40,438 nt of DNA, taken from positions 1 to 40,438 of IMG/VR virus record IMGVR_UViG_3300030399_000042. One strand, given 5' to 3'. The stretch comes from a virus. The position numbers and the translations under genes are program-made. A model generated the notes under the pieces. That model did no database searches and was not told the DNA's origin. It saw only the letters and a program-made list of their open reading frames with translations. Shown piece by piece: positions 1 through 40,438 of the stretch (positions are counted from its first letter, which is position 1; each line of letters opens with the position of its first letter).

Positions 1-1
1 T

Positions 2-127
2 CTCTATGGACAAAAGTTATAAACTACTCATTAAAAAAGAGCAAAAGCTTGAAAAGGACACCAAAAAAGTCTTAGCTAAAGATAAAACTCGCGACAAAAT
101 AGTTGATAAATCTAAAAAAAAACTGAA
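2..127. repeat. Terminal direct repeat, left copy
   Basis: This 126-bp stretch is identical to 40313-40438; base 1 (t) differs from base 40312 (a). A repeat of this size at both contig ends is what a circular or terminally redundant phage genome gives after k-mer assembly. It could also be a true short terminal repeat. It interrupts the 44-aa gene at 6-140, which is complete only at the left end. Confidence 0.95.
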
Positions 128-140
128 AGAGAAGTCTTAA
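6..140 (+). CDS. Small lysine-rich protein (44 aa)
   Basis: The product starts MDKSYKLLIKKEQ and is strongly basic, with no membrane segment; it is predicted mostly helical. Function is not recognised. The left copy is complete to its stop but lacks its upstream region. In the right-hand copy (40317 onward) the start is preceded by an aggacactct leader and by a strong terminator at 40270-40302. On the circle it is therefore the last rightward gene after 40012-40254. It converges on the leftward gene ending at 159. Small basic proteins of this kind often bind nucleic acid, but nothing here proves that. Confidence 0.7.
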   Translation: MDKSYKLLIKKEQKLEKDTKKVLAKDKTRDKIVDKSKKKLKEKS

Positions 141-158
141 CCTCTCCTTTCAGTGAAT

Positions 159-299
159 TTAACGACTACTATGGCCCTTAACATACTGTTTAATAGCGTT
201 TAGCAAAAATAATGTCATCGTTTTACTTTCTCTTTCAAGTTTTAACTTGAATTGCTTTAATAACTCTTCGTCCAATCTAACTATTATTTGCTTCCTCAT
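159..299 (-). CDS. Ribbon-helix-helix (Arc/CopG-like) protein, 46 aa
   Basis: The frame read leftward from the ATG at 299 gives 46 residues starting MRKQIIVRLDEELLKQFK. An alternating N-terminal strand (QIIVRLDEEL) is followed by two amphipathic helices, the layout of CopG/Arc-type DNA-binding dimers. The helix 1-helix 2 turn falls near residues 25-28 (ESKT). The start lies inside the end of the upstream leftward gene (stop at 277-279), a 23-nt overlap that implies translational coupling. The likely role is a small transcriptional regulator; the target is unknown, with the divergent terminase promoter region and its own operon as candidates. Confidence 0.75.
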   Translation of the reverse strand: MRKQIIVRLDEELLKQFKLKLERESKTMTLFLLNAIKQYVKGHSSR

Positions 300-456
300 T
301 TAAAACCTTTCGTACAGTTAATTTGTATTTTTCTTGTCCATTCACTGTCCAATAAAAAGGACCTACTATTTTCAAAACCTCAACTTTTATTTGACCAAAT
401 GGTAATATTTCACCGATTTTAACTTCTTTATTAGATGGATAATACATTGCGAACAT
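277..456 (-). CDS. Hypothetical small protein upstream of RHH gene
   Basis: An upstream ATG at 486 has AAGGA only two bases before it. The ATG at 456 (MFAMYYPSNKEVKIGEI) has an agggaaataaa leader with good spacing, so I prefer it; this gives 59 aa. The protein contains short beta-like stretches (KIGEILPFGQIKVEVLKIVG, FYWTVNGQEKYKLTV) and resembles a small barrel, but no family is recognised. It forms a two-gene leftward unit with the RHH gene, whose start lies inside this gene's end. Confidence 0.6.
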   Translation of the reverse strand: MFAMYYPSNKEVKIGEILPFGQIKVEVLKIVGPFYWTVNGQEKYKLTVRKVLNEEANNS

Positions 457-673
457 TTTATTTCCCTTTATTGTTTTGTTTTTCATTCCTTTTTATCTCG
501 CAATTTTCTTCTTTCACACTCTGCGATCTTATCCACACACTGCTAATCGTTACTCTTTTGCTTTGATAACTACAATATAGCACAAGATATCTATTTATAG
601 CAAGCGCTTCTTTTCACTTTCACAATAAAAATAAATGTTATATGGTTTGTACAGAGATAAAATAAGGAAAATA
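457..673. promoter_or_regulatory. Divergent intergenic region with a DnaA-box match
   Basis: This gap lies between the leftward RHH operon and the rightward terminase small subunit gene, so it should hold divergent promoters. At 529-537 it contains TTATCCACA, a perfect match to the bacterial DnaA box consensus. An AT-rich tract (570-600) follows. I could not fix a convincing -35/-10 pair. One box alone does not define an origin. Confidence 0.35.
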
Positions 674-1189
674 ATGCCAGCTGGTTGCCCTCGCACAGTT
701 TCACTTTCACCAGATGAAATGATTTCTTTAGGTAAAGAAATGGTTAAATGGTGCTTAGAAAACCAAGAATCTATTCTGCATCTTTCTGATTGGTATACCA
801 TCTCTAAAGGCTTTACTTATAATGAGTGGAAAGCATTTATTCAACTTAAAGAATTCCTTCCCTATTACGAGCAAGCCCTTAAGATTGTGGGACGTAAGTA
901 TCTAGATAAAGATTCTAATGTGCGCAATGGTATCTCTGAAAGATGGATGAGAGTCTACTATAAAGATCTCGTAGAGCAAGAAGATGCAGATGTTAAACAG
1001 AAAAGAATTGATGAGTTAGAGATGAAAAAACTTCTGATCGAATATGAACTCAAACTCAAATCGGATGCCCTCGATACAGTTCCTGAAGAGATTAAACAAC
1101 AATATCACTCTTTGATATCACAGATTTCAGCTTTACAGTCTACTAGGAAGAGAGATTCGACTAATAAAAGCACCGACAACAAATCATAA
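674..1189 (+). CDS. Terminase small subunit-like DNA-packaging protein
   Basis: I place the start at the ATG at 674, preceded by AAGGA at 664-668, rather than at the in-frame ATG at 635, which has no ribosome site. The 171-aa product begins MPAGCPRTVSLSPDEM, an opening seen in many phage small terminases, and continues with helical segments (GKEMVKWCLEN; FTYNEWKAFIQLKEF, HTH-like) and a long charged C-terminal coiled coil (KQKRIDELEMKKLLIEYELK). Small subunits recognise the packaging site and regulate TerL. TerL follows at 1711 after two small leftward genes. The 3' end overlaps the convergent gene at 1105-1515. Confidence 0.8.
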   Translation: MPAGCPRTVSLSPDEMISLGKEMVKWCLENQESILHLSDWYTISKGFTYNEWKAFIQLKEFLPYYEQALKIVGRKYLDKDSNVRNGISERWMRVYYKDLVEQEDADVKQKRIDELEMKKLLIEYELKLKSDALDTVPEEIKQQYHSLISQISALQSTRKRDSTNKSTDNKS

Positions 1190-1515
1190 TGATTAATGTA
1201 ACCCGTCAAGGCATTCTGTGGTAGATTTTCCATGTTCGTTATCATGTCATGAAGGATGTCTAAAAGTTGTTTTTTCGTTGGTCTTTCTGCATATTCTGTT
1301 TGTAGCGATAGTGTGGAGGAGGTATCTTTAATTGTCGGCACTATTGCGTTACCGATGTCATCCACACGAATAAAGTTGTTCCAGTCTTTTGCTGCGCAGT
1401 ATAGAGCCTCTCCACAGCTTACTGATATCTCATCACATTTGCACGACACATAATCCGTTGAGTGAAAACTTTCAATGATTGATTCACACAATTTACATTT
1501 AGCTCGATTTCTCAT
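1105..1515 (-). CDS. Conserved Cys-containing phage protein (DUF7695-like)
   Basis: 136 aa, starting MRNRAKCKLCESIIESFH and followed by DYVSCKCDEISVSCGE. CxxC at residues 7-10 and CxC at 25-27 form a small zinc-ribbon-like head, followed by AAKDWNNFIRVDDIGN. This pattern is typical of a family of small phage proteins of unknown role. The C-terminal half is helical. The last ~85 nt overlap the 3' end of the terminase small subunit gene on the other strand. It is transcribed after the 58-aa gene at 1499-1675, whose stop overlaps its start by 17 nt. Confidence 0.7.
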   Translation of the reverse strand: MRNRAKCKLCESIIESFHSTDYVSCKCDEISVSCGEALYCAAKDWNNFIRVDDIGNAIVPTIKDTSSTLSLQTEYAERPTKKQLLDILHDMITNMENLPQNALTGYINHYDLLSVLLLVESLFLVDCKAEICDIKE

Positions 1516-1675
1516 TTTCTACTCTCCTAACTTGATCCACGAGACACTTTTCATAGTCTCTGTCGATGATATTTGTATAGGTAAGAGGCATATCAATGGG
1601 AACTTTTTGATATATTTTATCAAAATCTTTTCGAAGCTCCATATATTTTTCATTCAGTTGTTCTTTATTTAACAT
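1499..1675 (-). CDS. Small hypothetical protein, 58 aa
   Basis: The leftward frame from ATG at 1675 starts MLNKEQLNEKYMELRKDF and ends at 1499, giving a charged helical protein. Its end overlaps the start of the next leftward gene (1515) by 17 nt, the usual spacing in this genome's small-gene operons, which supports it being real. Function is unknown. With 1105-1515 it forms a two-gene leftward insert between the terminase genes. Confidence 0.6.
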   Translation of the reverse strand: MLNKEQLNEKYMELRKDFDKIYQKVPIDMPLTYTNIIDRDYEKCLVDQVRRVENEKSS

Positions 1676-1710
1676 TGAAATACCCTCAATAATATTGTAA
1701 GCTGTGCATC

Positions 1711-2985
1711 ATGCAAGAACTACTATCAAAAAAGCAAGTTGAATTCATCGAGAATTGCACGGCGAAATGGAATATAGCGCATGGTTCAGTTCGTACAGGA
1801 AAGACCGTGGGGTCTATTTACGCATTTATGCACGCAGCGGAAACATGTCCCGATTCACAAATATTCATGGTCGGTCATTCTAGTGAAACTATCTATCAAA
1901 ACGTGGTGCGTCTATTACTTGAAAGTGATCAGTTCATGGTGTTCAGACCATTCTGTACTTGGTATGCGGGTAAGCGTCAATTAAAGTTCAAAGACAAGTC
2001 TATACAGACTCTTGGTGCAAAAGATGAAGGCGCAATAGGGCAATTTCAAGGTAAAACAATGTCCCTTGTTCTGTGCGATGAGATGACGCTTTATCCTGAA
2101 TCTATCATAGACATGATCGATACACGTCTTAGCAATCCACATTCGATGGGATTCGCCACAATGAATCCATCGCATCCGGAGCATAAAATCAAAAAATGGA
2201 TTGATCTTGCAGAAGCAGGCGATCCTAATTACTACGCATTACATTTTACTCTAGAAGACAATCCATATGTCGATGATAACTATAAGCAGCGTATTAAAAA
2301 TTCTCTTAGTGGTATATTCTATAAGCGTAATTATCTGGGTCTGTGGTGCATGGCCGAAGGGGCCATTTTCGACTTTTTCGACAAAGACATTCATACTGTT
2401 GCTATTCCTCCTCGTGCTGCTGAATATTGGGTTGCTGGTATTGATTACGGCGTTAGCAACGCTTTTGCCTGTGTTTTGGTAGGCGTAAGTACTGGTAAAT
2501 ATACGCAAACAGGTAAATGCATGTGGGTAGAAAAAGAATACTATTGGGACTGCAAGAAAACTGGTAAGCAAAAAACAAACTCAGAGTTCGCGGATGATAT
2601 CGAAGCATTCCTAGAGCCGTATGGTGTAAAGCAGATTTACATTGACCCAAGTGCTGCACATTTTAAAGTTGATATGGGGCGACGTGGATTACACACTATA
2701 GATGCAAATAACGATGTTGTCCCGGGAATAGAAGCAATGACATCAGAAATGGCAAAGGGAAACCTATTCATTCTGCGTGACTGTAAGAACCTCATTAAAG
2801 AAATCCAGAATTACGTTTGGGATACGAAAAAGAGTGTGCAAGGTGAAGACGCCCCTGTCAAGAAAGGCGATCACGCGGTAGATGCTTTACGTTATGTAAT
2901 GGCCACACATAAAGTCCAAACGTACAACCCCTATAAACACAATCCTGAAGACTACAAACGAAAACGTTTTCAAAGTGATTTCTAG
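1711..2985 (+). CDS. terL: Terminase large subunit (ATPase and nuclease)
   Basis: 424 aa. Packaging motor: the N-terminal ATPase drives DNA into the prohead and the C-terminal RuvC/RNase H-like nuclease cuts concatemers. Visible motifs are a Walker A variant GSVRTGKT at residues 25-32, Walker B LVLCDE at 119-124, a following motif GFATMNPSHP near 147-156, and nuclease acidic residues at GIDYG (D245), YIDPS (D312) and GDHAVDALRY (D387, D391). The length is normal for a compact TerL. It is preceded by a divergent pair of small genes and followed directly by two very small rightward genes and the portal. Confidence 0.95.
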   Translation: MQELLSKKQVEFIENCTAKWNIAHGSVRTGKTVGSIYAFMHAAETCPDSQIFMVGHSSETIYQNVVRLLLESDQFMVFRPFCTWYAGKRQLKFKDKSIQTLGAKDEGAIGQFQGKTMSLVLCDEMTLYPESIIDMIDTRLSNPHSMGFATMNPSHPEHKIKKWIDLAEAGDPNYYALHFTLEDNPYVDDNYKQRIKNSLSGIFYKRNYLGLWCMAEGAIFDFFDKDIHTVAIPPRAAEYWVAGIDYGVSNAFACVLVGVSTGKYTQTGKCMWVEKEYYWDCKKTGKQKTNSEFADDIEAFLEPYGVKQIYIDPSAAHFKVDMGRRGLHTIDANNDVVPGIEAMTSEMAKGNLFILRDCKNLIKEIQNYVWDTKKSVQGEDAPVKKGDHAVDALRYVMATHKVQTYNPYKHNPEDYKRKRFQSDF

Positions 2986-2986
2986 T

Positions 2987-3139
2987 ATGAAAAAGATGTC
3001 CAAAAAGAAATATATCAAATCTTCAAAAAGTAATTGTTGTTCACATAAAGCGCAATATTGCGTTTGTATCACTCAAGGACATAGATATTGGATTAGTAAA
3101 AAGTATTATGGTTATGTGGAAGATGGTCAATTAATGTAA
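2987..3139 (+). CDS. Small Cys/Lys-rich protein, 50 aa
   Basis: The ATG lies one base after the TerL stop. The product MKKMSKKKYIKSSK... contains a CC pair and a YCVCITQGHRYWISKKYYG segment. The basic, aromatic C-terminal half looks like coding sequence rather than noise, but there is no family I can name. It is probably translated by reinitiation after terL. Confidence 0.5.
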   Translation: MKKMSKKKYIKSSKSNCCSHKAQYCVCITQGHRYWISKKYYGYVEDGQLM

Positions 3140-3164
3140 AAAAACGATTCACGAGTGATTTATA

Positions 3165-3335
3165 ATGGAAAAATGGCCACCTTCTATGGAAAATCTTATA
3201 AAATCTAATGGATTTAAAGATTTTGAAAAAATATTCATCAACTATTGTAAATATAATAATTTCAAATTAGAAGAGATTCAATATTTGATGACGATGATGA
3301 ACACATTTGTATATTTGAATAAGCCTACGATGTAA
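3165..3335 (+). CDS. Small hypothetical protein, 56 aa
   Basis: Starts MEKWPPSMENLIKSNGF and ends NTFVYLNKPTM at 3335. The ribosome site is weak (acgagtgatttata). It contains helical segments DFEKIFINYCKYNNF and LEEIQYLMTMMNTF. Its stop codon lies inside the palindrome at 3330-3348. No function recognised. Confidence 0.5.
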   Translation: MEKWPPSMENLIKSNGFKDFEKIFINYCKYNNFKLEEIQYLMTMMNTFVYLNKPTM

Positions 3336-3348
3336 AACCGCTTTACAT
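3330..3348. repeat. 19-bp dispersed palindrome, copy 1
   Basis: ATGTAAA-ACCGC-TTTACAT, seven-base inverted arms around a five-base centre. Near-identical sites occur at 29893-29910, 35897-35915 and 39758-39776. This copy lies between the post-terL small genes and the portal gene. It is a candidate operator or RNA hairpin. Confidence 0.7.
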
Positions 3349-3421
3349 CATCCAGATTGCATAATTAAAGCTTTAATGATAATGTTTCGATCAAGTAATT
3401 CTTATTGATTTAGAGGTTATT

Positions 3422-5587
3422 ATCGGCTTATATATCGCTCCATGGCAAAACAATGTAGAGCCCAATCAAGGCAATGTCAGGCACTGGCTGGATAATCTCT
3501 ATGCTAAGTTTATGCCTTTGGAACAAGCGCGTTGGAATCAGGCGAACATTGACACTTTATTCTACGCCGGTGCACAGACATTTGTTAATCGACACTTTAA
3601 CGTAAGTCAAAGTACTAATCAAAAGTATTACTTCAATTTGGTCCAACAACCTATCAACATGGTTACTGGCTATCAACGTCAACATCGTAAGTCTATTAAG
3701 TACCAAGCTACAGATGGCGCAGATCCTCACACTACAGATCAATACACACGACTGATAATGAATGTGGCCCAGAAAGAGGGAATCAACGAGACATATTCTA
3801 AGTCTTGCGAATTAGCTGCCGTGGCTGGTATGAATTTGATGCAACCATATTTAGATTATACTGGTGATGATCCAGCTCAAGGCCAACTTAAAGTTAAAGT
3901 ATGGGAATACAACTCGTTTCTTATAGATCCTTACTTCCGCAATCCTGATATGTCCGATGCTCAGTTTGTTTGGTGTCAGGAATATATAAGTAAGAATGAA
4001 GCAGAGAGTCGTTTTCCTGATAAGATACAGCAAGTAAAGCCGATGGCAGGGAGTCCACAAAGATATGGATCATTCTATTTCCTCCCGGAAAATTACAATA
4101 TGGCCCGAAATGACCTCATGGTTTTATCCTACGTCTGGTATAAGTGGAAAAAGAAAAAAAAGCGCCTATATAGTCGCAAACGCAATCAGTTTTTTGATTA
4201 TGCCGGAGGAGATGAGAACTTAGAACAAATCCTGTATGCTATCGATGATATGGAAGAAGTCACCGTTGAAATACCATGCTGGAAACTAGCAACAGTGCTC
4301 AATGATCAACTAATGTACATTGGTGAAAACCCTCTTTGGGATGGTCCAGAGTGCCCTTTTATTCCAAATTATTGGAACTACGACCCTCACATTAATTACT
4401 ATGACCTTCGCTCACGCTCTTTGACATATACCATGCGTTCACCTCAATACTTATTTAACCATAAGATAATCAACAATTTAGATATATCTGAAGCTACTAT
4501 TAACGCTGGATGGATGCGTAAGATCGGTGCTGTAGCTAATGAGGATAATCTCAAGAAAGCTGGACAAGGTTGGGATGTCATTATCAATGAAGGTTACGAG
4601 TTAACAGATGTCCAAAAGATTATTCCTAGCGCTGTTCCTGAATCTGATCTAGCTTTAGCACAACAATTATCAGACTTAATATTCAAAACGTCTGGTATAG
4701 ACATGGAGAATTGGTCAGGTCAGCAGGATAAACAAATCTCATCCCTTACAATGCTGTTGAAACAAGCCTCAAACTTGATGGTATTCCAGAAATACTTCGA
4801 TCAATGGGATTATTCATTAAAACTACTTGGAGAGAGACTACTACAAATCGTACTGTACAATTGGAATGCAGAGAAAGTTGGCATGATGATTGGCGAAGAG
4901 CCTTCACCGCATTTCTACTCTAGAGTGTTTGCTAAGTATCATACGATAGTCGAAGAAGGACTACTAACTTCAACTCAACGTAATATACAAGCTCAGCAGA
5001 TGCTCGATATCAACACTACATTTGGGCGCGAAGTAATACCGCCTAGTATGATTATTAAAGACATGAATATACAAGGTAAAGCGGAGATTCTTGAGTTCCT
5101 ACAACAACAAGAACAACAAGCACAAGAAATGCAGCAAGAAGACTATACGCTCAAACATGCATTTGAGAATGCTAAACTTAAAGAACTATATTCTAAAGCT
5201 ACTGCAAACATTGCTAGAGCACGTGAAGATCATAGCCGTAGTGAATCCAATTTAGGACTCTATGAAGAGCGTCTAAGCATGATTGAACGCAACAGAGCTC
5301 TTTCACTCAAAGAGAAACAAGCTGCACTAACATCCCTTCTTGATAATATGCAGCGATTTGGTCAGATTGAAACAGAGTATGCAGACAATAAACTAACAGT
5401 TGATGAGTACAATATTAGATCAGAAGAAGAGAAAGAGAAAGATGATGTCCAAAGACGCACTGAATCTAATAAATTCATGGAACAAATATTAAATCTGGGT
5501 ATGGATACGCTGCAAGAAGCTGAACGAAATCAACAGCAGCAACCACAAGAACAAGAATCTGGACAACAAAGTCAGGAAATGGTTTAG
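3422..5587 (+). CDS. Portal protein (P22-type), probable non-ATG start
   Basis: The first ATG in frame is at 3512 (691 aa), but the open frame runs back to a stop at 3380-3382. It encodes a highly protein-like stretch upstream, including GLYIAPWQNNVEPNQG and HWLDNLYAKFMPLEQARWNQ. There is no ATG, GTG or TTG there. An AGAGG Shine-Dalgarno at 3412-3416 sits five bases before ATC at 3422, so I propose initiation at ATC (or the adjacent ATT at 3419), giving about 721 aa. Downstream features fit the P22 portal family: SGIDMENWSGQQDKQISS followed by a long helix, a TIVEEGLLTSTQRN wing region, and a Gln-rich helical tail with a QQQ run near the end. It forms the dodecameric DNA channel at the capsid vertex. 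Confidence 0.85.
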   Translation: MGLYIAPWQNNVEPNQGNVRHWLDNLYAKFMPLEQARWNQANIDTLFYAGAQTFVNRHFNVSQSTNQKYYFNLVQQPINMVTGYQRQHRKSIKYQATDGADPHTTDQYTRLIMNVAQKEGINETYSKSCELAAVAGMNLMQPYLDYTGDDPAQGQLKVKVWEYNSFLIDPYFRNPDMSDAQFVWCQEYISKNEAESRFPDKIQQVKPMAGSPQRYGSFYFLPENYNMARNDLMVLSYVWYKWKKKKKRLYSRKRNQFFDYAGGDENLEQILYAIDDMEEVTVEIPCWKLATVLNDQLMYIGENPLWDGPECPFIPNYWNYDPHINYYDLRSRSLTYTMRSPQYLFNHKIINNLDISEATINAGWMRKIGAVANEDNLKKAGQGWDVIINEGYELTDVQKIIPSAVPESDLALAQQLSDLIFKTSGIDMENWSGQQDKQISSLTMLLKQASNLMVFQKYFDQWDYSLKLLGERLLQIVLYNWNAEKVGMMIGEEPSPHFYSRVFAKYHTIVEEGLLTSTQRNIQAQQMLDINTTFGREVIPPSMIIKDMNIQGKAEILEFLQQQEQQAQEMQQEDYTLKHAFENAKLKELYSKATANIARAREDHSRSESNLGLYEERLSMIERNRALSLKEKQAALTSLLDNMQRFGQIETEYADNKLTVDEYNIRSEEEKEKDDVQRRTESNKFMEQILNLGMDTLQEAERNQQQQPQEQESGQQSQEMV

Positions 5588-5638
5588 TTATATTAAATAA
5601 ATAGTTGTCACTAAAGACACAAAACAATGTAGGTTTAT

Positions 5639-5890
5639 ATGGCAGGCAGCGGTCAAAGAATGGATAAAGAGAAGTCAGGTGGAATGAGAATTGATGACCA
5701 TGCGTTTTTCGCGGGTAAGGGTTCTCCAACATTTCCTAAAGGCGTTCATACTAAAGATGAATCTAGTGCAGAAGGCGCAGGCGAAGTCATGAAGTATGAA
5801 GATACATCAGCAGCGATCAAAGCTGGTCAGGTTGAAGGCACAAAGAAAGTTAAACAGCATCCAATGAAGCAGCCAAATTACAGAAACTAA
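5639..5890 (+). CDS. Conserved small head-region protein, 83 aa
   Basis: Starts MAGSGQRMDKEKSGGMRIDD and ends KQHPMKQPNYRN. It is Gly- and charge-rich and probably disordered. I recall this opening from small proteins encoded beside portal genes of similar uncultured podoviruses; the role is unknown, possibly virion-associated. It is translated with the portal module and followed by a small hairpin region. Confidence 0.65.
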   Translation: MAGSGQRMDKEKSGGMRIDDHAFFAGKGSPTFPKGVHTKDESSAEGAGEVMKYEDTSAAIKAGQVEGTKKVKQHPMKQPNYRN

Positions 5891-5906
5891 TTCGTGTAAG
5901 GGAAAG

Positions 5907-5924
5907 GCTTATAGCATTATAAGC
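5907..5924 (+). terminator. Weak hairpin between head-region genes
   Basis: GCTTATA (5907-5913) pairs with TATAAGC (5918-5924) around a gcat loop. No clear T-run follows, so this may be a processing or attenuation hairpin rather than a true terminator. Confidence 0.3.
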
Positions 5925-5962
5925 TTTCGAAAGGGCCTTCTCTTCACTTTTAAAGGATTACT

Positions 5963-6247
5963 ATGAAAGAAAAAAGCCAACGCATCAATTCTAAATCTCA
6001 CTTTTCCGATCCTATCAAGATCAAGACACAGAGAGAGGAAGATAAGCCAAAAGATGGCAAGAATTCTCCGTGGGATTATAGATGTCCTCAATATGACCAA
6101 CGTTCAAGTAATTTCATCAATGCAGGTACTAATTACGGCGTGGGTCAAGCTTCTCCTATTGGGCATAAAGGCAATCCAAAAAGAACAGTTTCAACATTGC
6201 CTATGACTAGCGATTTTGAGACTATGAGGGTAGATGAAACCCGTTAA
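5963..6247 (+). CDS. Conserved small head-region protein, 94 aa
   Basis: Starts MKEKSQRINSKSHFSDPIK. The recognisable conserved core is SPWDYRCPQYDQRSSNFINA followed by GTNYGVGQASPIGHKGNPK. This motif recurs in portal-adjacent genes of many environmental phages; no function is established that I know of. AAAGGA lies eight bases upstream of the start. Its 3' end overlaps the next gene by 14 nt. Confidence 0.7.
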   Translation: MKEKSQRINSKSHFSDPIKIKTQREEDKPKDGKNSPWDYRCPQYDQRSSNFINAGTNYGVGQASPIGHKGNPKRTVSTLPMTSDFETMRVDETR

Positions 6248-6407
6248 GAAGACCAAAGAATGGCATTCGTCGCCCTCTAAAATTGGCATGGGAGATTACT
6301 ACGGTACTGCAATCAAGCAAAAGACTGCAAGATTGCGTGATTCTTATAGTGAAATTCCTACCATGACTAACAAAAAGATGGGAACTCCTCCAAAGAGTTT
6401 GGCTTAA
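6234..6407 (+). CDS. Conserved small basic head-region protein, 57 aa
   Basis: Begins MKPVKKTKEWHSSPSK, followed by IGMGDYYGTAIKQKTARLRD and a C-terminal KKMGTPPKSLA. The GDYYGT...K and KxxGxPPxSLA signatures match a small conserved family found next to the SPWDYRCPQYDQR gene in related phages. It is overlapped by the preceding gene, implying coupled translation. Possibly a minor virion or assembly protein. Confidence 0.7.
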   Translation: MKPVKKTKEWHSSPSKIGMGDYYGTAIKQKTARLRDSYSEIPTMTNKKMGTPPKSLA

Positions 6408-6480
6408 TCTTTTTTTATTTCATTAATTAAAACAATACCTTATCTTAATAATCATATAAAAATAAACAAAAGGAAAAAGC

Positions 6481-6705
6481 ATGGATTTTTTTGAAGCAAT
6501 GAAAGAAATGAGCGAAGGACAAAAAGTAAGGTTAAAATCTTGGCCTAACGAAAAATATATCGGAATCAAAGAAGAAGAAGTAAAACTCTTTGGAAAAAGA
6601 AAAACTAGATATACCGTAATAAATTCCGATGAATCAGAACTATCACCTCTAATCCCATTTTCAGTTTTAGTTACTGCTGATTGGGATTATCACATTGAAG
6701 ATTAG
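6481..6705 (+). CDS. DUF2829/Tad2-like protein
   Basis: 74 aa, starting MDFFEAMKEMSEGQKVRLKS and ending VLVTADWDYHIED. The N-terminal 'F..A...m.eGqkVR.ksW' helix-strand and the C-terminal 'l.ADW' strand are the two hallmarks of the DUF2829 family, which includes Tad2, a sponge for the cyclic ADP-ribose signal of Thoeris defence. An AAAGGAAAAAGC leader precedes the ATG. The middle is shorter and less typical, so membership is likely but not certain. It stands alone between the head genes and a leftward insert, like a cargo gene, and is followed by a strong hairpin at 6722-6756. Confidence 0.55.
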   Translation: MDFFEAMKEMSEGQKVRLKSWPNEKYIGIKEEEVKLFGKRKTRYTVINSDESELSPLIPFSVLVTADWDYHIED

Positions 6706-6991
6706 ATCCTTTTTTAGTTGATTCTTCTATATTGTCTTCACAGAAATATAGAAGAAGACTTTTTACTTGACTTAGTCGAACTTTTATGCTAAAACCTTGC
6801 TCCCAATTGCTATTAAACTTAGTTTTATCAATAAAATCAATTAAATCATTTATCAATTCCAGGGTTGCTTTTAGCGGTATTTCTTTGTGATTACAATCAT
6901 GTTTTGCTGCAATTTCTGAAATCCATTTTTGATCTTCAAACTTTTTTAAAAAAGAAAACTTTTCAATAAGAATTTTAGGCGATAATTTCAT
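6671..6991 (-). CDS. Hypothetical protein, last gene of a leftward trio
   Basis: 106 aa, starting MKLSPKILIEKFSFLKKFED. Mostly helical, with a central segment LKATLELINDLIDFIDKTKF. No family recognised. Its start lies directly after the stop of the 6992-7180 gene. The 3' end runs 35 nt into the convergent DUF2829 gene and contains that gene's terminator hairpin. Confidence 0.5.
   Translation of the reverse strand: MKLSPKILIEKFSFLKKFEDQKWISEIAAKHDCNHKEIPLKATLELINDLIDFIDKTKFNSNWEQGFSIKVRLSQVKSLLLYFCEDNIEESTKKGSNLQCDNPNQQ
6722..6764 (+). terminator. Rho-independent terminator after the DUF2829 gene
   Basis: TTCTTCTATA (6722-6731) pairs perfectly with TATAGAAGAA (6747-6756) around a 15-base loop, followed by gactttttac. 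It points rightward. It lies within the 3' coding end of the convergent gene 6671-6991. Confidence 0.7.
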
Positions 6992-7180
6992 TTAAATATT
7001 TCCTTTGGTAAATTTATTTATTGCTTTATGTTTATCCAAAGGAATCAATAATATTTTTGCTATAACGAGCAATAGATTCTTTTGTCTATTTGCATATTCA
7101 ATGGGATCACAAATCATAGTGGCTTGAAAATAAACTCTATTCAATTCTTCCAATATATTTACTTCTTCTTCATTTAACAT
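6992..7180 (-). CDS. Hypothetical small helical protein, 62 aa
   Basis: Starts MLNEEEVNILEELNRVYFQA and contains a hydrophobic stretch LLLVIAKILLIPLD that could be an amphipathic helix or a short membrane segment. It overlaps the preceding gene (ending at 7170) by 11 nt. Unknown function. Confidence 0.5.
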   Translation of the reverse strand: MLNEEEVNILEELNRVYFQATMICDPIEYANRQKNLLLVIAKILLIPLDKHKAINKFTKGNI

Positions 7181-7685
7181 ATATATTTTCCATCATTTTC
7201 TTATTCCTAACATCAGCTAGTTTCTCATCAATAATAGCTTGCAAGATCATTTTTTGTCGATCTTCTGGCATATCATCTGGATGAGGTTTCTCAAGTTCCT
7301 CTTTGTTATGTAAGAATTGGTTGATAGACCAAAGTGATAGATTATCTTCAGTTACTTTTCCCTTCTGATACTGTTTCCACATGGCTTTATCAGGAATGAT
7401 CCAAACGATTTCTATCATATCTGTTTTAGAAATAGCCCTGAATAGGTAAGAGTTATCCGATGCTTCTGGAATAGATAATCGAGGTTGCCAATATAAAGCT
7501 TTATTGACCCCGTCCTCAGCAGTTCTTGGATGAGCGTAAAGATAAATATACTCCGACTTTTCTTGAATAGCTAATGACAAGGGATTATTTTTTAAACAAT
7601 CCTCAGCGCCTTGGAATACATTGGCAGACTGATCTTTGATCAAATGCTCTTTTCTATCGTGTGTTTCTAGTAGTTGTATTTTCAT
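7170..7685 (-). CDS. Hypothetical protein, first gene of the leftward trio
   Basis: I use the ATG at 7685 (MKIQLLETHDRKEHL); a TTG at 7700 is also in frame. 171 aa. Contains YIYLYAHPRTAEDGVNKALY followed by WQPRLSIPEASDNSYLFRA, then IVWIIPDKAMWKQYQKGK and a helical C-terminus. The alternating pattern suggests an alpha/beta fold. The IPD...WxQYxKGK segment resembles phage proteins adjacent to scaffold genes, but I cannot name a function. It is the first of three coupled leftward genes inserted between head-region and scaffold genes. Confidence 0.55.
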   Translation of the reverse strand: MKIQLLETHDRKEHLIKDQSANVFQGAEDCLKNNPLSLAIQEKSEYIYLYAHPRTAEDGVNKALYWQPRLSIPEASDNSYLFRAISKTDMIEIVWIIPDKAMWKQYQKGKVTEDNLSLWSINQFLHNKEELEKPHPDDMPEDRQKMILQAIIDEKLADVRNKKMMENIYVK

Positions 7686-7772
7686 TATTGTTGCCGTCAA
7701 ATTATAATTTAAGTTATCTATATCTCAAACACTAACCGCAGTCCAGCGTTAAAGGCACAAGGTATATAATAT

Positions 7773-8420
7773 ATGACAGTTCCGACACAAGAAAATCAAA
7801 CACAGGCTAACCAGCCTACCGACAAAGAGCTAAATTTTCGTGCGCTAGAAAACAGATACAAGGCACAACTCGAACAAGAACGTCAAGCACGTTTAGAAGC
7901 AGAACAAAAGATTCAACAATACTCACAGAGACCACAAGACGAAGAAGAAGACACAGAGCCGTATGTAGACCACAAAAAACTTAATAGAACCCTTGCAAAG
8001 CATGGTCAAACTACTCAAAGCGAAATCCAAAAAGCCATGGAATATGCAAAGCAAGCAGCTAAAGAGGAGTTAAAACAAGAGATGTGGCTAGAAAACAATC
8101 CAGACTTCTACGAGGTTCTTAAACATGCAGACAAATTTGCAGACAGATCTCCAAAACTTGCGAACAGCATTCTTAGAATGCCTGAAGGATTCGAGAGACA
8201 AAAACTTGTCTACGAGAATATCAAAGAACTTGGAATTGATAAGCCAGCTGCAAAAATCCCTACAATCCAAGACAAAATAGATTCCAATCGTAGAAGTCCA
8301 TACTATCAGCCATCTGGCGTAGGAACCTCACCGTATTCCTCGCAATCAGATTTTAGCGCATCTGGACAGAAGACAGCCTATGAAAAAATGAAAGCATTAC
8401 AAAAAAACCTAAATATTTAA
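7773..8420 (+). CDS. Capsid scaffolding-like protein
   Basis: 215 aa. An acidic, Gln-rich N-terminus (MTVPTQENQTQANQPTDKE) leads to a coiled coil (YKAQLEQERQARLEAEQKIQ), then helices and a Ser/Tyr-rich linker, ending in a basic amphipathic helix (QKTAYEKMKALQKNLNI). This arrangement, and the position between portal and major capsid genes, fits a scaffold whose C-terminal helix binds coat protein. No protease motif is evident. The stop overlaps the next ATG (TAATGA). Confidence 0.7.
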   Translation: MTVPTQENQTQANQPTDKELNFRALENRYKAQLEQERQARLEAEQKIQQYSQRPQDEEEDTEPYVDHKKLNRTLAKHGQTTQSEIQKAMEYAKQAAKEELKQEMWLENNPDFYEVLKHADKFADRSPKLANSILRMPEGFERQKLVYENIKELGIDKPAAKIPTIQDKIDSNRRSPYYQPSGVGTSPYSSQSDFSASGQKTAYEKMKALQKNLNI

Positions 8421-8659
8421 TGAAAAAAGAAATGGCAATGTTACCTAACGGTAATTACGAACAAATTACAAGTCCGATTCAGCATAATTGTAAATCCACA
8501 TGTTCTCAATGGACATGTGTTGAATATGGTTGGGAAAAGGGTAGGTTGCGTCTCCAAATAGAAGATGGAGATCCCTATGAAGATGGCTATAGTTATGAAA
8601 TAGATATTATGTATTGCCCTTTTTGCGGATACAAATCAACAGAAAACAAAAAAAACTAA
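8420..8659 (+). CDS. Small Cys-rich protein, 79 aa
   Basis: Starts MKKEMAMLPNGNYEQITSP. Contains HNCKSTCSQWTC and a C-terminal IDIMYCPFCGYKS, i.e. two Cys pairs that could form one zinc ribbon. Coupled to the scaffold gene by TAATGA. Role unknown. Confidence 0.6.
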   Translation: MKKEMAMLPNGNYEQITSPIQHNCKSTCSQWTCVEYGWEKGRLRLQIEDGDPYEDGYSYEIDIMYCPFCGYKSTENKKN

Positions 8660-8669
8660 GGAAAAAAAA

Positions 8670-8810
8670 ATGTCTCACAAGAAAGAAGAAAAACACGAAA
8701 AGAAAAAAGAAATGCCTAAAAAGAAAGAATCACATAAAGAAAAAATGTCTTGCAAGGGTATGAAAGAGCCTAAAGGCATGAAAGAAAAAGAAATGAAAAA
8801 AAAGAAATAA
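8670..8810 (+). CDS. Very lysine-rich small protein, 46 aa
   Basis: Starts MSHKKEEKHEKKKEMPKKK and is almost entirely Lys, Glu and Met. AAGGA lies just upstream of the ATG and a strong terminator follows at 8821. The composition suggests a disordered polyampholyte that may bind DNA or coat protein during assembly; this is inference. A translated low-complexity A-rich tract is the alternative, but the ribosome site and the clean stop favour a gene. Confidence 0.55.
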   Translation: MSHKKEEKHEKKKEMPKKKESHKEKMSCKGMKEPKGMKEKEMKKKK

Positions 8811-8820
8811 TTTTTAATTC

Positions 8821-8857
8821 AGTCGGTTACATTTATGTAACCGACTCGATTTTATTT
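8821..8857. terminator. Bidirectional terminator between convergent genes
   Basis: AGTCGGTTACA (8821-8831) pairs perfectly with TGTAACCGACT (8836-8846) around a ttta loop. T-rich sequence follows on the plus strand (cgattttatttt) and A-rich sequence precedes it. It closes the scaffold operon and the leftward accessory operon, whose last stop is at 8852. Confidence 0.85.
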
Positions 8858-9103
8858 TGGAATTTTAACACTAGATGGATATGCCCAATAATCACAACAT
8901 TTGATATCAAATTGAATATCTTCCAATGGATTATCTGTGTAAAAATCTACTGGATAATATTCACCATGATCTATTTTATCAGTGACAAGATTGTGAGCAT
9001 GACAATCAAAGTTAATAATTCCAACGGCCTTGTCTGAAGTATTAATAACAAGAATATTTGCTCCTACGATAGGCATTTTATCTTCAAATCTATGCCATTT
9101 CAT
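8852..9103 (-). CDS. DUF551-like protein
   Basis: I choose the ATG at 9103, which overlaps the preceding stop (ATGA), over a GTG at 9115. The product (83 aa) starts MKWHRFEDKMPIVGANILVI, the W...EDk.P..g..vLv opening typical of DUF551, and ends with CDYWAYPSSVKIPK where family members usually have THWMPLP. DUF551 proteins are small phage/prophage proteins of unknown function. Three further relatives occur at 30667, 31128 and 31328. It is the last gene of the leftward operon from 10870. Confidence 0.6.
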   Translation of the reverse strand: MKWHRFEDKMPIVGANILVINTSDKAVGIINFDCHAHNLVTDKIDHGEYYPVDFYTDNPLEDIQFDIKCCDYWAYPSSVKIPK

Positions 9104-10149
9104 ATATGTTTCCACGTTTTTTTATTTATTATATTCATTACAGCTTCTTTTTTTAATCCAAAAATTTTCATTAACTCATCGATTGAGTATATATCTTCAT
9201 AATAAAATTCTCTCAAAGATAAAACATCGCAATTCTTTAATCTTGTAAAATGTGATAATTCTCCTTTTGGCACGTTTTCATAACGTTTACATCCACATGA
9301 TGAAGTTTTAAATTCATTTCCATTCATTCTTTTGATTTTTTTTTTACATATACATGTAAGCTCTAAATACAAATGTTTTTTTTTAAAACCGACTATACCA
9401 CTAATTTTTAAATATTTATATTTAATACCTATTTTTTTGTGTGCTTTTGAAATTATTAAACTTCTTTTATCACAACCACAAGAAAAATTATTATTCTTTA
9501 TTTCACTGGCACTTCTAGAAAATTCTTTTCCGCATTCACATAACAAATTCCATAAACTGTCACCTTTCCTTTCCAGAAAAGTTATCATTCCAATTTTTTT
9601 CCCGGGATAATTCCCTTTAATACAATTTTTGCACCACTTACGAGAAGATGAAATGCAAGATTTTGTTATTGAAAACTCATAATTACATACAATGCATCTA
9701 ACTATTAACTTTGTCTTATTTTTAATACCGTTAATATCCAAAACTTCCAAATTTTGATATGTTTTTCCTATATGATATTTTGTTTTTTTTCTTAAAGAAC
9801 ATCGTTGGCAACCTGGTTTTTTTATTGCATAAAATTGCCTTTTAGAAATCTTACCACATTTACATTCGCATACATATTTATTACGTTTAGAATTATAATC
9901 TATTTCTATAACCTTACGATCGCAAAATATATCACCGATATTACATAAGGGAACAAACCTAGTTTTTCTTGGATATTTGCTAATACATTGCTTACAACAT
10001 TTATTTTTAATGGGGGCGTCTTTATCTTTTAATATTCCGCAACTACATTGGCATATATATGGCCTACGTCTTCCGTGAATAATATCTTTGACAATCCAAT
10101 CATTAATCTTATCGCCAATTTTATATTTACTTGGAGTGCTCATCTTCAA
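9100..10149 (-). CDS. Five-module zinc-binding array with C-terminal HTH
   Basis: 349 aa. Five repeats of about 50 residues, each opening 'IG....N/F/Y..I/V..I' and carrying paired cysteines: C33/35/37 + C52/55; C94/96/98 + C114/117; C152/155 + C173/176; C204/206 + C224/226; C266/268 + C285/287. The last ~50 residues (SIDELMKIFGLKKEAVMNII then NKKTWKHI) form the helix-turn-helix tail found at the ends of many phage homing-type HNH endonucleases. No HNH, GIY-YIG or LAGLIDADG motif is present. The nearby HNH protein (11016-11666) has one copy of the same N-terminal module. I infer a sequence-specific DNA-binding protein built from homing-endonuclease parts; a cryptic nuclease is possible. Its start overlaps the ParB-like gene by 23 nt. 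Confidence 0.7.
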   Translation of the reverse strand: MKMSTPSKYKIGDKINDWIVKDIIHGRRRPYICQCSCGILKDKDAPIKNKCCKQCISKYPRKTRFVPLCNIGDIFCDRKVIEIDYNSKRNKYVCECKCGKISKRQFYAIKKPGCQRCSLRKKTKYHIGKTYQNLEVLDINGIKNKTKLIVRCIVCNYEFSITKSCISSSRKWCKNCIKGNYPGKKIGMITFLERKGDSLWNLLCECGKEFSRSASEIKNNNFSCGCDKRSLIISKAHKKIGIKYKYLKISGIVGFKKKHLYLELTCICKKKIKRMNGNEFKTSSCGCKRYENVPKGELSHFTRLKNCDVLSLREFYYEDIYSIDELMKIFGLKKEAVMNIINKKTWKHI

Positions 10150-10870
10150 TCCTATTATGATTTTTAAAGTTATAGATTGAGATGAGAAGTGAATACCAAT
10201 CTTCGGATGTTCTTTGAGGTTTTAAATCAAACCATCTAAGATCAAGTTTCTTGAAAAATAATGCTGAATCGAATCCAGTCGTTTTTAAAAGCCAACGTAA
10301 AGCCCGTGTAAAGTTATGATTTGTAAACATGCTATGTGGTTTGATTCTTTTGTCTTTGGTATAGGAAACAAAATCGAAGAAAAAACACATCACATTTTCT
10401 GAATCGTGATTTTGAGGAAATTTAAACTTACCTGTTTTTAAGAATTCCAATATATTAGAACTTACCACTCCTAGAATTAGGGTTAAAAGCGCTTTAGGCT
10501 TCAATCCAGAGGATTTCAACATATCCTTAAGCTGAATATACTCAACCTTCTTTTCTTTCACTGCAAAGTAATTTATATAGTTTTCGACTTCAAAAGACTT
10601 TTGGTTGACATTGCAATCAATAAGGTGATCTTCAGCCACAACATCAGATTTTATATAGAATATTTCACATGCAAGTTCTTTGGCAGCTTGTAATCTATGT
10701 TGTCCGTCTATCACTTCAAAGTTTTGATTCACTATAATTGGATGTAAATTGAGATGATTACTTTTTTCGATAGATTGCTTTAATTTCTTCAAATGATATT
10801 TATCAATAGGCCTATTACCACTCAATATGTTAAATATATTGTAATCATTTGTTTTTTGAACTTGTTCCAT
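10127..10870 (-). CDS. ParB/sulfiredoxin-fold protein
   Basis: 247 aa. The N-terminal ~70 residues show the ParB-like pattern: NRPIDKYHLKKLKQSI followed by HPIIVNQNFEVIDGQHRLQA. The DGQHR motif at residues 55-59 is the nucleotide-binding/catalytic signature of this fold. The remaining ~170 residues are helical and aromatic-rich and match no domain I know. AAAAAAGGA lies upstream of the ATG, and a good sigma70-like promoter lies at 10900-10929. Phage ParB-like proteins act as CTPase regulators or nucleases; which applies here is open. First gene of a three-gene leftward operon. Confidence 0.75.
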   Translation of the reverse strand: MEQVQKTNDYNIFNILSGNRPIDKYHLKKLKQSIEKSNHLNLHPIIVNQNFEVIDGQHRLQAAKELACEIFYIKSDVVAEDHLIDCNVNQKSFEVENYINYFAVKEKKVEYIQLKDMLKSSGLKPKALLTLILGVVSSNILEFLKTGKFKFPQNHDSENVMCFFFDFVSYTKDKRIKPHSMFTNHNFTRALRWLLKTTGFDSALFFKKLDLRWFDLKPQRTSEDWYSLLISIYNFKNHNRIEDEHSK

Positions 10871-10899
10871 TTCGTATTCCTTTTTTGTTTAGATAAACC

Positions 10900-10929
10900 A
10901 TTATAAAAATGTTCAAAGATTTTTGTCCA
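10900..10929 (-). promoter_or_regulatory. Sigma70-like promoter for the ParB-like operon
   Basis: Reading leftward, TGGACA (10929-10924) is separated by 18 bases from a perfect TATAAT (10905-10900). It is well placed for the start codon at 10870. This implies the accessory operon is transcribed by the host polymerase independently of its neighbours. Confidence 0.65.
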
Positions 10930-11015
10930 TGTGAAATAAAGATTATGTTGACAATATAAACATTTAATTTGATATATTGAAATCACGTAAGTACAAACGT
11001 TATGTGCGCTTCGCG

Positions 11016-11666
11016 TTAAACATCCTCTAACTGTAGATATAAGTTATAAATAAACTCTATCCCTTTTCTTTCCTCAACTTTTCTGAATTTATCCCTATTC
11101 ATTCCTAGAACTTCCATTAAATGTGTGTTCTTAATCTTCTTACCGTTTATTTCGTGAAAACGCACAGAACGCCGATTATTCGCCTGCGTTTTAATATCAG
11201 TCCATCTGCAATTTTCTTTGCAGTAGTTGCCGTCATTATCAATTCTATCTAATTGCATGCCGTCAGGTCTTTCTCCCATATCTTTAAGAAAAACATCAAA
11301 TTCATTCCATTCAACACAAACAGAGATTCCTCTTCCACCATAGTTATGGTAATTGACATCATTAGGATCATTGCATCTTTGTCGCATTGCAACCCATATA
11401 GCATATATTCTATCTCTTCCCTTTGTTCTAGATGCCATACCATGTTTATAGGCCCAATGATCTTTGCCTTTCTTGGTATGTGCTTTAGCAGAACAGCATT
11501 TACATGGATTATTTCTAGTTCTCAAATAAGAACCGTTCAGAACAACAATATCACCACAATCACATTGAACTTTGTACATAATGTAACCATTTTTTCTTTC
11601 TGCAAGTTCTTTTACTACAGTTCTTGTTCCGAAACGGGAACCGATTTCAATTTTTTTAATATACAT
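11016..11666 (-). CDS. HNH-type (homing-like) endonuclease
   Basis: 216 aa. The N-terminal zinc-binding module (IGSRFGTRTVVKELA with C35, C37, C55, C57) equals one module of the neighbouring array protein. The middle (YAIWVAMRQRCNDPN, YHNYGGRGISVCVEW) and nuclease core (LDRIDNDGNYCKENCRW and QANNRR, residues ~139-166) form a signature common in free-standing phage HNH proteins. The classic first His is replaced by LD, as is frequent in this subfamily. The C-terminus carries a putative DNA-binding helix. AAAGGA precedes the ATG. It lies 200 bp from the intron-containing capsid gene on the opposite strand, suggesting a role in homing near the capsid locus. Confidence 0.8.
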   Translation of the reverse strand: MYIKKIEIGSRFGTRTVVKELAERKNGYIMYKVQCDCGDIVVLNGSYLRTRNNPCKCCSAKAHTKKGKDHWAYKHGMASRTKGRDRIYAIWVAMRQRCNDPNDVNYHNYGGRGISVCVEWNEFDVFLKDMGERPDGMQLDRIDNDGNYCKENCRWTDIKTQANNRRSVRFHEINGKKIKNTHLMEVLGMNRDKFRKVEERKGIEFIYNLYLQLEDV

Positions 11667-11868
11667 AAATAAATTCCTTTAATATTATTAAGATTCGTTA
11701 GCTAAACGTTAAATAGCATTGCGTCAATATGGTTTCGCAGACCAGTTATTCGGGTTATTCGGATAGAAAAACAACGTACAAAAGGTTCGTTACCATTCAA
11801 CAACGAATATCTCTATTGTATAGAACTGCATATTATTATGCAATTCAAAACTTTAAGAGGTTATCTAA
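11667..11868. promoter_or_regulatory. Intergenic region upstream of the capsid gene
   Basis: 202 bases between divergent HNH and capsid genes. It holds a tandem half-repeat (ttattcggg/ttattcgga near 11747-11764), a small hairpin TGCATA-ttat-TATGCA at 11828-11843, and an AAGAGG ribosome site at 11855-11860 for the capsid start. A capsid promoter is expected here, but I cannot assign -35/-10 boxes confidently. Confidence 0.35.
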
Positions 11869-13048
11869 ATGAGTATAACAACAACAGGCCAGTTAGGACC
11901 AATGATCCTACAGTCTCTTGCTCCTGCTATGCTTTACGTGCCTACACCAATGATGAACTATAAATAGATGTAGTTATAAAACCGTCGCTGATTGACTCGG
12001 AAGCCCGACAGGGTAACGAGGGGCAAGTTTAAATACAGCCTGAACGACTGAGCGCGATGGGCTCGAAAGAGTATGCAACAGTCTGAACCGTAAAAATAAA
12101 TAAAATTACGGAGGAGAATCCGAAGAGGTTTTCCCGCTTATAATATATTGTAAGTCATAAAGTAACAGAAAGATTACGGTATGTGATAAAATATCCATGC
12201 CTCCAAATGGTGGAACAACAGCACGTTTTATGCGTCCAAGAGCACTAACACCCCCAACGGTTCAACTTGGTAATTCAGGCATTGATCCGCCTGCGCAAGT
12301 ACCTCAAAGGGACATAATCGATGCGCAAATGGCTTTTTTTGGAACAGGCTGTATTATAAACGAACAAGTAATACTGCAAGATCAAGAAGGCGTTTTGGCA
12401 TGGGTGTCAGAGCGTTTAGCAGTAGCGATGCGCCAAGCAGAGGATTTGATTTTACGGGACTATATTGTTTCCGCAGCATCAGAAATTAACGCTGGTGGTG
12501 GTTCTAATGGCGACAATCCAACAAACTTAGGTTTGTCAGATTTCTCATTAGTAGCTACTACACTTGATACTAACAATGCCTACAAGTTTATGACAGGTAT
12601 TGAAGGTATGGATAGATTCGGTACAGGTCCAGTAAGAAGCTCATATTTTATGTTGTCTTCTACTGAACTACAAACCGATTTTGATAGTTTAGTTGGTCAA
12701 GGTGTTTTGAACAACTGGAACTATCCAACAAATTCCTCTGCATTGCCTTCTGAGTGGGGTTCCGTGTTTAATACACGTATCCTAACAAGCTCTGAAGCTC
12801 CAGTTGCTAGAGGTGTTAGTGCTAACGGTCAAGACGTTTATTACAACACTGTGTTGGGTAAACAAGGGATCACACACATTAACCAAGATGGATTCTCAAT
12901 GAATCTAATTTACCGTGACCCATACTACAGTGGTATGTTGGCCCAAAATGCCACTCTTGCTGTTAAGTTTGCTCAAGCGCAAGCCCTAACACAAGATACA
13001 GCTATCAGAAACCTTTTATGTACTCGTTTGAGTTCATTAAACTACTAG
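11869..13048 (+). CDS. Major capsid protein, split by a group I intron
   Basis: Join 11869-11961 and 12179-13048, 320 aa after splicing. Exon 1 encodes MSITTTGQLGPMILQSLAPA followed by MLYVPTPMMNY, then hits a stop (aaa tag) if unspliced. Exon 2 continues VCDKISMPPNGGTTARFM and RPRALTPPTVQLGNSG. The N-terminal TTTGQL...P, the MP.NGGTT.R.RR segment and INEQVILQDQEGVLAWVSER with LRDYI are recognisable parts of a widespread podovirus coat family. The exon 1 start has AAGAGG at 11855. A separate start at ATG 12197 would lack a ribosome site and lose the conserved N-terminus, so splicing is strongly preferred. The coat protein assembles the icosahedral shell with the scaffold at 7773. Confidence 0.85.
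11962..12178 (+). ncRNA. Group I self-splicing intron in the capsid gene
   Basis: 217 nt, no ORF. P1: exon AACUAU (11956-11961) pairs with GUAGUU (11970-11975), putting the required U-G wobble at the 5' splice site. P3: CCGUCGC (11982-11988) with GCGAUGG (12054-12060). P7: GACUG (12046-12050) with CAGUC (12079-12083). P8: CUC-GAAA-GAG (12062-12071). P9: CCGUAA (12088-12093) with UUACGG (12106-12111). CUCG/CGAG (11996-11999/12017-12020) and GGC/GCC (12022-12024/12038-12040) fit the P4-P6 region. The intron ends in G at 12178. The 3' exon GUAUGU can pair with five of six bases upstream of the P1 guide (P10). Splicing restores one continuous frame. Confidence 0.85.
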
Positions 13049-13058
13049 GAGATTTCTC

Positions 13059-14210
13059 ATGGCTGAATATTCAAGATTAGCAACAGGTATGGTAACATCA
13101 ACGGGTGGAAACACTGCTGTTGTATTGCCTTTTATTCCTGATTTTATTGAGATTTACAACTCGACGCGTGCAACGGCAGCTTCTGGCGTAACACGTGCTT
13201 GGTGGACATCTAATATGGGCGAAGGAGCTGCATTTTTAACAACTACTGGCGCAGGTCCAGCGGATGGAACAAGTTTTGTGACTGCAACAACAGGAACAGG
13301 ATTTTCAACATTCCGTGCTGCATTAGCTTTGCAATATGGTCCAACTGTATTGCTTGGTGCTTCTGGTGGTATAACTAAGAATGCCGGAGCTCCGGTTATT
13401 ACAACAACTGCTGCCCATGGTCTAGTTCCAGGTAATGTAGTAGTATTTTCGAACCTTTATGAAACCACTACTACAGGTATGCAACAAATTGCTGGTATTC
13501 CTTTCGTAGTTGTAACGGTTCCAAGTACAACAACATTTACAATTAACTGGGATACAAGCGGTACTAATTACACTGCTATTGCAACTGGTGGTTTGAATAC
13601 TAATGCTTCATTTAAGAAAGTATTGTATCCATTCCTTTACGCACCAAGTGCGACATATATTAGCGGTTTGGCTGCTGGTTCAGGTGTATTTTCTAATGCA
13701 ACTGTAGTTACAACAACTGCTCCGCATAATTTCAAAATTGGTCAAGAAGTAGGATTTCATATCCCTGCTATTTGGGGTCCAGTTCAGTTAAATGAATTGC
13801 CAAATCTGGTTAGACCAGGTTCACCAATCTATCATTATGTACGTGCAGTAACTGAGACAACATTTACTATTGATGTGGTATTTTCAACACTTACAGCTTA
13901 CGTGGCTAATCAGCCATTTGGAAGCTTTATAGGTCAGAAATTCCCTGTCGTTGTACCTGCTGGAGACGTTAACACTGGTGGAGATCAGATCTTCGCTAAT
14001 TCTGTGTTGTATCCTTCACCGCAACTGTACAATGGTTTTAGTAATGCCCTTACTTCAACTATTAATGGTCCTGCGATTCAGGGTGCATTTGTGAATAATA
14101 CTTTAATGGGATTTGTAATAGGTGCTGCTGCCGCTGGAACAGCTGCGGACACCATTTATTGGAGAGCCCAGATGAGTGATATTGTGTTACCTGTAACACA
14201 GTACAGATAG
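13059..14210 (+). CDS. Virion structural protein with two beta modules
   Basis: 383 aa, starting MAEYSRLATGMVTSTGGNTA. Rich in Thr, Ala, Gly and Val, typical of a beta-sheet virion protein. It contains two copies of a module seen in several neighbours: PVITTTAAHGLVPGNVVVFS ending in TTFTINW, and TVVTTTAPHNFKIGQEVGF ending in TTFTIDVVFS. It is translated with the capsid gene (stop, ggagatttctc, start). Candidates are a head decoration, head-tail connector or tail protein. The mix of 'IPDFIEIYNSTRA' and an outer-shell-like composition favours a virion surface role. No enzyme motif is seen. Confidence 0.7.
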   Translation: MAEYSRLATGMVTSTGGNTAVVLPFIPDFIEIYNSTRATAASGVTRAWWTSNMGEGAAFLTTTGAGPADGTSFVTATTGTGFSTFRAALALQYGPTVLLGASGGITKNAGAPVITTTAAHGLVPGNVVVFSNLYETTTTGMQQIAGIPFVVVTVPSTTTFTINWDTSGTNYTAIATGGLNTNASFKKVLYPFLYAPSATYISGLAAGSGVFSNATVVTTTAPHNFKIGQEVGFHIPAIWGPVQLNELPNLVRPGSPIYHYVRAVTETTFTIDVVFSTLTAYVANQPFGSFIGQKFPVVVPAGDVNTGGDQIFANSVLYPSPQLYNGFSNALTSTINGPAIQGAFVNNTLMGFVIGAAAAGTAADTIYWRAQMSDIVLPVTQYR

Positions 14211-14221
14211 TCTATAAATTT

Positions 14222-14245
14222 GGGTGGGGATTAAAATCCTCACCC
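14222..14245 (+). terminator. Strong hairpin between two structural genes
   Basis: GGGTGGGGA (14222-14230) pairs with TCCTCACCC (14237-14245), with one G-T pair and a ttaaaa loop, followed by ttaaattg. The T-tract is poor, so partial termination or mRNA processing is as likely as a full stop. It sits right after the abundant capsid and 13059 genes. Confidence 0.5.
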
Positions 14246-14260
14246 TTAAATTGAGGTAAA

Positions 14261-14716
14261 ATGGTTCGTTTAAATACTGTAATTAGTGCTCCTGTACCTG
14301 CATATCAAAACTTGCCTATAGAACCACAGTGGTATAAACCTAGACGATATATAATCACAGCAATTGATGAAGGACTTACTACTATAGTTACAACTGATTA
14401 CGACAACTTCTACTCCATTGGTCAGGAAGTAAGATTGATTATTCAAATAGGTAATGGATGTAGGCAACTTAATGGACGGACAGGATTCGTAATATCTATT
14501 CCTGCAACAAATCAAGTGGAAATTGACATCAATTCGTTAGGAATAGACCCATTTAAAACATCAAATCAAACAACACAACCACAGATATTAGCTATAGGCG
14601 ACGTAAATACAGGGCATATCAACCCTTGCGGTCCATATCATACACACCCTCATATCCCAGGAAGTTTTAGAAACATTTCTCCTAATCCTTTCAATAGAGA
14701 GTTTGACATTCTTTAA
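14261..14716 (+). CDS. Virion-module protein with one beta repeat
   Basis: 151 aa, starting MVRLNTVISAPVPAYQNLPI. The central region repeats the shared module: IVTTDYDNFYSIGQEVRLII, then CRQLNGRTGFVISI and NQVEIDINSLG. The C-terminal part has HINPCGPYHTHPHIPGSFRN, a His/Pro-rich stretch. A GAGGTAAA site precedes the start. Probably a minor structural protein made with the tail genes; no catalytic motif. Confidence 0.6.
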   Translation: MVRLNTVISAPVPAYQNLPIEPQWYKPRRYIITAIDEGLTTIVTTDYDNFYSIGQEVRLIIQIGNGCRQLNGRTGFVISIPATNQVEIDINSLGIDPFKTSNQTTQPQILAIGDVNTGHINPCGPYHTHPHIPGSFRNISPNPFNREFDIL

Positions 14717-14756
14717 ACAACAAGTTATAAATCAAATTAAAAATTTAAGGTAACAC

Positions 14757-15338
14757 ATGGCAAAAACAAATACTCCTCCTCCGTCAATCGAACAAGAAGA
14801 AATGGTTAAATTAGAACAGCAATTTGATAAGTTTGATAATGAAGTAAAGTCTATGACAATGGATAGAATGAAAACTGCTCCAAGCGAAGATAGGGAGCAA
14901 CAAACTAAGTTATCACAAAAAGAAATTGAGAAGTCTAAAGATATTTATATTAAAGCTCATAGAACTATTGGTTGTCAGGAGAAATTCAACGAGAAATATC
15001 GTGATGATTATGAATTTTCTAAAGAGTATGTACATTTCACTGCTGAAAATCTTGAGATAATCGGAGAAGAGTTAGACTTTTGGACTAAACCTTTTCCTGG
15101 CGTTCCTGCGCAAGAATGGAAGATACCTGTTAATAAGCCAGTATGGTGTCATAGATTCGTTGCGGAGCGTATCAAAGGTTGCAAATACCATGTAATGAGC
15201 ATGCAAAATACATTAACAGATTCATCTAGTTCTGGACAATTCTATGGAACAATGGTAGTAGACAAAACAAAACAAAGATTAGATGCAACTCCAGTTAGTC
15301 AACGTAAATCAGTATTTATGGGAGCTGGAACATTTTAA
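14757..15338 (+). CDS. Conserved phage protein of unknown function, 193 aa
   Basis: Starts MAKTNTPPPSIEQEEMVKLE. A helical, charged N-terminal half is followed by a globular C-terminal half with WKIPVNKPVWCHRFVAERIK and a segment SSGQFYGTMVVDKTKQRLDA. The latter pattern recurs beside tail-tube genes in similar phages. Probably a virion or assembly factor. The stop overlaps the next start (TTTTAATGAG). Confidence 0.65.
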   Translation: MAKTNTPPPSIEQEEMVKLEQQFDKFDNEVKSMTMDRMKTAPSEDREQQTKLSQKEIEKSKDIYIKAHRTIGCQEKFNEKYRDDYEFSKEYVHFTAENLEIIGEELDFWTKPFPGVPAQEWKIPVNKPVWCHRFVAERIKGCKYHVMSMQNTLTDSSSSGQFYGTMVVDKTKQRLDATPVSQRKSVFMGAGTF

Positions 15339-15589
15339 TGAGAAAGTATTTTGGCGAGATTGCTACTTATCCTGAAAATGATGAAGAAGAAAAAAAAGAA
15401 GCTAAAAAATATTTAGAGTCTTGGAAAAAATTTCTTCTTAGGCGTCTTAAAAGAGATTCATTTGATGTAATGATAGTGGATGAACAATGGGGAATACGTG
15501 AAGCGCATTTATCAGGAATGCTAGCACAAAATGAATCTATGTATTTGAAATTGTGTTTGGAATCAGAATTTAATTACGAATTGAGATAA
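15338..15589 (+). CDS. Small charged protein, 83 aa
   Basis: Starts MRKYFGEIATYPENDEEEKK. Acidic then basic helical stretch (KEAKKYLESWKKFLLRRLKR) and a C-terminal EAHLSGMLAQNESMYLKLCL. Coupled to the preceding gene by TAATGAG. Unknown role. Confidence 0.55.
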   Translation: MRKYFGEIATYPENDEEEKKEAKKYLESWKKFLLRRLKRDSFDVMIVDEQWGIREAHLSGMLAQNESMYLKLCLESEFNYELR

Positions 15590-15592
15590 AAA

Positions 15593-15778
15593 ATGGCAAA
15601 AGAAAAGTGGATTGCATCTGCAATCAAAAAACCTGGTGCATTACATAAAGAATTAGGCGTTAAAGAAGGTAAAAAGATTCCTACAAGCAAACTTAAAAAA
15701 GCTGAACATAGTAAGAATCCTACGGAACGTAAGCGTGCGAATCTAGCTAAAACACTAAAAGGTTTCAATAAACAATGA
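15593..15778 (+). CDS. Small basic conserved phage protein, 61 aa
   Basis: Starts MAKEKWIASAIKKPGALHKE. The sequence 'WIA.AIKKPGALH..LGVK.G..IP..KL.KA....NPT..KRA.LA.TL' is a very common small phage protein pattern, often just before tail or structural genes. Possible DNA-binding or structural accessory; unproven. Its last codons overlap the next start (ATGAAC). Confidence 0.75.
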   Translation: MAKEKWIASAIKKPGALHKELGVKEGKKIPTSKLKKAEHSKNPTERKRANLAKTLKGFNKQ

Positions 15779-17217
15779 ACATGCTTAGTGATGTCATTAC
15801 ATATGTACGTAGGATTATAAAAAGTCCTTCCAATGCTGTTATTACTGATGCATTGATAATTGATTATATTAATCGATTTTGGATTATGGATGTTGATGCT
15901 CGCATGCAATTATTTGATTTAAAGACAACTTATCAGTTTCAGACTCAACCTGCCGTTGATAAATATAATATGCCATTATATAGCATCCAGTCCGAAACAC
16001 CTAATAATCCTGGTTCACAAGATATTGCAATGTATCCTGTATATCAGGGTTTTCTAAGCCCAGCTTATATTAATGGCGTAGAAATATTCTTTGAGACTCA
16101 AGAACATGAATTCTATAGAAAGTGGCCTAAATGGGTACAAAATAATAGAATTGTAGGTATTGGTAATGGAACTCCAGGACCTTACTTTTTAAAACTTCCT
16201 GTGTTGCCTGAATTCTACTTCCATCATACTCCACCTCTTCAAGGCATATTGCGTGGACATATTGATATTGCAGGTATTATAAGTACTGGTTTTAATCAAG
16301 ACCCTCCTTTAATTGGCAGTACACAATTACTTAATAATAATTTCATACAACCAATGAATACTACTTCTGTACATTCTCAGTTTTATTTAACGTCAACTGA
16401 TAATACAGGTGCTAATGTTATAGTCGCTGACAGTGGTCAGTTTCTTCAACAAGATGTCAATCTAGGTATCTTAATGCAGCCAGGAAATGCACCATTTGGT
16501 AACCTTCCTTTACCTGGTGGATATGCTAATTCATTTACAATTACAGGTATTTCTGCGCCAGGTAATCCAACAGTTTTAACTGCAACTACAACGTTTTTTG
16601 CAGGTCAGATTGTAATTATTAATGGTGTAGTCGGTATGACTCAACTTAATAATAATAAATATAAAATACTTGCAGTGACATCAACAACAGTTACAATAGA
16701 TGTCGACTCAACAGATTTCGATACATATGTAAGTGGTGGAACAGTCTTTACGATTCAAAATGTAGTTAACTATCTTACTGGATTTGTTGATCAAGTATTT
16801 TTTCCATCTGCAATACCTTTGGGACAAAACATTCATGCTCAGTATCTATATTTCCAAACAGGTTTGCCAAGAGCAATGTTGTATTATAATAATACAATTA
16901 CACTTCGTTCACCTCCAGATCGACAATATTTAGTGGAAATAGAGGCGTATTTAACACCGGCAGCATTCTTCAGCACCTCACAAGCTTTGCCATTCGCTTA
17001 TATGGCAGAATATATAGCACGTGGAGCAGCTAGAAAGATCCTTTCAGATACAGGGGATGTAGAACAATTCCAATTCTACGAGCCATTATTTAGAGAGCAA
17101 GAGAATCTGGTTTGGAAACGTAGTCAGAGACAATGGACAGCCACGAGGACTCAAACGATTTATAGTCACGGTCACGGTGGAACACAAAATACAGGAATTA
17201 ACGGAGCAGCAACATGA
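15775..17217 (+). CDS. Tail tubular protein A-like (T7 gp11-like)
   Basis: 480 aa. The helical N-terminus (DVITYVRRIIKSPSNAVITD, ALIIDYINRFW) and a late helix-rich region (YMAEYIARGAARKILSDTGD) bracket beta-rich domains. In T7-like phages gp11 binds the portal and connects to the nozzle (gp12); the order here, followed at 17850 by a gp12-like protein, supports that role. A copy of the repeated beta module is inserted at roughly 16536-16760 (ITGISAPGNPTVLTA, then VVGMTQLNNNKYKILAV). This insertion makes it longer than T7 gp11. Confidence 0.75.
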   Translation: MNMLSDVITYVRRIIKSPSNAVITDALIIDYINRFWIMDVDARMQLFDLKTTYQFQTQPAVDKYNMPLYSIQSETPNNPGSQDIAMYPVYQGFLSPAYINGVEIFFETQEHEFYRKWPKWVQNNRIVGIGNGTPGPYFLKLPVLPEFYFHHTPPLQGILRGHIDIAGIISTGFNQDPPLIGSTQLLNNNFIQPMNTTSVHSQFYLTSTDNTGANVIVADSGQFLQQDVNLGILMQPGNAPFGNLPLPGGYANSFTITGISAPGNPTVLTATTTFFAGQIVIINGVVGMTQLNNNKYKILAVTSTTVTIDVDSTDFDTYVSGGTVFTIQNVVNYLTGFVDQVFFPSAIPLGQNIHAQYLYFQTGLPRAMLYYNNTITLRSPPDRQYLVEIEAYLTPAAFFSTSQALPFAYMAEYIARGAARKILSDTGDVEQFQFYEPLFREQENLVWKRSQRQWTATRTQTIYSHGHGGTQNTGINGAAT

Positions 17218-17849
17218 CAATGATTACATATAACAATAATGTTCCGTTTGGCCCAGACAATCCTTCGGCTGATCAACCAAAAATGCTAACTAATACTCAA
17301 CATATCGCAGATTATGTTGCAGTCGACCATGTTCCTTTCAATGTTAACGGAAGTGGATGGCATAATAAATCTACTTATGTCAATCAATCAAGTGTTCCTA
17401 CAACAGCAGCTGGTCAAGTAGCATTATTTTCAGCAGCTGGCATTTCAGGTTCAGAATTACATATGACTAGAGACGCAACATCGGGTGTAAATGTTATTAT
17501 GACTACGTCGGCATTTGGTGTACCTGTGGCAGCAAATAATGGTTATACGTTTTTACCAGGACCTTCAGGTGGAGCAAGAGTTGGCGCAATTATTCTCCAG
17601 TGGGGAATAATACCAGTAGGCCCTTCTGGAGATACTGTTACAACTGTTTTGTTTGCTACAGTTAATCAGAATTTTAAAAATGCTTGTTATAATGTTCAAT
17701 TAACAGTAATTGCACAAAATACTGATGAAGATCCATCAGCAAATAACGTTTTCATTGTTCCTGGTTCAGTTAACGCAACTGGATTTCAAATATCTAATTC
17801 ATCATCATCATCAGAACAACAAGTATATTGGTTAGCTATAGGAAATTAA
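17214..17849 (+). CDS. Fibre-like protein with gp53-like C-terminal domain
   Basis: 211 aa, starting MTMITYNNNVPFGPDNPSAD. The C-terminal ~95 residues (GAIILQWGIIPVGPSGDTV, then NQNFKNACYNVQLTVI and ending VYWLAIGN) match the layout of the tail-fibre 'gp53-like' C-terminal domain: iiQWG, F...F...Y.V..T and YWlAiG. This domain usually mediates receptor contact. The N-terminal part is short and may attach to the tail tube. It is coupled to the gp11-like gene (ATGA overlap) and abuts the nozzle gene. Confidence 0.7.
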   Translation: MTMITYNNNVPFGPDNPSADQPKMLTNTQHIADYVAVDHVPFNVNGSGWHNKSTYVNQSSVPTTAAGQVALFSAAGISGSELHMTRDATSGVNVIMTTSAFGVPVAANNGYTFLPGPSGGARVGAIILQWGIIPVGPSGDTVTTVLFATVNQNFKNACYNVQLTVIAQNTDEDPSANNVFIVPGSVNATGFQISNSSSSSEQQVYWLAIGN

Positions 17850-20800
17850 ATGGGTCAAAAAATAGTTGTAGGTCCTTTTAATGATAAAGGTTTTAGAAAT
17901 GACGTTACCCCATTTAACGTTGATAATACCTCTTTTCCTTCTTTAGTTAATGCTTATCAATGGCGTGGACGCGTCAAACGTAAACGTGGAACTTCTCTTC
18001 TAGGCAGGTTAACACGATTTTTTAGTTCTCTTGTTCCTTCTCTTAATACTGGTATTACTACTATTACATTAGATGGAAGTGGAAACGGAAATTTAATCAC
18101 GGGATTCAATCTGAATTCTACCCTTCCGAATGTTACAATCGCACCAGGAAATACCACTATAACAGGAACGTTGATATATGAAGATCCCAATAAAGATGGG
18201 ACTTTAGAAGTATCTGCTGTAATCACAGGAATTACATTAGGTAACCCAACGGTATTAACAGCAGTTAATACATTTTCATCAGGTGATTCAGTACTAATAA
18301 CAGCTGTCCAAGGTACTGTAGAACTTAATAATAATATCTATACGATAATATCAGTGACAGGAACTACAATAACTATAGATGTAGACTCTACTACATTTAC
18401 AGCATATGATATGGGTGGTTTTGCTACAGATCTAGTTCCAGAAGGAACGATTAATTATGTGACTGGAGCGATTAATATACCTGCACAAGCGGGATTGGCC
18501 GTTTCCGCATCCTTTAACTATTATCCACTACTTCCTGCAATGGGAGAAAGAGATCTTCAATTATTACCAACGCAGTTTCCAGGAACAATAGCATTTGATA
18601 TAACGAAAGCCTATAATGTTGTAACAGCTATTCCATATCCAAATTACAATATAAGTTTTTATAAAAATCCCGCAGCAAATGTTGATCTTTATCCAGGATA
18701 CACACCCAAGACCAATGCAACACCAGTACAATGGAACGGACAAAACTACCAGCAATTTTGGACGACTAATTACGAAAATGCCTTCTGGGCTACTAATGGC
18801 ATTCCTATACCTTTTAATATTACTAATATTGGCATGCAATTTACGTTAGTTACTGGAGCAACAATTGTTGCTGCCGGACCTCCTGCAATTGTGACAATAG
18901 CAATTGCTGCAAGTCCTGCTGTAGTTGGTGATTTCGTCTTTATAAACGAAGTTGTGGGAATAACAGGAATAAACTTCCAGACTGGATATGTAATATCAAT
19001 TGTTGCAGGTGTTAGCATTACAGTAGAGTTTCCTAATGCAACGATAGCTGGTACTTATGGAGGCGGTGGAATAGTCCAGTACTTAACAAATAATGTTGAT
19101 CCAACTAAGGATTGTTTAAGATGGTACGATGGCGATCCAACAGATGGAGTAGTAAATAATCCCGTGCCAACTCCTGGATTCGGTTGGGTTAACTTTTGTC
19201 CTCCATTGTCGCAAGATTTCTATCCCATAGCAGATTTGCCAGCAGCGAAATACTATTTGGTTAATGCTCGCATGATTGTTCCCTTTAAAGACCGTTTGTT
19301 GTTCCTTGGTGCCGTTGTTCAGAGCTCAGGAGGCACACCCATCTATCTTCAAGATACAATTGTTTACAGTCAAAATGGCACGCCTTATTACAACGTTTCT
19401 TTTTCTGCTACACCAAACTATCCGTTACCACCAGTTACCACACCTCCAGGTTATGTAACAATGTTAGCTCCACAACAACAAACGGCCACACCTTCAGCTT
19501 TCTTTGAAGATCAAACAGGATTTGGAGGTTTTGTATCGGCAGGATTGCCTCAACCCATAACAACGTCAGCCCCTAACCAAGATGTGTTAATCGTAGGATT
19601 TTCCAGCCTAAAAACTAAATTGGTATATAGTGGGAATGATTTAGTACCTTTCAATTTCTTTATCATTAACTCAGAACTGGGTGATGCAAGCACATTCTCA
19701 ACTATTACACTTGATAAAGGCGTATTATCCCGTGGAACGCGTGGATATACAATGACAGGTCAAACAGACTCCCAGCGTATAGATCTTGATATTCCAGATC
19801 AAGTTTTCCAAATGAATCTAACAAACAACGGAAACGAAAGATTTTGTGCTTCAAGAGATTTCATCAACGAGTGGATTTATTTTACTTATAACGCGAACAA
19901 TGAAAATGATGAAACTCCAACTGCCATTTTCCCAAATCAAACATTACTTTATAACTATAGAGATAATTCTTGGGCGTTATTTAATGAATCTTATACGAGT
20001 TACGGAGCATTTAGAAGACAAACAGGTTTTACATGGCAAACTGTAGGATTGGTTTATAATACATGGGAAGCGTGGAACGATCCTTGGAATGCGGGTAATT
20101 CAACTGTTCTTCAACAAGAAGTTATCGGTGGAAATTCGCAGGGATTTCTAATATTCCGTGATGAAGGAACAGATGAAGCTGAGTCTCTAGCTATTATTTC
20201 ATTTAATGGTACAACAAATACCGTAACAGTTCCAAATCATAATCTAACAGAAGATAGTTACATACAAATCACTGGATGCTTAGGAACTGTTGGTAATTTC
20301 GTTAACAATGCAATATTTTCTGTATTTAATGTGACTCAGAACACGTTTCAACTTGATCCAGACCCAATGCTTGGATCAGCAACTTATATCGGTGGAGGGT
20401 TAATCACATTAATATATGTTCCATTCATTCAATCTAAGCAATTCCCTCTTGCATGGGATACAGGACGTAAAACTCGTATTGGAGTTCAACAATATCTATT
20501 AACTACTACACCTAGATCAGAAATTACACTACAGATGTTTTTGAGTCAGGATGCAGCTAATCCGTATAACAATCCTCCAATTGTTCCTAGTACATCATCA
20601 ACAAATAACTCATTACTTTACTCACAGGTACTTTATACTTGTCCAGAAAGTACAAATTTAGGTCTGACGCCATTTAATGCTAGCCAGATGATGATAAATG
20701 ATCCTAGTAGTGGTACAAGTCCTCAAGAACAAATATGGCATCGAATTAATACATCCCTGATAGGTGATACCGTTCAAGTCGGACTAACAATGTCAGATGA

Positions 20801-21134
20801 ACAAATTAGGTATTTACATCCATCTTCGATTGTTTCTCCAATAACAGGGATTACATTAGGTAATCCAACTATAATAATGACAACGGCCAATTCAACAGTT
20901 CAACAGCAAGTCAGAATCGAAGGTGTTGTCGGTACGGTTCAATTGAATGGAAATAACTATCATGTGATTGCATCGGATTCCACTACAGTAACGATTAATG
21001 TAGATTCTTCAATGGGATATGAACCATATATTTCAGGTGGTAGAATAGCTGAAGTTGATGCACTCAATGCTTTTGCAGAGATTGAACTACATGGTATCAT
21101 AATGGATTGCTCAACCTCATCACTACTGGTCTAA
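17850..21134 (+). CDS. Tail tubular protein B-like nozzle (T7 gp12-like)
   Basis: 1094 aa, the largest product. The N-terminus (GPFNDKGFRNDVTPFNVDNT, FPSLVNAYQWRGRVKRKRGT) is typical of podovirus nozzle proteins. The core has many beta strands and the characteristic DKGVLSRGTRGYTMTG and NEWIYFTYNANNEND segments. Four copies of the shared ~70-residue module are inserted: near 18219-18425, 18838-19082, 20185-20410 and 20836-21050. The first and last retain the near-identical opening PxITGITLGNPT. In T7 this protein forms the hexameric tail tip that DNA passes through; the modules likely decorate its outside. Confidence 0.75.
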   Translation: MGQKIVVGPFNDKGFRNDVTPFNVDNTSFPSLVNAYQWRGRVKRKRGTSLLGRLTRFFSSLVPSLNTGITTITLDGSGNGNLITGFNLNSTLPNVTIAPGNTTITGTLIYEDPNKDGTLEVSAVITGITLGNPTVLTAVNTFSSGDSVLITAVQGTVELNNNIYTIISVTGTTITIDVDSTTFTAYDMGGFATDLVPEGTINYVTGAINIPAQAGLAVSASFNYYPLLPAMGERDLQLLPTQFPGTIAFDITKAYNVVTAIPYPNYNISFYKNPAANVDLYPGYTPKTNATPVQWNGQNYQQFWTTNYENAFWATNGIPIPFNITNIGMQFTLVTGATIVAAGPPAIVTIAIAASPAVVGDFVFINEVVGITGINFQTGYVISIVAGVSITVEFPNATIAGTYGGGGIVQYLTNNVDPTKDCLRWYDGDPTDGVVNNPVPTPGFGWVNFCPPLSQDFYPIADLPAAKYYLVNARMIVPFKDRLLFLGAVVQSSGGTPIYLQDTIVYSQNGTPYYNVSFSATPNYPLPPVTTPPGYVTMLAPQQQTATPSAFFEDQTGFGGFVSAGLPQPITTSAPNQDVLIVGFSSLKTKLVYSGNDLVPFNFFIINSELGDASTFSTITLDKGVLSRGTRGYTMTGQTDSQRIDLDIPDQVFQMNLTNNGNERFCASRDFINEWIYFTYNANNENDETPTAIFPNQTLLYNYRDNSWALFNESYTSYGAFRRQTGFTWQTVGLVYNTWEAWNDPWNAGNSTVLQQEVIGGNSQGFLIFRDEGTDEAESLAIISFNGTTNTVTVPNHNLTEDSYIQITGCLGTVGNFVNNAIFSVFNVTQNTFQLDPDPMLGSATYIGGGLITLIYVPFIQSKQFPLAWDTGRKTRIGVQQYLLTTTPRSEITLQMFLSQDAANPYNNPPIVPSTSSTNNSLLYSQVLYTCPESTNLGLTPFNASQMMINDPSSGTSPQEQIWHRINTSLIGDTVQVGLTMSDEQIRYLHPSSIVSPITGITLGNPTIIMTTANSTVQQQVRIEGVVGTVQLNGNNYHVIASDSTTVTINVDSSMGYEPYISGGRIAEVDALNAFAEIELHGIIMDCSTSSLLV

Positions 21135-21135
21135 T

Positions 21136-21618
21136 ATGTCATTATCATCAAATATTGTTAATAATGTTACGTTCTTAAGAACTACAAGGGAATTTCCAAC
21201 AGAATCCGATCAATTATCGGTTGAACTTAATAAAGCTTATCTCGATATAGCCAATGTTGTTAATTCAAGAATTATAGGTATATTCCCAAAGAATAAGATG
21301 GCAATTACAGGAGAGAGTTATTTCTTAACTAATAATAGACAGCAGACATTAAGACAAGTCTACACTGGTACTTCGACTGCTGCAATACCCCATGGACTTA
21401 CAAATATCTATAATGCTATACCTTTTTTTACAAGGATGTGGGGACAGTATACAGATTCTACGGGTAGATGGTTTGGTTTAATACCAGCAAGTACGGTTGC
21501 TATAGCTGGACAAGTTACTTTCTATATAGATAATACTAGTATAAACTTTGTCTCTGGTGATGATGCACCTACGCCCACGTCATTAATCGTAATAATCGAA
21601 TGGATGTCTAATGCTTAA
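21136..21618 (+). CDS. Conserved tail-region protein, 160 aa
   Basis: Starts MSLSSNIVNNVTFLRTTREF. Contains DIANVVNSRIIGIFPKNKM, then a beta region (VYTGTSTAAIPHGLTNIYNA, IPFFTRMWGQYTDSTGRWFG) and ends LIVIIEWMSNA. This architecture occurs in many environmental podovirus tails just after gp12-like genes. It may be an appendage or adaptor protein. No signal peptide or enzyme motif. Confidence 0.65.
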   Translation: MSLSSNIVNNVTFLRTTREFPTESDQLSVELNKAYLDIANVVNSRIIGIFPKNKMAITGESYFLTNNRQQTLRQVYTGTSTAAIPHGLTNIYNAIPFFTRMWGQYTDSTGRWFGLIPASTVAIAGQVTFYIDNTSINFVSGDDAPTPTSLIVIIEWMSNA

Positions 21619-21633
21619 TCTAGGAGTAATTTT

Positions 21634-22338
21634 ATGAGTTCAATGTCAGGATCAACAGGTAAAGCACCTCCTCAGATTAAAGAAAAGATTCCATCAGGAT
21701 TGCGCCAGTTCAACAAACAATCTCCTGAACAACAAGCTCTAATGGCTCAGGAATTGCAAGGGGTTGGGCCTGATAGTTATTTATACAAGTTGGCTAATGG
21801 CGATCAATCTACCTTTAATGAAATGGAAGCACCGGCACATAGACAATTTAATGAAAAGACTGGTGAATTTGCCTCTAGATTTAGTGCTGGAGGTGGTCAA
21901 GGATCATTGAGTGCACGCAGAAGTAGTGGGTTTCAAAACTTTATGGGTGCGCAAGCATCAAACTTTGCTCAAGATTTACAAGCTAAGCGTGGAGATCTTC
22001 GCAATCAAGCCATAAGAGATCTCCACAACATGAGTACTGATCTTCTTAATATCGATCCTTACGAGCGTTATATGAAGCCCGAGAAAGAAGGAACGAATTG
22101 GGGCGGATTAATTGGTGGTGGCGTAGGTGCTGTAGGTGGATTCTTTGCAGGTGGACCTATGGGAGCTGTATCAGGTGCTCAAGCTGGTTATAGTGCAGGA
22201 TCAAGCCTAAGTGGTCGAGGTGGTGGTGGAGGAGGCGGTGGCTGGCAAGGTTCTCCTGGATGGAAACCAAGTTGGAATGGTCAAGGTAGTGGCGGTGGTC
22301 AAGCAACAGTTGCGCAAGCGCAAGGAATATACGCATAG
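21634..22338 (+). CDS. Glycine-rich probable internal virion protein
   Basis: 234 aa, starting MSSMSGSTGKAPPQIKEKIP. The middle is Gln/Ala-rich helical, followed by a glycine-zipper-like stretch (GGLIGGGVGAVGGFFAGGPM) and a run of eight glycines. Glycine-zipper membrane-active segments are common in podovirus ejection proteins, which line the channel through the cell envelope. This fits its place directly before two large disordered proteins. TAGGAGTAATTTT precedes the start. Confidence 0.6.
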   Translation: MSSMSGSTGKAPPQIKEKIPSGLRQFNKQSPEQQALMAQELQGVGPDSYLYKLANGDQSTFNEMEAPAHRQFNEKTGEFASRFSAGGGQGSLSARRSSGFQNFMGAQASNFAQDLQAKRGDLRNQAIRDLHNMSTDLLNIDPYERYMKPEKEGTNWGGLIGGGVGAVGGFFAGGPMGAVSGAQAGYSAGSSLSGRGGGGGGGGWQGSPGWKPSWNGQGSGGGQATVAQAQGIYA

Positions 22339-22346
22339 GATAAATC

Positions 22347-23624
22347 ATGGTAATACAAACTTTAGGACGGTCTAGACCTAATAAACTGAATCAGGCACTT
22401 AGTGGAGTCATGGGTGGTGCTCAATCTTTTTCAGAGGCTATGGGTGTTCAAAAACAAGAACAACAGCGTTTAGAAGAAAATCAAGCTATTAAAAGAGAAA
22501 CTGGCCAAGATCTCTCTGGAATCCGTGATGAAAGAACAAGAGAAATGCTACTTTCAGATAAACTGACATCTGGACGAAAGATGAATCAAGCTAATGCAGG
22601 TTCTGGAATTAATCCTTTTTCGCCAAATAGTCCCAAGAATAATACTACAAATCCTACGAAAAAAAATACTGTAAATAATCCAACTGCTTCTCAAGAAAAA
22701 TTGCCTGTTTTATCTCCTGAAGAAGTTTGGGCAAAAGGTCAGCAGACGGCACAACAATATAGAGATAATAATGTTCCAATGACTGATGAACAAGGTTTTG
22801 AATTACAAAATAGTTTAAACACAGAAAATATTAATCATAATAACAGGGTTGAAGCACAAACTGAAGCTTATGGTAATCTCGGTCAAGAAGCTATTGGGCA
22901 AGTCATGCCGGATGCTTCGCCAGAATTAACAGCTATTTTTAGAGGTTATGGAGAAGAGGAAAAGAATAAATTAAGTCCAGCGGAAGCAAGAAAAAGCCTA
23001 GCTAAAAAAGCAGCTCAATTTAAAAACAAAGTTTCAGCTATAGAAAATAGTATAGGTCCAAGAAGGTTATTTTCAGGAATCGTTCAGGATATATCTGGAA
23101 CAGGACGCGAAGAAGAAAAAGTAAATAGAGCAATGAGAGAAAAACTCAAGTTTTTACATGACCAAGGTTTATTCGACACTGAAAGAAAACTTTTAAGTGG
23201 ATTAGGCTATTATCCTGAAGAAGTGGAATCATTGGTTAGCAATCTCCCAGAAAATACACAAAAAACTATAGCCCAACTACCAGAGTTTAAAAAAGAATAT
23301 ACAGAGAAACCAAAGTTATCAGCTGCTAGGGCAGGAAAGTTGCCTAAACTTATTCATAAGCCAGAAGACTTAGAAAAAATAAAAGGATCTATCGAAAATA
23401 TACTAACTTCAGATCCAAATACTAATTTAATTCTTTTAAGAAAAGAACTAGAGAAAAAAAATGTAGATTGGGAAACATATAAAGACATATTAGATGATAT
23501 GGTTATAAATGGAAAAATCAAATTAAATCCGGATCAAGATTTGGCTTTTACCGATACATTAGATCAACCTCCCTTAACAACACTTGGTAAAATCCTTAAG
23601 AAATTTAATTTAGGTGGTAGTTAA
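22347..23624 (+). CDS. Probable internal/ejection protein 1
   Basis: 425 aa, starting MVIQTLGRSRPNKLNQALSG. Low-complexity Asn/Gln/Lys-rich segments alternate with helices (e.g. LSPAEARKSLAKKAAQFKNK). No enzyme domain recognised. An AGGATAAATC leader precedes the start; the stop overlaps the start of 23624. The position after tail genes and the composition suggest an internal virion (ejection) protein; this is inference. Confidence 0.55.
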   Translation: MVIQTLGRSRPNKLNQALSGVMGGAQSFSEAMGVQKQEQQRLEENQAIKRETGQDLSGIRDERTREMLLSDKLTSGRKMNQANAGSGINPFSPNSPKNNTTNPTKKNTVNNPTASQEKLPVLSPEEVWAKGQQTAQQYRDNNVPMTDEQGFELQNSLNTENINHNNRVEAQTEAYGNLGQEAIGQVMPDASPELTAIFRGYGEEEKNKLSPAEARKSLAKKAAQFKNKVSAIENSIGPRRLFSGIVQDISGTGREEEKVNRAMREKLKFLHDQGLFDTERKLLSGLGYYPEEVESLVSNLPENTQKTIAQLPEFKKEYTEKPKLSAARAGKLPKLIHKPEDLEKIKGSIENILTSDPNTNLILLRKELEKKNVDWETYKDILDDMVINGKIKLNPDQDLAFTDTLDQPPLTTLGKILKKFNLGGS

Positions 23625-25225
23625 TGGCTGCCGTTATTGCCAGTGCTATAAGTAGAGGATATACAGCTAGAACAATTGTTAATCAATTGGCTAAATTATC
23701 ACCAAAAGCTGCGAATATTATTAACACATTGGGAATCGCAGGATATACTTCAAGTACGATTTTAAGTGTTCTTTCGAAATCAAAATCAAATGATCCCGAT
23801 CAATATCTAACCGAACGTGAAAAATATCATAAGAATGTCTCTGCAAATAAGAGAAAAGCAGCTTTGGAAGGTTTAGGGTTATTGGGAACTGTTGGAGCTG
23901 TTGCAGCTGGAGGACTTGCCTTAGCCAATCGGGGAAGAGCTATTCAACCAAGTGATATATTACCTGCTATTAGAGGACAGGCACAAGGGACAGGAAGGGG
24001 AGCGACTACTATTCCAGTCGGACCAAGAGGCTTGCCAAATAGACAACAAATAGGCGATCCTCAGCAAGGAAGAGGCAATCCACCTAAAAATCCTCAATCG
24101 CCTAGAGGCTTGGCACATATGATGCCACAACCTCCTATGAATGGAAACCCGAACCAACCCCAACAACCACCACCTTCTCAAGGACTTTCACCGCAAGCAC
24201 CTCAAGAAACTCCTCAACGTGATATTATGAAAAGCGTTGATCTTGCTAGAAGTCTTAAACAAGATACACGCTTTGAAATGGCAATAAGGAGTGGTAAAAA
24301 CCCTCTCGAAACTTCACTAATATTACGTTCTGTATTACCTAAGAATGTTGTTGCATTATTTGATAAATCACCACAAGGTTTAGATGGTGCCGTTGAAGAT
24401 TATAAAAGTTTTCTTGAACAAGAAGCACAAAATAAACAACAAGTTCAACAAGAACAACCTCATCCTAATTCAGCTAAAGGAAAACAAGAGGCTAGAGAAC
24501 AATCACCAGATCTTAAAAATGAAAATCCATTGTTGCCAAAAAATGAACCTGTTCAAAATAAAGTTTCAGAACCTGTAATAAATCCTCAAACTCAAACTCA
24601 AATTCAACAGCCAATCGAACAAAAACCAATCGAAACAGAACCCTTTAGAAAACTTGCAATGTTACCTAAAGGTCAAATTGGAGAGGTTGAATCAATCAAT
24701 AAGGGAATTGCTAAGATTAATGTAGAAGGTAAAACTCAAAATGTTAAAGTTAGTGAAATCAAAAATGAGCCTGAAGACGTTGAAGATGCTGTAAGACAGA
24801 TTGTAAATAGCATTCCTGAAAATATGAAATCTACAGCTTTGCAAAGTATGGTTCATGTGCCCGGAATGAATTTACTGATAACACAGTTTTATGATGGAAA
24901 GTTTGCGTGGTATAAAGATGTTCCTGAAGATCTTTATAAGAATATTGCTCTAGGATTATATGAACCAAAAGGACAAGGCAAAACAGGTATTGGGGAATAC
25001 AAGCCAGGCGTTATGGATTCAAGAGGTGCAGGATTTCATAGTCAAATTAAAATAAACCCAAATTATTCCAAAGAAAATAAAGGGATCACGTGGGGATACG
25101 CCACTAACGAATATAACCTATTACATACAATTCAAAAATCTTTACATAAAATTTCTAAGGAAAAATATGATCAAAAAGGAAATCTCAGTACCCCAAAAAA
25201 AAGAACAAAACCCAACGCTGAATGA
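23624..25225 (+). CDS. Probable internal protein 2 with KTSC-like domain
   Basis: 533 aa. N-terminus hydrophobic and Ala-rich (MAAVIASAISRGYTARTIVN; a second hydrophobic stretch LGLLGTVGAVAAGGLALANR), then a Pro/Gln/Asn-rich disordered linker. A small beta region (GQIGEVESINKGIAKINVEG) follows. Near the C-terminus SMVHVPGMNLLITQFYDGK followed by FAWYKDVPEDLYKNIA resembles a KTSC domain (vgYd...L.v.F..G..Y.Y.dVP..vy), a small fold found in phage proteins and nucleic-acid enzymes. Coupled to the preceding gene. Likely a virion-internal protein; KTSC similarity is moderate. Confidence 0.55.
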   Translation: MAAVIASAISRGYTARTIVNQLAKLSPKAANIINTLGIAGYTSSTILSVLSKSKSNDPDQYLTEREKYHKNVSANKRKAALEGLGLLGTVGAVAAGGLALANRGRAIQPSDILPAIRGQAQGTGRGATTIPVGPRGLPNRQQIGDPQQGRGNPPKNPQSPRGLAHMMPQPPMNGNPNQPQQPPPSQGLSPQAPQETPQRDIMKSVDLARSLKQDTRFEMAIRSGKNPLETSLILRSVLPKNVVALFDKSPQGLDGAVEDYKSFLEQEAQNKQQVQQEQPHPNSAKGKQEAREQSPDLKNENPLLPKNEPVQNKVSEPVINPQTQTQIQQPIEQKPIETEPFRKLAMLPKGQIGEVESINKGIAKINVEGKTQNVKVSEIKNEPEDVEDAVRQIVNSIPENMKSTALQSMVHVPGMNLLITQFYDGKFAWYKDVPEDLYKNIALGLYEPKGQGKTGIGEYKPGVMDSRGAGFHSQIKINPNYSKENKGITWGYATNEYNLLHTIQKSLHKISKEKYDQKGNLSTPKKRTKPNAE

Positions 25226-25307
25226 AGCCGTAAATGGTCTGAAATTTTTTGACAACCGTTTGAGAAAAGAGTTAAAAAACAGACCAAAAGAACAAAAAAA
25301 ACCTTAG
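25167..25307 (+). CDS. Small charged protein overlapping the end of 23624-25225
   Basis: 46 aa, MIKKEISVPQKKEQNPTL..., with TAAGGA eight bases before the ATG. It starts in a different frame inside the preceding gene and runs 82 nt past its stop. Helical and basic. Its stop overlaps the convergent gene at 25304. The good ribosome site supports expression; no function known. Confidence 0.55.
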   Translation: MIKKEISVPQKKEQNPTLNEAVNGLKFFDNRLRKELKNRPKEQKKP

Positions 25308-25462
25308 TGGTATCTTCTGTCTCTTTTCATAAAATCTATTTCTTCTTTCAATCTTTGAACTTCCATTCGAGTTTGAAGTTTTTCTTCTGACTCCAATTTA
25401 TCATTATGATTAAGCAAAAGAAACATTGGAATTGCTATTAACGCAAATATTAACATAAACAT
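25304..25462 (-). CDS. Small membrane-anchored coiled-coil protein, 52 aa
   Basis: Starts MFMLIFALIAIPMFLLLNHN, one N-terminal membrane segment, followed by a charged heptad-like helix (KLQTRMEVQRLKEEIDFMKR). AAAGGA precedes the ATG. It lies two bases downstream of the other membrane protein (25464-25697). The layout is that of an inner-membrane spanin or a holin accessory, but it is very short, so the role is uncertain. Confidence 0.6.
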   Translation of the reverse strand: MFMLIFALIAIPMFLLLNHNDKLESEEKLQTRMEVQRLKEEIDFMKRDRRYH

Positions 25463-25463
25463 T

Positions 25464-25697
25464 TTACTTTCCTTTATTTCTTTCTTCTATAGAGCAAAGT
25501 CTCATCTTAAATTCGCAATCCATTCTTTCTAGTCTTCCGTGAAAATCTTTTGATTCTTTATTGATTTCTTCTTTCCAACTTTCGACTTTTATTTCAAAGG
25601 ATTTCATATCAGCACGTAACCATGAAATTAATGCAATGTTCGATCCTATTATTGCAAGTCCAGTACCAATACCAGTCAATATTACTGATGTTTCCAT
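25464..25697 (-). CDS. Holin-like or lysis-accessory membrane protein, 77 aa
   Basis: I use the ATG at 25697, preceded by ATAGGAATTATTTT, rather than an upstream ATG at 25718. Starts METSVILTGIGTGLAIIGSN, with one strong membrane helix (VILTGIGTGLAIIGSNIALI) followed by SWLRADMKSFEIKVESWKEE and a charged coiled coil with KDFHGRLERM. This TM plus 'DFHGRL' tail is a recurrent phage membrane-protein pattern. It may act in lysis with the gene at 25304. No endolysin gene is adjacent. Confidence 0.6.
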   Translation of the reverse strand: METSVILTGIGTGLAIIGSNIALISWLRADMKSFEIKVESWKEEINKESKDFHGRLERMDCEFKMRLCSIEERNKGK

Positions 25698-25832
25698 AAA
25701 ATAATTCCTATAAGTCATTCATTTCCATAAGATTATATCATAACATTGGATATAACACAACATTAAAGATTTCCCTACACAATTAATACATATAGGATTA
25801 AATTTAAACTTAACACTAAATTGAGGTTCATT

Positions 25833-26522
25833 ATGAGTTCACATTTCCAGCCTGGCGCTAATCTCTACGGAATTGCCGTTGGCAGTCGTCCTGAAAATAT
25901 AGAAGTTCCTCACATTGATGTGAGAGTTCCTACTACATTAGATGTAGTATATCCAACCGGGAAATGGTGGCTATTTGTAGGTAATTCTCTTTGGTATTTA
26001 CTTAATAAGTCGACTATAGCGGGCCAATTAACAGCAAACTGGGTTGAAGTAGTTGGTGCTTCTGGTGCTATTACAAGCGTTGTAGAAACTACAAATCAGA
26101 TCACAGTATCTCCTCCCGTTGGCGGAGTCGTTACATTATCTATCCCAACTACATTTATTGCTCCAGGTACAATTGCAGCTACAGGAACAGTTACGGCCAG
26201 TGGTTTTGTAGCCACTACAGGAAACTATACTGCAACTTTAGGTAATCTTGTTTTAAGTGGTGCAGGTTCCAAAGTTGATATTAGTGCAGCAACACCAGCT
26301 ACTGCTTCAGTAGGAACAGCAACATTAGCAGGTGGTACAATTGTAGTTGCAACTACAGCAGTAACAGCTTCTTCCTTAATATTTGTATCTAGAAACACAG
26401 CTGCGGGTACAACAGGTGAACTATCAGCCCCGGAAGCTTCAATTGTTGCAGGAACAAGTTTCACTATAGATTCCACAAGTGGTACGGATACTTCTACTGT
26501 AAATTATTGGATCATAAACTAA
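25833..26522 (+). CDS. Tail fibre/appendage protein, 229 aa
   Basis: Start at the ATG at 25833, with TTGAGG at 25821-25826 as its ribosome site. Begins MSSHFQPGANLYGIAVGSRP, then DVVYPTGKWWLFVGNSLWYL, then a Thr/Ala/Gly-rich repeat region (APGTIAATGTVTASGFVATT) with the look of trimeric fibre shafts, ending TSTVNYWIIN. No enzyme motif. First of three fibre genes after a 135-base leader. Confidence 0.6.
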   Translation: MSSHFQPGANLYGIAVGSRPENIEVPHIDVRVPTTLDVVYPTGKWWLFVGNSLWYLLNKSTIAGQLTANWVEVVGASGAITSVVETTNQITVSPPVGGVVTLSIPTTFIAPGTIAATGTVTASGFVATTGNYTATLGNLVLSGAGSKVDISAATPATASVGTATLAGGTIVVATTAVTASSLIFVSRNTAAGTTGELSAPEASIVAGTSFTIDSTSGTDTSTVNYWIIN

Positions 26523-26529
26523 GGATTAT

Positions 26530-26853
26530 ATGGCAATTAACTTTAGTCAAAACGCTTTAGCAGCACCAGAACTAACAGCAACGATGACAGGTACTTTCAC
26601 CCAAATAGGTACTTTGATCGCAAGCCCTGTGATTATCATATTCGATAATCAGGGTACCGTAGCAGTTGCCATCTCCTTAGATGGTGGAACGACTACCTGG
26701 AGAACTTTTCCAGCGGGAGAAGCTGTTCTATTAGACATGAGAGCCAATCATGGAATAGCTCCCAACTATACATTTGCACAAGGGACGTCCTTTTCTGGAA
26801 ACGGTGCATCAGGCACATTTTCGATTTCATATCTTTACGCACAAAACCAATAG
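26530..26853 (+). CDS. Small fibre-region beta protein, 107 aa
   Basis: Starts MAINFSQNALAAPELTATMT and continues as predicted beta sandwich (VIIIFDNQGTVAVAISLDGG, TTTWRTFPAGEAVLLDMRAN). The pattern of a small jelly-roll with a SFSGNGASGTFSISYLYAQN end fits a fibre or decoration domain. Sits seven bases after the previous stop (AAGGATTAT leader). Confidence 0.6.
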   Translation: MAINFSQNALAAPELTATMTGTFTQIGTLIASPVIIIFDNQGTVAVAISLDGGTTTWRTFPAGEAVLLDMRANHGIAPNYTFAQGTSFSGNGASGTFSISYLYAQNQ

Positions 26854-26859
26854 GTATCA

Positions 26860-28029
26860 ATGTCACAAATATACAAACAGGGTACAGGCGGCGGCGGCGG
26901 TGGTGGAATCACAACAATCGCTGGAGACGTAGGTTCTATATCAGGATCAGCGGTCACCATCTTCGCTAATAATGCTAGTAACGGCTCTGGTTCTTCTGTA
27001 AAATTTGTTAATGGCGGAACTGTTTCAACTTTGGAAGTCACCGATGCGAGTTTTAATACTGTAATTGGTCAGGGTTCAGGAAATTTATCCCTTCCTACAA
27101 CATCTCCAGAAAATACGATATTCGGGGCGTATAACGCTCCTCTTTTAACGACGGGTTCTAGTTCAAATGTGATTTTGGGATTCAATAATGCTTTAGCTGC
27201 AACGACTGCTTCAAATAATGTAATTGTTTCCTATGATGGTTTTCAGGTAGCGACATCGGCTTCTTTTTGCACTGGAATTGGACAAAGTACACTTGCTACG
27301 TTAACAACAGGAACTTTTGATTTAGCTTTGGGATCTAGTGCAGGTGATGCATTAACGGGAAGTGATTCATTTAATATCGATATAGCTCATCCAGGTGTTA
27401 GTGGCGACAATAATGTTATGAGACTGGGGCAGCAATTCCCTCAAAGTGGTGGTGCAGGAATCGCGACCACTTATATTGCTGGAATTAACGGCAACACGAT
27501 TACAAGTCCCAATATGGTAACCATAGATCCAACTACAGGCCAGTTAGGTACGCAAGCTATCCCTGGCGCAACAGGTGTTTGGTTTCAAGCTTATTTAACA
27601 TCACCTCTTACTGTAACAGCTGGAACTCCAACGACTGTTGTTTATGATACAATAACTAACCCAAGTTCTGGAACAGCTTATAATAATACTACAGGAGTTT
27701 TTACAGCTCCAGTAACTGGTTTTTATGGATTCTCAACAGTAAATTATTATTACAACTTAAACAACCTTATATCAAATCTATTTTCAGAATTATCATATGC
27801 TGGAAGTGTACAATCACTTCGTTTAGAATATGTCGGTATTGGCGCCTATGTTAATACAAATTCATTAATTATGAGTAGTGCGTGGTCGATGCCAATGTCG
27901 GCTGGTGATACGGTTCAGATACTTGTTGATGCAGACGGAACAGGCATGTATGGTATATTTGGAGAACCTCTTCAAAGTACAGTTCTACCAGCTGCTTCAA
28001 CTTTTTCGGGAATCTTATTATCTACTTAA
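26860..28029 (+). CDS. Tail fibre with C-terminal C1q-like domain
   Basis: 389 aa. The N-terminus is glycine-rich (QGTGGGGGGGITTIAGDVGS), then a repeat region with YadA/Hia-head-like turns (NTIFGAYN, SNVILGFNNALAA, FCTGIGQSTLATL, FDLALGSSAGDAL). An AGINGNTITS segment leads to a C-terminal ~140-residue C1q/TNF-like jelly roll: WFQAYLTSPLTVTAG, TPTTVVYDTITNP, TGVFTAPVTGFYGFS, AGDTVQILVDADG and ASTFSGILLS. C1q-like tips trimerise and bind receptors. Likely the receptor-binding fibre. Confidence 0.75.
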   Translation: MSQIYKQGTGGGGGGGITTIAGDVGSISGSAVTIFANNASNGSGSSVKFVNGGTVSTLEVTDASFNTVIGQGSGNLSLPTTSPENTIFGAYNAPLLTTGSSSNVILGFNNALAATTASNNVIVSYDGFQVATSASFCTGIGQSTLATLTTGTFDLALGSSAGDALTGSDSFNIDIAHPGVSGDNNVMRLGQQFPQSGGAGIATTYIAGINGNTITSPNMVTIDPTTGQLGTQAIPGATGVWFQAYLTSPLTVTAGTPTTVVYDTITNPSSGTAYNNTTGVFTAPVTGFYGFSTVNYYYNLNNLISNLFSELSYAGSVQSLRLEYVGIGAYVNTNSLIMSSAWSMPMSAGDTVQILVDADGTGMYGIFGEPLQSTVLPAASTFSGILLST

Positions 28030-28042
28030 AAAGAGGTAATGT

Positions 28043-28252
28043 ATGTCTTTTTGCTGCATACCATCAGATGATAAGCCACAAGTCGAAATTGAAATTGATG
28101 TCTCGGGGAGCTGCAATTGCTGCACGCCACCGAGGCATAAAAAACATAAAACACATAATATAAAGAATGTTGAACAGACACGGGAAGTTGAGATGACCGA
28201 TAAGAAGATCCCTAAACTTCCTGTTAAGCATCAGGGATGCAACGAGGATTGA
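28043..28252 (+). CDS. Small Cys-rich protein, 69 aa
   Basis: Starts MSFCCIPSDDKPQVEIEIDV and has GSCNCCTPPRHKKHKTHN, then a basic helix. AAAGAGG precedes the start. Five cysteines, clustered as two CC pairs and a CxC, might bind a metal, or be lipidated or disulphide-linked. The 3' end overlaps the convergent gene 28224-28418. Unknown role. Confidence 0.55.
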   Translation: MSFCCIPSDDKPQVEIEIDVSGSCNCCTPPRHKKHKTHNIKNVEQTREVEMTDKKIPKLPVKHQGCNED

Positions 28253-28418
28253 TGATTCTTAATCTATGTCCTTTTTCAATCTCATAGAAATCTGAGCATC
28301 TATTGCCATCGATAACAGGTTCACAGTATGTCTGATATTGGCACGGAATCGCCATAAATCGATAACATTTTAGTTTTGACGGGCAAACCTCGTTTCTACA
28401 TAGTGATATATCAGGAAT
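28224..28418 (-). CDS. Cys-rich conserved phage protein, ATT start
   Basis: No ATG/GTG/TTG begins this frame; it opens right after the upstream stop as ...GAGGAGttttaa-ATT-CCT-GAT. The GGAG lies six bases before ATT, ideal spacing. The 64-aa product reads (M)PDISLCRNEVCPSKLKCYRF then MAIPCQYQTYCEPV and GNRCSDFYEIEKG, with seven or more cysteines. It matches a family of small phage proteins of pattern C.N..CPS..KCYRf.A.P..y.q.Y. A rare AUU start explains why it is easily missed. Last gene of the leftward early operon. Confidence 0.7.
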   Translation of the reverse strand: MPDISLCRNEVCPSKLKCYRFMAIPCQYQTYCEPVIDGNRCSDFYEIEKGHRLRIINPRCIPDA

Positions 28419-28979
28419 TTAAAACTCCTCATCATGTTGGCAACAATTGAATACGAATATCCCACGTTTTCTCCAAGCCCTTATAACTTTAGGTCGGTCA
28501 TCGAATACAAAATATATCTCTTCGCAACCTTTGGCAATGTGATCATCTAGCCATCTCATCTTAAGTTCATCGTCTGGTGTTGAATCGCCTATAGGACGCA
28601 TTTTTAGGACTTTGCAATTCATCCTTCCAAATGATGTATATTTTTTAAGCCAAGTTTCTGTTTTTTCTCTAACAGATTCGCATCGACCAGACCAAACTTG
28701 AACTTCTGTTGAGTGATATTCATCATCAATAAAATCACTGAGTATATTTATCACAGGACCAATTGGCTCATCCTGATCACAAGCTTCGTAAAAGGATTTC
28801 CAGTCGGGTTTCCATAATTCACCTGTAGTCTTATGATAATCACGCATAATCATAACTCCACCAGTTCTTTCGTTGGGCGGAATTCCATGAACCACATCAG
28901 GATTTTTATTAGGATCAACAAAATGCCTTCGGTGCTCGCAATTAGCTAGTGTCCCATCAAGAACGAACAATATGACCAT
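28419..28979 (-). CDS. HAD-family phosphatase-like protein, nucleophile altered
   Basis: 186 aa, ending next to the ATT-started gene. Motif I reads FVLDGTLANCEHRRHF; the usual D-x-D-G-T has Val6 where the nucleophile Asp belongs, with the second Asp (D8) intact. Motif II VWSGR (S98), motif III lysine K140 in DDELKMRW and motif IV FDDRPK (D160/D161) are present. The set resembles phage polynucleotide 3'-phosphatase domains. Val6 (GTT) differs from Asp (GAT) by one base, so an error or a true loss of activity are both possible. Zinc-ribbon genes lie upstream. Confidence 0.75.
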   Translation of the reverse strand: MVILFVLDGTLANCEHRRHFVDPNKNPDVVHGIPPNERTGGVMIMRDYHKTTGELWKPDWKSFYEACDQDEPIGPVINILSDFIDDEYHSTEVQVWSGRCESVREKTETWLKKYTSFGRMNCKVLKMRPIGDSTPDDELKMRWLDDHIAKGCEEIYFVFDDRPKVIRAWRKRGIFVFNCCQHDEEF

Positions 28980-29174
28980 TTACTTCCCCTTGTAATCCGT
29001 TTCGTAGAATCCTGATCCTTTGAAGTGAACTGCAGATCCTCCAGTAATAACTTTTTTCATATATACACCTTTTACACTGCATTTAATGCACAACGGTCTA
29101 CAAGGTTCATTAGATCTGTGATTATATGTTTCAATCACATTGCAATCGGGGCACTTGTATTCGTAGTTTGGCAT
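28980..29174 (-). CDS. FmdB-type zinc-ribbon protein, 64 aa
   Basis: Starts MPNYEYKCPDCNVIETYNHR. CxxC at residues 8-11 and CIKC at 29-32 with a following GVYMKKVITGGSAVHFKG and FYETDYKG. This is the FmdB-like regulatory zinc-ribbon pattern (PxYeYkC..C), common in phages and bacteria. Its stop abuts the HAD-like gene start. Regulatory role presumed, target unknown. Confidence 0.75.
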   Translation of the reverse strand: MPNYEYKCPDCNVIETYNHRSNEPCRPLCIKCSVKGVYMKKVITGGSAVHFKGSGFYETDYKGK

Positions 29175-29440
29175 TAGTTTTTCTCATAATAGTAAGGACG
29201 ATTTTTCATTTTACAAATGAAATCTTCGACTTTTTTACAATCATTGTAATCTCCCTTGAAAAATACTACTGCACATCCTAAGTGTGGAGCGTCAGCGGTA
29301 AAAGTTAATCTTTTCATCTCATGAAATGACTCTATAGATAGTTTTATAGGATTATCCTTCATTTTTTCTGCATCCACCCAAATTCCGCAGTCGCATCGAT
29401 TATTTTCTATTTTTGATCCACACATATCACAGTTTTTCAT
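29174..29440 (-). CDS. Zinc-ribbon-headed hypothetical protein, 88 aa
   Basis: Starts MKNCDMCGSKIENNRCDCGI: CxxC and CxC in the first 18 residues form a zinc ribbon. The rest has FHEMKRLTFTADAPHLGCAV and a small alpha/beta look. Coupled by one-base overlap to the next gene and by four to the preceding one. Unknown function. Confidence 0.65.
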   Translation of the reverse strand: MKNCDMCGSKIENNRCDCGIWVDAEKMKDNPIKLSIESFHEMKRLTFTADAPHLGCAVVFFKGDYNDCKKVEDFICKMKNRPYYYEKN

Positions 29441-29655
29441 CTAAAAATTCCTGATATGTACTCAGATTTAATCTTATCCATAACCTCATCAGCTGTTTTT
29501 CTATCCACAGCAAAAAGACTACGTATCTCGTTGGCTGAAAGCGCCCCATAATTTAGGAATGTGCGTTTAGCTGCATCATATACCGAATCAAAGTCACGTT
29601 CTAGATCTTCATCCATCAAAAATACTTGATTGGGCATTAGTCTTACTGGTTCCAT
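29437..29655 (-). CDS. Hypothetical helical protein, 72 aa
   Basis: Starts MEPVRLMPNQVFLMDEDLER. The central ANEIRSLFAVDRKTADEVMD resembles a helix-turn-helix, so a DNA-binding role is possible. Its start follows the stop of 29656-29889 directly. No family named. Confidence 0.55.
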   Translation of the reverse strand: MEPVRLMPNQVFLMDEDLERDFDSVYDAAKRTFLNYGALSANEIRSLFAVDRKTADEVMDKIKSEYISGIFR

Positions 29656-29889
29656 TTATTCTGTTTCCTCAGTGTCATTTAAAATTTCATCCATCGAGAT
29701 TTCTTTTTGTCTCATCATTTTCATCAATTCTAGAGCAATAAATTTAGGTGAAAATTTGGATTGGATCAAGTAATTATATTTGTCTTCATCGGGCATATTG
29801 GGATTTATTAAGATAACCCTTAAAAATTGGTTCCTACGCAAAGTGTATTCTTCGTCGCCTATGCAAAATGTGATGTATTTATCTTTCAT
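29656..29889 (-). CDS. Hypothetical protein, 77 aa
   Basis: Starts MKDKYITFCIGDEEYTLRRN. Beta hairpin then helices, ending in an acidic tail (MDEILNDTEETE). Lies just downstream of palindrome copy 29893-29910 in the direction of transcription, and upstream of 29437-29655. Unknown function. Confidence 0.55.
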   Translation of the reverse strand: MKDKYITFCIGDEEYTLRRNQFLRVILINPNMPDEDKYNYLIQSKFSPKFIALELMKMMRQKEISMDEILNDTEETE

Positions 29890-29892
29890 TCG

Positions 29893-29910
29893 TGTAAATC
29901 CGCTTTACAT
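29893..29910. repeat. Dispersed palindrome, copy 2
   Basis: GTGTAAA-TCCGC-TTTACAT: as the other copies but with the outer A replaced by G, so six inverted base pairs. Located in the short gap between leftward genes 29910-30443 and 29656-29889, ending at the stop of the former. Confidence 0.65.
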
Positions 29911-30443
29911 TAACCTTTAATCAACACAGTTTCGTAAAATTCTTTCATTTCGTAATGGTATTGGCTACGTAGTAACAATTGATTGATGTTATTCCATTCA
30001 TAGAGGCAATCAAGACCGTAGTTGGTCAGCATGCTGATGAGAGCATGAATACACTTAGACATGGGCGTGGATGCCGCTAACGTTGCCATGAACGAATTAA
30101 AACAATACTGCGCTCTATTTCTATCGGACAGATCAGGTAGCCACCAACACTTAATCTTTGCTTGATCGTAGCACGCTATTGCTTGTTGTTCATTGTAATT
30201 TATTGCGTCTACATAACGGGCTCTTTCATTGGGTGACAAAGTCCCTTCATACTTATTAAGGTCGAATGCAAAGACCCCAGGAGCTATTTCTATTGCCTGT
30301 GCTTTATCAGACAAAGCCCATAGAGTTGCTAATGACATCAGAAAGTAAACGAAGTACCGCCAGAATGCACGTAGCGAGCTAAATGTAATATCAACGACCA
30401 TTATTGCAGAAGTCGTTATCAATGAAATCAAAAGTTCTCTCAT
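29910..30443 (-). CDS. Membrane protein with periplasmic domain, 177 aa
   Basis: Starts MRELLISLITTSAIMVVDIT. One membrane helix near residues 5-20, a second stretch (FWRYFVYFLMSLATLWALSD) that may be a second helix or cleavable signal ending near AQA, then a soluble domain containing APGVFAFDLNKYEGTLSPNE and paired cysteines (CYDQAKIKCWW, SKCIHALI, DCLYEW). Could be exported and disulphide-bonded. It is the only sizeable exported early protein, so a host-envelope role (e.g. superinfection exclusion or lysis) is plausible but not shown. Confidence 0.6.
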   Translation of the reverse strand: MRELLISLITTSAIMVVDITFSSLRAFWRYFVYFLMSLATLWALSDKAQAIEIAPGVFAFDLNKYEGTLSPNERARYVDAINYNEQQAIACYDQAKIKCWWLPDLSDRNRAQYCFNSFMATLAASTPMSKCIHALISMLTNYGLDCLYEWNNINQLLLRSQYHYEMKEFYETVLIKG

Positions 30444-30444
30444 T
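30430..30444. repeat. 15-bp direct repeat, copy 1 (start of 29910-30443 gene)
   Basis: AAAAGTTCTCTCATT recurs at 30657-30671, 227 bp away. Both copies cover the first codons (MREL L) of adjacent genes; together they bracket exactly one gene, 30443-30670. Confidence 0.8.
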
Positions 30445-30670
30445 ACAAATCCTTTTGGATGTTTTTAATTGTTCCTAATATTTCGAACTGATTTTCTGAA
30501 TCATAACCAGTATTTTTTGGAAAAGGAAATGATCTCAAAGGTTTTGTGTTAATAATATCTTCTGTAATAAGCAAAAAAACAAATCCATGATCTGTGTAAT
30601 AACCTATACCAAAAAATTCTTGATCACTTTTTGGTATTTTAGGTAATTTCACCAGTAAAAGTTCTCTCAT
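30443..30670 (-). CDS. Hypothetical protein, 75 aa
   Basis: Starts MRELLLVKLPKIPKSDQEFF; the first five residues and 14 bases equal those of the next gene downstream, although the proteins then diverge completely. Contains a beta-like GIGYYTDHGFVFLLITEDII. Coupled by one base to 29910-30443. Unknown role. Confidence 0.55.
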   Translation of the reverse strand: MRELLLVKLPKIPKSDQEFFGIGYYTDHGFVFLLITEDIINTKPLRSFPFPKNTGYDSENQFEILGTIKNIQKDL

Positions 30671-30671
30671 T
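30657..30671. repeat. 15-bp direct repeat, copy 2 (start of 30443-30670 gene)
   Basis: Identical to 30430-30444. Suggests the intervening gene entered or was duplicated by recombination between start-region homologies. Confidence 0.8.
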
Positions 30672-30945
30672 CTATTTCCTTTTTAGGCTTACCCCAATGA
30701 GTGACATCATATATGGGCTCGCCTGTTTGTTTATTCCACCAATACGATGCAGCAGCTTTATAATATGAAATTAATCCAATACACATATCATGACAAAAGT
30801 AAGCTGTCGTTTGATCGTTATTACTAAGTTTAACTTTGTAGATATTTTTAATTTCATCAGGAAGATTTTTTACATCAACCCACTCATCAACTTCTTTCAA
30901 ATATTCATCATGAAAAATATCCATCACTTTAAAACGCTTGAACAT
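30667..30945 (-). CDS. DUF551-like protein, 92 aa
   Basis: Starts MFKRFKVMDIFHDEYLKEVD, then EWVDVKNLPDEIKNIYKVKL, the W..vk.lPd...... core of DUF551, and ends TGEPIYDVTHWGKPKK, matching the family's C-terminal THW.P. It overlaps 30443-30670 by four bases. GAGGGATA precedes the start. Confidence 0.6.
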   Translation of the reverse strand: MFKRFKVMDIFHDEYLKEVDEWVDVKNLPDEIKNIYKVKLSNNDQTTAYFCHDMCIGLISYYKAAASYWWNKQTGEPIYDVTHWGKPKKEIE

Positions 30946-30951
30946 TATCCC

Positions 30952-31128
30952 TCAATTAACAGGTAAAACAAATTCTATGTATTTTCCGCATTGGCATTCT
31001 AAATATATTTCGGTATCATATTCCGGGAAATTATTTGCTTGCGTCAGAATTTTTTGTTTTAGACCACATACAGCACACTCTTTTTCATATTCAAATCTAT
31101 AAGATTTTCTTATTTCTTCAATATCCAT
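30952..31128 (-). CDS. Small zinc-ribbon-like protein, 58 aa
   Basis: Starts MDIEEIRKSYRFEYEKECAV. Contains CAVC and CQCG (residues 18-21 and 46-49), a likely zinc ribbon. GAGGAATA precedes the ATG, which overlaps the stop of the DUF551 gene at 31128 by one base (TAATG). Not previously obvious because of its short length. Unknown role. Confidence 0.65.
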   Translation of the reverse strand: MDIEEIRKSYRFEYEKECAVCGLKQKILTQANNFPEYDTEIYLECQCGKYIEFVLPVN

Positions 31129-31331
31129 TATTCCTCAGGTGGTTTTGGCAAAGGCATCCAGTGAGTAATTACAGAATCTATTTCTATGTTATCTATAAGC
31201 ATCAAATCAAATTCATTTTCATCATCCACGTCTACATATCTTCCGAGTGAAATAAATGTATTGTACATATCACAACAAAGAACAATACTACCTATTTCCG
31301 GTTGATCCTCTTCCATTTTGATCCAGTTCAT
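31128..31331 (-). CDS. DUF551 protein, 67 aa
   Basis: Starts MNWIKMEEDQPEIGSIVLCC and ends IEIDSVITHWMPLPKPPEE: both conserved ends of DUF551. It is one of two tandem copies; the neighbour at 31328 shares the C-terminal WMPLPxPPEE at base level. Overlaps it by four bases. Family function unknown. Confidence 0.75.
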   Translation of the reverse strand: MNWIKMEEDQPEIGSIVLCCDMYNTFISLGRYVDVDDENEFDLMLIDNIEIDSVITHWMPLPKPPEE

Positions 31332-31552
31332 TTTTTTTCCTCAGGTGGGTTTGGTAACGGCATCCAGAATTTACATGTTGCCAATTCACATTGTAAAGTG
31401 TCGTTAAAATAAATTGAATAATCGGAAGCCCAAATGTCATTACCAGGCTCATAAGGCATCAAACTTCCCACTGAAACTTCATTTTTACCATTAACAAATA
31501 AGACTTCATGGTTCTTTTTAGGAATCTTATCCTTAACGCTGACCCAGTTCAT
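31328..31552 (-). CDS. DUF551 protein, 74 aa
   Basis: Starts MNWVSVKDKIPKKNHEVLFV and ends ATCKFWMPLPNPPEEKK. Tandem paralogue of 31128-31331; the two 3' ends share about 30 similar bases (cctcaggtgg.tttgg.aa.ggcatccag). Overlaps the upstream gene at 31549 by four bases. Confidence 0.75.
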   Translation of the reverse strand: MNWVSVKDKIPKKNHEVLFVNGKNEVSVGSLMPYEPGNDIWASDYSIYFNDTLQCELATCKFWMPLPNPPEEKK

Positions 31553-31752
31553 GGCGCTATGCCTTCATCCCATTTGCTATATTCAGGATCTGAATTAAAT
31601 TCTTTCATTTCTTTTTTATAATTTTGTCTGAATAAAATTCTTAGAACTTGATCTAAAACCCATTGCTTATGATGACTACCATCAATCTCACCAAATCTTA
31701 AAATTAACTTAACTGCTTCTTGTTCGTCGGGGTTTAATTCTTTTTTCTTCAT
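31549..31752 (-). CDS. Conserved small phage protein, 67 aa
   Basis: Starts MKKKELNPDEQEAVKLILRF. The core GEIDGSHHKQWVLDQVLRIL and end SKWDEGIAP match a common small phage/prophage family (DGaHHk.WviDQ...L...WD.GiAP). GAGGACGTAAA precedes the start. Unknown function. Confidence 0.7.
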   Translation of the reverse strand: MKKKELNPDEQEAVKLILRFGEIDGSHHKQWVLDQVLRILFRQNYKKEMKEFNSDPEYSKWDEGIAP

Positions 31753-31761
31753 TTTACGTCC

Positions 31762-31992
31762 TCATGTCTGATTCTTTATTTTCCCTTTTCGTAGAGGATG
31801 ATTTATCCATTTCTCTTTTGTTCTTAGAAGAGTTTTATCAATAAAATCTTCATCATATCCATTTAAACAAAGTTGTCCTAGATATGTTGCAGATAGAAAT
31901 GCCATAATATCAGCAGGATCTTTATCTCTTTCTGCAAACCAATTAATCATCATCGTATGCAATTCATATATTTCGGATTGCTCTAGTGCCAT
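31762..31992 (-). CDS. Small helical protein, 76 aa
   Basis: I choose the ATG at 31992 (MALEQSEIYELHTMMINWFA) because it has AGGACGTAAA directly upstream, the same leader as the next gene at 31752. Longer frames to 32076 lack one. Contains AERDKDPADIMAFLSATYLG. The copied leader suggests duplication of the gene start region. Unknown role. Confidence 0.6.
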   Translation of the reverse strand: MALEQSEIYELHTMMINWFAERDKDPADIMAFLSATYLGQLCLNGYDEDFIDKTLLRTKEKWINHPLRKGKIKNQT

Positions 31993-32104
31993 TTTACGTC
32001 CTGATTGTCTGATACGCATAATTATGTTGCTTTTGGTTTTAGAACATGCCCTTTCAGGTACTTCTAAGGCTATCATATTTTAATTTTACGATATCGTTAA
32101 AAAT

Positions 32105-32120
32105 ATCACTTGAAATACTT
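32105..32120. repeat. 16-bp direct repeat, copy 1
   Basis: ATCACTTGAAATACTT, repeated at 32305-32320 exactly 200 bp apart. The two copies flank the 32106-32309 gene; this copy encodes its last codons (KYFK and stop). Confidence 0.8.
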
Positions 32121-32300
32121 GTCATTAATACCAGTTCTAAGGAAAAACTTTTCCATTTCTTTCAAACATCCCTCGCAGAAAATTGATCGGGGAGCAAAAC
32201 CAAATTTTCTTGTACCATCTTTACAACATGCAGGAACAATATTCCCTGAGAAATAAGATTCATTATCTGGTATGTCTTTGTTGCATCTCGTACATTTCAT
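32106..32300 (-). CDS. Small zinc-finger-like protein, 64 aa
   Basis: Start taken at ATG 32300 (MKCTRCNKDIPDNESYFSGN); two further in-frame ATGs lie at 32306 and 32309. Contains CTRC, a central ACCKD, and FCEGC, consistent with one four-Cys zinc finger plus extra cysteines. The whole gene lies between 16-bp direct repeats. Unknown role. Confidence 0.6.
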   Translation of the reverse strand: MKCTRCNKDIPDNESYFSGNIVPACCKDGTRKFGFAPRSIFCEGCLKEMEKFFLRTGINDKYFK

Positions 32301-32304
32301 AAAC

Positions 32305-32320
32305 ATCACTTGAAATACTT
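32305..32320. repeat. 16-bp direct repeat, copy 2
   Basis: Identical to 32105-32120, just upstream of the 32106-32309 gene start. Deleting one repeat unit would remove that gene cleanly, so the gene looks like a cassette. Confidence 0.8.
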
Positions 32321-32327
32321 TACATTT

Positions 32328-32561
32328 TCATTTCTCACCACAAAAATAATTACAAATTCTATCAAACAAGCCTAACTTTTTAGGTTCATTCAATGAATAA
32401 TAATTTTGTAGGACTAAAACTCTATCAGTTAATTTATTTAAAATTTCAATTGTTCTACTGAGAGTTTTATCAATATCATTAAGTCTATCTTCTAGGTTAA
32501 TTGCAGTCTTCACGGTGTCTTTAACCCCTTTAGGCCTTCCCACTTTCTTTTTTGTTTCCAT
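32328..32561 (-). CDS. AT-hook-headed coiled-coil protein, 77 aa
   Basis: ATG at 32561 preceded by AAAGGAAATA. Starts METKKKVGRPKGVKDTVKTA: the GRPKG core is an AT-hook-type minor-groove motif. A coiled coil follows (LEDRLNDIDKTLSRTIEILN). Ends in a Cys-containing tail. Could bridge AT-rich DNA; inference. Confidence 0.6.
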   Translation of the reverse strand: METKKKVGRPKGVKDTVKTAINLEDRLNDIDKTLSRTIEILNKLTDRVLVLQNYYSLNEPKKLGLFDRICNYFCGEK

Positions 32562-32572
32562 TATTTCCTTTG

Positions 32573-32761
32573 TCATCTTTTACTTACGCTCACAATTTTA
32601 CCTTCTTTATTTTTCGTCCAGCTATCAGCCAAATAAAAAAGCTCTTTCATATATTCGTAAGCTTTATCTTGAGTAATCTTATATTTCATCATTAAGTAAG
32701 GAACTGAACACACTTTCTTGTGAATAAATTCTATCCGTATGCGATATTCTTCGTCGCTCAT
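32573..32761 (-). CDS. Small HTH-like protein, 62 aa
   Basis: Starts MSDEEYRIRIEFIHKKVCSV. The segment PYLMMKYKITQDKAYEYMKE looks like helix-turn-helix. Overlaps the upstream gene by four bases (stop at 32758). Possible DNA-binding protein; low certainty. Confidence 0.55.
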   Translation of the reverse strand: MSDEEYRIRIEFIHKKVCSVPYLMMKYKITQDKAYEYMKELFYLADSWTKNKEGKIVSVSKR

Positions 32762-32982
32762 TTAGGACCATCCTCTGGTATCACGAATCCTTGTTCATAG
32801 CATTCCTGACCAACCCTAAAGCCGTCCAGCCAAACATATTGAACAATATCCATACTGTAAACATTCGACTCTTTAAACTGTCGGGGATTTAAGGATATTT
32901 CAACTTTTCTTAGTGGTGGCAGATAACTTGCTATCAGTAATCCATAGGAAATAAACGCCAAAACATATAAAAACTTACTCAT
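32758..32982 (-). CDS. Small membrane-anchored or secreted protein, 74 aa
   Basis: Starts MSKFLYVLAFISYGLLIASY, a hydrophobic N-terminal segment (signal anchor or signal peptide), followed by a soluble ~50-residue part with QYVWLDGFRVGQECYEQGF. AAAAGGATAATAA precedes the start. Unknown role, possibly periplasmic. Confidence 0.6.
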   Translation of the reverse strand: MSKFLYVLAFISYGLLIASYLPPLRKVEISLNPRQFKESNVYSMDIVQYVWLDGFRVGQECYEQGFVIPEDGPK

Positions 32983-33043
32983 TTATTATCCTTTTAGATA
33001 TATTGTAGACCAATTAGTTCATTTCAACAATATGGTTGTAGAA

Positions 33044-33241
33044 CTATCTTCGACATACAAAACGTTCTAATATTTTCACCCTTTCTTCCAGTTCATCAAG
33101 TCTGAAATCTTGTTTTCCATCGCGTGCAAACACAGCTCGACGTACCTTGTTTTGAGATACTTCCATTTTATCTATACGTTCGATCAATTGCTCTTGAAAA
33201 CATTCTTCTGGAGTCTTAAAAAACTCAAGTTGGACTAACAT
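33044..33241 (-). CDS. Conserved small coiled-coil protein, 65 aa
   Basis: Starts MLVQLEFFKTPEECFQEQLI and continues with SQNKVRRAVFARDGKQDFRL and a final heptad helix (DELEERVKILERF). VQLEFFKsPEE...KvRr..FA...e is a recurrent small phage protein. Located directly after the recombination genes. Function unknown. Confidence 0.7.
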   Translation of the reverse strand: MLVQLEFFKTPEECFQEQLIERIDKMEVSQNKVRRAVFARDGKQDFRLDELEERVKILERFVCRR

Positions 33242-33266
33242 TATTTTAATCCTTGAAAATCTTCAT

Positions 33267-33830
33267 CTAGCATTTAATATTTTCCATTAACAAATTATAA
33301 AACTCTTTTTCTTTTACGATCATATCATTCATAAAAGCGTCATCCCTATCAAACTCTATCAACACGTGTTTTCCTTCCCAGTAAGAGAAAAAACTAATCC
33401 TATATATATCTAGAACAGATAATTGATGTTGCATTTGTGCATAATAAATTGGGTCTACGATGCCCTTCAGCGCCTTTTCGTAAATTTTAAGAGAACATTT
33501 TATCTCAACTGCGTGCCTATTGCAAGCAGAAACACCGTCAAATGATGCTGCCATCCAATGTCGTATCTTGCTTATACCTACTTTTGGAACTACATTTAAT
33601 CCAGTAATTTCATTAAACTTTTCTCTAGCTATGGGCTCAAGAAAGTTTCCCATAGCCATTTTATCATTTGTTTCTGTTCGAGGTTTTTGACCCAATTTCT
33701 GTCCCAACAGTTCCGCGGGGTTTTTGAAAGGGGAGATACCCAAAATCACTGCACTGTCTGTTGCAGTTATTACAGTATCTCTCCATGCTTTCCACTCGTT
33801 ACTACCCTGTGTTAGTGGTAATTCTATCAT
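33267..33830 (-). CDS. YqaJ/lambda-exonuclease-type nuclease
   Basis: 187 aa from ATG 33830, which overlaps the previous stop (ATGA); an in-frame GTG at 33854 is less likely. PD-(D/E)xK exonuclease of the YqaJ viral recombinase fold. Visible residues: WRDTVITATDSAVILGISPF (conserved start), GNFLEP with E65, SFDG with D98, VEIKC with E109 and K111, and MQHQLSV (residues 133-139). It digests double-stranded ends to give single strands for the RecT-like annealing protein encoded two genes upstream in the same operon. Confidence 0.85.
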   Translation of the reverse strand: MIELPLTQGSNEWKAWRDTVITATDSAVILGISPFKNPAELLGQKLGQKPRTETNDKMAMGNFLEPIAREKFNEITGLNVVPKVGISKIRHWMAASFDGVSACNRHAVEIKCSLKIYEKALKGIVDPIYYAQMQHQLSVLDIYRISFFSYWEGKHVLIEFDRDDAFMNDMIVKEKEFYNLLMENIKC

Positions 33831-34021
33831 GAATTTAACCTTATCTTTTCGCACTTGTGATTATCAAACATCTTCTTGTAAGTTTCTTTCTCGTCACGTT
33901 CTTTTACTACCATTTCGCACAAGAGTTGTATTAATAGTCCTGACTGTTCATCAGGATCTACCATTTCCAAATATTCACCGCATCGATCAACTATCTCGTC
34001 AAAAATTAGAGCAGCGCTCAT
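33827..34021 (-). CDS. Small helical protein between RecT and nuclease, 64 aa
   Basis: ATG at 34021 (MSAALIFDEIVDRCGEYLEM) preceded by GAAGGAGAATAAC. Acidic and helical. Located between the annealing protein and the exonuclease, so it may be an accessory to that pair. No family recognised. Confidence 0.6.
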   Translation of the reverse strand: MSAALIFDEIVDRCGEYLEMVDPDEQSGLLIQLLCEMVVKERDEKETYKKMFDNHKCEKIRLNS

Positions 34022-34022
34022 G

Positions 34023-34871
34023 TTATTCTCCTTCTTCAGTAATTGCAGATTCTTCATTAGCGTAAACTATCGTATTCAAATGTGCTGCATATTCAGCTTT
34101 ACGTTTGATAGCCACTAACTTCAATGTCTCATAATTAGCAGTAGGAATATCACTATAAGCTTTGTATCCCGAGTCTACCATCAATTGCTTGAACTTCTTT
34201 TGCTCTTCTTCTGAGCACTCATCAATCAATGTTTTAAGTTCTAAAGCTTGTTCTTTGCTTATGTTTTTAGATTCTTGTTTTTCTTCCGCTTCAGTCAAAT
34301 ACCTAGACTTTTGAGTTAGTTCTATTTCATTTGCTTCATAAACTACGGGTTGATTGAATGGTATGGCATCCGCAATTTCCCCTTGTACGTAAATACCTTT
34401 TATCACGTCGCTAAAAAGAAATCTTGCCAACTGTGATACACAACGCCACATACACATAACTTTAGGCATTTTTATCCACTGATTTTGATATATTCCTTGT
34501 GCTTTTGAGTCTTCGATTGAAAATTCAACTCTCCACGAATCGTTATTGTCGCAACGTTTACCATACATAATTACTTTTGTATCTGTAGATTTAGGATCCA
34601 TCGATACGCTGTGGCCTTTAGATCGGATTATAGCTAGCATAGATTGACCGCTCATTTCGACTTTTCCTTTAACAAAGTACATCCCACCATTAAGAGCGTC
34701 CAATGGACTCATTCCAATGCTTTTAGCTTTCTGGGTTATTGCAAAAATTCCTTCAGCACCCATTTTGGCGTAGTGTGGAGTTTTCATTAATTGTGCGCAC
34801 AAGTTTTGAGTTTGTGCAATTTCATTTAATACTGGATCTTGATCTTGATTATTTTGTAATTGTAATGTCAT
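34023..34871 (-). CDS. recT: RecT-family single-strand annealing protein
   Basis: 282 aa. The conserved RecT core covers residues ~30-170: TPHYAKMGAEGIFAITQKAK, IGMSPLDALNGGMYFVKGKV, EMSGQSMLAIIRSKGHSV, SIEDSKAQGIYQNQW and PKVMCMWRCVSQLARFLFSD, then KGIYVQGEIADA. The C-terminal ~110 residues are a charged helical extension (NISKEQALELKTLIDECSEE) that may interact with a partner. It anneals single-stranded DNA and works with the YqaJ-type nuclease at 33267. Length is normal. Confidence 0.9.
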   Translation of the reverse strand: MTLQLQNNQDQDPVLNEIAQTQNLCAQLMKTPHYAKMGAEGIFAITQKAKSIGMSPLDALNGGMYFVKGKVEMSGQSMLAIIRSKGHSVSMDPKSTDTKVIMYGKRCDNNDSWRVEFSIEDSKAQGIYQNQWIKMPKVMCMWRCVSQLARFLFSDVIKGIYVQGEIADAIPFNQPVVYEANEIELTQKSRYLTEAEEKQESKNISKEQALELKTLIDECSEEEQKKFKQLMVDSGYKAYSDIPTANYETLKLVAIKRKAEYAAHLNTIVYANEESAITEEGE

Positions 34872-34918
34872 GATAATTATTCCTTAATGATATTTTATTG
34901 TTATTGTTGTTTTATTTT

Positions 34919-35224
34919 TTAATCGCACATTGCGTATTGATACCTAGCCACGAATTCATCATCCCAGTGATTTTTTATCAGTGCGTCAACATTTCCTGTT
35001 ATTGCTTCGTAATGTTTTTGAGTGAATCCTAATTTTCTAAATTCTGATACTACCGAAATATCTTCTTCATTCCAAGCTTCGCACATCATTTCAAGATATT
35101 TCTTTCTAATTTCAGCGTTAGGAATTGCTTCAACATAATAATCTTCAATCTCGTGATATAATTCCTTTGCCCATTTAGAAACGAATTCGTATTCACCATC
35201 GTAATCTTTGTCGTAATCGTACAT
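34919..35224 (-). CDS. Hypothetical protein, 101 aa
   Basis: ATG at 35224 (MYDYDKDYDGEYEFVSKWAK) preceded by GGAGAGTTAAA; longer starts at 35266 lack a site. An acidic N-terminus is followed by helices (LYHEIEDYYVEAIPNAEIRK, AWNEEDISVVSEFRKLGFTQ). Precedes RecT by 47 bases of AT-rich leader. Unknown role. Confidence 0.6.
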   Translation of the reverse strand: MYDYDKDYDGEYEFVSKWAKELYHEIEDYYVEAIPNAEIRKKYLEMMCEAWNEEDISVVSEFRKLGFTQKHYEAITGNVDALIKNHWDDEFVARYQYAMCD

Positions 35225-35225
35225 T

Positions 35226-35399
35226 TTAACTCTCCATCGCATTGTATGTTTTTTTAACCATCGCAACTAATTTACCTTGATTCTCCCAAGATAACCGTTG
35301 TTTATCAGCGTATTTGTAAGCCAATATTTCATTAACTCTTTGTACTAAACTTGTATCCATCATCAATATGAAGTACTCCATTATTTGTTCAGCAAGCAT
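35226..35399 (-). CDS. Small helical protein, 57 aa
   Basis: Starts MLAEQIMEYFILMMDTSLVQ and ends MVKKTYNAMES. Starts inside the end of 35381-35554 and overlaps its downstream gap to 35224 by a few bases. Contains LSWENQGKLVAMVKKTY. Function unknown; supported by operon spacing. Confidence 0.55.
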   Translation of the reverse strand: MLAEQIMEYFILMMDTSLVQRVNEILAYKYADKQRLSWENQGKLVAMVKKTYNAMES

Positions 35400-35554
35400 C
35401 TTTCACCTCGATGTTTTTCTACTATTTCTCTTACCTCTTTCATTGTCTTGATTAGACCTAATGTCACTGATGTAAAGCCAGTCTTAGAGTAATTAAGCTC
35501 GTATACCTTTCGACCTCTCACTGTTTTCCTTATTACTGAGTATCCTTTTAACAT
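35381..35554 (-). CDS. Small basic protein, 57 aa
   Basis: ATG at 35554 (MLKGYSVIRKTVRGRKVYEL) preceded by AGAGGAAATGGA. Basic beta strands followed by a helix (MKEVREIVEKHRGER). May be a small nucleic-acid-binding protein. It overlaps the start of 35226-35399. Confidence 0.55.
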   Translation of the reverse strand: MLKGYSVIRKTVRGRKVYELNYSKTGFTSVTLGLIKTMKEVREIVEKHRGERCLLNK

Positions 35555-35682
35555 TCCATTTCCTCTAAGTTTGAATCGCACTCATCGCAAATACATTCCA
35601 TTTCATTCGAAGGATGTTCATTACAACCGCTAAAATCAGCATCTTTGTATTCCTCACATATTCCGCATTTGTAAACACTCAT
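35548..35682 (-). CDS. Small zinc-finger protein, 44 aa
   Basis: ATG at 35682 (MSVYKCGICEEYKDADFSGC) preceded by ACAGGAAATAAC; an earlier ATG at 35742 lacks a site. CxxC at residues 6-9, C20, then CICDEC near residues 30-35. This 'Y.C..C.eYKD.Df.GC.EHP' pattern is a known small phage zinc protein type. Overlaps its neighbours by a few bases. Confidence 0.65.
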   Translation of the reverse strand: MSVYKCGICEEYKDADFSGCNEHPSNEMECICDECDSNLEEMEC

Positions 35683-35879
35683 GTTATTTCCTGTAAATTC
35701 GCAAACGTATAACCTTCGATATATAATTTCATCAAAACCCAACGCTTTTTAAGCTTTTCTGTCTCAGAAAAACTACAGTTTTCAAGCGTATCCATAAACT
35801 CTTTATTCATGTATGGAGCTGAATTTAATCCTTTTAAAAAACCTTCAACACCTAATTTATAAGCTTTTTCTTTTTTCAT
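35679..35879 (-). CDS. First gene of the leftward early operon, 66 aa
   Basis: Starts MKKEKAYKLGVEGFLKGLNS. GAGGAGGTAAA, a near-perfect Shine-Dalgarno, precedes the ATG, and the 19-bp palindrome lies in the leader at 35897-35915. Helical, no family recognised. It leads the ~7.6-kb leftward run of small genes. Confidence 0.6.
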   Translation of the reverse strand: MKKEKAYKLGVEGFLKGLNSAPYMNKEFMDTLENCSFSETEKLKKRWVLMKLYIEGYTFANLQEIT

Positions 35880-35896
35880 TTTACCTCCTCTTTCGT

Positions 35897-35915
35897 ATGT
35901 AAATCCGCTTTACAT
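35897..35915. repeat. Dispersed palindrome, copy 3
   Basis: ATGTAAA-TCCGC-TTTACAT, full seven-base arms. It sits in the leader of the leftward early operon, just before the first gene's ribosome site. Confidence 0.7.
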
Positions 35916-36032
35916 TGTATTGATCAATCAACTGCTACGACCTACACCTTAAGGTTCTATCGGGAGACTTGTTGTTTGATAATGCAAATATAACACAATA
36001 CGAAAATATAATGCAAACGAAAAGTAAATATA

Positions 36033-36050
36033 TACGAAAAAACTTTCGTA
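36033..36050. promoter_or_regulatory. Palindromic operator candidate
   Basis: TACGAAA (36033-36039) and TTTCGTA (36044-36050) are exact inverted repeats with a four-base spacer, immediately upstream of the -10-like TATACT. Additional TACGAAA half-sites occur at 35999-36005 and 36839-36845, the latter before the 36863 gene. Confidence 0.6.
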
Positions 36051-36081
36051 ATGTATACTGTGACTTAAACATGAGGGGGAT

Positions 36082-36372
36082 ATGCAACTAAAACAATATT
36101 TATTTGAAAACATGCTTACTCAAGAAGAGTTTGCAGAAAAGTTAGGATGCACTAGAAATTATATATCAATGATATGTAGAGGTGCGTGTTATCCGAGCCG
36201 TAGGATGGCAAAGAAAATTTCTGAATTAACAAGAAAACTAGTGGTATTTAATGATTTTGCCATGTCTTCTAAAAAGATCGGAAGACCAAAGAAAGTTTGT
36301 CCACCTGATTTGCAGAATATGACGTGTGTTTGTCAAAATAGCGATGATATAGAGACTTGTGTGGATATGTAA
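36082..36372 (+). CDS. Cro/XRE-type HTH regulator
   Basis: 96 aa, starting MQLKQYLFENMLTQEEFAEK. The sequence LTQEEFAEKLGCTRNYISMI with a following RGACYPSRRMAKKISELT is a classic Cro/CI helix-turn-helix (residues ~12-45). The C-terminal part carries GRPKKVCPPDL and three more cysteines, perhaps a metal site or dimerisation tail. Located at the divergent control region, next to its probable operator. It may repress the early promoters; no integrase is present, so lysogeny is doubtful. Confidence 0.8.
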   Translation: MQLKQYLFENMLTQEEFAEKLGCTRNYISMICRGACYPSRRMAKKISELTRKLVVFNDFAMSSKKIGRPKKVCPPDLQNMTCVCQNSDDIETCVDM

Positions 36373-36381
36373 ATAAAAAGA

Positions 36382-36400
36382 CCCTAGAACAATTCTAGGG
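36382..36400 (-). terminator. Left-facing terminator hairpin
   Basis: CCCTAGAA (36382-36389) pairs perfectly with TTCTAGGG (36393-36400). On the minus strand it is followed by TCTTTTTATTT, a proper rho-independent form; on the plus strand no T-run follows. It would stop leftward transcripts entering the HTH gene. Confidence 0.6.
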
Positions 36401-36419
36401 CCCTAAAGGAGGAAAATTA

Positions 36420-36464
36420 ATGAAAAAACAATGCAGTCAGCGTCGAGACCTACTGGAATGTTAA
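36420..36464 (+). CDS. Very short leader-like ORF, 14 aa
   Basis: AAGGAGG (36406-36412), the best Shine-Dalgarno in this region, sits seven bases before an ATG encoding MKKQCSQRRDLLEC. Such a strong site on a 14-codon ORF suggests a leader peptide or a micro-protein upstream of 36506-36697. Coding status is uncertain. Confidence 0.35.
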   Translation: MKKQCSQRRDLLEC

Positions 36465-36505
36465 TGTCATATTATAAATTTAATGATTAAGTTCAAAGGA
36501 AAAAA

Positions 36506-36697
36506 ATGTTAAGAAGTTTTTATTTTTCTCAAGCCAAAACTCCCCTCATTGTGGTTATTGACACAGTATCCCATGTAAGTCAAAAAGAATGCGAGATAGC
36601 AATATCTGGAAGTGGTTTTAATGGTATTATAAAATACGATGATGCAAAAATAGCCACTAAGGCTATGGAAAATTTGAATGAATTTTTAAATGCATAA
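36506..36697 (+). CDS. Small early protein, 63 aa
   Basis: Starts MLRSFYFSQAKTPLIVVIDT, with AAAGGAAAAAA upstream. Contains beta strands (CEIAISGSGFNGIIKYDDAK) and a C-terminal helix. No family recognised. Flanked by left-facing hairpins. Confidence 0.6.
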   Translation: MLRSFYFSQAKTPLIVVIDTVSHVSQKECEIAISGSGFNGIIKYDDAKIATKAMENLNEFLNA

Positions 36698-36862
36698 AAA
36701 AACCCCATCAGCTTTACGGGGCCGACGAGGTTAACTCATGCTATAAAAAAATATACATATTTTACACTCATTGCATAGATAGCCCTTCGGTGCTCAAAGG
36801 CCCCGATAGTTTACGGAACATGAAACTCAACTATACAATACGAAACGAAAAGGATTTTGACA
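36698..36862. other. Non-coding early leader with hairpins
   Basis: 165 bases. CCCC (36703-36706) and GGGG (36718-36721) form a stem that on the minus strand runs into seven Ts, so it is another left-facing terminator. A second GC-rich patch (agcccttcgg...ggcccc) lies at 36781-36806. TACGAAA at 36839-36845 repeats the operator half-site. No gene seen. Confidence 0.4.
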
Positions 36863-37078
36863 ATGGATTTATACGAGTTTTTAAGAAACGATGGTACAAA
36901 AAATTCCTTTTCTAATGCGGAAGCAGTAAGAAAAGGGTACAATCCATACATTCCAGGGGATATTAGACACGATTTGGTTAACTCTCACAAAAATTATGCG
37001 AATGAAATTGTTATTGTTGAATTAAAAAAACTTCTTACAATAAACGACAAGGCCTCTAAAGATTCATCTTGCGATTAA
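36863..37078 (+). CDS. Small early protein, 71 aa
   Basis: ATG at 36863 with AAAAGGATTTTGACA upstream; a TTG at 36857 is too close to the ribosome site. Starts MDLYEFLRNDGTKNSFSNAE. Acidic-basic mixed, ending KDSSCD. Unknown role. Its 3' end forms the first arm of the hairpin 37050-37092. Confidence 0.6.
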   Translation: MDLYEFLRNDGTKNSFSNAEAVRKGYNPYIPGDIRHDLVNSHKNYANEIVIVELKKLLTINDKASKDSSCD

Positions 37079-37109
37079 TCATATAGAGGCCTATCTTAGG
37101 TTTTCTTTT
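37050..37109 (+). terminator. Right-facing hairpin with T-rich tail
   Basis: AGGCCTCTA (37050-37058) pairs perfectly with TAGAGGCCT (37084-37092) across a 25-base loop; atcttaggttttctttt follows. Likely terminator or attenuator of the 36863 transcript. Confidence 0.5.
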
Positions 37110-37295
37110 CAAATATATTGTTATGTTTTTAAAGAAACTAATGTGGATTCAGCACGTTAGTTAACATTAAATTTTAAATTACTTAATTAAATCAAGTAAT
37201 TTGGTCGTTTCCCTGAATAAGATACGTCCAGATTACACAAAGTGAACATTTATCGCAACACGGAAAGCGAAATAATTTCACAAAGGTGTAAAATT
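37110..37295. promoter_or_regulatory. AT-rich leader of the replication gene with two inverted repeats
   Basis: AACTAATGTG (37136-37145) pairs with CACGTTAGTT (37153-37162) with one G-T, and AAATTACTT (37176-37184) pairs exactly with AAGTAATTT (37194-37202). The region is very AT-rich and directly precedes the replication-like gene, so it is a candidate replication origin, promoter/operator, or both. Confidence 0.4.
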
Positions 37296-38204
37296 ATGTC
37301 AGAAACACAGTCTCAAATCACATTCCGCAGAGCTAAACATGATAAACAAAATCCTTATGTAATGATTTCTCGCGAAATGTTGCATGACAAATCTATATCT
37401 CCAAAGGCAAAAGGAGTTCTTTGTTACCTTCTTTCACTTCCTAACGATTGGAAAATCTATCATACTCATTTAATGAACGCTCTCGACGTAGGTAAGGATT
37501 ATCTAGATTCAGCGATAGACGAACTTCTTGCGTCAGGTTACGCAACTAGAAGTCGAGAAAGAGTAAAAGGATTATTTCAACCTTATCAGTATGAAATTAG
37601 TGAATTTAAAATATTTATTCCAGAGAGGGAAATCCCACTTGGTGAACTTAACAGAGACGAAATGCCTCCACAAGATAGTTTCAACCAAAGCGGGTTAACC
37701 GCAGCGGAAAACCCGCACATACTAAAGAAAGAACGTAGTTCTTTCTCCCCTCCCTCTCATCATCAAAAAAATACTACTACTAATACTACTAAAGAACAAA
37801 AGTCAGTAGTAGTATTTTCTTCTTTGAATAATCTTAAAATATCAAACGCTCTTAAAGAAAAAATTTCTTCTCAAAACTCCGAGGAATCTGTTAATCTAGC
37901 AGTAAAACGCTGTTTAGCGTGGTCAGCTAGAGCTAATGATGAAGCAGGAATCCTAACATGCCTAAAAAAAGCTTCGACATGGAATGATACAGTCTCAAAA
38001 GATGATAAAGTTATTAGTAATCAAGAATATCTGAAGTCTATAGCTCAACTCGATGGAAAAAAGATCGGTTTGACTCAAATTTGCATCGGAAATACCTACA
38101 TTGAATTCGTTTGTGGCCCTAAAGTTGTTAATTTAAGCATCGATAATGTAAACTTTAAAAAAGCTGTAGAAGATTACATGGAATATTTAAGAAGGAACAA
38201 ATAA
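37296..38204 (+). CDS. Replication-initiation-like protein with winged HTH
   Basis: ATG at 37296 (MSETQSQITFRRAKHDKQNP) has AAAGGTG upstream; a GTG at 37242 lacks one. 302 aa. The N-terminal domain (VMISREMLHDKSISPKAKGV, LCYLLSLPNDWKIYHTHLM, LDSAIDELLASGYATRSRER) is the winged-helix RepA/DnaD-like fold found in phage replication initiators and helicase loaders (lambda O-like placement). A Ser/Thr-rich linker (QKNTTTNTTKEQKS) leads to a C-terminal helical/beta domain. It probably recruits host replication machinery; no helicase or polymerase is encoded nearby. Confidence 0.75.
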   Translation: MSETQSQITFRRAKHDKQNPYVMISREMLHDKSISPKAKGVLCYLLSLPNDWKIYHTHLMNALDVGKDYLDSAIDELLASGYATRSRERVKGLFQPYQYEISEFKIFIPEREIPLGELNRDEMPPQDSFNQSGLTAAENPHILKKERSSFSPPSHHQKNTTTNTTKEQKSVVVFSSLNNLKISNALKEKISSQNSEESVNLAVKRCLAWSARANDEAGILTCLKKASTWNDTVSKDDKVISNQEYLKSIAQLDGKKIGLTQICIGNTYIEFVCGPKVVNLSIDNVNFKKAVEDYMEYLRRNK

Positions 38205-38440
38205 TGTCGGGTGAATGCGAAAAATGCAGCGAGCATTGTTTAGACTGCTCTTGTACTGATTGGAATCCGTATCACACTCCGACTGAATCCATTGATGATG
38301 ATATGTTGGCCATCCCAGAAGAATATTGGGTTGAGAAACTTCAACCAATCTTCAACGATTGGTCTTATCATCTCGAAGCTGGTTTAACTCAAGAACAACG
38401 AAAACAATTCATGCAGGAAATTATTGATGCACTCAGCTAA
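38204..38440 (+). CDS. Small Cys-headed protein, 78 aa
   Basis: Starts MSGECEKCSEHCLDCSCTDW: CxxC, C, CxC form a compact metal-site-like head. The remaining ~55 residues are acidic with PEEYWVEKLQPIFNDWSYHL. The start overlaps the replication gene's stop (AATAATG). Unknown role. Confidence 0.6.
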   Translation: MSGECEKCSEHCLDCSCTDWNPYHTPTESIDDDMLAIPEEYWVEKLQPIFNDWSYHLEAGLTQEQRKQFMQEIIDALS

Positions 38441-38795
38441 AACGCTTACTATCGAAGAATATTTTGCAAGAGCATCAAAAAAGCCAATAAAACATAAGTA
38501 CAATGCAAAACGGACAGAAGTCGACGGGATAAAATTTCCTAGCAAGTTAGAAGCTTCTTATTTTCGTAAACTAACTACATTGCAGGCTCAAGGAGATATT
38601 ATCTTCTTCCTGAGGCAGGTTTCCTTCGATTTACCAGGGAAAACGCGATACGTGGCAGATTATGAGGTTTTTTGGACTAATGGCGATATCAGCTTTATCG
38701 ATGTCAAAGGTCGCGATACTCCAATGTCCATTCTCAAACGCAAACAAGTCGAAGCGATATATCCAATAAAAATAGAAGTTGTCACAAAAGTATAA
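38427..38795 (+). CDS. DUF1064-type endonuclease-like protein, 122 aa
   Basis: ATG at 38427 with AGGAAATTATTG upstream. Starts MHSAKTLTIEEYFARASKKP. The core KYNAKRTEVDGIKFPSKLEA, then YFRKLTTLQAQGDIIFFLRQ, TRYVADYEVFW and ISFIDVKGRDT is the DUF1064 pattern (vDGi.F.S..Ea.ry..L......I..l..Q..f.l...Y.aDF....G....DvKG..T), a PD-(D/E)xK-like family; likely acidic residues are E53-type (LEAS), D of ADYE and D-x-K in IDVKG. Phage members are thought to be structure-specific endonucleases. Follows the replication genes. Confidence 0.75.
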   Translation: MHSAKTLTIEEYFARASKKPIKHKYNAKRTEVDGIKFPSKLEASYFRKLTTLQAQGDIIFFLRQVSFDLPGKTRYVADYEVFWTNGDISFIDVKGRDTPMSILKRKQVEAIYPIKIEVVTKV

Positions 38796-38840
38796 AAAGG
38801 CTACATCTTGATTTCATCCATCATCTTAGGAGTGCAATAT

Positions 38841-39086
38841 ATGCTGCAGAATCCCAATCCAATTGTAAAGAATTTCTTGCTCGCTGCCACTTTTTGCTTC
38901 TTTTTTTCCATCTTCATTGGTATTGTTTTGTTTTTTACGGGATGCTCGTACATCCCTGATCTAGCTAAAGACGTAGAAGACTATGCAACAGATGACGCAA
39001 TTAAAATCGAAGTGTCACGCGAAGCTCTTAGCGAAAATCATAACATCGATATAGATATAAAAGTTAACAAAACGCAGGGAAAATAG
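38841..39086 (+). CDS. Putative lipoprotein/membrane protein, 81 aa
   Basis: ATG at 38841 (MLQNPNPIVKNFLLAATFCF) with AGGAGTGCAATAT upstream. One hydrophobic segment (FLLAATFCFFFSIFIGIVLF) ends in FFTGCS, a lipobox-like Cys, followed by YIPDLAKDVEDYATDDAIKI. A secreted lipoprotein is plausible; similar proteins sit in early arms of related phages. Spanin or surface-exclusion roles are possible but unproven. Overlaps the next gene's GTG by one base. Confidence 0.6.
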   Translation: MLQNPNPIVKNFLLAATFCFFFSIFIGIVLFFTGCSYIPDLAKDVEDYATDDAIKIEVSREALSENHNIDIDIKVNKTQGK

Positions 39087-39250
39087 TGGATTCATACGAA
39101 CTAGATGTACATTGTCCCGATGGGGATTTTACTGTAAAATGTGATAGCTACTCCGCGAAACTTATTTACAAACCACCAACAGAAGAAATAAAAAGCCATC
39201 CCAAATACAAATTTGCAATGCATATATTGGAAAAAACATATGAACTTTAG
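39086..39250 (+). CDS. Small protein with GTG start, 54 aa
   Basis: GTG at 39086 overlaps the previous stop (TAGTG), with GGGAAAATA upstream. The product (M)DSYELDVHCPDGDFTVKCDS carries two cysteines and a short beta hairpin. The next gene's ATG (39240) lies inside its end. Role unknown. Confidence 0.55.
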   Translation: MDSYELDVHCPDGDFTVKCDSYSAKLIYKPPTEEIKSHPKYKFAMHILEKTYEL

Positions 39251-39527
39251 AGCCCTAGGCAAAAACGTTATACTTAAAAAAATACAGAAGATCAAAGATG
39301 ATTCTAAAGTTGTTATTATTCAAGTGCGTGAAGATAACGATCTGCCTCTCTACGAAATTCTTGAAATTGGCTATGAAGTTTCTGAAAATTACAGTCTTAG
39401 CATTGGTGATCATGTACACATTCAAAATCATTCCGCTATGGTATTAAACGACAAAGAACAACTATTCATCGTTAACTACGAAAAGATCATCGTTGCTCTA
39501 AAAAAGGAAACTACAAATGCCTCTTAA
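39240..39527 (+). CDS. GroES/Cpn10-like co-chaperonin
   Basis: 95 aa. Begins MNFRALGKNVILKKIQKIKD, matching the 'LRPLGDRVLVKR' opening of Cpn10, then PLYEILEIGYEVSE (the 'G.VvAvG' strand), NYSLSIGDHVHIQNHSAM ('v.vGD.Vlf...'), and LFIVNYEKIIVAL ('yliv.e.diLav'). A mobile-loop-like variable segment lies near residues 20-40. Phage GroES-like proteins (e.g. T4 gp31) replace host GroES to fold coat protein. Identity to the family is low, but order and spacing of the strands match. The start overlaps 39086-39250. Confidence 0.65.
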   Translation: MNFRALGKNVILKKIQKIKDDSKVVIIQVREDNDLPLYEILEIGYEVSENYSLSIGDHVHIQNHSAMVLNDKEQLFIVNYEKIIVALKKETTNAS

Positions 39528-39657
39528 GAAATCAACTAGCAAAGAAGCTTTCAAATCCAACATTAAAGCAGAAATAGCTGCAAATAAACCACCGAAACAA
39601 GCAGTAGCCATAGCATATAGCGAAAAACGACAAGCAGCAAAGAAAAAAGGTAAATAA
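39517..39657 (+). CDS. Small conserved basic protein, 46 aa
   Basis: MPLKKSTSKEAFKSNIKAEI, then NKPPKQAVAIAYSEKRQAAK. The 'MPlkKs.SK.a...Ni..e...gKP.kQAvAIA' pattern is among the commonest small phage proteins. Overlaps both neighbours by a few bases (TAATG with the next gene). Unknown function, possibly DNA-binding. Confidence 0.75.
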   Translation: MPLKKSTSKEAFKSNIKAEIAANKPPKQAVAIAYSEKRQAAKKKGK

Positions 39658-40022
39658 TGAGAGCAGGAATGAAATTAAACGAACTTCTAGAACAACTATA
39701 CGATAAAAAGATCGATGAATTCATCGAAGGCTTTAAACACTCATGCTGCGAAAATCTATGTAAATCCGCTTTACATGAAAGGGAATCTGATGATGAAGAA
39801 GCAGAATTTCCCATCTATGGAGATTATCTAAAAAATTTAAGAGGAGATTATTTAAAAATTTCTTATATTGATCTTTTCTGTATCGCTGATCGTAATACTA
39901 TGAGACCTTATGTTACTGCTTATGTCGGTGATGACGACTTTAAAATAAAAGAATTCGACTGCAAAGAAAAAGCCCAAAATTATTTAGATCAACTTATAGG
40001 AGAAATTAACAATGCTAGATAA
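39657..40022 (+). CDS. Hypothetical protein carrying palindrome copy 4
   Basis: 121 aa, starting MRAGMKLNELLEQLYDKKID; the ATG at 39669 is an alternative. Contains CCENLCKSALHERE, encoded across the 19-bp palindrome at 39758-39776, then SYIDLFCIADRNTMRPYVTA. Ends KAQNYLDQLIGEINNAR. Role unknown. Confidence 0.6.
   Translation: MRAGMKLNELLEQLYDKKIDEFIEGFKHSCCENLCKSALHERESDDEEAEFPIYGDYLKNLRGDYLKISYIDLFCIADRNTMRPYVTAYVGDDDFKIKEFDCKEKAQNYLDQLIGEINNAR
39758..39776. repeat. Dispersed palindrome, copy 4
   Basis: ATGTAAA-TCCGC-TTTACAT, identical to copy 3, but inside the coding sequence of 39657-40022. Confidence 0.7.
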
Positions 40023-40254
40023 ACTCAACTCAATCATGCGCTCAACTGCCCATTTTAGCCAACTACTTACTCCACTTACTAATCTAGTCGAGATGTACAA
40101 AGCTAACTACGCTAAAGACGGCACTACATTGGAAGCTTATATCGATACTCTATGTGAGTTCCTACAAGCTCATAAATCGCCCGTTGCGCCCGTAGAACCT
40201 GTAGTTCCTGCTGCTCAGGCCCCAGTTCCTCCGGCTCCTACTGCAGCTCAGTGA
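40012..40254 (+). CDS. Small protein with Pro/Ala-rich tail, 80 aa
   Basis: Starts MLDKLNSIMRSTAHFSQLLT. Helical first 55 residues (NLVEMYKANYAKDGTTLEAY), then a flexible PVAPVEPVVPAAQAPVPPAP tail. ATAGGAGAAATTAACA precedes the start, which overlaps the previous gene. The tail looks like a linker for binding partners; role unknown. Followed by a strong terminator. Confidence 0.6.
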   Translation: MLDKLNSIMRSTAHFSQLLTPLTNLVEMYKANYAKDGTTLEAYIDTLCEFLQAHKSPVAPVEPVVPAAQAPVPPAPTAAQ

Positions 40255-40269
40255 AAGCAACGTATCATC

Positions 40270-40302
40270 GATCTTATCCCAGCGTGGATAAGGTCTTTTT
40301 TT
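40270..40302 (+). terminator. Strong rho-independent terminator of the right early arm
   Basis: GATCTTATCC (40270-40279) pairs with GGATAAGGTC (40286-40295) across a cagcgt loop, with one G-T pair, followed by a run of seven Ts. It ends the rightward early operon just before the lysine-rich gene at the circle junction. Confidence 0.9.
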
Positions 40303-40312
40303 AAATAGGACA

Positions 40313-40438
40313 CTCTATGGACAAAAGTTATAAACTACTCATTAAAAAAGAGCAAAAGCTTGAAAAGGACACCAAAAAAGTCTTAGCTAAAGATAAAACT
40401 CGCGACAAAATAGTTGATAAATCTAAAAAAAAACTGAA
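40313..40438. repeat. Terminal direct repeat, right copy
   Basis: Exact copy of bases 2-127. Here the sequence upstream of the repeat is present, so the ribosome binding site (aggacactct before the ATG at 40317) of the lysine-rich gene is visible. The contig stops after codon 40 of that gene. Confidence 0.95.

What the first reader, a model, noticed from the sequence alone, without database searches (positions are those of the whole stretch)
11869..13048. Group I intron splits the major capsid gene
A 31-codon exon with the expected coat-protein N-terminus ends at TAT (11961) and would stop two codons later. A 217-nt element follows with pairings for P1 (with U-G at the splice site), P3, P7, P8, P9 and a plausible P10, and ends in G. 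Exact joining 11961/12179 restores the frame into the conserved NGGTT segment. Introns in phage capsid genes are uncommon, and this one has no internal ORF, which is compact for the class.
Basis: partly seen in the sequence, partly recalled or inferred. Interest (0 to 1): 0.8.

Follow-up and report, generated by a model that had tools for sequence, protein, structure and literature searches.

The report
Self-splicing intron splits phage capsid gene
The main coat-protein gene of this virus of bacteria is interrupted by a small self-splicing RNA element (a group I intron), and the same gene carries related elements at about 25 positions in its uncultivated relatives, so this essential gene looks like a favourite landing ground for a poorly catalogued lineage of mobile introns.

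Summary
Exon 1 is 11869-11961, the intron 11962-12172 (211 nt, not 217), exon 2 12173-13048; the spliced protein has 322 aa. Rfam's group I model finds nothing here, though it finds the T4 nrdD intron at 105 bits. Comparative evidence is nevertheless decisive: across 13 related introns 97.9% of pairs are standard and 25 of 36 change on both sides, including P1 with an invariant U-G and P7 with its bulge and an invariant G-C. A model built here finds the T4 intron core independently. Such introns are common in this capsid family: insertions in 49 of 138 distinct genes, about 25 positions. An HNH gene lies just upstream (11016-11666, minus strand). Across relatives HNH and early introns co-occur (8 of 11 against 4 of 127, p about 3e-8), HNH type tracks intron site within the window's clade, and a near-identical phage pair shows a co-conversion-like tract. 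Best reading: a divergent group I intron, probably spread by collaborative homing with the neighbouring HNH endonuclease. Splicing and cleavage are not shown directly.

The parts
11869..11961 (+). Exon 1 of the major capsid gene, 31 codons, ends in U (TAT)
   Evidence: Aligns to the N-terminus of intact homologues; differences lie mostly in synonymous codons
11962..12172 (+). Group I intron, 211 nt, no ORF, last base G
   Evidence: Splice sites fixed by intact homologues; covariation
11956..11975 (+). P1: exon AACUAU 11956-11961 pairs with internal guide GUAGUU 11970-11975, U-G at the splice site
   Evidence: 6 bp; 5 of 6 pairs change on both sides across introns, U-G invariant
11982..12060 (+). 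P3 (11982-11988 with 12054-12060), enclosing P4, P5 and P6
   Evidence: 6 of 7 P3 pairs change on both sides; also in the unconstrained fold
12044..12084 (+). P7: A12044-U12084, bulged C12045, G12046-C12083, 12047-12050 with 12079-12082; P8 at 12061-12072
   Evidence: P7 100% paired, four pairs with double changes, G-C invariant; P8
12088..12155 (+). P9 (12088-12111), P9.1 (12113-12134), P9.2 (12136-12155)
   Evidence: Unconstrained fold; not tested by covariation
12173..13048 (+). Exon 2 of the major capsid gene
   Evidence: PHROG 1357 major head protein, E 1.7e-10 for the spliced protein; about 90% identical to relatives
11016..11666 (-). Free-standing HNH endonuclease gene, 216 aa, divergent from the capsid gene; proposed mobility partner
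   Evidence: PHROG 374, E 1.3e-57; co-occurs with early introns; site-matched tree

Best explanation
[quoted passage not shown] It folds into a standard core (P1, P3-P8), uses an internal guide to pair with the end of exon 1, and splices at U11961 and G12172 to restore a 322-aa major capsid protein. It is probably mobile: the HNH enzyme encoded about 200 bp upstream would cut intronless capsid genes near the insertion site, and repair from this genome would copy the HNH gene, exon 1, the intron and the start of exon 2 together (collaborative homing). Shown by comparison: the fold, the splice positions, coding constraint on exon 1, HNH co-occurrence and site-matching, a recombination-like tract in a relative. 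Inferred: actual splicing, cleavage by HNH, homing. My confidence is about 0.97 for the intron and about 0.65 for collaborative homing; the figure below is for the whole statement.
For: Homologues fix both splice sites. Covariation in P1, P3-P8 with 0 of 500 shuffles as good. Model R1 finds introns outside its training set and the T4 nrdD intron core at E 0.0054, inside the Rfam hit. HNH x early intron: 8 of 11 against 4 of 127, p 2.8e-8. HNH proteins group by intron site within the window's clade while the introns are scattered on the capsid tree. L008 against L012: divergent tract over exon 1 and the first 120 nt of exon 2, then 93-100% identity.
Against: No RNA data and no biochemistry. Rfam negative. 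HNH occurs without an early intron in L275, L301 and L327, and early introns without HNH in L054, L205, L303 and L307, of which L303 and L307 seem to carry their own endonuclease. Phylogenetically independent pairs agree 5 to 0 in the window's clade but are too few for significance. The HNH target site is unknown and its structure search was uninformative.
Confidence: 0.75

Rival explanations
1. The group I intron is real, but the HNH gene is an independent free-standing homing gene that merely sits beside it; it spreads alone (intronless homing) and the intron is carried along or inherited vertically.
For: HNH genes of this family are widespread in other phages; L275 has HNH and no intron; HNH genes near structural genes are common in phages (PMC10448857).
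Against: In the window's clade every HNH-bearing genome has an early intron (5 of 5 against 2 of 76), and HNH type matches the intron site; introns are not clustered on the capsid tree.
Confidence: 0.25
2. The intron once carried its own endonuclease gene, lost it, and a free-standing HNH later took the neighbouring place (endonuclease turnover).
For: Proposed for such loci in PMC10448857; relatives have intron-borne LAGLIDADG genes at other sites.
Against: No remnant ORF in the window intron; short introns at sites 10, 22, 27, 29 and 31 are ORF-less in both clades. It concerns origin and does not exclude present homing with HNH.
Confidence: 0.2
3. No splicing: exon 1 is a relic and the capsid protein starts at the ATG at 12197.
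For: An ORF of 283 aa starts there.
Against: All 61 intact homologues in the set carry the N-terminal segment in frame; exon 1 changes mostly in synonymous codons.
Confidence: 0.02
4. The insert is an intein or is skipped by translational bypassing.
For: The downstream frame stays open.
Against: There is an in-frame stop two codons into the insert, it is only 211 nt, and it is a covarying ribozyme core.
Confidence: 0.01

Closest known systems
Group I catalytic introns (Rfam RF00028; T4 nrdD intron used as control)
   Same: P1, P3-P8 core, U-G at the 5' site, G at the 3' end, P7 with bulge and G-C pair
   Different: RF00028 does not detect this lineage though it scores T4 nrdD at 105 bits; no P2, and only 3 nt between P7 and P3
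Capsid-gene introns of mycobacteriophage LittleE (PMC3706429) and crAss-like phages (PMC7886860)
   Same: Self-splicing introns in a major capsid gene; in one crAss-like genome the gene is split into five fragments
   Different: LittleE and the crAss-like cases carry endonuclease domains within the introns; here the intron is ORF-less with HNH outside, in a 40-kb phage with a P22-type portal
Collaborative (trans) homing: cyanophage psbA with F-CphI, T3/T7-like phages, ICP1 terL (PMC3984707, PMC10448857)
   Same: ORF-less group I intron with a free-standing endonuclease gene beside exon 1
   Different: Here in a capsid gene, at several sites with site-matched HNH types; cleavage untested

Membership tests
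Group I intron | P1 with U-G at the 5' splice site | tested here: met
   U-G in 12 of 12 distinct rows, other pairs covary
Group I intron | P3-P8 core with P7 pseudoknot, bulge and G-C pair at the guanosine-site position | tested here: met
   equating the pair with the Tetrahymena guanosine site is from general knowledge
Group I intron | Terminal G and exact restoration of the host gene | tested here: met
   G12172; gap-free alignment to intact homologues
Group I intron | Match to Rfam RF00028 | tested here: not met
   No match up to E 10. This is a detection model rather than a structural criterion; R1 finds the T4 nrdD intron
Group I intron | GTP-dependent self-splicing | not testable with these tools
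   Needs RNA
HNH homing endonuclease | HNH-family sequence | tested here: met
   PHROG 374, E 1.3e-57; no Pfam or NCBIfam match
Collaborative homing pair | Free-standing endonuclease gene beside an ORF-less intron, inherited with it | tested here: met
   exceptions exist in both directions
Collaborative homing pair | Co-conversion of flanking exon sequence | tested here: met
   One pair only, L008 against L012, not the window itself
Collaborative homing pair | Endonuclease cuts the intronless site and not the intron-bearing one | not testable with these tools
   Needs a cleavage assay

The most novel reading that the evidence does not exclude
A lineage of group I introns that public models miss has radiated mainly within one gene, the major capsid gene of a family of uncultivated podovirus-like phages, occupying about 25 positions and using exchangeable mobility partners: site-matched free-standing HNH genes for introns near the start, intron-borne LAGLIDADG genes further in.
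Probability: 0.55. Interest if true: 0.72.

Novelty: new variant of a known kind. Interest (0 to 1): 0.6.

Why it matters
Group I introns and capsid-gene introns are known, but one essential late gene hit at about 25 positions, by introns that the standard model does not see, gives a natural series for studying how introns choose sites, exchange mobility partners and spread between phages. It also means that capsid genes of this family are mis-called by automatic annotation (start at 12197 here) and that intron-bearing phages are under-counted.

Tried and rejected
Rfam at gathering score and at E up to 10 on the window, and at E up to 1 on relatives: no group I hit. A second intron in the window: none found by R1, and the portal 5' end looked uninterrupted. 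Named phage relatives: no tblastn match in 50,697 phage records. HNH structure search: weak model, no significant match; no PDB sequence match. A broad HNH search mostly returned HNH genes of other phages, plus five intron-bearing capsid loci. Host: seven hits in scattered MAG contigs, no safe call. An alignment of whole introns without trimming was poor outside the core and was replaced by the core alignment.

Full report
What is there. Exon 1 (11869-11961) encodes 31 residues and runs into a stop two codons later. The capsid ORF that a gene finder would list starts at 12197. Searching IMG/VR with the downstream protein returned 80 relatives; a spliced protein joining 11961 to 12173 aligns end to end without gaps to most of them. 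The intron is therefore 11962-12172, 211 nt. Exon 1 is coding: against intact genes, base differences fall in synonymous codons 1126 times and in non-synonymous codons 305 times, and the ratio reverses out of frame.

Is it a group I intron? Rfam's model gives nothing, even at E 10 on a 351-base query, while the same tool scores the T4 nrdD intron at 105 bits. Relatives decide the matter. Introns with the same core occur in other capsid genes and in portal genes. In 13 of them, a hand-written structure of P1, P3, P4, P5, P6, P7 and P8 is 97.9% paired; 25 of 36 pairs change on both sides; no shuffle of 500 reaches any of the five measures; sliding the partners by 1-3 columns drops pairing to 38-45%. 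P1 keeps U-G at the splice site in 12 of 12 distinct rows while its other pairs change with the exon. P7, with its bulge and an invariant G-C pair, is 100% paired with four double changes; equating that pair with the guanosine-binding site rests on general knowledge of group I introns. The unconstrained fold recovers P1, P3-P6, P8 and P9-P9.2 (z -2.6). A covariance model of the core (R1) finds introns it was not built from (L117, L205, L312) and the T4 nrdD intron at E 0.0054, inside the Rfam match.

How common. In a non-redundant set of 138 complete capsid genes drawn by capsid similarity alone, 49 carry at least one insertion: 20 of 81 in the window's clade, 29 of 57 in a second clade about 43% identical in protein. 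By my count, 35 of those 49 loci have an R1 match at E 0.01 or better; the rest are inferred from broken but otherwise intact capsid frames. The draw for the window's clade ranked by match score and so is, if anything, biased against interrupted genes. Requiring U at the end of exon 1, G at the end of the intron, P1 pairing and protein continuity gave about 25 distinct positions, several shared by both clades (codons 10, 31, 70), and some genes hold several introns. Where two introns lie close together (codons 88-105), the automatic boundaries fail because a short exon lies between them, so the count of positions is approximate. Longer inserts carry LAGLIDADG genes.

Mobility. The window has an HNH gene on the other strand just upstream of exon 1 (11016-11666; PHROG 374, E 1.3e-57). 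In the set of 138, HNH at this place goes with an intron in the first 41 codons: 8 of 11 genomes with HNH against 4 of 127 without (p 2.8e-8); in the window's clade 5 of 5 against 2 of 76. Both traits are scattered on the capsid tree, with 8 changes for early introns and 7 for HNH in the window's clade. Pairs on independent branches agree 5 to 0 but are too few for significance. Within that clade, HNH proteins group by the intron's site rather than by capsid relationship: codon 31 (window, L019, L093), codon 29 (L005, L008); in the second clade the match of HNH to site is not clear. L008 and L012 are nearly identical downstream; L008 has HNH and intron, L012 neither. Exon 1 is 77% identical at the DNA level with identical protein, the first 120 bases of exon 2 are 77-80%, then identity rises to 93-100% for several hundred bases. 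That is what co-conversion around a repaired break would leave, though ordinary recombination could also do it.

Interpretation. The intron is established by comparison as firmly as sequence allows; splicing itself is inferred. Collaborative homing is the best explanation for the HNH pairing, by analogy with the psbA/F-CphI, T3/T7-like and ICP1 terL cases (PMC3984707, PMC10448857), but cleavage is untested and there are exceptions in both directions. Capsid-gene introns have precedents (PMC3706429, PMC7886860), so the kind is known; the lineage missed by Rfam, the many sites and the site-matched partners make it a variant worth following.

Noticed in passing
L082 2438-2554, L083 4133-4247, L087 10976-11092, L089 3852-3966: Introns of the same family interrupt the start of the portal gene in related phages; L082 and L083 have an HNH_3-type gene just upstream.
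   Followed up: partly
L094 5540-5662 and 7381-7508; L086 8395-8517: The same intron core occurs in a long, tape-measure-like gene in much larger viral records (204 kb and 134 kb), twice in L094.
   Followed up: no
9100-10870, minus strand: Two further genes sit between the scaffold-like region and the capsid gene: an HNH-like 349-aa ORF and a ParB-like 247-aa ORF; homologues of the latter lie upstream of the capsid gene in L005, L006, L041 and L051.
   Followed up: partly
L163, L136: Second-clade capsid genes with at least four R1 matches each, i.e. probably four or more introns in one gene.
   Followed up: partly
L337, L341: Two of seven capsid relatives found in genome contigs come from MAGs labelled Chlamydiia or Parachlamydiaceae; binning of phage contigs is unreliable, so this is only a hint at hosts.
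   Followed up: no
13059-14210 and 17850-21134: Both ORFs match the E1_FCCH domain model, the first only below its curated cut-off.
   Followed up: no
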